Shown here piece after piece: positions 1 through 38,303 of a stretch of 38,303 bases of DNA. The notes under the pieces were generated by a model. The model made no database searches, was not told the DNA's origin, and saw only the letters and a list, made by a program, of their open reading frames with translations. The DNA lies in contig CAIXHE010000047.1 of the NCBI GenBank assembly GCA_903919205.1, forward strand, positions 1-38,303, given 5' to 3'. The position numbers and the translations under genes were made by a program. Numbering within the stretch: position 1 is the first letter of the stretch; each line of letters opens with the position of its first letter. Origin of the DNA: an uncultured Opitutaceae bacterium (GTDB lineage: Bacteria; Verrucomicrobiota; Verrucomicrobiia; Opitutales; Opitutaceae).

Positions 1-202
1 CCATCGCCTCGGCCGCGGCCCTTGCTTTGTCAGCCTCGCCCAGGTTGACCGTCTCTCGGTGTCCTAGGTGCTGCAGGCGCACGCACCAGTTAAAGCCCTC
101 CCGGCGTACCCCGTCCTCGGTCCACCAACCCCGGAAGATCTTTGGCAACCAGTACTCGGCTTGGTATCGGCTATACCTCCTGGATTTCCTAACCTTGGCC
201 AC
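1..202 (-). CDS. Site-specific integrase (tyrosine recombinase), N-terminal part, cut by the window edge
   Basis: An open minus-strand frame runs from a stop at about 290-292 to the left edge. Its translation contains YWLPKIFRGWW, then WCVRLQHLGHRETVNLGEAD and KARAAAEAM. This resembles the N-terminal beta-strand and SAM-like region of phage-type integrases, where a basic start is followed by a strand ending in a 'LG..DKA.A...A' helix. No ATG lies in frame. I chose GTG at 200-202 (VAKVRKSRRYSRY...) because it gives the usual short basic N-terminus; GTG at 245-247 or 269-271 is also possible. The catalytic R-H-R-Y residues would lie beyond the window, so the family is inferred only from the N-terminal domain. 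The tRNA-Ser fragment 134 bases upstream of this start strongly supports the call. It is probably the integrase of an element extending leftwards. Confidence 0.66.
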   Translation of the reverse strand, partial: MAKVRKSRRYSRYQAEYWLPKIFRGWWTEDGVRREGFNWCVRLQHLGHRETVNLGEADKARAAAEAM

Positions 203-335
203 TTCTTGGCCACTTTGCGCGAGTGCGCCCGATGCTTGGGATTCCACGGGGCGAGCCGGAACCGAAGGCACCCTAGGAGCAAGGTTAAATTATGTAAGTG
301 CTTGTCATAGTATCTCGTACGTTTTAAGCCATGTG

Positions 336-400
<65 letters not shown>

Positions 401-431
401 TAATCGAAGGCGACCGCATGAGTGAAATCCC

Positions 432-902
432 ATGAAATCCACCCTTCTCGTCCGCTTGGTTACCGTCATGGTTTGCGTGATCGTGCTGGATGGGGCCCGG
501 GCCACGCCGCCCTCGCCTTCACCATCGCCCCAGGAGGCGATCCGCGCCCTTCTCCTCGAGTTTCTCGCAAGAAATGATGAGCCCGCCGAGCACGACCGCT
601 TCTGGGCGGACGACCTGGTCTACACAGGGTCCTCCGGGCGGGTGGCCACCAAGCCCGAAATCATGAAATCCGTATCTAGTCCGAGCTCCGGACCTAGGGA
701 CACCTATGCGGCCGAGGATATCCTCGTGCGCCTATACGGCACAACGGCGGCCCTAACCTTCCGCCTGGTGCGGCATACTCCGGAGGGCAAGACCGAGCTC
801 TATCGCAACAGCGGCACGCTGCTGCTACGAAACGGCTCGTGGCAGGTAGTGACGTGGCAGGCTACCCGGGTGGCCTCCGCGGAATCGGCGCCGTCGAAAT
901 AG
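432..902 (+). CDS. Secreted NTF2-like (DUF4440/SnoaL-type) protein
   Basis: 156 residues. It starts with a signal-peptide-like stretch (about residues 1-24: basic MKSTLLVR, then a hydrophobic VTVMVCVIVL core), followed by a Pro/Ser linker. The remainder has the NTF2-like cone-fold pattern of DUF4440 proteins. This includes an early helix (EAIRALLLEFLARNDEPAEHDRFWADDLVYTGSSG, shown here only as a landmark around residues 35-70), central strands 'AALTFRLV' and the final strands 'GTLLLRNGSWQVVTWQATRV'. It probably acts in the periplasm; the ligand or reaction is unknown, since NTF2-like proteins range from enzymes to ligand carriers. It begins 33 bases after the tRNA fragment, so it is the first gene on the host side of the integration site. 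I see no catalytic signature. Confidence 0.7.
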   Translation: MKSTLLVRLVTVMVCVIVLDGARATPPSPSPSPQEAIRALLLEFLARNDEPAEHDRFWADDLVYTGSSGRVATKPEIMKSVSSPSSGPRDTYAAEDILVRLYGTTAALTFRLVRHTPEGKTELYRNSGTLLLRNGSWQVVTWQATRVASAESAPSK

Positions 903-1009
903 AGGCTGGGCACCGATCCGGCTTTAATCGACGCGCGGTCGACGCGGTGTCGCCGCGGCCAACCACGCCCTTCGTGACCCTCGCAGCCACAGGCGCCCGC
1001 CCAGAGCCC

Positions 1010-2122
1010 TCAAGCCGAAACTCCGCCGAGAGTGTGGTGCGGAAGCGGCTGCACCGAGAATTGCGTCATCCGTCGCGCCCAATCGATGGAAGGGCGCTCA
1101 AGATACCGCTCCGAGACATGCGCGACCGCAATGCCGGCGGCCAAGATTGGCACGGAAAGCAGCACCCCGGACTCGAGCGGATGGGCCCTTATCAGCACCA
1201 GCTGGTGGGTCCAATGATCAGCCAAGATGAGAAAGACGATGTTGAACAGGTACAGGCTGTAGCTCAGCCGCCCAAGGTATTGCGAAACGCGGTGGCCGAG
1301 AGCGTGACCCAGGCAACCTGCCCTCCCGTGGTAGAGGAGCGCCACAAGCAGGGCGGCAAGGACCTGCTCCGTGTCCATCGACCACCAGTGCAGCCCCATT
1401 ACGTGGCGCGAGGCGAGCATGCCGGCGAGGACGATTGGGGACGCCTGAGCGGGAATGAGCCGCGCGATCACCCGGCCCAGGCCCGTAGGTACAAGCATGC
1501 CGAGAGCGAAGCAGGAAAGGAACCTCTGGTAGTACACGAAATGTGCGCTCAGCCAGGGGGCACACAAGACAGTGGCAAAAACGGCATAGGCGACGGCGAT
1601 GCCAGCGAAGCCGAGGCGCTGGAAGCTCCAGAAGCCCACGAGGATGAACGGGACAGCAAGGAACTCCACCTGGAGGGTCCACGACGCTCCGAGTATGGAG
1701 AAATCGCAGAGCGCCGCGTTTCCCAAAAAATGCTTCTTCTGGACCGCGAGGGCGCCGGTCAGGGCAAAGGCGCCGAGGCAGCACAGGAGGCTCACGAAAA
1801 ACGTGGGGTAGAGTCGAATCAGGCGACGCAACGAGAAGCCGACCGCGGTCGCCAGTGCCCTGGCATGACGCCTGCGAAGACTTTCGAACAGCACGGTTCC
1901 GCTCAGGACAAAGAACAGCACGACCGCCGTCTCTCCGCTTACGATCATGAACACCAGTTTGGACAGCACCTCGTAGACGCCATGCGCGTCCTGGATCGGA
2001 GGGCGCACGATCCGCTGGTTCTGCGTCGGATCCCGATCAAGAATCGAATGAAAGACCACAACGGCGATGGCCGCGTACCCCCGAAGTCCGTCCATGTGGG
2101 AGTTGCGAGAGACACCTTCCAT
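1010..2122 (-). CDS. Acyltransferase family 3 (OafA/YrhL-like) integral membrane protein
   Basis: 370 residues with about ten hydrophobic segments. The N-terminus MDGLRGYAAIAVVVFHSIL carries the family's 'LRGxAAxxVVxFH' signature, including the His thought to be essential in O-acyltransferases of this family. A typical 'RRLIRLYPTFFVSLL' loop and 'YLGRLSYSLYLFNIVF' helix follow. Such proteins transfer acyl groups, often acetyl, to extracellular polysaccharides, LPS or antibiotics. The acceptor cannot be deduced because no glycosyltransferase cluster is adjacent. The first Met (2120-2122) is used here, but the Met ten residues later (MDGLRG) would remove only a short tail. It faces away from the NTF2-like gene, and the next gene upstream on the same strand begins 57 bases away. 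Confidence 0.85.
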   Translation of the reverse strand: MEGVSRNSHMDGLRGYAAIAVVVFHSILDRDPTQNQRIVRPPIQDAHGVYEVLSKLVFMIVSGETAVVLFFVLSGTVLFESLRRRHARALATAVGFSLRRLIRLYPTFFVSLLCCLGAFALTGALAVQKKHFLGNAALCDFSILGASWTLQVEFLAVPFILVGFWSFQRLGFAGIAVAYAVFATVLCAPWLSAHFVYYQRFLSCFALGMLVPTGLGRVIARLIPAQASPIVLAGMLASRHVMGLHWWSMDTEQVLAALLVALLYHGRAGCLGHALGHRVSQYLGRLSYSLYLFNIVFLILADHWTHQLVLIRAHPLESGVLLSVPILAAGIAVAHVSERYLERPSIDWARRMTQFSVQPLPHHTLGGVSA

Positions 2123-2179
2123 CGACCGTCGATGATGGGCTCCCCGGCCGCACCGTCAATCGGGTCCTTCGCCGCGCCG

Positions 2180-3226
2180 CTAGGCGCGGCGCCCCGGCCA
2201 CGTCAGGGGACGCGCCCAAAAGGCGTCGGAGCGCCCCCCATAGTAGCCCTCCAAAACCCGGTCCATGACCCTGGAGGTCCTCCGGGCCGACTCCCCCGTG
2301 CTGGGGCAGGTACCCTTCCCGAGCAGGTCGTCGACGACCGCCTGGATCATCGGCTGGCCCACGTGCGGCGGGTACGGCAGGTCGAAGGCCTTGACGCCGG
2401 CGGAATCCTCGAGCCGGATGGGGGCTGAGGTGAACATCGGGAACGAGATTTCCCCGAGCGTTCCCGAGATTCGCATCAGGTCCTCGCTGACGGCGCTGGC
2501 AAAGTAGCATGCCATCGCTCCCAGCGCCCCGGAGCCCGTGCGGAAGCTGAGCGCCACGGTGTCCTCAACCAGGTAGTCCGAGGCGGCGTTTACCGCGCTG
2601 CCCCGGACCTCGGAGAGCGGGCCCAGCAGGTAGTCGAGCAGGTCGAGGGCGTGCGAGCCCACATCGAGGAAGTGTCCCGCACCGGCGACCGCGGCGTCGA
2701 TGCGCCACGGGGTGCCCCGGGTGTGCTGAGGCTGGGCGAGGCGGTACGTGACCCCGGTCACCCGCCCGACCGCCCCCGAGCGTATCAGCTCCTCGACCTT
2801 GAGGAAGCAGGGGAGCCTTCGCCGGTAGTAGGCCACGTAGAGCGGCAGGCCCGCGGCGGCGAAGGCCTCGACCATCGCGTCGCACTCGGCGGCGCTTCGG
2901 GCCATCGGCTTCTCCACGTAGGCCGGCTTGCCCGCGGCCGCCACGGCCAGCGCGTACGAGGCGTGCGTGTCGGGGGGCGTGGCGATGTAGACGGCGTCCA
3001 CCTCGGGGTCGGCGATCAGGGCCTCGGCGTTGTCGTAGAACCGGGCGACGCCGTGGCGGCGGGCGTAGTCGGCGGCGAGCGCGCCGTTGCGGCGCATGAC
3101 CGCCACCAGACTCGACCCGGCGGCCTTTCGGAAGCCGGGCCCGCTCTTCACCTCGGTTACGTCGCCGCAGCCGAGGATTCCCCAGCGCACGAGGCTTCGA
3201 TCCGCGAAATGTCTGAGGACGGCCAT
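2180..3226 (-). CDS. GFO/IDH/MocA family oxidoreductase
   Basis: 348 residues from ATG at 3224-3226. An upstream in-frame Met would add 50 low-complexity residues across the divergent promoter region, so it was not used. The N-terminal Rossmann fold starts RWGILGCGDVTEVKSGPGF with the GxGxxx dinucleotide-binding turn. It is followed by 'YDNAEALIADPEVDAVYIATPP' and 'HASYALAVAAAGKPAYVEKPMA', where the EKP lysine is the usual catalytic or substrate-binding residue of the family. The C-terminal sheet domain includes 'GTPWRIDAAVAGAGHFLDVGSHALDLLDY', a typical substrate-site helix with the conserved D...H. Members oxidise or reduce sugars, inositols or biliverdin using NAD(P). It is divergently transcribed from the secreted GH28-like gene 109 bases away, suggesting metabolism of a pectin-derived or related sugar; this is inference. 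Confidence 0.88.
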   Translation of the reverse strand: MAVLRHFADRSLVRWGILGCGDVTEVKSGPGFRKAAGSSLVAVMRRNGALAADYARRHGVARFYDNAEALIADPEVDAVYIATPPDTHASYALAVAAAGKPAYVEKPMARSAAECDAMVEAFAAAGLPLYVAYYRRRLPCFLKVEELIRSGAVGRVTGVTYRLAQPQHTRGTPWRIDAAVAGAGHFLDVGSHALDLLDYLLGPLSEVRGSAVNAASDYLVEDTVALSFRTGSGALGAMACYFASAVSEDLMRISGTLGEISFPMFTSAPIRLEDSAGVKAFDLPYPPHVGQPMIQAVVDDLLGKGTCPSTGESARRTSRVMDRVLEGYYGGRSDAFWARPLTWPGRRA

Positions 3227-3335
3227 GCGGACAGGATCAGCGCCAACCCCGGGGGGCGCAACGCTTACCCGCACTCCTCCACGGCCCCGGGGCGGTTGAC
3301 TCCGTGCGCAAAGATCGGAAGCGTCCCTCACCCCC

Positions 3336-4901
3336 GTGAACACCCCAACCCAGATCCCCCGCGCGCTTCTGCTCATTTGCCTCTGGGCGGCGGCGTCCCG
3401 GCCGGCCCCCGCCCAGGCCCCTCAGGCGGTCTTCGAGGTCAGGGCCTACGGGGCCGCGGGCGACGGCAAGACGCTCGACACAGACGCCGTCAACCGGGCC
3501 ATCGAGGCCGCTGCGGCCACCGGGGGCGCCATGGTGCGTTTCTCCGCAGGCACCTACCTCTGCACGTCGATCCACCTGAAGAGCAACGTGACGCTGTACC
3601 TCGATGCGGGCTCGGTCATCGAGGCGGCGGAGGGTCCCCTCCCCCGCTACGACGACCCGGAGCCGAACCCGTGGAAGGACTTCCAGGACTACGGGCACAG
3701 CCACTGGCAGAACAGCCTGATCTGGGGCATCGGACTCAGAAACATCTCGATCCGCGGCAACGGGCTGATCCACGGCAAGGGACTCGACTGCGGCTTCCAC
3801 AAGGGCGGCTACAAGGACGGCGGGCCCGGCACCGGCAACAAGTCGATCAGCCTCAGGGACTGCGTGAACGTGACGCTCCGGGACTTCTCCATCCTGCACG
3901 GCGGACACTTCGGGATCCTCGCCACGGGCGTGGACAACCTCGTCATCGACGGCGTGAAGATCGACACCAACCGGGACGGTATGGACATCGACTGCTGCCG
4001 CAACGTCCGCATCTCCAACTGCAGCGTGAACGCGCCCTGGGACGACGGCATCTGCCTGAAGGCGTCCTACGCGCTCGGAGAGAAGCGCCCGTGCGAGAAC
4101 ATCACGATCAGCAGTTGCTTCGTGTCGGGGAACTACGACGAGGGCACGCTGCTTGACGGCACCTTCCGCCGCAGCAGCCGCGACTACGGCTCCCTGCGCA
4201 CGGGCCGAATCAAGCTGGGCACCGAGTCGAACGGAGACTTCAAGAACATCGCCATCTCGAACTGCGTGTTCGACGACTGCCGCGGGCTCGCCATCGAGAG
4301 CGTGGACGGCTCGGTGATCGAGGACGTCGCGATCTCGAACATCACGATGCGCCACGTAGCGAACTCGCCGATCTTCATCCGCCTCGGCAACCGGGCACGC
4401 GGCCCGGGGCATCCGCCGGTAGGCGCCATTAGGCACGTGACGATCGACAACGTGGTGGCCTCCGACGCGGACTGGTCGCTCGGTTGCCTGATCACGGGCA
4501 TTCCCGGCCACCCGATCGAGGACGTGCGCATCAGCAATGTAGACTTTATCCAGGAGGGCGGCGGCCCCAAGGCCCTCGCTGCCAGGGTTCCCCCGGAGCT
4601 CGAGACGGGCTACCCCGAACCGGAAAACTTCGGCAGCCTGCCCTCGTACGGCTTCTTCCTGAGGCACGTGCGCGACGTGGAGATCCATCACGCGCGGCTG
4701 CGTTTCGCCACGCCGGAGGGCCGGCCCGCCTTCGTGCTCCAGGACGTCCGAGGCGCCTACTTCGACCACCTCGACGCACAGAGGGGGACGGATCACGCGG
4801 CCCTCTTCGACCTTCGCGATGTTGCGGACTTCAGCGTCGCCGCGAGCCGCGGATGCCCCGACAGCCGGCGCGAGCAGCCGGTCCTGGACGAGCAGTTCTA
4901 G
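3336..4901 (+). CDS. Secreted glycoside hydrolase family 28-like protein (polygalacturonase-type beta-helix)
   Basis: 521 residues. A signal peptide (about 1-26, ending PAPAQA) precedes 'VFEVRAYGAAGDGKTLDTDAVNRAIEAAA', the classic pectate-lyase/GH28 N-terminal cap. The central region has many beta-helix rungs of the 'NITISNC.V' type. N212-x-D214-G and the pair D236-D237 (PWDDGICLK) match the GH28 acid residues. The usual downstream GHG histidine and RIK motif are not at the expected places: the corresponding rungs read TGRIKLGTESNG and RGLAIESVDG. The protein therefore belongs to a divergent branch, and its substrate (pectin, rhamnogalacturonan or another uronate polymer) is uncertain. It probably acts outside the cytoplasm. 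The stop overlaps the stop of the convergent response regulator at CTAG 4898-4901. Confidence 0.85.
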   Translation: MNTPTQIPRALLLICLWAAASRPAPAQAPQAVFEVRAYGAAGDGKTLDTDAVNRAIEAAAATGGAMVRFSAGTYLCTSIHLKSNVTLYLDAGSVIEAAEGPLPRYDDPEPNPWKDFQDYGHSHWQNSLIWGIGLRNISIRGNGLIHGKGLDCGFHKGGYKDGGPGTGNKSISLRDCVNVTLRDFSILHGGHFGILATGVDNLVIDGVKIDTNRDGMDIDCCRNVRISNCSVNAPWDDGICLKASYALGEKRPCENITISSCFVSGNYDEGTLLDGTFRRSSRDYGSLRTGRIKLGTESNGDFKNIAISNCVFDDCRGLAIESVDGSVIEDVAISNITMRHVANSPIFIRLGNRARGPGHPPVGAIRHVTIDNVVASDADWSLGCLITGIPGHPIEDVRISNVDFIQEGGGPKALAARVPPELETGYPEPENFGSLPSYGFFLRHVRDVEIHHARLRFATPEGRPAFVLQDVRGAYFDHLDAQRGTDHAALFDLRDVADFSVAASRGCPDSRREQPVLDEQF

Positions 4902-5287
4902 GAGCCCGCCGCCGGCGCCTGCGGAGCCGCCAGCACCTCCGCCACGACGGATAGAAGCTGCTCGGGCGTGAAAGGCTTCGCCAGCGTCTGCTGGGCACCG
5001 AGCTTCGCCGCAAGCGCCAAATATATCTTCGAGTTGGCGAGGCCCCCCGAGATGGCGATGATCGGCAGCTCGGGCCAGCCCTGCCGGAGAGCCTCGATCG
5101 TCTCGATGCCCTCCTGCTCGGGCATCACGATGTCGGTGATCACGAGCTGCACGGCGTCCCGGCGGTGCTCCTCGACGGCCTTGCGGCCGTTGGGCGCCTC
5201 GATGGCGACGTGGCCGGCTTGGGTCAGGATGAGCGCCACCATCTTCCTGAGCTGCGGGTCGTCGTCGACTACGAGGATTCGGGACAT
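4898..5287 (-). CDS. Receiver-only (CheY-like) response regulator
   Basis: 129 residues comprising one receiver domain. The acidic pocket is D8-D9-D10 (VVDDD), the phosphoacceptor is D52 (LVITDIVMP), the switch Ser is S80 (AIS) and the conserved Lys is K104 (LAKPF). No DNA-binding or enzymatic output domain follows; the protein ends in an Ala/Pro tail. It may act by protein-protein contact or as a phosphorelay intermediate. No histidine kinase is adjacent, and the only kinase in the window (12235-14739) already has its own receiver. Its stop shares CTAG with the GH28-like gene. The annotation as a response regulator is secure; the partner is not. Confidence 0.93.
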   Translation of the reverse strand: MSRILVVDDDPQLRKMVALILTQAGHVAIEAPNGRKAVEEHRRDAVQLVITDIVMPEQEGIETIEALRQGWPELPIIAISGGLANSKIYLALAAKLGAQQTLAKPFTPEQLLSVVAEVLAAPQAPAAGS

Positions 5288-5439
5288 GCGGTTCAGGGTG
5301 CCAACCTGCGGCGACGGGCGCCCCGAACGACCTTGGGCGCCCGGGGGGTGGGGATAAGCTCGACCATGAGGGACCCAGTTGAGCAGGCCCTCATGCCGAG
5401 TTCAAGCCGCGCGCGTGACGCCCAGGTCAAATCTCGCGC

Positions 5440-5901
5440 TCAGCCGCGCACCGGCGCCGGCACGGCCGCCCGCGGGGCCACTGCGGACCTGGGCTGGATC
5501 TTGGCGGCGATGAAACCCTTGATGTCGCCCACGGTCCGGAAGGGTCGCAGCTCCTCGTTGTCGATCGAGATCTGGAGGATGTCCTCGGCCGTGAAGACGA
5601 TCTCGAGCATCGTGAGCGAGTCGATCGCGAGGTCCTCGACCAGGCGAAGGTTGTCCGGCGAGCGGCTAAGCTTGGCCCGGGCGTCTTTCTGGACGTAGTG
5701 CTCGATCAGGCCGACGACGATCGCAGGCAGGCACTCCGGGGACCCCGTCCTGCGGAACTCGCAGGCCGCCTCTCGCGTCGACGCGGAGCAGCGCTTCAGG
5801 GCCTCGAGGATGTGGGTGTCGTCGATGCGGACCGGGCCGGTCGTCGGGGGCAAGGTCTTCAGGGCTGGGGCGCCTGGCGCGGCGTCGGCGGTCTGTGTCA
5901 T
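5440..5901 (-). CDS. Acyl carrier protein-like (phosphopantetheine-attachment) protein with N-terminal extension
   Basis: 153 residues from ATG at 5899-5901. The frame stays open upstream, but that stretch is not protein-like. The C-terminal half is a carrier domain: 'LVEDLAIDSLTMLEIVFTAED' contains the DSL motif with S95 as the 4'-phosphopantetheine site, followed by 'FRTVGDIKGFIAAKI', the usual fourth helix. Residues 1-55 form an extension and first helix (THILEALKRCSASTREAACEFR) not found in ordinary ~80-residue ACPs. Ordinary fatty-acid ACP sits in a fab cluster, whereas this gene has no fab, pks or acyltransferase neighbour. It probably carries acyl groups for a dedicated lipid or polyketide pathway encoded elsewhere. 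The domain call is firm; the role is unknown. Confidence 0.82.
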   Translation of the reverse strand: MTQTADAAPGAPALKTLPPTTGPVRIDDTHILEALKRCSASTREAACEFRRTGSPECLPAIVVGLIEHYVQKDARAKLSRSPDNLRLVEDLAIDSLTMLEIVFTAEDILQISIDNEELRPFRTVGDIKGFIAAKIQPRSAVAPRAAVPAPVRG

Positions 5902-6174
5902 GGTGCTTGCATATCCATGGATTGCGACGGGATCACTTGGTTCCGCATGGTCGTGTAGATTTCCTGTAAGCATCGTACCCAGAGGGGATAGGCGCAGGCC
6001 GCCGTGGAGAGCCGGTTCGCCTTGAGTGTCCATGGTTTCAGGGTACGGGCCATCAAGGGATGACGCGCGGCACCCTCGCTGGGTTTCCAATTTTATCGTC
6101 CGCTTGCATGTTCAGTGCTAACGACACGCCGGCGGGATGTTTCCGCCATCCTGCGAGCGCCCCGCGATGCGGGC
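5902..6174. other. Intergenic region between ACP-like gene and TonB receptor gene
   Basis: About 270 bases with no convincing gene. Just downstream of the TonB receptor stop (minus-strand direction) there are two short hairpins: cccgc/gcggg around 6164-6177, and ggcgg/ccgcc around 6130-6147 with a loop of about seven bases. Neither is followed by a T tract on the minus strand, so they are at best weak transcription-end signals. The part nearer 5902 must hold the promoter of the ACP-like gene, but I could not identify convincing -35/-10 boxes. Confidence 0.4.
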
Positions 6175-9100
6175 CTAAAAGGTCAGCGTGAGCGACGCCG
6201 AGTAAACGCGCCCGCGCCAGTCGCCATAGGACTGGACGCCGGCCCCCGAGGGGTCGTTGGCGTAGTAGGGCGGCCGCCCTGCGAACAGGTTGTCGACCCT
6301 CAGCTGGCCCCGCAGCCCGAGGCGCTTGCTCTCCCACGGCAGCCAACGCCCCAAGTCGCCCTGGAGGTATGCGTCGAACTGCACGAAGGGATCCACACGG
6401 TTGCTGCCCTGGGAAGCCCACTCGGTCTCGGGGAGGATCCTCGAGCTGAAGTACTGCCCGTCCACGCCGAAACCGAAGGCCTTGTTGGACCAGCCGACCC
6501 CGAAGTTCGTGCGCTGGCGCAGCAAGCCGGGCGTGAGGCCGTCGGGATGGTCGAGCTCGTCGACGGGCAGAGTGCCGGGCAGACCCTCCACGTCGTATCG
6601 CTGGAAGTACACCCAGCCGCAGTAGGTGTCCAGGGAGCCGCCCAGGCAGTCGGTCCATGCGTAGTCGAGCGTGCCGGTCCACTCGAAGGAATGCCTCCAC
6701 GCCAGGTTGAAATTGCCGGTAAGGACGGACGTGACCGGTCCGACCGTGTTGGCGCCCCCCTGGGCGGGCGCACCGCGGATCACCCGGGTCGGCAGGATGC
6801 CCTCCAGGTCGACCACCTGCTGGGCGGCGAGGTAGGTCTCCTCCCCCGAGGTCACCGTGTCGATGAAGTCGATGGACGCCCGAAAGTGGTGGATCGTGCC
6901 CCTCTGGAAGATGACGCCCAGGGTCTGGGTGACCGCGGCCTCGGGGAGAAGATTGGGATTGGCCGCGTCGCTCGCCTGCACGTTGTAGGTCTGGTGGAGC
7001 ACGGGGTCGTTGATCAACTGGAGCTGAACGGCACCGGAGCCGATCGAGCTGGTCGGGGCCCGCTCCTCGTGGCTGAAATAGGGAGGTGGAAAGGTGTTCG
7101 AGGTCGCGAAGGTCCCGCGCAGCGAGAGGCCCCCGGCGAAGTCGACCTTGATCGCGGCGGTCGGCGCGGTGTTGGCCTCGTTCGCGAGGTCGGAGGCCGT
7201 GTAGCGCGCCGCCAGGTCCGTCTCGACCCCGTGGATCCACGAGGGCAGCCAGTGCTGCGGGAGCAGCGGCGACTCGAGCTCGCTGAAGGCGCTGATGCGC
7301 TGGAGCGAGCGACCGACCCAGGTGTCGGGCGGGGCGACCAGCGACCCGTCGCCGTAGCGCAGCTCGTCGACGTAGCTCGCCAGCCGCGCGAAGCGGTAGT
7401 CGCCGCCGACGGTCAGCGAGGCCTTGCCCGTCGGAAGCATGAGCGCCGCGTTCGTCAGGCGCAGCGACGCGTCGAACGTGTCGTATTCGCCTAGCGTGGC
7501 GAAGCTGCCCGGCCGGCCGTAGAAGACGACCGCTTCGTCGTAAAAGGCCTGCGGAGGCGCGGAGACCTCGGTGTCCCGGAGGGGGTTGTACAGGCCCTGG
7601 TCGACGAGGCCCTGCCAGCGGGCGTTGTCGACGCCCTCGATGCCTCGGTAGCGCGTGATGTTGAGGCCGTACTGGGCGTCCATCGAGGCCTGCCAGTCGT
7701 GGGGCATCCTCACCAGCAGACCCATTACGGCCGAGTAGAAGTCGACGTGCGCCTCGTCATAGTTCTCGCCGAGCGCGGGCGCCGTCTCGTTGAGCGTCAC
7801 GCCGACGGCCTGGCCGAAGGGGTTGAAGGGCGAGGAGGCCGGGAGCGAGAGGCTGCCCTGGAACACGCTGTAGCCGGTGTTGTTGACGGTGTGCCCCGCG
7901 CTGGCGTCGAGGCCCACCTGGAGCCAGGGAAAGACGTCGTAGGTGGCCGAGCCGAAGATGGACTCGGTCTGGACGCGCCTGCCGTAGGGGTAATCGACGC
8001 TGTCCGGAGAGGCGGCGAGCCCGCCGCCGGGGGCCCGGAAGAGCGCAAGGCTCTGCACACCCTGCCTGTCGGTGAAGGCGCCGCTCCCGCCTTCGGAGCC
8101 GGGTGCCACCGACGTGAAGGACGCCGTGCCCGGGCCGAACAGCGGCGTGTTGGTCGCGCTGCTGACGTTGGGCGTGGCCCGGAAGAGGAGGCTCTCGGCC
8201 TGCGGGTGGAGCGCGAGGTTCTCGCGGATGTAGCCCAGGTCCGACTCCGTCGCGGGGGTCACCTGCGTGAAGGTGGCGTTCAGCCGCACGCGAAGCTTGC
8301 CGCCGAGGAGGGTCTGGCCGTGGAGCAGCGAGGTCGTCGACTGGGCCGCGTCGAAGCCCGCAAACGCGTTCGTGTAGGTCGTCGTCAGCTCGGTCGTGTC
8401 GACGTCGGGGCGCAGCACGATGTTGATGACGCCGCCGATGGGGCTGCCGCTGTAGATGGCCGAGGCCGAGACCGGCAGCACCTCAACCCGCTCGATCAGG
8501 TTGAGCGGGATCACGTTCACGTCGGACTGAGGGGCCTGCGGCCCCGTGGTCAGGCTCGGGGGAAGCGCCGTGACCACCTCGGGCAGCCGCCGCCCGTCGA
8601 CCAGGACGATCGTCGCGTCCGAGCCGAAGCCGCGCAGGTTGAGGTTGTCGCTGCCCGATGCGAAGCTGCTCACGCTGCCATTCTGCTCGGGGGGCAGGGT
8701 CGTCGCGTCGCTGTCGAGGATCTCCCGCTTGAGGAACTGGTTGAGGTTCGTCACGCCGCTGCGGGCGATCTGGTCACGGGTGAGGACCATGTAGTCGAGC
8801 TCGTCGTCCACGGAGCGCGGCTGGTCGAGGTCCCCGATGGCGGTGCGGGGCGCCGAGGCGGACTCGACCTCGACCAGCGGCCCCAGGCGGGCGGACCTGC
8901 CCTCGACGACGAAGGGTGCCAGGCGCTCGGGGTCGGCGGCCGCCTCCATCGTGAACGTCTCGAGGACGAGCACACGCCCAGCGGGCACCACGGCGTCGTC
9001 CACCTCGAGGTTCTGGAGGCCCGCGCCCGAGGCGAACAGCTGGTAGGAGCCGGGCGGGACCCCGACGAGGCTGAAGCGGCCCTGGGCGTCGGTGGGGACC

Positions 9101-9474
9101 GACCGGCGCAGTTTGGGCACGACCACGCGGCACCCCGCGGCGGGCGAGCCGTCCGGCCTGAGGAGCCTGCCCTCGACCGCTCCCTGGGGTACCGCGGCGG
9201 CGGTCACCGTGAAGCGGCCCCGCTCGTTGGGCTGGCCCTCGAAACCGGTGCCGATCAGCAGGCGGTTCAGGGCCTCCTCGGGCTCGTAGCGGCCCACCAC
9301 CGGCGACGAGTTCACCTTGTGGAGCTCATCGAAGGAGAAGATGAGGTCGACCTTGGCCTGGCGCGAGAACGCCATCAGCGCGCTGTCGGCCGTCTGGGAC
9401 GGCAGATCGAAATCCACCGGCTCAGCGAGGGCCGCTAGGGGAATCAGGGCGCACAGGCCCAGAAGGAGGCGCAC
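6175..9474 (-). CDS. TonB-dependent receptor with N-terminal STN signalling domain
   Basis: 1099 residues. After a signal peptide (1-17, LAALA) comes an STN (secretin/TonB short N-terminus) domain: 'VDFDLPSQTADSALMAFSRQAKVDLIFSF ... EALNRLLIGTGFEG' (about residues 22-82). A carboxypeptidase-regulatory-like fold follows (about 95-150: GSPAAGCRVVVP, TDAQGRFSLVGVPPGSYQL). The plug (about 225-350) has 'ILDSDATTLPPEQNGSVSSFASGSDNLNLRGFG' and 'VLVDGRRLPEV', and a long beta-barrel ends in the aromatic residue of SLTLTF. This is an outer-membrane energy-coupled importer. The STN domain, together with the FecR-like and ECF sigma genes upstream in the same direction, indicates a transducer-type receptor reporting ligand binding to the cytoplasm. 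The ligand is unknown and need not be an iron chelate, because relatives import oligosaccharides. It starts 61 bases after the FecR-like gene. Confidence 0.93.
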   Translation of the reverse strand: MRLLLGLCALIPLAALAEPVDFDLPSQTADSALMAFSRQAKVDLIFSFDELHKVNSSPVVGRYEPEEALNRLLIGTGFEGQPNERGRFTVTAAAVPQGAVEGRLLRPDGSPAAGCRVVVPKLRRSVPTDAQGRFSLVGVPPGSYQLFASGAGLQNLEVDDAVVPAGRVLVLETFTMEAAADPERLAPFVVEGRSARLGPLVEVESASAPRTAIGDLDQPRSVDDELDYMVLTRDQIARSGVTNLNQFLKREILDSDATTLPPEQNGSVSSFASGSDNLNLRGFGSDATIVLVDGRRLPEVVTALPPSLTTGPQAPQSDVNVIPLNLIERVEVLPVSASAIYSGSPIGGVINIVLRPDVDTTELTTTYTNAFAGFDAAQSTTSLLHGQTLLGGKLRVRLNATFTQVTPATESDLGYIRENLALHPQAESLLFRATPNVSSATNTPLFGPGTASFTSVAPGSEGGSGAFTDRQGVQSLALFRAPGGGLAASPDSVDYPYGRRVQTESIFGSATYDVFPWLQVGLDASAGHTVNNTGYSVFQGSLSLPASSPFNPFGQAVGVTLNETAPALGENYDEAHVDFYSAVMGLLVRMPHDWQASMDAQYGLNITRYRGIEGVDNARWQGLVDQGLYNPLRDTEVSAPPQAFYDEAVVFYGRPGSFATLGEYDTFDASLRLTNAALMLPTGKASLTVGGDYRFARLASYVDELRYGDGSLVAPPDTWVGRSLQRISAFSELESPLLPQHWLPSWIHGVETDLAARYTASDLANEANTAPTAAIKVDFAGGLSLRGTFATSNTFPPPYFSHEERAPTSSIGSGAVQLQLINDPVLHQTYNVQASDAANPNLLPEAAVTQTLGVIFQRGTIHHFRASIDFIDTVTSGEETYLAAQQVVDLEGILPTRVIRGAPAQGGANTVGPVTSVLTGNFNLAWRHSFEWTGTLDYAWTDCLGGSLDTYCGWVYFQRYDVEGLPGTLPVDELDHPDGLTPGLLRQRTNFGVGWSNKAFGFGVDGQYFSSRILPETEWASQGSNRVDPFVQFDAYLQGDLGRWLPWESKRLGLRGQLRVDNLFAGRPPYYANDPSGAGVQSYGDWRGRVYSASLTLTF

Positions 9475-9535
9475 GGAGTTGGGCGGGAGGGGGCGTGGGC
9501 GCAGGAGGCGAGCAAAAGCGGCGGTGGGCCCGGGA

Positions 9536-10528
9536 TCAACGCCCGTCCGCGGTGCTCACGCGCACCGCGCCGCCCGGCTCCTGGGTCACCCGCACCTTGA
9601 ACGAGCGGGTGATGTCGGAGAGGAACCCGTCCAGGTCGTCCAGGTGGTAGCGCCCGCCCACCGCCACCGAGGCGGCTGCGGGCGAGGCGCTGATCAGCCG
9701 GCCATGGTAGTGCGCGAAGCGGGCGAGCGCCTCGGAGAGGGGGGCCCCCTTCAGCACGATCTCGCCGCGGCGCCACGCCACGGCGTCGTCCACGTCGGCG
9801 TTGCCGAGCGCGCGCACCCGCACCCCGGCCCCGGGAGCCTCGGTCAGCTCCGAGCCGGCTCCCAGGTGGACGGGCCCGTCCGCGAGCGACCCGGACGAGC
9901 CGGCGCGGACCTGCACGGAGCCCTCGACGACCGTGACGTCAAGGTCCGAGGAGGACTGGGTCCTCACGTTGAAGATGGTGCCGGTCACCCGGACCGAGCC
10001 GGCCGGGGTGTCGACGATGAACGGGCGATCCTTGTCCTTGCTGACGACGAAGAAGGCCTCGCCATTGGCCAGGCGGACCCTGCGCTCGGACCGGCCGTTC
10101 TCGACCAGCAGGCTCGTGTTCGCGTTGAGCTCCACGCGCGATCCGTCCGCGAGTGTGAAGGCGCGCCGCTGGCCGGCGGTGGTCACCAGGCTCTCGGACG
10201 AGGGCCCGGGCCACGCCGCCAGGATTGCGGCCAAGGCGAGGCCGGCCGCCGCGAGGCCCCCTGCAGCCAGGAGCCAGGGGCTGCGCCGACGGCGCGCAGG
10301 GGCCGTCGGCAGCAGGCCCTGCGAGGCCAGCCTGGGGAGGAGCTGGCCCACGTCGGATGAAAACTGCTGGTAGCTCTCGAGGAGGCCCGCGTGGGAGGGG
10401 TCCTCCCCGAGCCATGCGCCGAGCGCGGAGCGGTCCGCCTCACTGAGCGCAGAGCCCTCCAGGCGCGCCGCCCAAAGGGCGGCCTGCTCGTCCGAGCCGC
10501 GGCCGGGTGTTGGTGTGTGGCCGTTCAT
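9536..10528 (-). CDS. FecR-like anti-sigma/sigma regulator with C-terminal STN-like domain
   Basis: 330 residues from ATG at 10526-10528, overlapping the sigma-factor stop by ATGA. Layout: cytoplasmic helical N-terminus (1-80, with 'AALWAARLEGSALSEADRSALGAWLGEDPSHAGLLESY', the DUF4880-like anti-sigma part); one membrane span (about 84-106) after the basic run ARRRRS; periplasmic FecR domain ('TAGQRRAFTLADGSRVELNANTSLLV ... VRVTGTIFNVRT ... VVEGSVQVRAG'); and a C-terminal short domain ('IVLKGAPLSEALARFAHYHG ... DGFLSDITRSFKVRVTQE') like an STN/DUF4974 fold. It is expected to hold the ECF sigma factor at the membrane and release it when the receptor's STN domain signals occupancy. An upstream in-frame Met would add 50 residues inside the sigma gene and was rejected. 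Confidence 0.92.
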   Translation of the reverse strand: MNGHTPTPGRGSDEQAALWAARLEGSALSEADRSALGAWLGEDPSHAGLLESYQQFSSDVGQLLPRLASQGLLPTAPARRRRSPWLLAAGGLAAAGLALAAILAAWPGPSSESLVTTAGQRRAFTLADGSRVELNANTSLLVENGRSERRVRLANGEAFFVVSKDKDRPFIVDTPAGSVRVTGTIFNVRTQSSSDLDVTVVEGSVQVRAGSSGSLADGPVHLGAGSELTEAPGAGVRVRALGNADVDDAVAWRRGEIVLKGAPLSEALARFAHYHGRLISASPAAASVAVGGRYHLDDLDGFLSDITRSFKVRVTQEPGGAVRVSTADGR

Positions 10529-11046
10529 GGGTCTAGGGCGCCCTCCAGGCTTTCGCGCAGCAGCCTGAGCGCGCGCGCGTGCTGCTTCTCCACCGTGCTG
10601 ACGGCAATCCCAAGCCGATCGGCGATCTCGCGGTGGGAAAGCTGCTCGATCCGGCGCAGCAGAAGGACGGCCCGGCAACCCTCGGGAAGGTCGGCGATCG
10701 CGGTCTGCAGCAGCTCCAGCTCCTGCTGGAGGATCGCCTCCTGGGCGGCGTCCGGGCCGGGCGAGGCCGCCGTCTCGGGCACCATCGCCTCGCGGGAGAC
10801 CGGCGAGATTCCCCGGCGCCGAAGGCGATTGATCGCCAAGCGCCTCGCCGCAGTGTAAAGCAGTGCCTCGGGCTTTCTTACAAAACCCCCGCCCATCGCC
10901 GGGAACACCCGGACGTAGGCGTCGTGGGCGACGTCCTGGGCCTCGCTTGGGTTGCCGAGCATGCGCGTGAGGTAGCGCCGCAGCGGTGCGATCGTCGCTC
11001 GGTAGAGGGTCGAAAACTCGACCTCGGTTGCGGGTTCATCCGGCAT
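10525..11046 (-). CDS. ECF RNA polymerase sigma factor (FecI-like)
   Basis: 173 residues from ATG at 11044-11046 (MPDEPATEVEFSTLYRATIAPL). Longer in-frame starts add a non-conserved Pro/Gly-rich leader. Region 2 is 'YLTRMLGNPSEAQDVAHDAYVRVF ... LLYTAARRLAINRLRR', and region 4 is 'LPEGCRAVLLLRRIEQLSHREIADRLGIAVSTVEKQHARALRLL', a helix-turn-helix for -35 recognition. The 'STVEKQHARALR' ending is typical of FecI-type factors. It is first in the sigma-anti-sigma-receptor operon and likely activates transcription of the downstream receptor and possibly remote targets. Its stop overlaps the FecR-like start by four bases, indicating coupled, near-stoichiometric synthesis. Confidence 0.93.
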   Translation of the reverse strand: MPDEPATEVEFSTLYRATIAPLRRYLTRMLGNPSEAQDVAHDAYVRVFPAMGGGFVRKPEALLYTAARRLAINRLRRRGISPVSREAMVPETAASPGPDAAQEAILQQELELLQTAIADLPEGCRAVLLLRRIEQLSHREIADRLGIAVSTVEKQHARALRLLRESLEGALDP

Positions 11047-11272
11047 CGGGCTCACCAGTCGAGATAAGGGTATGGTCGGGTTGTCCTTCACGCCTTCCCC
11101 CCACGACACCCGTGCCCGCCAAAACCCCCATCGCCCCGGGCAAAAAAAGCGATTGCCGGGAACGGGGGCCGACTCGGGACACACGGCGAAGGGGGGGATG
11201 CGGAAGGCCGCCCCAGGACACGCCGCGAATATTGTTGTTTAAAGGGCCGCCTGCGACTTCCAAATTGGGCGT

Positions 11273-12157
11273 ATGAGCGAGACCATCGGATTCGTGGGTG
11301 TCGGGAGAATGGGTGCCAACATGGCCCGCAGGCTGGCCGAGTGCGGCTACAAGATAGGCGCCGTCCTCGACGCGCATCCCCCGACGGCCGCAGCCCTCGC
11401 GCGGGAACTGCGCTGCCGCCACGCGAAGACCCTCGCCGCGGTCACGGCGGCCTCGGACATCGTCTTCACGGTGGTCACCGATGACGCGGCCCAGCTGAGC
11501 GTCTTCGCGGAATCGGGCGACTCCCTGCTGGTGGGCTCCAGGGGCAAGGTATTCGTGAACTGCGCGACCCTCACCCCGTCGGTCCACGTCGAGGTGGCGA
11601 GGCGGGCCGCCGCCCGCGGCGCCTCCGCGGTCGAGGGCTGCATGGCCTCCTCGATCCCGCAGGCGCGCCAGGGCACCCTCTACCTGATGTGCGCCGGGCC
11701 CAGGAAGGCCTTCACGCGGGTGAAGCCCGTCCTGGAGAAGCTGAGCACGAGCCTGCGCTTCCTCGGCAAGGCCGGCCGGGCCGCCCAGGTGAAGGCCCTC
11801 GTGAACATGGTCATGAATGCCAACACGGCGGCCCTGGCCGAGGGGCTCGGCCTGGGGGATGCCCTAGGCCTCGACCTGGACGTGCTGCGCGAGGTCTTCG
11901 GGCAGACCGGCGCCGCCTCCCAGGTGCTCAAGACCGACGGCGAGGACATGCAGAACCGCAGCCACGACTGCTACTTCTCGGCCGCGCATGCCTCCAAGGA
12001 CAGCACCATCGCCTGGCGCCTGGGGTGCCAGGCGGGCCTCCACATGCCGGTGGCGGCCGCGACCAAGCAGCAATTCGACACGATGGTCGCCCGGGGCCTG
12101 GGCTCCCTCGACAAGAGCGGGGTTGCGGAGCTCACCTTCAAGGGTCGCCAGGCCTGA
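11273..12157 (+). CDS. NAD(P)-dependent beta-hydroxyacid dehydrogenase (3-hydroxyisobutyrate dehydrogenase family)
   Basis: 294 residues. The N-terminal Rossmann motif is 'IGFVGVGRMGANMARRLAECGY', with GxGxMG exactly as in the family. The all-helical C-terminal domain has 'VKALVNMVMNANTAALAEGLGLGDALGLDLDVL', whose Lys matches the catalytic K of the GxxxKxxNN block, although the first Asn is Val. The substrate-binding 'DAPVSGG' loop is replaced by 'EGCMASSIPQARQGTL', so the substrate may differ from classical 3-hydroxyisobutyrate. Relatives reduce small semialdehydes (succinate, glyoxylate, malonate), and a link to the semialdehyde made by the pyrimidine locus 5 kb downstream is possible but only inference. 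It is monocistronic and is followed by a strong terminator at 12167-12196. It runs divergently from the sigma-factor gene. Confidence 0.85.
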   Translation: MSETIGFVGVGRMGANMARRLAECGYKIGAVLDAHPPTAAALARELRCRHAKTLAAVTAASDIVFTVVTDDAAQLSVFAESGDSLLVGSRGKVFVNCATLTPSVHVEVARRAAARGASAVEGCMASSIPQARQGTLYLMCAGPRKAFTRVKPVLEKLSTSLRFLGKAGRAAQVKALVNMVMNANTAALAEGLGLGDALGLDLDVLREVFGQTGAASQVLKTDGEDMQNRSHDCYFSAAHASKDSTIAWRLGCQAGLHMPVAAATKQQFDTMVARGLGSLDKSGVAELTFKGRQA

Positions 12158-12166
12158 GGGCGCCCC

Positions 12167-12196
12167 GGGGATGCGTCCAGTATCCCCATTGTTTTT
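12167..12196 (+). terminator. Rho-independent terminator
   Basis: A perfect 6-bp GC-rich stem, ggggat/atcccc, lies at 12167-12172 and 12182-12187 with a nine-base loop. It is followed directly by attgttttt. It lies 10 bases after the stop of the dehydrogenase gene and would end its transcript before the sensor-kinase gene starting at 12235. Confidence 0.75.
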
Positions 12197-12234
12197 CAAT
12201 TTCATATTGTTAAGGTCCCTCCGCTGAAGGTAAC

Positions 12235-14739
12235 GTGGCCGGCTTCATGCGTCTCCTGACTCGGTACCTCGGCGGCGGCGCGTCCCTCTGGCTCGGGTGC
12301 GCACTCCTGGGAGCCTTGACCGCGTTGGCCAGGGATCCCCAGGAGCGGCTCTCGCGCGGGGCTCCCCTCTCCCAGCGACAGCCGGTCCTTGTCGGCGCCT
12401 TCACGGACGCCTACCCCTATTCCTTCGTCGACGAGGACGGTCATGTCACCGGATTCACGGTCGACATCCTCGACGCGGTGGCCCGGGCCGCGAATCTCAA
12501 GATCCGCAGGATCTCGGGGCGCTCCGAGATGATCACGAGGAGCTTCCAGGCGGGTGATTTCGACCTGCTTCAGCACCACGGGATAGCCCCGGGTCGCGAG
12601 GCCTACGCGGAATTCAGCGTGCCCTTCCTCGACCTTCAGGGCGGCATCTTCGTGAAGCAGGGCGGCCCCGTGCACACGGTCTCGGACCTCACGGGGCGCA
12701 CCTTCGGGACGATCGGCAACTCCGGCACCGCCGCCAAGCTCCTTCGGGAGCAGCACGTCCGGGCCAACCTGGTGAGCGTCGAAACCTCCGAGCAGCTTGT
12801 GCGACGCATCGAGGCGGGGGAGCTCGACGCGGGATTCATGTCCCAGCTGACCGCGGTCACCCAGGCGGGCCGGCTTGGCTACCACGACATCGTGATGCTG
12901 GGCGAGCCCTTCGAGGGCTACGAGATCCACCAGGCCTTCGCGGTGCACCCCGGGGACGCCGAGTTGCTCGCGCGTCTGAACGAGGGCCTCGCCGTCATCC
13001 ACCGCACGGGCGAGTACGACCGGATCTACCGCAAGAATTTCGGGCAGTTCGGCTCGTACGTCCTCACCGCGTCCGAGCTCGAGCTGATCGCCTCGGGCGT
13101 GCTTGCGGTGGGCTTCATCGCCTCGCTCTGGGGATACCTCCGCCAGCGCAAGCTGCGCAAGGAGTTGTCCGTACAGACCGCGATGCTCGCGGAGCAGGGG
13201 GCGCTCCTGCAGGCTCTCTACGACAATATCCCGGTCGCGATGACGGTGGTCGAGACGGCTCCGTCGGGCGCCCGCGTCCTCACCATGAACCAGCATGCCT
13301 GCTGGCTGTACTCGGCGGGCACGGCTCCCCGGGGGGAGGCCCTCGACCGGCTCGCGGTCACCGAGGACGTCCGCCGGCACCTGCTGGAGGCGATCACCCC
13401 CGATGCGAGCGGCAGCCCGGTCGTGACGCGCGAGGCGAAGCTAGCGACCGGCAAGCGGCTCCTCGAGGTGACGTCCATACGCCTGGGAACGATCGGCGGC
13501 TCAGCCGCGGCGCGGATCTGCGTGCTGGTGGAGGACGTGACCGAGAAGGTCCAGAGGGACGCCGAGATCGCCCGCTCGCGCAAACTCAGGGCGGTCGGCG
13601 AGCTGGTCGGCGGCATCGCGCACGAGTTCAACAACCTGCTCACCCCGGTGCTCCTGAAGGCCGGAGAGATCCAGATGTCGCGCCCGGACGACGCATACCT
13701 GCAGGAGGAGATGGAGGTGATCACGCAGGCGGTCCAGCGTACGGCCGAGCTCACCCGGCGCCTGCTCACGTTCGGCCGCAAGGTGGACCACCGGGAGCAG
13801 TCGGTGCGGCTGGAGGCCCTCGTGGCCAGCTGCTTCGACCTGCTCAAGCACACCGTCGACCGGCGCATCACGTGGTCGAGCTCGGTCCCTCCCAACCTGA
13901 GGACGCTCCACTTCAACGCGACGGACCTCAACCAGATCGTGCTCAACCTGCTCCTCAATGCCCGCGACGCGCTGATCGAGCGCCTCTCGGGCAGGCCCGA
14001 GCCGGGCTGGACGCCCACCATCTCGGTGGAGGCTTCGGATCTGCCCGCCGGCGCCTTCGAGCCCTCGGTGAGGCACCCCGGCAAGACCCTGCTCGGCTGG
14101 CAGCGGCTGACCGTGCGCGACAACGGCGTCGGCATGGCGCCGGACGTCGTGGACCGCATCTTCGAGCCCTTCTTCACGACCAAGGACGTCGGGAAGGGGA
14201 CCGGCCTCGGGCTTGCCACGGTCTGGCACCTGGTCAGCGAGGGGGGCGGCCACGTGAAGGTCGAGTCCGCCCCGGACGTCGGGAGCGCGTTCGACGTCTA
14301 CATCCCCGTGTGGCCCGTCGCCGAGGCCCCCAAGGCCGTCGCGGCGAGCACGCGGGAGGCACGGCCCGCGCGCGTGCTCCTGGTCGAGGACGAGCAGCTG
14401 GTGGCCCGCTCGATGACGGACATCCTCGTTCGGCACGGCCACAGCGTGCGCCATCTGGAGAACGGACTCGATGCCTGGCGCCACCTGGAGGGCTCCCCGG
14501 GCGCCTACGACCTGCTCGTGATCGACGTCAACCTGCCGGGGATGACCGGCGTGGACGTCGTGACGCGCCTGAGGGAGTCGCGCTTCGCGGGGCGCATCCT
14601 GATGGTGAGCGGGCGCTTCTCCCCCTCGGACATGCACGCACTGACGCGGCTCGGCATCGACCACTGCCTCACCAAGCCGTTCAACGTCAGCCAGTTCATC
14701 GAGGCCGTGACCGAGAGCCTCGAGGCCACGCGGGCCTAG
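12235..14739 (+). CDS. Hybrid sensor histidine kinase with periplasmic solute-binding sensor and receiver
   Basis: 834 residues if started at GTG 12235, which follows 'gaagg' by four bases; ATG at 12247 would lose four residues. Order: signal anchor; SBP_bac_3-like domain (about 48-270: 'VLVGAFTDAYPYSFVDEDGHVTGFTVDILDAVA', 'YAEFSVPFLDLQGGIFVK', 'GRTFGTIGNSGTAAKLL'); one membrane span (about 284-302); PAS-like region (about 320-435); HisKA with phosphoacceptor H463 in GIAHEFNNLL; HATPase with N box 'LNQIVLNLLLNARDAL', 'DNGVGM', 'FEPFFTTK' and 'GKGTGLGLATV'; and a C-terminal receiver with D764 (LLVIDVNLPGM) and K in 'CLTKPF'. It probably binds an amino acid or similar solute in the periplasm. 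No HPt or DNA-binding partner is adjacent, so its output target is unknown. Confidence 0.93.
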   Translation: MAGFMRLLTRYLGGGASLWLGCALLGALTALARDPQERLSRGAPLSQRQPVLVGAFTDAYPYSFVDEDGHVTGFTVDILDAVARAANLKIRRISGRSEMITRSFQAGDFDLLQHHGIAPGREAYAEFSVPFLDLQGGIFVKQGGPVHTVSDLTGRTFGTIGNSGTAAKLLREQHVRANLVSVETSEQLVRRIEAGELDAGFMSQLTAVTQAGRLGYHDIVMLGEPFEGYEIHQAFAVHPGDAELLARLNEGLAVIHRTGEYDRIYRKNFGQFGSYVLTASELELIASGVLAVGFIASLWGYLRQRKLRKELSVQTAMLAEQGALLQALYDNIPVAMTVVETAPSGARVLTMNQHACWLYSAGTAPRGEALDRLAVTEDVRRHLLEAITPDASGSPVVTREAKLATGKRLLEVTSIRLGTIGGSAAARICVLVEDVTEKVQRDAEIARSRKLRAVGELVGGIAHEFNNLLTPVLLKAGEIQMSRPDDAYLQEEMEVITQAVQRTAELTRRLLTFGRKVDHREQSVRLEALVASCFDLLKHTVDRRITWSSSVPPNLRTLHFNATDLNQIVLNLLLNARDALIERLSGRPEPGWTPTISVEASDLPAGAFEPSVRHPGKTLLGWQRLTVRDNGVGMAPDVVDRIFEPFFTTKDVGKGTGLGLATVWHLVSEGGGHVKVESAPDVGSAFDVYIPVWPVAEAPKAVAASTREARPARVLLVEDEQLVARSMTDILVRHGHSVRHLENGLDAWRHLEGSPGAYDLLVIDVNLPGMTGVDVVTRLRESRFAGRILMVSGRFSPSDMHALTRLGIDHCLTKPFNVSQFIEAVTESLEATRA

Positions 14740-14747
14740 GGCGGCCC

Positions 14748-14776
14748 TTGACGCAGTCGCCGGTCTGGATACCTGT
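14748..14776 (+). promoter_or_regulatory. Possible promoter of sufU-sufS
   Basis: TTGACG (14748-14753) is a near-perfect -35 box, but the segment 16-17 bases later (tacctgt) matches a -10 box poorly. It lies about 13-40 bases before the sufU ATG and just after the kinase stop, so a promoter here is plausible. The weak -10 keeps confidence low. Confidence 0.27.
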
Positions 14777-14788
14777 TTACCTTCAACC

Positions 14789-15244
14789 ATGTCGGCAGAC
14801 CTCTCTGACCTGTACCAGCAGGTGATCCTCGACCACAACCGCCGGCCCCGCAACCGCGGCAAGCTGCCGACGGCCAACCGCTCCGCGCACGGCGACAACC
14901 CGTCATGCGGCGACCAGTGCGACGTATTCCTGAGGCTCGACGGCGACCGGATCGCCGAGATCTCGTTCGACGGGTCCGGCTGCGCGATCTCCCAGGCGAG
15001 CGCGTCGCTCATGACCACGCAGCTGAAGGGCAAGACCGCTGCGGAGGCCGAGAAGCTCTACGCCGACTTCCACGAGATCGTGGCGAACGGCAAGGAGCCC
15101 GAGGAGATCAGCGACCTGGCCGCCTTTGCCGGAGTCCATGCCTTCCCCGCGCGCATCAAGTGCGCAACGCTCTCATGGCACGCCGCCCTGAACGCGCTGC
15201 ACGGCGAGCCCGTGGCGGCGACCACGGAAAGCCACACCGATTGA
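14789..15244 (+). CDS. sufU: SufU-type iron-sulfur/sulfur-relay protein
   Basis: 151 residues. It has the SufU/NifU-N fold with three conserved cysteines, C40 (NPSCGDQCD), C65 (GSGCAISQASASLM) and C125 (RIKCATLSWHAL), plus D42. The insertion between the second and third cysteines is typical of SufU rather than IscU. In SufU proteins these residues bind zinc and accept persulfide sulfur from SufS. The next gene, sufS, starts within its stop codon (TTGA), so the two proteins are likely made together. The scaffold proteins SufB, SufC and SufD are not in the window and must be encoded elsewhere. Fe-S clients within the window include the class I fumarase. Confidence 0.95.
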   Translation: MSADLSDLYQQVILDHNRRPRNRGKLPTANRSAHGDNPSCGDQCDVFLRLDGDRIAEISFDGSGCAISQASASLMTTQLKGKTAAEAEKLYADFHEIVANGKEPEEISDLAAFAGVHAFPARIKCATLSWHAALNALHGEPVAATTESHTD

Positions 15245-16476
15245 GCGCGATCCCCACATCGTGGGAGCGCATCCGCGAGGAGTTCCCGATCCTTGACCAG
15301 CAGGTCAACGGGCACCCGCTCGTGTACCTCGACAACGCGGCCACGACCCAGCGCCCGAGGTCCGTCGTGGCCGAGCTCGACCGCTTTTACGCCCGGGACA
15401 ATTCCAACGTGCACCGCGGGCTGCACGCCCTCTCGATGAGGGCCACCGACGCCTATGAGGGGGCGCGGGCGCGGCTGACGCGCTTCATCGGCGCGGCGGC
15501 CGCCGAGGAGGTGATCTTCACGCGCGGGACCACCGAGTCCATCAACCTGGTCGCGGCGAGCTTCGGGGGGGCCAACCTGCGCAGGGGCGACGTGATCCTG
15601 CTGACGGAGATGGAGCATCACAGCAACCTCGTGCCGTGGCAGATGATCGCCCAGCGCACGGGAGCCACCCTCCGCTACGTGCCCGTGACCGGCGACGAGG
15701 GCCTTCTCGACCTCTCCGACATAGACCGGCTGCTCACCCCCGAGGTGAAGATCTTCGCGTTCACGCACGTCTCCAACACGCTCGGCACGGTCAATCCCGC
15801 CGCCGACCTGTGCGCCCGGGCCCGCAGGGTGGGCGCCGTGAGCGTCGTAGACGCGGCGCAGTCGATCGGCCACATGCCGGTCGACGTCGGCGCGATCGGC
15901 TGCGACTTCATGGCGTTCTCGGGCCACAAGATGGCCGGCCCCACCGGCATCGGCGTGCTCTACGGCCGGAGGGCCCTCCTCGACGCGATGCCCCCCTGGC
16001 AAGGCGGCGGCGGCATGATTTCGGCGGTCGACTTCTTTGAGAGCCGCTGGAAGCCCTCGCCGGAGAGGTTCGAGGCGGGCACGCCGAACTTCGGCGACGC
16101 CGCGGCCCTGGGCACGGCCTGCGACTTCCTGGACGCGCTCGGCAGGGAGCGCGTGCGCGAGCACGACGGGGCGCTTGCACGGGAGGCCTACGAGCGACTC
16201 GCGGAGCTGCCCGGCATTCGCCTCCTCGGGCCCGCCGGCGAGCGCGGGGGCCTCGTCAGCTTCGCCTTCAAGGACGTGCACGCCCACGACGTCGTGACGT
16301 TCGCGGACGAGGACGGGATCGCCCTTCGCGGCGGCCACCACTGCAACCAGCCGCTCATGAAGAAGCTGGGCCTCGCCAGCACGGTGAGGGCGAGCTTCTA
16401 CGTGTACAACGAGCGCCGCGAGATCGACGCCCTGGTGGCGTCCATGCGGCGCACGCTCCGCTTCTTCGCGGGCTGA
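15241..16476 (+). CDS. sufS: Cysteine desulfurase SufS (class V aminotransferase, PLP)
   Basis: 411 residues from TTG at 15241-15243, overlapping the sufU stop by four bases. This unusual start gives SAIPTSWERIREEFPILDQ, the normal SufS N-terminus, and the length matches the family (about 405-410). No ATG lies nearby. Key sites: 'VYLDNAATTQRP', 'NVHRGLHALS', 'EMEHHSNLVPWQ', PLP-binding K230 in 'FSGHKMAGPTGIGVLYG', and catalytic C368 in 'LRGGHHCNQPLM'. It removes sulfur from L-cysteine as an enzyme-bound persulfide and passes it to SufU for Fe-S cluster assembly. It converges with the amidohydrolase gene, which ends four bases after its stop. Confidence 0.96.
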   Translation: MSAIPTSWERIREEFPILDQQVNGHPLVYLDNAATTQRPRSVVAELDRFYARDNSNVHRGLHALSMRATDAYEGARARLTRFIGAAAAEEVIFTRGTTESINLVAASFGGANLRRGDVILLTEMEHHSNLVPWQMIAQRTGATLRYVPVTGDEGLLDLSDIDRLLTPEVKIFAFTHVSNTLGTVNPAADLCARARRVGAVSVVDAAQSIGHMPVDVGAIGCDFMAFSGHKMAGPTGIGVLYGRRALLDAMPPWQGGGGMISAVDFFESRWKPSPERFEAGTPNFGDAAALGTACDFLDALGRERVREHDGALAREAYERLAELPGIRLLGPAGERGGLVSFAFKDVHAHDVVTFADEDGIALRGGHHCNQPLMKKLGLASTVRASFYVYNERREIDALVASMRRTLRFFAG

Positions 16477-16480
16477 GGTC

Positions 16481-17728
16481 TCAGCGCCCGCCCGCCACCC
16501 ACGCCAGGGCCTTGTCCGCGAGCCGGTCGAACGCGCGGACGCAGACCTCGAGGTGATCCTCGCGCGTGTCCTCGATCTTGTTGTGGCTGATCCCGTGCAG
16601 GCTCTGCACGAACATCATGACGGTCGGAACGCCGGCGCGTGCCACCTCCGCGGCGTCGTGGAGCGGCCCGGAGGGAAGGCTGTGCGCGCTCCCTGCGGCC
16701 TCGATGATGGAGCGCTCGCAGAATCCGACCAGCTCGCGGTCGAAGAGTACGGGCTCGATGCGCCAGAGCCTTTCCCAGGCCACCTCGACGCGGCCCTCGG
16801 CCGCGAACCGCGCGGCGGCCTCGCGCGCGTCGGCGAGCATCCGCGCCAGGCCGGCGGCGTCCAGGTGGCGCTGGTCGAGCGTGATGCGGCAGTCCTCGAC
16901 CACGCTCGTCACGATGCCCGGGCGGGTTGTGCAGGACCCGATCGTGCACACGCCGCCGTGGCGATCGGCGATCGCGTAGATCTCCTGGCCCATCCGGGCC
17001 GCGGCGAGAAATGCGTCCCTGCGGCGGCCCATGGGCGTGCTGCCCGAGTGGGCCGCCTGGCCGTGGAACGTGATCGCGTGCCGCTCGACGCCGAAGGTCC
17101 CCAATACGGCGCCGAGGGGCAGGCCCAGGTCGAGAAGCACGGGCCCCTGCTCGATGTGAAGCTCGAGGTAGGCACCGGCGCTCGCAAGCTCGCGCCCGCT
17201 CGCCTTCACGTTCTCGAAGTCCACCCCGATCCGCGCAAGGGCGTCCGGAAGCGCGATCCCGTCCCGATCCCTGAGTCCCCTCGCCTCCTGCAGGTCAAGC
17301 GTGCCCGAGCACGCGGAGGAGCCGAACAGGCTTCGGCCGAAGCGGGCCCCCTCCTCGTCCGCCCAGTCGACGAGGCGCACCGTGACCGGCGGGCATCCCG
17401 AGTGCTCGCGGTCGATGCGCCGCAGGATCTCCAGGCCCGCGAGCACGTTCAGGCAGCCGTCCAGCCACCCCCCGTTCGGCACCGAATCCATGTGGCCGCC
17501 GATCACGAGCGCGCGCGCGCTGCGGCCCCTGAGGGTGGACCACAGGTTCCCCGCCTCGTCCATGTGGGTTTCAACCGGAAGCTCCGCGAGCTTCGACCTC
17601 AGCCAAGCGCGAGCCGCGAGCCAGGTGTCGGTGAAGGCGACGCGCTGCGCGCCGTCCGCGTCGGAGGTGAGCGCGCGCAGCTCCTTCAGCTCTGCGACCG
17701 TCCTTTTCGGGTCGAGGGACGCGTTCAT
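16481..17728 (-). CDS. N-carbamoyl-beta-alanine amidohydrolase / allantoate amidohydrolase family (M20 type)
   Basis: 415 residues. Metal-binding and dimer-site motifs of the M20 hydantoinase/carbamoylase family are present: 'GGHMDSVPNGGWLDGCLNVLAG' (H79, D90), 'DWADEEGARFGRSLFGSSACSG' (E125, E126), 'LELHIEQGPVL', 'AAHSGSTPMGRRRD' and 'PSGPLHDAAEVA'. The enzyme hydrolyses N-carbamoyl amino acids or allantoate with release of CO2 and ammonia. Sequence alone cannot separate beta-ureidopropionase from allantoate amidohydrolase. Its divergent position 85 bases from preA, with dihydropyrimidinase in the facing operon, favours the third step of reductive pyrimidine degradation. No ureidoglycolate or allantoinase genes accompany it. 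It is cytoplasmic and needs two divalent metal ions. Confidence 0.9.
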   Translation of the reverse strand: MNASLDPKRTVAELKELRALTSDADGAQRVAFTDTWLAARAWLRSKLAELPVETHMDEAGNLWSTLRGRSARALVIGGHMDSVPNGGWLDGCLNVLAGLEILRRIDREHSGCPPVTVRLVDWADEEGARFGRSLFGSSACSGTLDLQEARGLRDRDGIALPDALARIGVDFENVKASGRELASAGAYLELHIEQGPVLLDLGLPLGAVLGTFGVERHAITFHGQAAHSGSTPMGRRRDAFLAAARMGQEIYAIADRHGGVCTIGSCTTRPGIVTSVVEDCRITLDQRHLDAAGLARMLADAREAAARFAAEGRVEVAWERLWRIEPVLFDRELVGFCERSIIEAAGSAHSLPSGPLHDAAEVARAGVPTVMMFVQSLHGISHNKIEDTREDHLEVCVRAFDRLADKALAWVAGGR

Positions 17729-17813
17729 TTGTGCGGAAGGCAGCGAGGCTGGCGCAGTTACTGCTTGGAAACGAGCGTATTCTGGGACACGCTACCGCTC
17801 GTCCCGACCGACC
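17729..17813. promoter_or_regulatory. Divergent promoter region with nested inverted repeat
   Basis: Only 85 bases separate the start codons of the amidohydrolase (minus) and preA (plus), so both promoters must lie here. A nested inverted repeat is visible: cgagcg (17772-17777) with cgctcg (17796-17801), and inside it agcgt (17774-17778) with acgct (17789-17793). The dyad centre is roughly 27 bases before the preA ATG, a suitable place for a regulator binding site. The core is only 5-6 bp per arm, so chance is not excluded. Confidence 0.35.
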
Positions 17814-18938
17814 ATGCCGACCCTAGCAACCACCGTCGACGGACTCCGGATGCCGAACCCCTTCGTCATTGGCTCCGGGCCCCCGGGGACCAACCTGAGC
17901 GTGATCAACCGTGCCTTCAGGGAGGGCTGGGGAGCCGTGATCGCGAAGACCGTGAGCCTCGACTCGTCTAAGGTGGTGAACGTGTCGCCCCGCTACGCGA
18001 AGCTCCATTCGACCGACGGCAAGGAGGTGATCGGCTGGGAGAACATCGAGCTTATCAGCGATCGGCCCTTCTCCATCTGGCTCGACGAGTTCAAGCGCTG
18101 CAAGGACGCGCACCCGAGCGGCGTGTTGATCGCTTCGATCATGGAGGAGTACCGCAAGGACTCCTGGGTGGAGATCGTCGAGCGCTGCCAGGACGCGGGT
18201 GTCGACGCCTTCGAGCTCAATTTCTCGTGCCCGCACGGCCTGCCCGAGCGGAAGATGGGAGCGGCGATGGGCCAGGACCCGGACGTGCTGGAGGAGGTGT
18301 CGGGCTGGGTCATGGGGGCCGCCAAGCGCCCCGTCTGGGCGAAGATGACCCCGAACATCACCCACATAGAGGACCCGAGCCGGGCGGCCCTGCGCGCGGG
18401 CTGCAACGGGCTGAGCGCGATCAACACGATCCGCAGCGTGATGGGCGTGAACCTCGACACGCTGCGTCCCGAGCCCTCGGTGGAGGGCTGGACGACTCCG
18501 GGCGGCTACTCCTCCCGGGCCGTGAAGCCGATCGCCCTGCGCATGGTCATGGAGATCTCCACCCTGATCCGGAAGGAATTCCCGGGTCGCTCGCTTTCGG
18601 GGCTTGGCGGGATCGAAAGCGGCGAGGACGCGGCCCAGTTCATCCTTCTCGGAGCCGACACCGTGCAGGTGTGCACCGGCGTCATGAAATTCGGATACGA
18701 ATGCGTGCGGCCGATGTGCGACGAGCTCCTGGCGTTCATGGCCAAGCATGGCTTCGAGACGCTCGCCGACTTCAAGGGCAAGAGCCTCGATTACTTCACG
18801 ACGCACGCGGACCTCGTTCGCCGCCAGGCGGAACGCAAGGCGGCGCAGAAGGCGGCGCCCAAGAAGGTCGTCGCCTCCGACGCGGAATGGAGCGGCGACG
18901 AGTTCGTGAAGCAGTCCGACGCGCTCTCCCGCCAGTAG
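17814..18938 (+). CDS. preA: Dihydropyrimidine dehydrogenase catalytic subunit (PreA-like), lacking the ferredoxin domain
   Basis: 374 residues. The FMN-binding TIM barrel of the dihydropyrimidine/dihydroorotate dehydrogenase family is complete: 'MPNPFVIGSGPPGTNLSVINRAFREGWGAVIAKTVS', 'ELNFSCPHGLPERKMGAAMGQDPD' (135-157), 'AKMTPNITHI', 'SAINTIRSVMGVNLDTLRP', 'GGYSSRAVKPIALRMV', 'SGLGGIESGEDAAQFILLGADTVQVCTGVM'. It would reduce uracil and thymine to their dihydro forms. Unlike E. coli-type PreA (about 410 residues), it ends after the barrel in a Lys/Ala/Gln-rich tail. It has no CxxCxxC motif and therefore no [4Fe-4S] clusters. The mammalian catalytic Cys of the loop before GQDP is M152 here. 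No preT (NAD(P)H/FAD subunit) is nearby, so the electron route is unknown. It is first in the preA-GNAT-mmsA-dihydropyrimidinase operon. Confidence 0.9.
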   Translation: MPTLATTVDGLRMPNPFVIGSGPPGTNLSVINRAFREGWGAVIAKTVSLDSSKVVNVSPRYAKLHSTDGKEVIGWENIELISDRPFSIWLDEFKRCKDAHPSGVLIASIMEEYRKDSWVEIVERCQDAGVDAFELNFSCPHGLPERKMGAAMGQDPDVLEEVSGWVMGAAKRPVWAKMTPNITHIEDPSRAALRAGCNGLSAINTIRSVMGVNLDTLRPEPSVEGWTTPGGYSSRAVKPIALRMVMEISTLIRKEFPGRSLSGLGGIESGEDAAQFILLGADTVQVCTGVMKFGYECVRPMCDELLAFMAKHGFETLADFKGKSLDYFTTHADLVRRQAERKAAQKAAPKKVVASDAEWSGDEFVKQSDALSRQ

Positions 18939-18952
18939 GCCGGGATCGTCCG

Positions 18953-19495
18953 ATGATTCGAGCCGCCTCCATGGAGGATGCCGGGCAGCTGTCAGACATC
19001 TACCGGCCGTTCTGCGAGGACTCGTGCGTCTCCTTCGAGACCGAGGCTCCGGGCCCCGGCGAAATGGCTGCGCGCATCGAGAGGATCCAGCGGAAGTTTC
19101 CCTGGCTGGTTGACGAGCGCGAGGGACGGGTGGCGGGCTACGCCTACGCGTCCCCCCACCGCGAGCGCGCCGCCTACCGCTGGGCGGTAGAGGTGACCGT
19201 GTATGTCCACGAGGCCCACCGAGGGCGCGGTGTCGGCCGGGCCCTCTACACCGAGCTTTTCGCACGCCTGCGCAGCCAGGGCCTCTTCAAGGCCTATGCG
19301 GGCATCCTCGTGCCGAACCCGGCGAGCCAGCGCTTCCATGAGTCCATGGGGTTCACCCTGGTCGGGGTCTACAGCAGGATAGGCTACAAGCTCGGCGCCT
19401 GGCGGGACGTGGGATGGTGGCAGTACTCGATCCAGCCCGAGATCGACGAGCCGCCCGAACCGCGCTATCTGGAGGGGATGGCACCCCAAGCTTGA
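18953..19495 (+). CDS. GNAT N-acetyltransferase (phosphinothricin/methionine-sulfoximine acetyltransferase-like)
   Basis: 180 residues from ATG at 18953. Typical family landmarks are 'MIRAASMEDAGQLSDIYRPFCEDSCVSFETEAP', 'GYAYASPHRERAAYRWAVEVTVYVHEAHRGRGVGRALYTELF' (acetyl-CoA motif A with RGRGVG) and 'GILVPNPASQRFHESMGFTLVGVYSRIGYKLGAWRDVGWWQ'. Proteins of this group acetylate the amino group of amino-acid-like substrates such as methionine sulfoximine. It lies between preA (14 bases) and mmsA (its stop and the mmsA start share one base, TGATG), so it is cotranscribed with the pyrimidine genes. Its role there is unclear. Acetylation of a beta-amino acid or toxic by-product is a guess, and an antibiotic-resistance role is not indicated. 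Confidence 0.88.
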   Translation: MIRAASMEDAGQLSDIYRPFCEDSCVSFETEAPGPGEMAARIERIQRKFPWLVDEREGRVAGYAYASPHRERAAYRWAVEVTVYVHEAHRGRGVGRALYTELFARLRSQGLFKAYAGILVPNPASQRFHESMGFTLVGVYSRIGYKLGAWRDVGWWQYSIQPEIDEPPEPRYLEGMAPQA

Positions 19496-20991
19496 TGACG
19501 ACAACCTCATTGCACCCCTGCCCGCACTTCATCGGAGGAGAGTGGATCCACTCCAAGGACGCCGGCTACCCGGTCTACAACCCCTCGACCGGAGGCGTGA
19601 TCGCCGAGAGCCCCCTAGGGGGAGCTTCGGAGGTCCACGCGGCGGTTGAGGCCGCTGCGGCGGCCTTCCCTTCGTGGAGGGATACCCCCCCGGTGGAGCG
19701 CGCGCGCCTCTTCTTCCGATACCGGCACCTCGTGGAGGAGAATTTCGACCGCATCTGCTCCTGCATCGCCCTCGAGCACGGCAAGACCCTCGCCGAGGCG
19801 CGGGGCAGCCTCTACCGCGGCCTCGAGAACATCGAGTACGCGTGCGGGATCCCCTCGCTCCTCTTCGGCGACACCCTCGAGAACATCGCGCGCAACGTGG
19901 ACTGCGAGACGATGCTGCAGCCGCTCGGCGTCAGCGTGGGAATCACGCCCTTCAACTTCCCGGCGATGGTGCCGCTATGGATGTTCCCGCTCGCCGTCGC
20001 CTGCGGTAACACCTTCGTCCTCAAGCCGAGCGAGAAGGTGCCGCTTACGGCCGTCCTCCTCGTCGAGCTGCTCGAGAAGGCGGGCCTACCGACCGGAGTC
20101 TTGAACGTGGTGCACGGCGGGCGCGAGTGCGTCGACGCGCTGCTCGCCCACCCCAAGGTGCGGACCATCTCCTTCGTCGGGTCGAGCCCCGTTGCGCGCC
20201 ACATCTACGAGACGGGCACGCGCAACGGAAAGCGGGTGCAGGCGAACGGGGGCGCAAAGAACTACATCGTCGTGATGCCGGACGCCGACGTCCAGCGCTC
20301 GGTGGAGGCGCTCTCGACGGCAGCCTTCGGCTGCGCCGGCGAGCGCTGCATGGCGGGCTCGACCGCCCTCACGGTGGGCAAGGCTTCGGACGTGATACTT
20401 CCCCATCTGGTCGAGGCCGCCCGCTCGATCAAGGTGGGCCGCACCGACACGCCCATCTCGCAGCCCGACATGGGCCCCTTGATCACCGGGGCTCACCGGG
20501 ACCGCGTGCTCGGGCTCGTCTCGAGCGGCGAGCGCGAGGGCGCGGTGGTCGCCTGCGACGGCAGGGGGGTGCGGGTGGCGGACGCACCCGGCGGCTTCTT
20601 CATGGGGGCCACGGTGCTCGACCATGTCCGGGACTCGATGGCGGTTGCGCGTGAGGAGATCTTCGGGCCGGTGCTCAACGTGATGCGCATGGAGGACCTC
20701 GACCAGGCGATCGAGCTGGCCAACCGCTCGGCCTACGGCAACGGCGCCGCCATCTTCACGTCTTCCGGCGGGGCGGCGCGCGAGTTCAAGCACCGGGTGA
20801 AGGCGGGCATGGTCGGCATCAACGTGGGCGTCCCGGCCACGATGGCGATGTTTCCCTTCTCGGGTTGGGACGCCTCGTTCTTCGGAGACCTGCACATCCA
20901 GGGACGCGAGGCCGTCCAGTTCTACACCCAGCAGAAGGTCGTCACCTCGCGCTGGTTTGGGGGCAGGGTCGACGACGTCTGGAAGAAGTGA
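19495..20991 (+). CDS. mmsA: CoA-acylating (methyl)malonate-semialdehyde dehydrogenase
   Basis: 498 residues. An aldehyde dehydrogenase fold with 'GITPFNFPAMVPLWMFPLA' (N154 oxyanion), NAD-binding 'FVGSSPVARHIYETG' and nucleophile C285 in 'AFGCAGERCMAGS'. The block 'QANGGAKNYIVVMPDAD' replaces the usual ELGGK motif and its general-base Glu. This marks the CoA-dependent methylmalonate-semialdehyde dehydrogenase subfamily, in which CoA rather than water resolves the thioester. It would convert malonate semialdehyde to acetyl-CoA and methylmalonate semialdehyde to propionyl-CoA with NAD+, releasing CO2. In this operon it takes the product of the aminotransferase at 25898-27238 and closes the pathway. 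The start shares one base with the GNAT stop. Confidence 0.94.
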   Translation: MTTTSLHPCPHFIGGEWIHSKDAGYPVYNPSTGGVIAESPLGGASEVHAAVEAAAAAFPSWRDTPPVERARLFFRYRHLVEENFDRICSCIALEHGKTLAEARGSLYRGLENIEYACGIPSLLFGDTLENIARNVDCETMLQPLGVSVGITPFNFPAMVPLWMFPLAVACGNTFVLKPSEKVPLTAVLLVELLEKAGLPTGVLNVVHGGRECVDALLAHPKVRTISFVGSSPVARHIYETGTRNGKRVQANGGAKNYIVVMPDADVQRSVEALSTAAFGCAGERCMAGSTALTVGKASDVILPHLVEAARSIKVGRTDTPISQPDMGPLITGAHRDRVLGLVSSGEREGAVVACDGRGVRVADAPGGFFMGATVLDHVRDSMAVAREEIFGPVLNVMRMEDLDQAIELANRSAYGNGAAIFTSSGGAAREFKHRVKAGMVGINVGVPATMAMFPFSGWDASFFGDLHIQGREAVQFYTQQKVVTSRWFGGRVDDVWKK

Positions 20992-20998
20992 GGCACGC

Positions 20999-22384
20999 AT
21001 GGCTCTCCTCATCAAGAACGGCACGATCATCACCGCCGACTCCAGGGCGAGGGCGGATGTCTTCTGCGAGGGCGAGACGATCACGCGGATCGGGCCTGGG
21101 CTCGAGGCGCCTGCGGGCGCCGAAGTGGTCGACGCCACCGGCAAGTACGTGTTCCCGGGCTTCATCGATCCCCACGTGCACATCACGCTGCCGTTCATGG
21201 GCACGCACGCGAAGGACACCTATGAGACCGGCAGCCGCGCAGCACTCGTGGGCGGGACCACCACGCTGATCGAGATGTGCTGCCCGGCGCGCAGCGACGA
21301 CACCCTGGGCTCCTTCGAGCACTGGCTGGCCCAGGCCGAGGGGAAGTCGGCGTGCGACTTCACCTTCCACATGGGGGCGACGCGCTTCGACGGGGCCACC
21401 GAGTCCGCGCTGCGGGAGATCGTCCGCAGGGGTGTCAGCTCCTTCAAGATCTTCCTCGCCTACAAGGGCGCCTTCGGGATCGACGACGGCGAGCTCTACC
21501 GCACGCTCAAGCTCGCGCGGGAGCTCGGGGTCGTCGTCACGGCGCACTGCGAGAACGAGACCCTGGTGGCCGAGAGGCAGCGGGAGCTACTCGCGGCCGG
21601 AAAGACAGGCCCCGGCCAGCACCACGAGAGCCGGCCGCCGCTGGTGGAGGCCGAGGGCGTCAACCACCTGATGACCTTCGCGGAGCTGACCGGCGCCCAC
21701 ACGTACATCGTGCACCTGAGCTGCGCCGAGGCCCTCGACAGGGCCCTCGCCGCCCGCAGGCGCGGGGTGAACGTGGCGGTGGAGACCCTGATCCAGTACC
21801 TGGTCCTCGACAAGACCTGGGCCGAGAGGCCGGGCTTCGACGGAGCCAAGTACGTGATGTCGCCCCCCCTTCGCGACCGGTCCAACCAGGACGTGCTTTG
21901 GAACGGCCTTCGGGACGGACTGATACAGACCGTGGCGACCGACCATGCCCCGTTCGACTTCGGCACCCAGAAAAACATGGGCCTGAATGACTTCACGAAG
22001 ATCCCGAACGGCATCCCCTCGCTCGAGGAGCGCGTCGTTCTGCTGCACACCTTCGGGGTGCGGCAGGGCCGGATCGACCTCCACCAGATGGTGAACGTGG
22101 CGAGCACCCAGGTTGCCAAGGCCTTCGACCTCTTCCCGCGCAAGGGCACGATCCAGCCCGGCGCCGACGCCGACCTGGTGGTGTTCGACCCGGACCACCG
22201 CGGGACGATCTCGGCGAAGACCCAGCACATGAACGTGGACTACAGCGCGTTCGAGGGCTGGAGGACCGAGGGCCGCGCGAGCGTGGTCACCGTGCGCGGC
22301 GAGGTCGCGGTCAGGGATGGCCAGTTCGTCGGGTCGAACCGGCGCGGGCAGTTCCTCAGGCGTGCGCCTAGCCGGAGGACCTAG
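20999..22384 (+). CDS. Dihydropyrimidinase (D-hydantoinase family)
   Basis: 461 residues, the usual family length. Binuclear metal site of the cyclic amidohydrolases: H59 and H61 in 'PGFIDPHVHITLPF', carboxylatable K150 in 'SFKIFLAYKG', H183 in 'TAHCEN', H239 in 'IVHLSC' and D315 in 'VATDHAPF'. It opens dihydrouracil or dihydrothymine to the N-carbamoyl-beta-amino acid. Genomic context (preA, mmsA, permease, amidohydrolase) supports dihydropyrimidinase over allantoinase or a general hydantoinase. It starts seven bases after mmsA and is last in the operon. The next gene converges from the other strand with its stop only six bases away. Confidence 0.94.
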   Translation: MALLIKNGTIITADSRARADVFCEGETITRIGPGLEAPAGAEVVDATGKYVFPGFIDPHVHITLPFMGTHAKDTYETGSRAALVGGTTTLIEMCCPARSDDTLGSFEHWLAQAEGKSACDFTFHMGATRFDGATESALREIVRRGVSSFKIFLAYKGAFGIDDGELYRTLKLARELGVVVTAHCENETLVAERQRELLAAGKTGPGQHHESRPPLVEAEGVNHLMTFAELTGAHTYIVHLSCAEALDRALAARRRGVNVAVETLIQYLVLDKTWAERPGFDGAKYVMSPPLRDRSNQDVLWNGLRDGLIQTVATDHAPFDFGTQKNMGLNDFTKIPNGIPSLEERVVLLHTFGVRQGRIDLHQMVNVASTQVAKAFDLFPRKGTIQPGADADLVVFDPDHRGTISAKTQHMNVDYSAFEGWRTEGRASVVTVRGEVAVRDGQFVGSNRRGQFLRRAPSRRT

Positions 22385-22390
22385 CGGATC

Positions 22391-22939
22391 CTACCGCAGG
22401 GCGACGGTCACGTCGCCGCCGCTTGAGCGCAGCTTCACGTCGGGGCCGCCCCCGTTCACAGAGCCGGCCAGGGCGCCGGACCCGAGCTTGCCGTGCTCGA
22501 TCGTAATCGTGACCCCGTCGGCCTTGACGTCGCCGCCGCTCGTCTCGGCGTCCAGGTGGAACGCCGCCGAGCGGTCGAAGGTTGCCGTCACCTCGCCGCC
22601 GGAGGTCGACAGCGTGCAGGGGGACCGCACGGCGCCCTCGAAGCGCACGTTCACGTCCCCGCCGCTCGTGTGCGCGCTCAGGCTGCCGCGCTCGATCTCG
22701 ACGCGGATGCCGCCGCCCGAGGTGTCCAGCATGGCGTCGCCCGCGAGGAGGCCGGCCTTGATGTCTCCGCCCGACGTTGAAAGTTTCGTGCGCCCGCGGC
22801 CCTCCTCGATCGCGATGCCGCCGCCCGAGGTCGAGGCGTTGACGTCACCGCCCACCCGCCCGATCTCGAGGTCGCCCCCGCTCGTGTGCGCGTCGACGCG
22901 GCCGTCCAAGTCGCCCACCAGGATCCCGCCCCCGGAGGT
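22391..22939 (-). repeat. Tandem 54-base coding repeats (TSGG units)
   Basis: Within the DUF4097-like gene, nine degenerate units recur. Six of them keep an exact 54-base (18-residue) spacing, and their DNA shares the core that reads tccgccgctcgtgt or tcccgccgccggaggt on the plus strand. The repeats are protein-level, as shown by synonymous drift, and can misalign in assembly or short-read mapping. Confidence 0.85.
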
Positions 22940-23329
22940 CTTCAGGCGAACCGAGCTGCTCGCCGGCACGGTGACCAGGAACTCGACCTCGACCGGCGTG
23001 CTGCCGAAGCGGAAGATGGAGCCGTAATTGTAGGAGGCGGAGGCGACCACCTCGTTGCCGTGCTGCTCCATGGTGAGGTCTAGCTTGGCGAGGACCTCGT
23101 CGGCCTCGGCCTGGCTGCGCGCCCGGATGTGCTCCTTCGCTATCACGCGCACCACGTTCTCCGGGGACGAGACCACGCGGATGTCGCCGCCGTCGGTGGA
23201 CACCGACACAAGGGCGCCCGGGGCCACTTGGAAGGACTTCTCGACCACGCGGTCGATCTTTGCGGAGGCGGTGGACGCGAGCGCGGCAAGGAGGCCGAGC
23301 GAAGCCAGAAGGCGGTGGGTGGGGTGCAT
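22391..23329 (-). CDS. Secreted DUF4097-like beta-helical repeat protein
   Basis: 312 residues with a signal peptide (1-23, ending ASTASA). After a conserved N-terminal part ('VSVSTDGGDIRVVSSPENVVRVIAKEHI') the C-terminal 180 residues are repeats built on TSGG(D/G)(I/V/L). Copies begin at residues 131, 149, 167, 185, 203, 221, 242, 263 and 302 (the last as SSGG). The first six are exactly 18 residues apart, as expected for one coil of a beta-helix. It matches the DUF4097 'putative adhesin' families seen in many bacterial envelopes. The mature protein is probably periplasmic or surface-attached; no enzymatic residues are evident. Function unknown. It interrupts the pyrimidine locus and is divergent from mbfA. 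Confidence 0.87.
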   Translation of the reverse strand: MHPTHRLLASLGLLAALASTASAKIDRVVEKSFQVAPGALVSVSTDGGDIRVVSSPENVVRVIAKEHIRARSQAEADEVLAKLDLTMEQHGNEVVASASYNYGSIFRFGSTPVEVEFLVTVPASSSVRLKTSGGGILVGDLDGRVDAHTSGGDLEIGRVGGDVNASTSGGGIAIEEGRGRTKLSTSGGDIKAGLLAGDAMLDTSGGGIRVEIERGSLSAHTSGGDVNVRFEGAVRSPCTLSTSGGEVTATFDRSAAFHLDAETSGGDVKADGVTITIEHGKLGSGALAGSVNGGGPDVKLRSSGGDVTVALR

Positions 23330-23485
23330 AGGGAGGGGGTCTGTGGTGGAATAACACCCCGGCCCCTAGGAAAGTTACACAAACTTGGGCCACGGGCCGG
23401 AAATCTTGGGAACTCCCGAAGGAGTAGGGATTTGTTGCTGGCCTACCCCCGGTGCGATTCCTAACGTGCCCCCACCCAACTAACC
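23330..23485. promoter_or_regulatory. Divergent intergenic region upstream of mbfA and the DUF4097-like gene
   Basis: 156 bases hold both promoters. A compact inverted repeat, actcc-cgaa-ggagt (23412-23425 approximately), could form a stable hairpin or be an operator for the mbfA operon. I saw no clear iron-box (Fur or Irr) palindrome, although mbfA homologues elsewhere are iron-regulated. -10/-35 boxes could not be assigned with confidence. Confidence 0.3.
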
Positions 23486-24445
23486 ATGGCGAAGCGATTC
23501 TCAGAGCTGACGGAGCAGGAGGTGATGGCCCTCGCCGTTTCTCTTGAGGAGGAGGACGGCCGCATCTACGGGGACATGGCGGACCGCTTCCGGGTCTCCT
23601 ACCCCGCCACGGCGGCCATCCTGACACGCATGCAGCAGGAGGAGTCGGGGCACCGCCAGACCCTGATCGACCAGTACCGCGCCCGCTTCGGCGAGCATAT
23701 CCCCCAGATCCACCGCGCGGACGTGAAGGGCATGGTGGGACCGAAGCCCATTTGGATGATGAAGACGCTCACGGTGGTGCAGGCACGCAAGCACATCGCC
23801 ATCATGGAGTTCGAATCGAGGAGGTTTTACGAGGCCGCGGCGGCGCGCACACAGGACGCGGGCACGCGCAAGCTCCTGGGCAACCTCGCCCTCGAGGAGG
23901 CCGCGCACACGGCCCTGGCCGAGCGGCTGGGCTCCGAGCAGATCGCCTCGGGCGAGCGCGCCCAGGAGGACGACACCCAGCGCCGCCTCTTCGTGCTTCA
24001 GATCGTGCAGCCCGGGCTCGCCGGCCTGATGGACGGCTCCGTCTCCACCCTCGCCCCACTCTTCGCGGCCGCATTCGCCACCCACAGCAGCCATGACGCG
24101 TTCCTGGTCGGCCTCGCCTCGTCGGTAGGCGCCGGCATCAGCATGGGCTTCGCCGAGGCGCTCTCGGACGACGGCGCGCTCAGCGGGCGGGGCCACCCGC
24201 TGATCCGCGGCACGGTCTGCGGCCTGATGACCGCCGGGGGCGGCCTCGGGCACACCCTGCCCTTCATGATCGCCGACTTCCACTACGCCTTCACCCTGGC
24301 CGTGGCCGTGGTGGTGGTGGAGCTGATCATCATCTCCTGGATCCGGCACCACTACATGGACACGCCGTTCCTGTCGGCCGCGTTCCAGGTCATCGTCGGG
24401 GGTGTCCTCGTCTTCTTCGCGGGCATGCTGATCGGGTCCTCGTGA
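23486..24445 (+). CDS. mbfA: Membrane-bound ferritin-type iron exporter (rubrerythrin-like domain fused to VIT1/CCC1 domain)
   Basis: 319 residues. Residues 1-150 are a ferritin-like four-helix domain with diiron ligands in '[14 protein letters not shown]' (E21-E23), '[10 protein letters not shown]' (E52/E53, H56), '[14 protein letters not shown]' (E108, E110) and '[14 protein letters not shown]' (E137, E138, H141). The region from about 165 to the end is a VIT1/CCC1 membrane domain with several helices: '[24 protein letters not shown]', '[23 protein letters not shown]', '[18 protein letters not shown]' and '[18 protein letters not shown]'. The fusion matches MbfA proteins, which export iron and protect against iron and peroxide stress. 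Its stop overlaps the start of the NCS1 permease by four bases (GTGA), so this iron gene is translationally linked to pyrimidine uptake. Confidence 0.93.
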
Positions 24446-25893
24446 GCGTGAGCAATCCCCTCGCCAACGCGGACCTGCTGCCCGTTCCCGCCGAGAGGCG
24501 CACGTGGCGCGTGGGCAGCTACGCGGCCCTGTGGATCTCCATGTCCGCGTGCGTGCCCACGTACATGCTCGCCTCGTCGCTCGTCGGGGGAGGCATGAAC
24601 TGGTGGCAGGCGATCCTCACCATCTTCCTCGGCAACGCGATCGTGCTCGTGCCCATACTGCTCAACGCGGACGCCGGCACCCGCTACGGCATACCCTTCC
24701 CCGTCTTTTGCAGGGCCTCGTTCGGCACGGTCGGGGCCAACGTCCCGGCGGTCCTGCGCGGCCTGGTCGCCTGCGGCTGGTTCGGCATCCAGGCGTGGAT
24801 CGGGGGCGACGCCCTCCACAAGATCCTGGAGCTCTGCTACCCCTCGATGGCATCCCCGGCGGGATCGGGCGCGCTTGGGATCACCGCCTCGCAGTTCGCC
24901 TGCTTCCTCGCCTTCTGGGGCGTGAACATGTGGGTGGTGTACCGGGGCATCGACTCGATACGCGTCCTCCTGAACATCAAGGCGCCGCTGCTGATAGCCC
25001 TCGGGGTCGCCTTCCTCGTCTGGGCGCACCGCAGCGCGGGCGGATTCGGCCCCATGCTCTCGCAGCCGTCGGCCTTCGCGACCGGCCAGCCCCACGCCGG
25101 CCAGTTCATGGCCTTCTTCATCCCGGCGCTGACCGGGATGGTCGGATTCTGGGCCACCCTCTCCCTCAACATCCCCGACTTCTCGCGCTACGCCGCGTCC
25201 CAGCGCGACCAGGTCCTGGGACAGGCCCTCGGGCTGCCGCTTGCCATGGCCTTCTACGCGTTCATCGGCGTAGCGGTGACCTCGGCCACGGCGGTCATCT
25301 TCGGGAAGACGATCTGGGACCCGATCGAGGTGCTCGTGCACTTCAGGAACCCCGCGGTGCTCGTGCCGGCGATGGTGGCCGTGTGCGTCGCCACGCTCGC
25401 CACCAACATCGCCGCCAACGTGGTGTCGCCCGCCAACGACTTCTCGAACCTGGCGCCGCGCTGGATCTCCTTCCGCACGGGCGGCCTCATCACCGGGCTT
25501 CTCGGCATCGCCATGATGCCCTGGAAGCTCGTGGCGGACCCGAGCGGCTACATCTTCACCTGGCTGGTCGGCTACAGCGCGCTGCTGGGGCCGATCGGCG
25601 GGATCATGATCGCCGACTACTTCGCCTACCGCCGGCGCGTGCTTGACGTGGCCGCGCTCTATGACGCCTCGGGCTGCTACCGCTACACCGGGGGCTGGAG
25701 CCTCGCCGCGGTGGCCGCGTTCGTCCTCTCGGTGCTGCCCAACCTGCCGGGCTTCCTGGTCCAGGTCGGCTGCCTGGCCCCGTCAGCGGTGCCGTCCCTC
25801 CTGCTCGCCCTCTACGGCTACGCCTGGTTCGCGGGCTTCGCGATAGCGTTTGTGGTGTACCTCGTCCTGCGCAAGCTCTTCCCCCTCCTCTGA
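24442..25893 (+). CDS. NCS1-family nucleobase permease (uracil/cytosine/allantoin-type)
   Basis: 483 residues from GTG at 24442, overlapping the mbfA stop; GTG 24448 is an alternative. About twelve membrane spans. NCS1 landmarks include '[37 protein letters not shown]', '[41 protein letters not shown]', '[11 protein letters not shown]', '[19 protein letters not shown]' and '[12 protein letters not shown]'. Proteins of this group carry uracil, cytosine, allantoin, hydantoins or related bases with Na+ or H+. The locus context suggests uracil/thymine, or a dihydropyrimidine or hydantoin. It lies in the inner membrane. Four bases separate it from the aminotransferase. Confidence 0.93.
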
Positions 25894-25897
25894 AGCC

Positions 25898-27238
25898 ATG
25901 AAAGACATCCCGCTCCCCCCGTCCAGCCACGTCCCCCAGCCGTACACAGGTCCGTCCGCGGAGGAGGTCCTGGCGCTGCGCAAGGAGTACCTGAGCCCCT
26001 CCATTTTCCACTACTACAAGAAGCCCATCATGATCGTGGAGGGCCGCGCGCAGTGGCTGTTCGACGAGAAGGGCCGCCGCTACCTGGACGGCATCGGGGG
26101 CATCGTCACCGTCAGCTGCGGGCACTGCCACCCCCACATCGTCGCCGCCGCCCACCGCCAGAACGAGCTCCTGCAGCACACCACGACCATCTACCTCAAC
26201 CCGAACATCGCGCTCTACGCCAGGGAGCTGGCGGCCCGCATGCCCGGCGACCTGAAGGTGGTCTACCTCGTGAACTCGGGCTCGGAGGCCAACGACCTGG
26301 CCGCCATGATGGCGCGGGCGTACACGGGCTGCTACGACCTCATCTCGCTGCGCAACAGCTACCACGGGGGCAGCCAATCGACCATGGGCCTCACGTCCCA
26401 CCACACCTGGAAGTTCAACGTGCCCCACAGCTTCGGCGTCCACCACTCGGTGCTCCCCGACCTCTACCGCGGGCCCTACGGCAAGGACGACCCGGACGCG
26501 GGCCGCAAGTACGCCGAGGACGTGAAGAGCCTGATCCAGTTCGGGACGTCCGGCCGGATCGCGGGCTTCATCGCCGAGTCGATCCAGGGCGTGGGCGGCA
26601 CGGTGGTCTTCCCCGACCACTACCTGAAGCACGCCTACGAGCACGTCCGCGCCGCCGGCGGCCTGTGCATCGCCGACGAGGTGCAGTCGGGCTTCGGGCG
26701 CACGGGCACCCACTTCTGGGGCTTCGAGACCCAGGGGGTGATCCCGGACATCGTCACCATGGCGAAGGGCATCGGCAACGGCTGCGCCATGGCGGCGGTC
26801 GTCACGACGGCGAAGATCGCAAACGCCCTCACCTCCCGAATCCACTTCAACACGTTCGGCGGCAACCCGGTGGCGTGCGCGCAGGCCCGGGCGGTGCTCG
26901 AGGTGATCGAGCGCGAGGGGCTGCAGGCCAACTCGCTGGCGATCGGCGCCTACCTGAAGGAGGGCTTCGGCCGCCTGGCCGAGAAGCACTCGCTGATCGG
27001 CGACATCCGGGGCCTCGGCCTCATGCTGGGCGTGGAGCTCGTCAAGGACCGAAGTACGAAGGAGCCCGCCAAGGAGGAGTGCGCGCAGGTGTTCGAGACC
27101 TGCAAGGACCTCGGCCTGCTGATCGGCAAGGGCGGACTGTGGGGCAACACCCTGCGCATCAAGCCCCCGATGATCTTCACGAGGAGCGACGCAGACTTCA
27201 TGCTCGCCGTGCTCGACGAGGCCCTGGCCTCGGCCTAG
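25898..27238 (+). CDS. Class III PLP aminotransferase (AGXT2-like; beta-alanine / beta-aminoisobutyrate transaminase candidate)
   Basis: 446 residues. Motifs include 'SPSIFHYYKKPIMIVEGRAQWLFDEKGRRYLDGIGGIVTVSCGHCHPHI', 'VYLVNSGSEANDLA', 'SYHGGSQSTMGLTS', 'CIADEVQSGFGRTGTHFWGFETQGVIPDIVTMAKGIGNG' with PLP-binding K290, and 'HFNTFGGNPVACAQARAVLEVI'. The 'SPSIFHYYKKP' opening and overall sequence resemble mitochondrial alanine-glyoxylate aminotransferase 2, which also uses beta-aminoisobutyrate. In this operon it most likely removes the amino group of beta-alanine or beta-aminoisobutyrate to give (methyl)malonate semialdehyde for MmsA, with pyruvate or glyoxylate as acceptor. Substrate assignment is inference. 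The start lies four bases after the permease stop; its stop shares CTAG with the convergent lipoprotein gene. Confidence 0.92.
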   Translation: MKDIPLPPSSHVPQPYTGPSAEEVLALRKEYLSPSIFHYYKKPIMIVEGRAQWLFDEKGRRYLDGIGGIVTVSCGHCHPHIVAAAHRQNELLQHTTTIYLNPNIALYARELAARMPGDLKVVYLVNSGSEANDLAAMMARAYTGCYDLISLRNSYHGGSQSTMGLTSHHTWKFNVPHSFGVHHSVLPDLYRGPYGKDDPDAGRKYAEDVKSLIQFGTSGRIAGFIAESIQGVGGTVVFPDHYLKHAYEHVRAAGGLCIADEVQSGFGRTGTHFWGFETQGVIPDIVTMAKGIGNGCAMAAVVTTAKIANALTSRIHFNTFGGNPVACAQARAVLEVIEREGLQANSLAIGAYLKEGFGRLAEKHSLIGDIRGLGLMLGVELVKDRSTKEPAKEECAQVFETCKDLGLLIGKGGLWGNTLRIKPPMIFTRSDADFMLAVLDEALASA

Positions 27239-28092
27239 GGCACCTTCAGGTCCATCCCGATCTTCAGCGGCGCGCCCTCGCTCGGCAGGAGGTCTCGGTT
27301 CGCCTCGAGCAGCTGCCGCCATTTCGAGCGGGAGCCGTAGTAGCGCTGGGCGAGGCTAAAGAGCGTGTCGCCCCGTGCCACCGTGTGGTGGCGCACGGCG
27401 GAGGCGGCCTTGGCGGGGCGGCTCGGCGCCTCCGCGGGGGCCTGCGGGGCGTCGGAGATGGCCGAGGCCGCGTCGGCCGCCTCCACCGGGGCGAGGGAGA
27501 TCGGCGAGCCCGTGGCCGGAGCGGGAGTCGGGGCCTCGGCGATTGCCTGCGGCGAGGGCAGCGAGGCTATGTCGATCGTGCTCGAGTGGGTGGCGGGCAT
27601 CGGCGCCCCCGCCCGCAGGGCGACGTTCTCCGCCCGCAACTCTGCGTTCTCGCGCTCCAGCCTCTCGACCTGCTCCTCAAGGCCCAGGTGCTGGGTCTGG
27701 CTCTCGAGCGGCTGGCCCGGCAGGGCCCGGGCGAACTCGCGCCTGGCCGCGTCGATCAGCCCCCGCACGTAGACGGCCTGCTTCGAGTTCGGCTCGAGCT
27801 CGAGGTACTTGCGGAAGTGGTAGATCGCGTAGATCGGGTCCTTGATGTGGTTCAGGTAGATCAGGCCCGCGTCCAGGTTCGACTCGGGGGCCGCGTCGCC
27901 CCTTCGGTCGATCGTCTTGAGGTAGGCGGCAAGGGCCTCGTCCCAGCGGCCCTGGCGCTCCATCTGCTGGCCCTCGCGGTAGCTCGAGTCGTCCATCTCG
28001 GAGGAGAGCGACGTGGTGTCGCCGCCGCAGCCAGGCCCCAGGCAGAGCGCGAGGAGCGCTGCGCAGAGGAGGAAGTTTGAACGCGGGTGCAT
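27235..28092 (-). CDS. Lipoprotein with TPR-like region, coiled coil and C-terminal LysM domain
   Basis: 285 residues. A lipoprotein signal ends at C22 (lipobox LGPGC). Residues about 36-120 are helical TPR-like repeats ('GQQMERQGRWDEALAAYLKTIDR', 'IYAIYHFRKYLELEPNSKQAVYV'). A short leucine/glutamate coiled coil (LEEQVERLERENAELRAEN, about 137-160) and an Ala/Pro-rich linker follow. The C-terminal LysM motif reads 'HTVARGDTLFSLAQRYYGSRSKWRQLLEANRDLL ... LKIGMDLKVP', a peptidoglycan-binding fold. It probably tethers an envelope assembly to the cell wall. It shares the CTAG stop with the aminotransferase and is divergent from kdsD. Confidence 0.88.
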   Translation of the reverse strand: MHPRSNFLLCAALLALCLGPGCGGDTTSLSSEMDDSSYREGQQMERQGRWDEALAAYLKTIDRRGDAAPESNLDAGLIYLNHIKDPIYAIYHFRKYLELEPNSKQAVYVRGLIDAARREFARALPGQPLESQTQHLGLEEQVERLERENAELRAENVALRAGAPMPATHSSTIDIASLPSPQAIAEAPTPAPATGSPISLAPVEAADAASAISDAPQAPAEAPSRPAKAASAVRHHTVARGDTLFSLAQRYYGSRSKWRQLLEANRDLLPSEGAPLKIGMDLKVP

Positions 28093-28192
28093 CTTTCGGC
28101 GAAAGGGATTGAATGGTCCGGCCGGGCCGATAAATTTCCCCTTCTAGCGTCTCAACTCAAACTTAAACCGGATTAGACAACAACAGGCGTTG

Positions 28193-29182
28193 ATGGCCAT
28201 TGTAGCTAAAACCGCGCTCGCCCGTGCCCGGCAGTGCATCCGGATCGAGTGCGACGCCCTCAAGGCCACCTCGCGGTCCCTGGGGGCGGGCTTCGTGGCC
28301 ACGGCCCGGGCGGTGGAGGAGACCCTCGCCGAGGGCGGGAAGCTCGTCTTCAGCGGCGTGGGCAAGTCCGCACACATCGCCGGGAAGGTGGCCGCCACCT
28401 TCAACAGCACGGGGGTCTCCTCCTGCTTCCTCGACCCGACCCAGGCCCTCCACGGCGACCTCGGGCTCTGCGACGAGGGCGACCTGGCGATCCTCCTGAG
28501 CAACAGCGGCCAGTCCGACGAGCTCCTTAGGCTGCTGCCGCTGCTCAAGCGCTTCGGCCTGAGGGTGGTGGCCTTCACCGGCAACGCCCGCTCGGAGCTC
28601 GCGGCGAGCGCGGATTTCCAGCTGGTCTACCGGGTCGACCGGGAGGCCTGCCCGCTCAAGCTCGCGCCGACGGCCAGCACCACCGCCGCGCTCGCCCTCG
28701 GCGACGCGCTGGCGATGGTGCTCATGGAGTCCCGCGGGATGACGCGCGACGACTTCGCCAAGTACCACCCGGCGGGAAACCTCGGCCGCATCCTGCTGCT
28801 GCGCGCGCGCGACATCATGCGCAGCGGGGAGAGGCTGCCCGTGGCCCCGGACTCGGTGACCGTGCAGGAGGCGATCCTCGCCATGACCCGCGCCAAGAGC
28901 GGCAGCATCGCCCTCGTCAGGGCCCCGAGCGGCAAGCTCTCGGGGATCCTCACCGACGGTGACTTCAGGCGCTCCGCCCTCAGCGGGCCGGGCTTCCTCT
29001 CGAGGCCGGTCTCCGACTTCATGACACGCTCGCCCAAGGTGATCCGCGACGACGCGATGGGCGTCGACGCGCTGCGCCTCTTCGAGCTCCACAAGATCGA
29101 CGACTTGATCGTGGTCGACACCGGCGGCAGGCCCGTGGGCCTGATCGACGGGCAGGATCTTCCCAAGTACAAGATCGTGTGA
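28193..29182 (+). CDS. kdsD: KpsF/GutQ-family arabinose-5-phosphate isomerase (SIS + two CBS domains)
   Basis: 329 residues from ATG at 28193. The SIS domain (about 30-175) contains 'GGKLVFSGVGKSAHIAGKVAATFNSTGVSSCFLDPTQALHGDLGL', 'LLSNSGQSDELLRLLPLLKRFGLRVVAFTGN' and 'APTASTTAALALGDALAMVLMESRGMTRDDFAKYHPAGNLGR', with the conserved His of ALHGDLG and of KYHPAG. Two CBS repeats follow ('DIMRSGERLPVAPDSVTVQEAILAM', 'DFMTRSPKVIRDDAMGVDALRLFE'). The family interconverts D-ribulose-5-phosphate and D-arabinose-5-phosphate, the first step to Kdo of LPS. No kdsA or kdsB is adjacent. Its stop overlaps the start of the GFO oxidoreductase (GTGA). Confidence 0.94.
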   Translation: MAIVAKTALARARQCIRIECDALKATSRSLGAGFVATARAVEETLAEGGKLVFSGVGKSAHIAGKVAATFNSTGVSSCFLDPTQALHGDLGLCDEGDLAILLSNSGQSDELLRLLPLLKRFGLRVVAFTGNARSELAASADFQLVYRVDREACPLKLAPTASTTAALALGDALAMVLMESRGMTRDDFAKYHPAGNLGRILLLRARDIMRSGERLPVAPDSVTVQEAILAMTRAKSGSIALVRAPSGKLSGILTDGDFRRSALSGPGFLSRPVSDFMTRSPKVIRDDAMGVDALRLFELHKIDDLIVVDTGGRPVGLIDGQDLPKYKIV

Positions 29183-30432
29183 GCCACACGCTCAGAGTCG
29201 GCATCATCGGCATGGGCGGCTTCGCGGGCTCGCACCACACCACGGTGGCCCGCCTGGAGGAGCGCGGCGCGCTCAAGCTCGTCTGCACGTGCGACCCGAG
29301 GGCCGCGGAGTTTGGGTCCGAGCGCGAGGCCCTCCGCTTCGCGGCGCGCGGCGTGCGCGTGTTCAACGACTACCGCTCGATGCTGGACGCATGCGCCGGA
29401 GAGCTCGACTACGTGGCCATCCCCACCCCGATCCACCTCCACGCCGAGATGCACGAGGCGGTCACCGCCCGCGGGATCCCCACCTACCTGGAGAAGCCCC
29501 CCACCCTCGACCACGCGGAGCTGGACCGGATGATCGCGGCCGACACCCGCGCCCGGAAATCCTCCATGGTGGGCTTCAACTTCATTGTCGAGAGGAGCCG
29601 CCAGGCCCTGAAGGAGCGGCTGCTCTCGGGGGAGTTCGGGGCGATCCGCGGCGGCACGCTGGGCGCCGTATGGCCGCGCCCCTCGGAGTACTTCACTCGA
29701 AACGGGTGGTCGGGCCGGCTTCTGGTCGACGGCCGCATCGTGCTCGACTCCTGCTTCGGCAACACCATGGCCCACTTCGTGCACAACATGCTCTTCTGGA
29801 CGGGGACGCCCGGCCTCTACAGCTGGGCCGAGATCGCCGCCGTGAGGGCCGAGCTCTACCGGGCGCACGGCATCGAGGGCGCAGACACGTTCTTCGTCGA
29901 GGCGGACCTGGTGAGCGGGTGCACGCTGCGCTTCGCGCTCTCGCTGGCGGGAAGCGGGCCCGGGACCAGCACCGAGACCGTCATCTGCGACCGGGCCGTC
30001 CTCAAGTACGCCGTGGGCGGCCAGATCGAGATTTCGTGGAAGGACGGGCGATCGGAGAGGATCTCCGGTGAGCCCTTCGACGGGCTCGAGGAGAACCACC
30101 TCGCGTTCGGCCGCTACCTTCGCGGGGAGATCCCGAGGCCGGCCACCACCCTCGAGGACTCGAGGCCGCTCGTCGTCCTGAACGACCTGGCCCACATCTC
30201 GAGCGGCTCGATCGCGCCGATACCCGCCCACCTGGTCTCCCACGAGCTCGATGCCAAGGAGCAGAAGGACTACCTGGCGGTGTCCGACTTCGCGAGGGTC
30301 GTGGACCAGTTCCTCTCGCGGGGGGTGTGGCCGAGCTACCTGGGCTGGCGCAGGGACAACGGTGAGGTCGTGACCCCCTCGGACCTGCCCCGCTTCGGCG
30401 CGGTCGTGCGCGCCATGGCCGGCCGGCTCTAG
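29179..30432 (+). CDS. GFO/IDH/MocA family oxidoreductase, cotranscribed with kdsD
   Basis: 417 residues from GTG at 29179, inside the kdsD stop. Rossmann start 'LRVGIIGMGGFAGSHHTTVARLEE', then 'CAGELDYVAIPTPIHLHAEMHEAVTARGIPTYLEKPPTLDHAELDRMI' with the EKP lysine. The C-terminal sheet domain has 'DGRIVLDSCFGNTMAHFVHNMLFWTG'. The protein is longer than usual, with an extra C-terminal part (about 345-417: 'EQKDYLAVSDFARVVDQFLSRGVWPSYLGWRRDNGEV'). It presumably oxidises or reduces a sugar or cyclitol with NAD(P). Coupling with arabinose-5-phosphate isomerase suggests a role in an envelope sugar pathway, but the substrate cannot be read from the sequence. Confidence 0.86.
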   Translation: MSHTLRVGIIGMGGFAGSHHTTVARLEERGALKLVCTCDPRAAEFGSEREALRFAARGVRVFNDYRSMLDACAGELDYVAIPTPIHLHAEMHEAVTARGIPTYLEKPPTLDHAELDRMIAADTRARKSSMVGFNFIVERSRQALKERLLSGEFGAIRGGTLGAVWPRPSEYFTRNGWSGRLLVDGRIVLDSCFGNTMAHFVHNMLFWTGTPGLYSWAEIAAVRAELYRAHGIEGADTFFVEADLVSGCTLRFALSLAGSGPGTSTETVICDRAVLKYAVGGQIEISWKDGRSERISGEPFDGLEENHLAFGRYLRGEIPRPATTLEDSRPLVVLNDLAHISSGSIAPIPAHLVSHELDAKEQKDYLAVSDFARVVDQFLSRGVWPSYLGWRRDNGEVVTPSDLPRFGAVVRAMAGRL

Positions 30433-30461
30433 GCCGGGGCCACCCGGGCCCTTTACTTGCA

Positions 30462-30482
30462 GCCCCAGTTGGGGCATCTTTG
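30462..30482 (+). promoter_or_regulatory. Hairpin between GFO gene and fumarase
   Basis: gcccc-agtt-ggggc (30462-30475) is a perfect 5-bp stem with a four-base loop, followed by atcttt. It lies 29 bases after the GFO stop and 11 bases before the fumarase ATG. It could be a weak terminator. Because the 3' arm holds the only purine-rich (gggg) segment near the start, it could instead mask a ribosome-binding site. Both readings are tentative. Confidence 0.35.
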
Positions 30483-30486
30483 ACCC

Positions 30487-32148
30487 ATGCCGACGCCGCC
30501 GTTCACCTACCAGGAACCGCTGCCCCTCTCCAAGGACGCGACCGAGTACCGCCTGCTGTCCAGGGACGGCGTCTCGACCACCCAGTTCGAGGGCCGCGAG
30601 ATCCTCAAGGTGGAGCCGGCGGCCCTCGCCTACCTGGCCCAGAACGCCTTCCGCGACAGCGCCTTCATGCTGCGCACGAGCCACCTGAGGCAGCTGGCGG
30701 CGATCCTGGACGATCCCGAGGCCTCGGCCAACGACCGCTACGTGGCGCTGACGCTCCTGAAGAACGCCGAGATCGCGGCCGAGGGCATACTGCCCATGTG
30801 CCAGGACACGGGCACGGCCGCCATCTTCGCCAAGAAGGGCGAGGCCGTGTGGACCGGCGCGAACGACGCAGAGTGGCTGAGCCGAGGCGTGTACGAGTGC
30901 TTCACGAAGGAGAACCTCCGGTACTCGCAGACGGCCCCCCTCGACATGTACAACGAGGTGAACACGGGCACCAACCTGCCCGCGCAGATCGACGTGCTCT
31001 CGACGACCGGCTCGCAGTACGACTTCCTGTTCGTCTCCAAGGGCGGCGGCTCCGCGAACAAGATGCTGTTCTTCCAGGAGACGAAGGCGCTCCTGAACCC
31101 GAAGAGCCTGGAGAAGTTCATCACGGAGAAGCTGCCCCTCCTCGGGACCTCCGCCTGCCCTCCGTACCACCTCGTGTTCGTCATCGGCGGCACGAGCGCC
31201 GAGGCCTGCATGAAGACCCTCAAGCTCGCGACGACCCGCTACCTGGACACGCTGCCCACCGAGGGCAACGCGCTCGGGCAGGCGTTCCGGGACCTCGAGT
31301 GGGAGGCCAAGGTGATGGAGATCGCGCGCCAGACGGGCATCGGCGCGCAGTTCGGCGGAAAGTACTTCGCCCTCGACGCGCGCGTCATCCGCCTGCCCCG
31401 CCACGGCGCCAGCTGCCCGGTCGGCATGGGGGTCTCCTGCTCCGCGGACCGCAACATCAAGGCGAGGATCACGCGCGACGGCATCTTCCTCGAGCAGCTC
31501 GATCCCAACCCGGGCCGCTTCATCCCCGAGTCCGAGCGCTCGCTCAAGGACACCGCCGTCGTTCCGATCGACCTCAACCGGCCGATGTCGGAAATCCAGG
31601 CCGAGCTCTCCAGGCACCCGGTGACGACCCGGGTCTCGCTCAGCGGCACGCTGGTCGTCGCCCGCGACGTCGCCCATGCCAAGCTGAAGGAGCGCGTCGA
31701 CTCAGGCAAGGGGCTGCCCGACTACATGAAGCGGTTCCCGGTGTACTACGCGGGGCCGGCCAAGACCCCGACCGGCTACGCGTCGGGCTCCTTCGGGCCC
31801 ACCACGGCCGGCCGCATGGACTCGTACGTCGACCTGTTCCAGTCGCTCGGCGGCTCGCTGGTCATGCTCGCCAAGGGCAACCGCAGCGCGGCCGTCACCG
31901 CCGCCTGCAAGAAGCACGGCGGATTCTACCTCGGAAGCGTCGGGGGTCCCGCGGCGATCCTCGCCAAGGAGAACATCTCGAAGGTCGAGGTGCTCGAGTA
32001 CGCGGAGCTCGGCATGGAGGCCGTCTGGAAGATCGAGGTGCACGACTTCCCCGCCTTCATCCTGGTCGACGACAAGGGCAACGACTTCTTCGTGAACACG
32101 TGCGGGGCCTGCGTTCCGCAGGTCCAACTTCGGCAGCAGTCGAACTAG
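30487..32148 (+). CDS. fumA: Class I (iron-sulfur) fumarate hydratase
   Basis: 553 residues, the length of FumA/FumB-type single-chain enzymes. The N-terminal alpha domain and C-terminal beta domain are both present. The three [4Fe-4S] ligands fall at C105 ('[11 protein letters not shown]'), C224 ('[16 protein letters not shown]') and C318 ('GVSCSADRN'), the same positions as in E. coli FumA. Other landmarks are '[17 protein letters not shown]', '[21 protein letters not shown]', '[19 protein letters not shown]' and '[25 protein letters not shown]'. It hydrates fumarate to L-malate in the TCA cycle and is oxygen-sensitive, so it depends on Fe-S assembly such as SufU-SufS. The product is cytoplasmic. 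Confidence 0.97.
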
Positions 32149-32158
32149 GCGCCGGGCC

Positions 32159-32968
32159 CTAGAACCTGAAGCCGACCACCGAGCGCTCGTTGGACTCGTA
32201 GCGGTCCATCGACTCGTAGATGCGCTCGCTGTCGCCGTGCACCTTGGTCGGGTCCCCGGCGACGAGACGGGTGGCCGAGGGCAGCGCGGACTCGAGCAGC
32301 CTCGAGCGGCGTACCTCAAGGGGATCGGTGTGGAGGAGGGGCTCGCTCATCGACAGGCGCGGGGCCTGGGCGGCGGCCTCGAACTCGCGGTCCGCACCGA
32401 ACATCCCGTGGACCGCGGTGTCCGGCATCGCCTGGTGGAAGTCCGCCAGCATCGCGGACACGCTGTCGGAGAAGGGGGTTCGGGCGGGGGCCTCGGAGGA
32501 CGACGACACGGGCGCCGGGGACACGTGCGAGACCGAGCCCACGGTCACGAGATCCCTGCGCGCCTCGGCAATGGCCGACGGCACGGGCGCCGGCGCCCTG
32601 GCGGCGACGCTCTCGGGTGCACGGGGCTTCTGGACAAGGGCCTGCTCCAGGCGAGCCGGGGCCGTCTTGGCCAAGCTTCGAGAGGACGCCGCATGGACGG
32701 CAGCGGGGGAATCGACTCCCACGTAATGATAGCCCGCCCAGGCCACCGCGGCAGCCGCCGCGGCCCCGAAGGGAAGCCGGCTGCGCCTGAGGATGGCAAA
32801 GGCGCCGTAGAGGCCGTCCCAGACGGTCCGGCGACCCACGATGGCGGACAGTTGCTTGGCCCTCATCTCGGACTCAAAACGCGCCCAGAACTCCGCGGGC
32901 GGACGCTCAGCCCGCTTCAGGCGGATCAAGTCTTCCACCGTGATCTTGCGTGAATCCTCGCGTTTCAT
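32159..32968 (-). CDS. Putative membrane anti-sigma factor partnered with the ECF sigma gene
   Basis: 269 residues from ATG at 32966-32968, overlapping the sigma-factor stop by ATGA. The N-terminus 'MKREDSRKITVEDLIRLKRAERPPAEFWARFESEMRAKQLSAIV' is a helical segment in the position of an anti-sigma domain. A membrane span follows (about 75-95: LPFGAAAAAAVAWAGYHYVGV) and a disordered Ala/Pro/Ser-rich periplasmic part. The protein contains no cysteine, so it lacks the HxxxCxxC zinc anti-sigma motif. The link to sigma regulation rests on gene position, translational overlap and topology, not on a recognised domain. An upstream Met (33049) would lie inside the sigma gene and was rejected. Confidence 0.7.
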   Translation of the reverse strand: MKREDSRKITVEDLIRLKRAERPPAEFWARFESEMRAKQLSAIVGRRTVWDGLYGAFAILRRSRLPFGAAAAAAVAWAGYHYVGVDSPAAVHAASSRSLAKTAPARLEQALVQKPRAPESVAARAPAPVPSAIAEARRDLVTVGSVSHVSPAPVSSSSEAPARTPFSDSVSAMLADFHQAMPDTAVHGMFGADREFEAAAQAPRLSMSEPLLHTDPLEVRRSRLLESALPSATRLVAGDPTKVHGDSERIYESMDRYESNERSVVGFRF

Positions 32969-33600
32969 CGGTTCAGATAGGGCTGGAGCTCGGCCTGAAG
33001 CAACTGCTTTGCGTAATGGAGGCGGGAACGCACGGTCCCAACCGAGCAATCCATGACTTCCGCGATTTCCTGATGACTGAGTCCGTCAATTTCGAAGAGA
33101 GTGACCACGGTGCGATGATTGATAGACAGCTTTTGCATCGCATCGTTCAATTTTTCCTGGAGCTCGCGCACCATGGAATCCCGGTCAACCCCCGTCTTGT
33201 CCGTGAGGGCGTCGATCACCTCCCGCGACACCGCGTCCTCCTCCTGTATGGACTCCAGGCTGAAGAACGAGCGCAGGCGGTTCTTTCTCAGGTGGCTCAG
33301 GGTCGAATTGACCGCGATCCGGTAGAGCCACGTGAAAAAGGAGGCCTGCCCCTGGAACCGATGGATCGACTGGAAGGCCTTGATGAAGGCGTCCTGGGCG
33401 AGGTCCGCGGCGTCCTCCCGGTTGGACGTCATGTTGTAAATGATCCCGAGGACGCGCTCGCGGTACTTGGAGATCAGCCGGTCGAAGGCCGCCACATCGC
33501 CCGCCTGCACCTGTCTCACGACGGCCAGGTCGGCGTCCGCCTCTAGCTTGCGCTCCGGCGAAGCCACAAGCGCCTTCCCGAGGGTTTTGCTGGCGTTCAT
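32965..33600 (-). CDS. ECF RNA polymerase sigma factor (RpoE/SigW-like)
   Basis: 211 residues. Region 2: 'DRLISKYRERVLGIIYNMTSNREDAADLAQDAFIKAFQSIHRFQGQASFFTWLYRIAVNSTLSHLRKNR', a textbook ECF core-binding and -10 recognition block. Region 4: 'LSINHRTVVTLFEIDGLSHQEIAEVMDCSVGTVRSRLHYAKQLL', the -35 helix-turn-helix. The linker between them is longer than in minimal ECFs ('SLESIQEEDAVSREVIDALTDKTGVDRDSMVREL'). It is first in a two-gene unit with the putative anti-sigma. It is more like envelope-stress RpoE factors than the FecI-type factor at 10525-11046. Confidence 0.95.
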   Translation of the reverse strand: MNASKTLGKALVASPERKLEADADLAVVRQVQAGDVAAFDRLISKYRERVLGIIYNMTSNREDAADLAQDAFIKAFQSIHRFQGQASFFTWLYRIAVNSTLSHLRKNRLRSFFSLESIQEEDAVSREVIDALTDKTGVDRDSMVRELQEKLNDAMQKLSINHRTVVTLFEIDGLSHQEIAEVMDCSVGTVRSRLHYAKQLLQAELQPYLNR

Positions 33601-33681
33601 ACGGCGAGGACAAGCAAGTCCCCGGCGTGTTCGTTGGCAAATCGAAACCGCGCCCGCGAGGTCATGGCTTTGTAAAAACGC

Positions 33682-34713
33682 CTAAGCAGGCCTGAGGGTA
33701 GACACCTGGGAAAGCAGCACGTCGCCGAGCGCCATCAGGTGGCGGGTGGGCGGCCTGCCCGGCCATTCCGCCAAGGACGCCCTGGCGGCCTCGATCTCGG
33801 CGCGCACGGCCGCCTCGACCACCGCGAAGACGCCGAGCTCGAGCATCTGCCGCAGGCGCAGCGCCGGCTGCGCCGGCCTGCGGCCGCCGATCTCCTCGGC
33901 CAGGGCCGCCCGCTCGAACGGCGGCAGGCGGTCGAGGAGCGTGAAGAGGGGCAGCGTCAGCTTGCCGCTCGCCAGGTCCGTGCCAAGGGTCTTGCCGATC
34001 GAGTCCTCGCGCCCGAAGAAGTCGGCCAGGTCGTCGTAGATCTGGTAGGCGACCCCGAGGTGCCTGCCGAAGCGGTCCGCCGCCTCCACGTACCCTGGCT
34101 CGGACCCCCCTAGGCGGGCCCCGAGGAAGCACGAAACCCTGAAGAGTTCCGCGGTCTTCAGCTCGATGATGCGCTGGTAGTCGGCGGGCGTCACGTCGGT
34201 GGAGCCGCGGCGCAGGGTCTGCACGATCTCACCCGCGCAGACGCGCCGGGTCGACTCGGAGACCGCGGCGCAGACCTCCGACGTGGGGAAGTCGGTCGCC
34301 AGGTGCAGGGCGTGGGCGAAAAGCGCGTCGCCGAGCAGAACGGCCGCGGTCGGCCCGAACTCCCGGACGGCCGTCCTGCGGCTGCGCCGCACGTCAGCCG
34401 CGTCCATGATGTCGTCGTGGACGAGGGTCGCCAGGTGCACGAGCTCAACGACGGCCGCCGCGCGGACGAGCTCCGGGGACACGGCCCCCGTGTCGCTCCA
34501 GCCGCTCAGGAACACCAGAGCCGGCCGGATCCGCTTGCCCGAGGTGTCGATGCAGTAGTTGACCATCGACCGGATCTCCGGCTCGAAGTCGGCCAGCTGG
34601 CCCTGGAGGAATCGGTCCAGCTCCGCCATGTGCGGGGCCAGCAGCGCGAACACGCCCGCGAAGGCGTGCTTCGGTGATTCCTGTGCGATCTCGGGGCTAG
34701 AGCTCCTGGACAT
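33682..34713 (-). CDS. Polyprenyl diphosphate synthase (long-chain trans-isoprenyl transferase)
   Basis: 343 residues. First aspartate-rich motif 'LVHLATLVHDDIMDAADVRRSRRT' (DDxxD) and second 'GVAYQIYDDLADFFG', with 'SGKRIRPALVFLSG' near the N-terminus and 'GLGTDLASGKLTLPLF'-like landmarks (KTLGTDLASGKLTLPLFTLL). It condenses isopentenyl diphosphate with allylic diphosphates to make a C30-C50 chain, most likely the side chain of the respiratory quinone. Chain length cannot be read with certainty; A and V residues before the first DDxxD favour a long product. No ubi or men gene is adjacent. The start lies 50 bases from the stop of the upstream Ig-like gene. Confidence 0.94.
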   Translation of the reverse strand: MSRSSSPEIAQESPKHAFAGVFALLAPHMAELDRFLQGQLADFEPEIRSMVNYCIDTSGKRIRPALVFLSGWSDTGAVSPELVRAAAVVELVHLATLVHDDIMDAADVRRSRRTAVREFGPTAAVLLGDALFAHALHLATDFPTSEVCAAVSESTRRVCAGEIVQTLRRGSTDVTPADYQRIIELKTAELFRVSCFLGARLGGSEPGYVEAADRFGRHLGVAYQIYDDLADFFGREDSIGKTLGTDLASGKLTLPLFTLLDRLPPFERAALAEEIGGRRPAQPALRLRQMLELGVFAVVEAAVRAEIEAARASLAEWPGRPPTRHLMALGDVLLSQVSTLRPA

Positions 34714-34763
34714 GGAAGTCCCGAAGCTAGGCCGAAATCAGCAAATCGGCAACCTATTGTGGG

Positions 34764-37700
34764 TTACTGCGAGGTGATCTCGTAGACCTCCACCAGGGCG
34801 ACGCCGGTGGCGCCGTTCTGGCCGGTCAGGACCGCCGTGTACGTGTCCGGGGGCAGGACGGCCAGGATGCCCGAGTCGGCGCTGCCCGTCGTGAACGCGA
34901 AGGCTCCGGTGCTGGCCTCGGCCGCTTGGAAGAGCGTCGGGTCGTTGCCCAGGCCCCAGGCGTAGTTCTCGCGGACCACCTGGTTCGCGCTGTTGATCAA
35001 CTGCAGACGCGGGGCCGAGAGGGCGCCGCTCACGCCGAGCGCCGTCAGGCCCGGGCCCGCGCCGCGGATCAGCAGGCGCTTGGGTGCCGTGCCGTTGAAG
35101 CTGAAGCCGCCGATCAGGTTGTTCGCGCCCGTGCCGACGTTGGCGCGGGTCGAGACGTTGATGAGGCGGTTCGACGTGAACGGCGTGTAGGTGCTCAGGT
35201 CGTAGGCCTCGACCAGCGAGATGCCGGTGTCGGTGCCGACGCCCGAAACCTCGGCCGTGTAGGCTCCGGGAGGGAGGGTGGCCACCAGGGCCGAGTCGTT
35301 GCTGCCGCTCGCGAAGGCGAAGGCTCCGGAGGCGGCGTCGGCGCTCTCAACCGCCGAGGCGTTGGACGGCGTGGAGCTCCAGCCCGTGTTCGAGGCGATC
35401 AGGTTCGTCCCGGAGTAGATCTGCAGCTGCGTGCTCGGGATGGCACCCGACACTCCGAAGCCCGTGAGGGCCGGCCCGGAGGCGCGGACCAGCACCTGCT
35501 TGGAGGCGGACCCGCTGACGACGAACCCGGCGATCATCACGTTGGCTCCCGAGCCCACCTGGCCGCGGGTCGACAGGTTGCGGAGCACCCCGTCGCTGAA
35601 GATGCCTCCGGAGACCGGAGCCGCCAGGGCGTTGCCCCCGTTCGTCCCGGAGATCGAGGCGCTCAGGAATCCGCTGGCGGGCTTCACGGTGCCCGACACC
35701 TGGTTGCCGTTCACGGTGGTGAAGGTGAAGGCACCGGTGGAGTCGACGATGCCGTCGCCCGCGTCGGAATAGGTTCCCGACGTGTAGTAGAGCATGATCG
35801 AGCCGTCGGCGGCCACCATAGCCTGGACCGAGCTGTTCGCCACTCCGCCCAGGTTGCCGGTGAAGTAGCCCGTGGCTACCGTGTAGGTGGCAGCCAGGGG
35901 CACGGAGGCGATGTAGTCATCCCCGCTGGCAAGCAGGGTGCCGCTCACTCCCGTCGAGGACGCTGTGCCGCTGATCGAGCTGGTCGAGAAGGTTCCCGTG
36001 GATGAGACCGTGAAGCCCGAGTAGACGGTCGTCGACGCCGCCGAGGGGGTTACCGAGTGGCCGATATAGTAGCCGTACTTGCCGTCCACCACAGCAAGGA
36101 AGCTATGGCCGGACTCCTTCAGGCCCTGGTAGTTGCCGTAATAGATCGTGGTCGCGACGCCCGAGGTGCTCGGTGTCGCCTCGATCACGGTGGCCGGGGA
36201 CGTGGTCTGCTCGCCCGAGTTGTCGGTCGCGATCGCCGTCAGCGAGTAGACGCCCGCCGAGGTCGGCGTGAACGTCGCCGTGTACGGGAAGGTCGTTGCG
36301 GTGCCAATCGAGATGCCGTTCTCGAAGAACTGCACCTGGCCGATCGTCCCGCTCGAGGACACGGCACTGGCCGTCACCGTAACCGCCGTGTTGACGGTCA
36401 CCAGGCCGCCCGAGGACGGCGAGGTGATGCTCACGGTCGGGGGCGGCTCGTTCACCACGTAGACGGTGATCGGCGTGCTGTTGGTCTTGTCGCCGAGGTT
36501 GTCGACCACCTGGGCGGTGATCGTGTAGAAGCCGAGGTTCTGGGGCGTCCACGAGTAGGTGTAGGGGTACTGCTTGGCCGTGTAGACGGCCTGGTCGTCC
36601 ACGAGGAACGTCACCTGGGCGACGTTGCCGTTGGGCGCGGTGGCCGTCGCGGAAATGGTCGCCGGCGTGTTCACGACGACGCTTGCGTTGGCCGAGGGCG
36701 TCACAAGCGAGATCGTGGGCGGGGTGCCGACGTTCGTGCTTCCGCCGCCGCCCGAGCCGCCGGCCGTTATGTTGATCGTGATGGCCGAGGAGGTGGCCGA
36801 AAAGCTTCCGTTGCCCGCAACCGATTCCGTCGCGACCGCGGTCACGGTGCTGGGGAGGATGGCTCCCGTCGTGGGATCGGTCTTCTGGATCGGCGTGAAG
36901 CTGGTCGAGTACAGGGAGCTTCCGGCCGGAGAGGGCGACGTGGACGTGCCCACCACCGAGCCGTCCACGGAGAACTGCACCTGGCTGATGACAAACGGCG
37001 TGTTGTTCGGCGGCACGAGCACGTTGGTCGCCGTGGCGCTCGCGATCAGCGTCGCGGGGCCGCCGCCGTTGAGGGTGTCCCCGTTCGCGGGGCTGGTGAT
37101 CGACACCGTTGGCAGGTTCACGAGGACGACGGTCGTCGGAGCCGGCGTGAGCGTGGCCGTCGTGCTCGTCGTCGAGGCGATGACGTTGTTCTTATCGTCG
37201 GTGGCCAGCGCCACGAAGGTGTACGTTCCCGTCACCTGCGGCGTCCAGTTGAAGGTGAAAGGCGGCGACGTGAGCGTGCCGTAGAGCACGCCGTTGATGA
37301 ACAGCTGCACCTGCTCGATCGTGCCGGTGGGGCTGTTCGCCGTGACGTTGATCGGAATGGAGGCGGAGGAATTGGCCGCGTAGTCCGGGATGGCGAGCAG
37401 GCCCGGCAGGGACGGCGTGCCCGTGGGGTTGGAGATGATGCACGTGGGCAGGTTGGGCGTGGCGGGCTCGTCGACGATGCCGATCGAGGTGGACACCCCG
37501 GCGGAGGCGCCGGTGGCGTCATACGCCTTCGCGTAGAGGAAATGGACCTTGCCCGCGACCCCGGCGCTGGCCACCGGCGTCGGCGTGTAGATGATCGAAT
37601 AGGGATAGTTGGTCGAGGTGCCGAGGAGGGCTCCGTCGGCGTAGAACTCGACCTTCGAGATCGCGCCGAAGGCGACCGCAGCCGCGGCCTCGACCACGAC

Positions 37701-38228
37701 CGACGACTGGTAGGGCACGATCTGGTTGTTGGCCGGTCCGACGATAGCGACACCCGTCGCGAAATACTCGATGGGGACGGACACCGCCGTGTGGCCGCCG
37801 CCGTCGGCAGCCTGGACCGAGAGATAGTAGACACCCGGCTGGGGCGGCGTCCAAGCGACACCCTGCGCGTAGGGTGACGTGTCCGTCACGCCGGTCGGGC
37901 CGTTGATCGCAGTCGCCAGCGACTGGCCGTCCACGTAGAACGTGTAGGTGAAGCCACCCGAGGGGAGGATGCCGGTGGCCAGGGCCCACATCACGATCTC
38001 ATCGGTGGCGGGGCCGAATCCCCCGTTCACCGCGCTGCCGGGATTTCCCGGGGGCCTGGGGAGCGGGTTGGACCCGTAGATGGCGTAATAGGTCTGCATC
38101 GAGCCCGTCGGGTTCAGGACGTCGAGCTCCGTCATGTTGACCGACAGCAGTGGCTGCTGCTGGGCGAACGCCGCCGGGGCGAGTGCGCACAGAAGCAGGG
38201 CCGAAAGGATCTTGGGTCGGATGTTCAT
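34764..38228 (-). CDS. Large secreted Ig-like multidomain protein with two tandem C-terminal modules
   Basis: 1154 residues preceded by a good ribosome-binding site (AGAGGTGA, reverse complement of 38233-38240). A signal peptide (1-22, AAFA) is followed by about six bacterial Ig-like domains (to about residue 690). Each is recognisable by 'VSITSPANGDTL'-type starts, 'QVQFFENGISIGTATTFPYTATFTPTSAGVYSLTAIATDN' cores and GVYxLTAxAxD endings. A Gly/Ser/Thr-rich middle (about 695-870, starting YYGNYQGLKES) follows. Two homologous modules end the protein, at about 882-1010 ('LRNLSTRGQVGSGANVMIAGFVV') and 1021-1154 ('LINVSTRANVGTGANNLIGGFSF'). Composition is Ser/Thr-rich with almost no cysteine. It is presumably a cell-surface or extracellular adhesive or structural protein; no catalytic motif was seen. 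Confidence 0.88.
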   Translation of the reverse strand: MNIRPKILSALLLCALAPAAFAQQQPLLSVNMTELDVLNPTGSMQTYYAIYGSNPLPRPPGNPGSAVNGGFGPATDEIVMWALATGILPSGGFTYTFYVDGQSLATAINGPTGVTDTSPYAQGVAWTPPQPGVYYLSVQAADGGGHTAVSVPIEYFATGVAIVGPANNQIVPYQSSVVVEAAAAVAFGAISKVEFYADGALLGTSTNYPYSIIYTPTPVASAGVAGKVHFLYAKAYDATGASAGVSTSIGIVDEPATPNLPTCIISNPTGTPSLPGLLAIPDYAANSSASIPINVTANSPTGTIEQVQLFINGVLYGTLTSPPFTFNWTPQVTGTYTFVALATDDKNNVIASTTSTTATLTPAPTTVVLVNLPTVSITSPANGDTLNGGGPATLIASATATNVLVPPNNTPFVISQVQFSVDGSVVGTSTSPSPAGSSLYSTSFTPIQKTDPTTGAILPSTVTAVATESVAGNGSFSATSSAITINITAGGSGGGGSTNVGTPPTISLVTPSANASVVVNTPATISATATAPNGNVAQVTFLVDDQAVYTAKQYPYTYSWTPQNLGFYTITAQVVDNLGDKTNSTPITVYVVNEPPPTVSITSPSSGGLVTVNTAVTVTASAVSSSGTIGQVQFFENGISIGTATTFPYTATFTPTSAGVYSLTAIATDNSGEQTTSPATVIEATPSTSGVATTIYYGNYQGLKESGHSFLAVVDGKYGYYIGHSVTPSAASTTVYSGFTVSSTGTFSTSSISGTASSTGVSGTLLASGDDYIASVPLAATYTVATGYFTGNLGGVANSSVQAMVAADGSIMLYYTSGTYSDAGDGIVDSTGAFTFTTVNGNQVSGTVKPASGFLSASISGTNGGNALAAPVSGGIFSDGVLRNLSTRGQVGSGANVMIAGFVVSGSASKQVLVRASGPALTGFGVSGAIPSTQLQIYSGTNLIASNTGWSSTPSNASAVESADAASGAFAFASGSNDSALVATLPPGAYTAEVSGVGTDTGISLVEAYDLSTYTPFTSNRLINVSTRANVGTGANNLIGGFSFNGTAPKRLLIRGAGPGLTALGVSGALSAPRLQLINSANQVVRENYAWGLGNDPTLFQAAEASTGAFAFTTGSADSGILAVLPPDTYTAVLTGQNGATGVALVEVYEITSQ

Positions 38229-38303
38229 GGGTTCACCTCTTTATGTGTTTCGAGGCCCGCGGGCATCAATTGCTGCCCTTCTTATCGGCTCTTTCGTCAA
38301 CAA

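Follow-up and report, generated by a model that had tools for sequence, protein, structure and literature searches.

A short, Fe-S-free predicted dihydropyrimidine dehydrogenase of plant-type architecture beside uracil-degradation genes in Verrucomicrobiota

The dihydropyrimidine dehydrogenase (DPD) of plants is a small enzyme. At about 400 residues it corresponds to the C-terminal half of mammalian DPD, and according to the available part of the rice study it keeps the FMN and uracil sites and carries no Fe-S, FAD or NADPH sites (PMC9930899). The authors of that study searched plant databases for a PreT-like protein and found none, and their recombinant rice enzyme, OsDHPD, was soluble but showed no activity with NAD(P)H or in a fumarate/DCIP assay; they caution that the protein may have been wrongly truncated or tagged (PMC9930899, available part). 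The partner of the Arabidopsis enzyme PYD1 was left unidentified (PMC2713857), and the accessible portions of the two papers state the electron donor of plant DPD as an open question in 2009 and again in 2023 (PMC2713857, PMC9930899). Elsewhere ferredoxin can reduce a DPD that has no FAD part, and the DPD in that system retains its clusters (PMC7332683, excerpted text). The same source describes a bacterial survey of 3,419 PydA candidates in which a 4Fe-4S domain was required, so that a short, Fe-S-free group was excluded by design. Our search of the open-licence literature turned up no report of an Fe-S-free DPD from bacteria, and the literature searched on horizontal gene transfer held nothing on a short DPD.

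The DNA analysed here, called the window below, is a stretch of 38,303 nucleotides from an uncultured Opitutaceae bacterium (contig CAIXHE010000047.1, assembly GCA_903919205.1). A first-pass annotation of the window had described a PreA-type gene with a full FMN barrel and no Fe-S motif, and this description was borne out. The gene and its parts are as follows.

17814..18938, + strand: predicted short Fe-S-free dihydropyrimidine dehydrogenase of PYD1-like architecture, 374 aa (translation, profile matches)
17823..18782, + strand: FMN barrel, aligning with pig DPD (E 1.2e-66)
18792..18935, + strand: C-terminal tail, consisting of the anchor YFTTHADLVRRQ, a variable Lys/Ala/Gln linker and the conserved motif DAEWSGDEFVKQSDAL

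Translation of the reading frame gives 374 codons with zero internal stops. The PreA profile NF006183 matches at 385 bits (cut-off 335) over profile positions 3-332 of 422, that is over the barrel only, and the match ends at about the point where the Fe-S domain starts in the long PreA proteins compared. A Pfam search of the 374-residue protein returned DHO_dh alone and no Fer4 domain, and the two ferredoxin domains of clostridial PydAc were absent by both Pfam and motif search. The closest solved structure is pig DPD (residues 535-853, E 1.2e-66), and in that alignment K45, T46, N77, E79, N136, C139, K177, N204 and T205 of the window protein stand opposite pig K574, T575, N609, E611, N668, C671, K709, N736 and T737, which we take to be residues of the FMN and uracil sites. 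In a comparison of 25 short proteins all nine were identical throughout. The next ATG lies at 18953, 14 bases past the stop codon of the short preA, and the frame there encodes an ArsN1-B-type GNAT, in agreement with the earlier claim that this gap leaves no room for a ferredoxin piece.

The same short form is found well beyond this contig. A contig search gave 338 relatives, and the best 80 of these 338 were examined: they are 74-91% identical to the window protein, nearly all of them across all 374 residues with a few clipped by contig ends, and their records bear verrucomicrobial names nearly throughout, including named Luteolibacter, Roseibacillus and Haloferula strains. One record, named Magnetospirillum sp. 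(L028), has the verrucomicrobial type of gene cluster, on a contig of 1.4 Mb, and is possibly a mislabelled MAG. The 88-89 short loci used in the counts below are not all independent, as L110/L058, L103/L066 and L107/L081, pairs whose contigs have equal lengths, are probably the same loci and L111 is a copy of the window; L059, with no single matching ORF of 250 aa, was left out of the 88 short proteins. Neither the window protein nor any other short homologue that was read as a single ORF contains the motif C..C..C...C. Each of the 30 long PreA proteins in the comparison, 21 of them from the phylum and 9 plasmid-borne, contains it exactly twice; the window protein is about 34-46% identical to these 30. 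The first-pass annotation had raised the concern that an assembly error removed the Fe-S part, and the window does come from a MAG in 174 contigs. However, the same end and the same tail motif recur in dozens of independent assemblies, those of the named strains included, and the short form returns in the 80 loci examined (best of 338); an assembly or frameshift artefact is thereby ruled out, and we regard its probability as negligible.

A PreA-profile search of 288 genomes of the phylum placed 31 above the cut-off, 10 of them with the short form (the window's own genome included) and 21 with the long, and the profile match ends at position 330-334 in the former and at 403-418 in the latter. 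Within the window's own family (26 sampled genomes) the short form scored above the cut-off in the window's genome (G000), G045 and G122, and a long form adjoining a PreT domain was found in G154, G018 and G282. Short and long solutions may replace one another within one family, and families that hold both are natural pairs for comparison. From these sequences, many relatives of the window bacterium appear to use the same stripped-down first enzyme for uracil breakdown. We built a tree from 25 short proteins (24 plus the window's), 30 long ones, two dihydroorotate dehydrogenases (DHODs) and one approximate Arabidopsis PYD1 sequence; rooted on the two DHODs, it renders the Fe-S forms paraphyletic, so the Fe-S domain would have been lost in the short forms, conditional on a root that is weak. 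No relative of the short PreA was found in viral contigs. The plasmid matches listed reach at most 46% identity and are annotated as PreA, dihydroorotate dehydrogenase/oxidase, 4Fe-4S protein or nothing; all 9 plasmid PreA-like proteins compared are long, and the 54-residue C-terminal piece gave zero plasmid matches. Three plasmid preA genes (L112, L115 and L116; hosts Deinococcus psychrotolerans, Pusillibacter faecalis and Selenomonas ruminantium) have both Fe-S motifs and no PreT annotated alongside in the stretch examined.

The earlier claim that neither an Fe-S domain nor PreT exists locally holds for the window, where Pfam showed no such domain in the short protein and the best tblastn match to three PreT protein queries had E 0.09. 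A genome-wide search for preT, as the first-pass annotation had proposed, extended this result. The window's own genome, 88% complete, contains no Fer4_20 (the PreT Fe-S domain) by domain search, and its sole match to PreT proteins is one of 76 residues to a single PreT (E 5e-4). Because of this degree of completeness the comparative result outweighs that from the single genome. Fer4_20 is present in 21 of 21 long-form genomes and lies at most about 1.3 kb from preA on the same strand in 19; the coupling is not absolute, as two long-form genomes (G130 and G162) have no PreT domain near preA. Eight of the ten short-form genomes have no Fer4_20 at all, and the three hits in the remaining two (G122 and G214) are all GltD, the glutamate synthase small subunit (TIGR01317, 700-791 bits, cut-off 448). 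PreT was accordingly found in none of the ten short-form genomes, that of the window at 88% completeness among them. At the level of loci, tblastn with the three PreT proteins matched 0/89 short loci versus 26/30 long loci, where one of the 26 matches is weak (66 residues) and three of the 30 loci are the sources of the queries; 80 of the short loci had flanks of as much as 6 kb to search, the other nine no more than about 1.5 kb.

The first-pass annotation had stated that all later pathway enzymes are present, and the window does encode a dihydropyrimidinase, an amidase, an MMSDH and an aminotransferase. These and the surrounding genes are listed below.

6175-11184, - strand: consecutive genes for an ECF sigma factor, a FecR-like regulator and a TonB-dependent receptor
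14905-16476: SufS-type cysteine desulfurase, extended at its N terminus by about 100 residues
16481..17728, - strand, divergent: hydantoinase/carbamoylase-family Zn amidase, likely beta-ureidopropionase as to its inferred substrate (TIGR01879, 289 bits, cut-off 204)
18953-19495: ArsN1 family B-type GNAT, kin of arsinothricin/phosphinothricin acetyltransferases (NF040504, 217 bits, cut-off 210)
19414..20991, + strand: MMSDH-type CoA-acylating (methyl)malonate-semialdehyde dehydrogenase (TIGR01722, 632 bits, cut-off 448.5; match from residue 38)
20957..22384, + strand: dihydropyrimidinase (TIGR02033, 542 bits, cut-off 393)
23486-24445: MbfA-type rubrerythrin-VIT1 iron exporter, between dihydropyrimidinase and NCS1 permease
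24442..25893, + strand: NCS1-family nucleobase permease (TIGR00800, 381 bits, cut-off 353)
25850..27238, + strand: class III aminotransferase, likely beta-alanine aminotransferase, a substrate suggested by the operon (PF00202, 297 bits)

Much of this arrangement is shared by the other short loci. Where the flank on the side in question extends for 5 kb or more (59 loci downstream, 56 upstream), dihydropyrimidinase is encoded downstream, on the strand of preA, in 51/59 and is missing from the flanks in 8/59, and MMSDH does so in 49/59 and is missing in 10/59. NCS1 follows downstream in 34/59 loci (32 on the same strand) and the class III aminotransferase in 29/59 (24 on the same strand), with the aminotransferase missing from the flanks of 29/59. 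The amidase is upstream in 39/56 loci, on the opposite strand in 30 and the same strand in 9; in 4 it is on the other side, and in 13 none was seen. Other genes come and go. Of the 68 loci that extend 3 kb or more downstream, 7 have a match to the GNAT between preA and MMSDH, and 5 to the MbfA-type exporter, which is outside the conserved neighbourhood. Two recurring ORF clusters inside the uracil gene cluster (8 and 6 loci) belong to the 23S rRNA-intervening-sequence family (PF05635), an assignment made by scanning one member of each (L054:7127-7636 and L013:9218-9619), and for the most part sit on one side of MMSDH or the other, between it and preA or between it and dihydropyrimidinase. A cytidine-deaminase-fold protein (PF00383; L048:10140-10580) represents a further 6-locus cluster near the uracil genes and might feed deaminated bases into the uracil pathway. 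In the window, the SufS-type protein strongly matches the model for the family 2A encapsulin cargo desulfurase, below its cut-off (559/800).

Given an FMN barrel of this kind, the direction and substrate of the reaction have to be weighed. The window protein scores below the cut-offs of all three DHOD models (TIGR01037 168/270, NF002702 85/301, TIGR01036 39/200), and a class-2 PyrD above its cut-off is encoded elsewhere in the genome in 10 of 10 short-form genomes, so a biosynthetic dihydroorotate dehydrogenase was ruled out. A reverse or different reaction, that of a dihydropyrimidine oxidase or of a fumarate- or quinone-linked enzyme, has a parallel in the fungal dihydrouracil oxidases, which in the available part of the source are FMN-type enzymes that do not have the Fe-S clusters seen in mammalian DPD (PMC9585004). 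Those fungal enzymes are class-1A-like, whereas the window protein reaches only 85 of the 301 bits set for NF002702 and falls far below the cut-off of the class-2 models, and the neighbours of the short preA are mostly degradative genes. The oxidase and quinone options put forward in the first-pass annotation thus found no support, and we consider such a reaction very improbable. With the catalytic residues intact and a separate PyrD present, the best reading of these sequences is that of a partnerless, FMN-only uracil reductase. The enzyme would open the operon's pathway by reducing uracil, and probably also thymine, to the dihydropyrimidine, and dihydropyrimidinase, ureidopropionase, beta-alanine aminotransferase and malonate-semialdehyde dehydrogenase would carry out the later steps.

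The first-pass annotation had noted a Lys/Ala/Gln-rich tail on the protein; that stretch is present, but it is only a variable linker, and a strongly conserved motif follows it at the C-terminus. After the barrel the anchor [TS]H..LV..[QH] is found in 88 of 88 short proteins examined, the linker spans 11-27 residues (measured where both flanking elements are present), and the terminal motif D..W....[FV][VI]..S..L follows in 86 of 88, the two exceptions being L061, where the match stops at a contig end, and L071, which has an ambiguous residue. None of the 30 long PreA proteins has the motif, and among 790 other flank ORFs it occurs in one, which also has the anchor and probably represents a fragment of a short PreA. 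We infer that a conserved end on a variable tether may serve as a docking or fold-back peptide, which it resembles. An AlphaFold model from a shallow alignment had a mean pLDDT of 72 with poor active-site loops and tail, and nothing was drawn from it.

As the two-[4Fe-4S] domain and PreT are both absent, electrons must come to the FMN from outside the enzyme. The earlier suggestion of an electron route other than PreT is supported by this absence and by the exclusion of an assembly error. Our favoured explanation, held with some confidence, is that an FMN-only DPD of PYD1 architecture reduces uracil at the head of a reductive degradation operon, and that a general soluble carrier most likely feeds its FMN. 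Such a carrier, encoded elsewhere as a ferredoxin or flavodoxin with its reductase or as a comparable flavoprotein, would dock on the barrel itself, and the conserved C-terminal motif may help to guide it there. In favour of this, plants and these bacteria alike have the architecture with no linked partner, and ferredoxin was demonstrated to feed a DPD without its FAD part (PMC7332683, excerpted text); since that enzyme retains its clusters, direct transfer from carrier to FMN is not demonstrated by that system. All 10 short-form genomes encode Fer2, Fer4_7 and NAD_binding_1 domains, so that these single out no carrier. The hits to carrier domains identified in the window's own genome are NuoI, a flavohemoprotein/PaaE/BenC-like reductase with Fer2, and a CysJ-like piece, the latter two below curated cut-offs; a free ferredoxin is not among these three.

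The obligate partner could instead be a dedicated reductase with no relation to PreT, its gene lying outside the operon, to which the conserved tail motif binds. The near-universal occurrence of that motif behind its linker in short proteins, and in none of the long ones, would suit such a partner, and the plant authors postulate an additional protein (PMC9930899, available part). No candidate emerged, however, and no redox neighbour recurs: 862 ORFs in 80 loci, predicted by a simple composition-based caller that may miss small genes, yielded one [4Fe-4S] pattern and one 2Fe-2S-like pattern. Ten of the 25 listed recurring flank clusters were scanned against Pfam and showed no relocated Fe-S domain, three being without a match and the other seven comprising two 23S-IVP, a deaminase, an OHCU decarboxylase, a PD-(D/E)XK, a PIN and a glycosyltransferase. 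On these grounds we judge a dedicated reductase unlikely. The tRNA dihydrouridine synthases have an FMN barrel without FAD or Fe-S. Direct reduction of the FMN by NADH or NADPH, as in these synthases, would fit the FMN-only architecture and make a partner unnecessary, but the rice enzyme, which has this architecture, was inactive with both, though perhaps wrongly truncated or tagged (PMC9930899, available part), and we find this route distinctly improbable. The architecture of the short form does not support the name 'NAD-dependent' that the NCBI PreA model confers.

Peptides of plant PYD1 turned up in none of the papers searched. An approximate Arabidopsis PYD1 sequence is 60% identical to the window protein (224/375 aligned positions), versus 37-42% to 12 long PreA proteins in the same comparison. 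Five of seven published residue landmarks fit this approximate sequence with one offset, the other two being one residue off, and a fit of 5 was reached in 2/5000 shuffles. In the phylogeny, which the first-pass annotation had also proposed, the approximate PYD1 joins the short clade with 97% ultrafast bootstrap and lies outside the bacterial short proteins (80%). It agrees with the short form at 19 of 29 diagnostic positions, and its tail shows the anchor together with a W.GD.FV core, though not the strict motif. As the plant sequence is approximate, kinship of the short form with the plant enzyme is a strong lead rather than a finding. We would go one step further only tentatively: Verrucomicrobiota and plant plastids may possess one and the same partnerless uracil reductase, in which a general carrier delivers electrons to the FMN and the D..W....FV..S..L motif docks it, replacing the Fe-S domain. 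If true, the bacterial operon answers the missing-reductase question of plant pyrimidine catabolism.

Set against known systems, the short form and bacterial PreA/PreT have the FMN barrel, the catalytic residues and the gene neighbours in common, whereas PreA/PreT has a two-[4Fe-4S] C-terminal domain and PreT; the short form has neither and is therefore not a member of that system. Clostridial PydAc is alike in having no FAD/NAD(P)H part and provides the precedent for a ferredoxin donor, but retains two ferredoxin domains (four clusters) where the short form has none. The fungal dihydrouracil oxidase and class-1A DHOD are likewise FMN barrels without Fe-S; they belong to another subfamily by model score and work in the opposite direction. 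Plant PYD1/OsDHPD, at about 400 aa, likewise consists of the FMN barrel alone, with the FMN and uracil sites kept and no Fe-S, FAD or NADPH sites, and, as in the short-form genomes, no PreT homologue was found. The approximate plant sequence also appears to have much of the C-terminal tail in common, with different last residues, and the plant enzyme is a chloroplast enzyme whereas the short form here lies within a bacterial gene cluster. What had first been proposed as a new variant of pyrimidine catabolism thus has a precedent in the plant enzymes, which lack the same parts in the accessible portions of their descriptions (PMC2713857, PMC9930899). The short form is a bacterial example of the plant-type DPD architecture and not a new kind, and since it stands beside its pathway genes and in named strains, it makes the plant donor question approachable by bacterial genetics and biochemistry.
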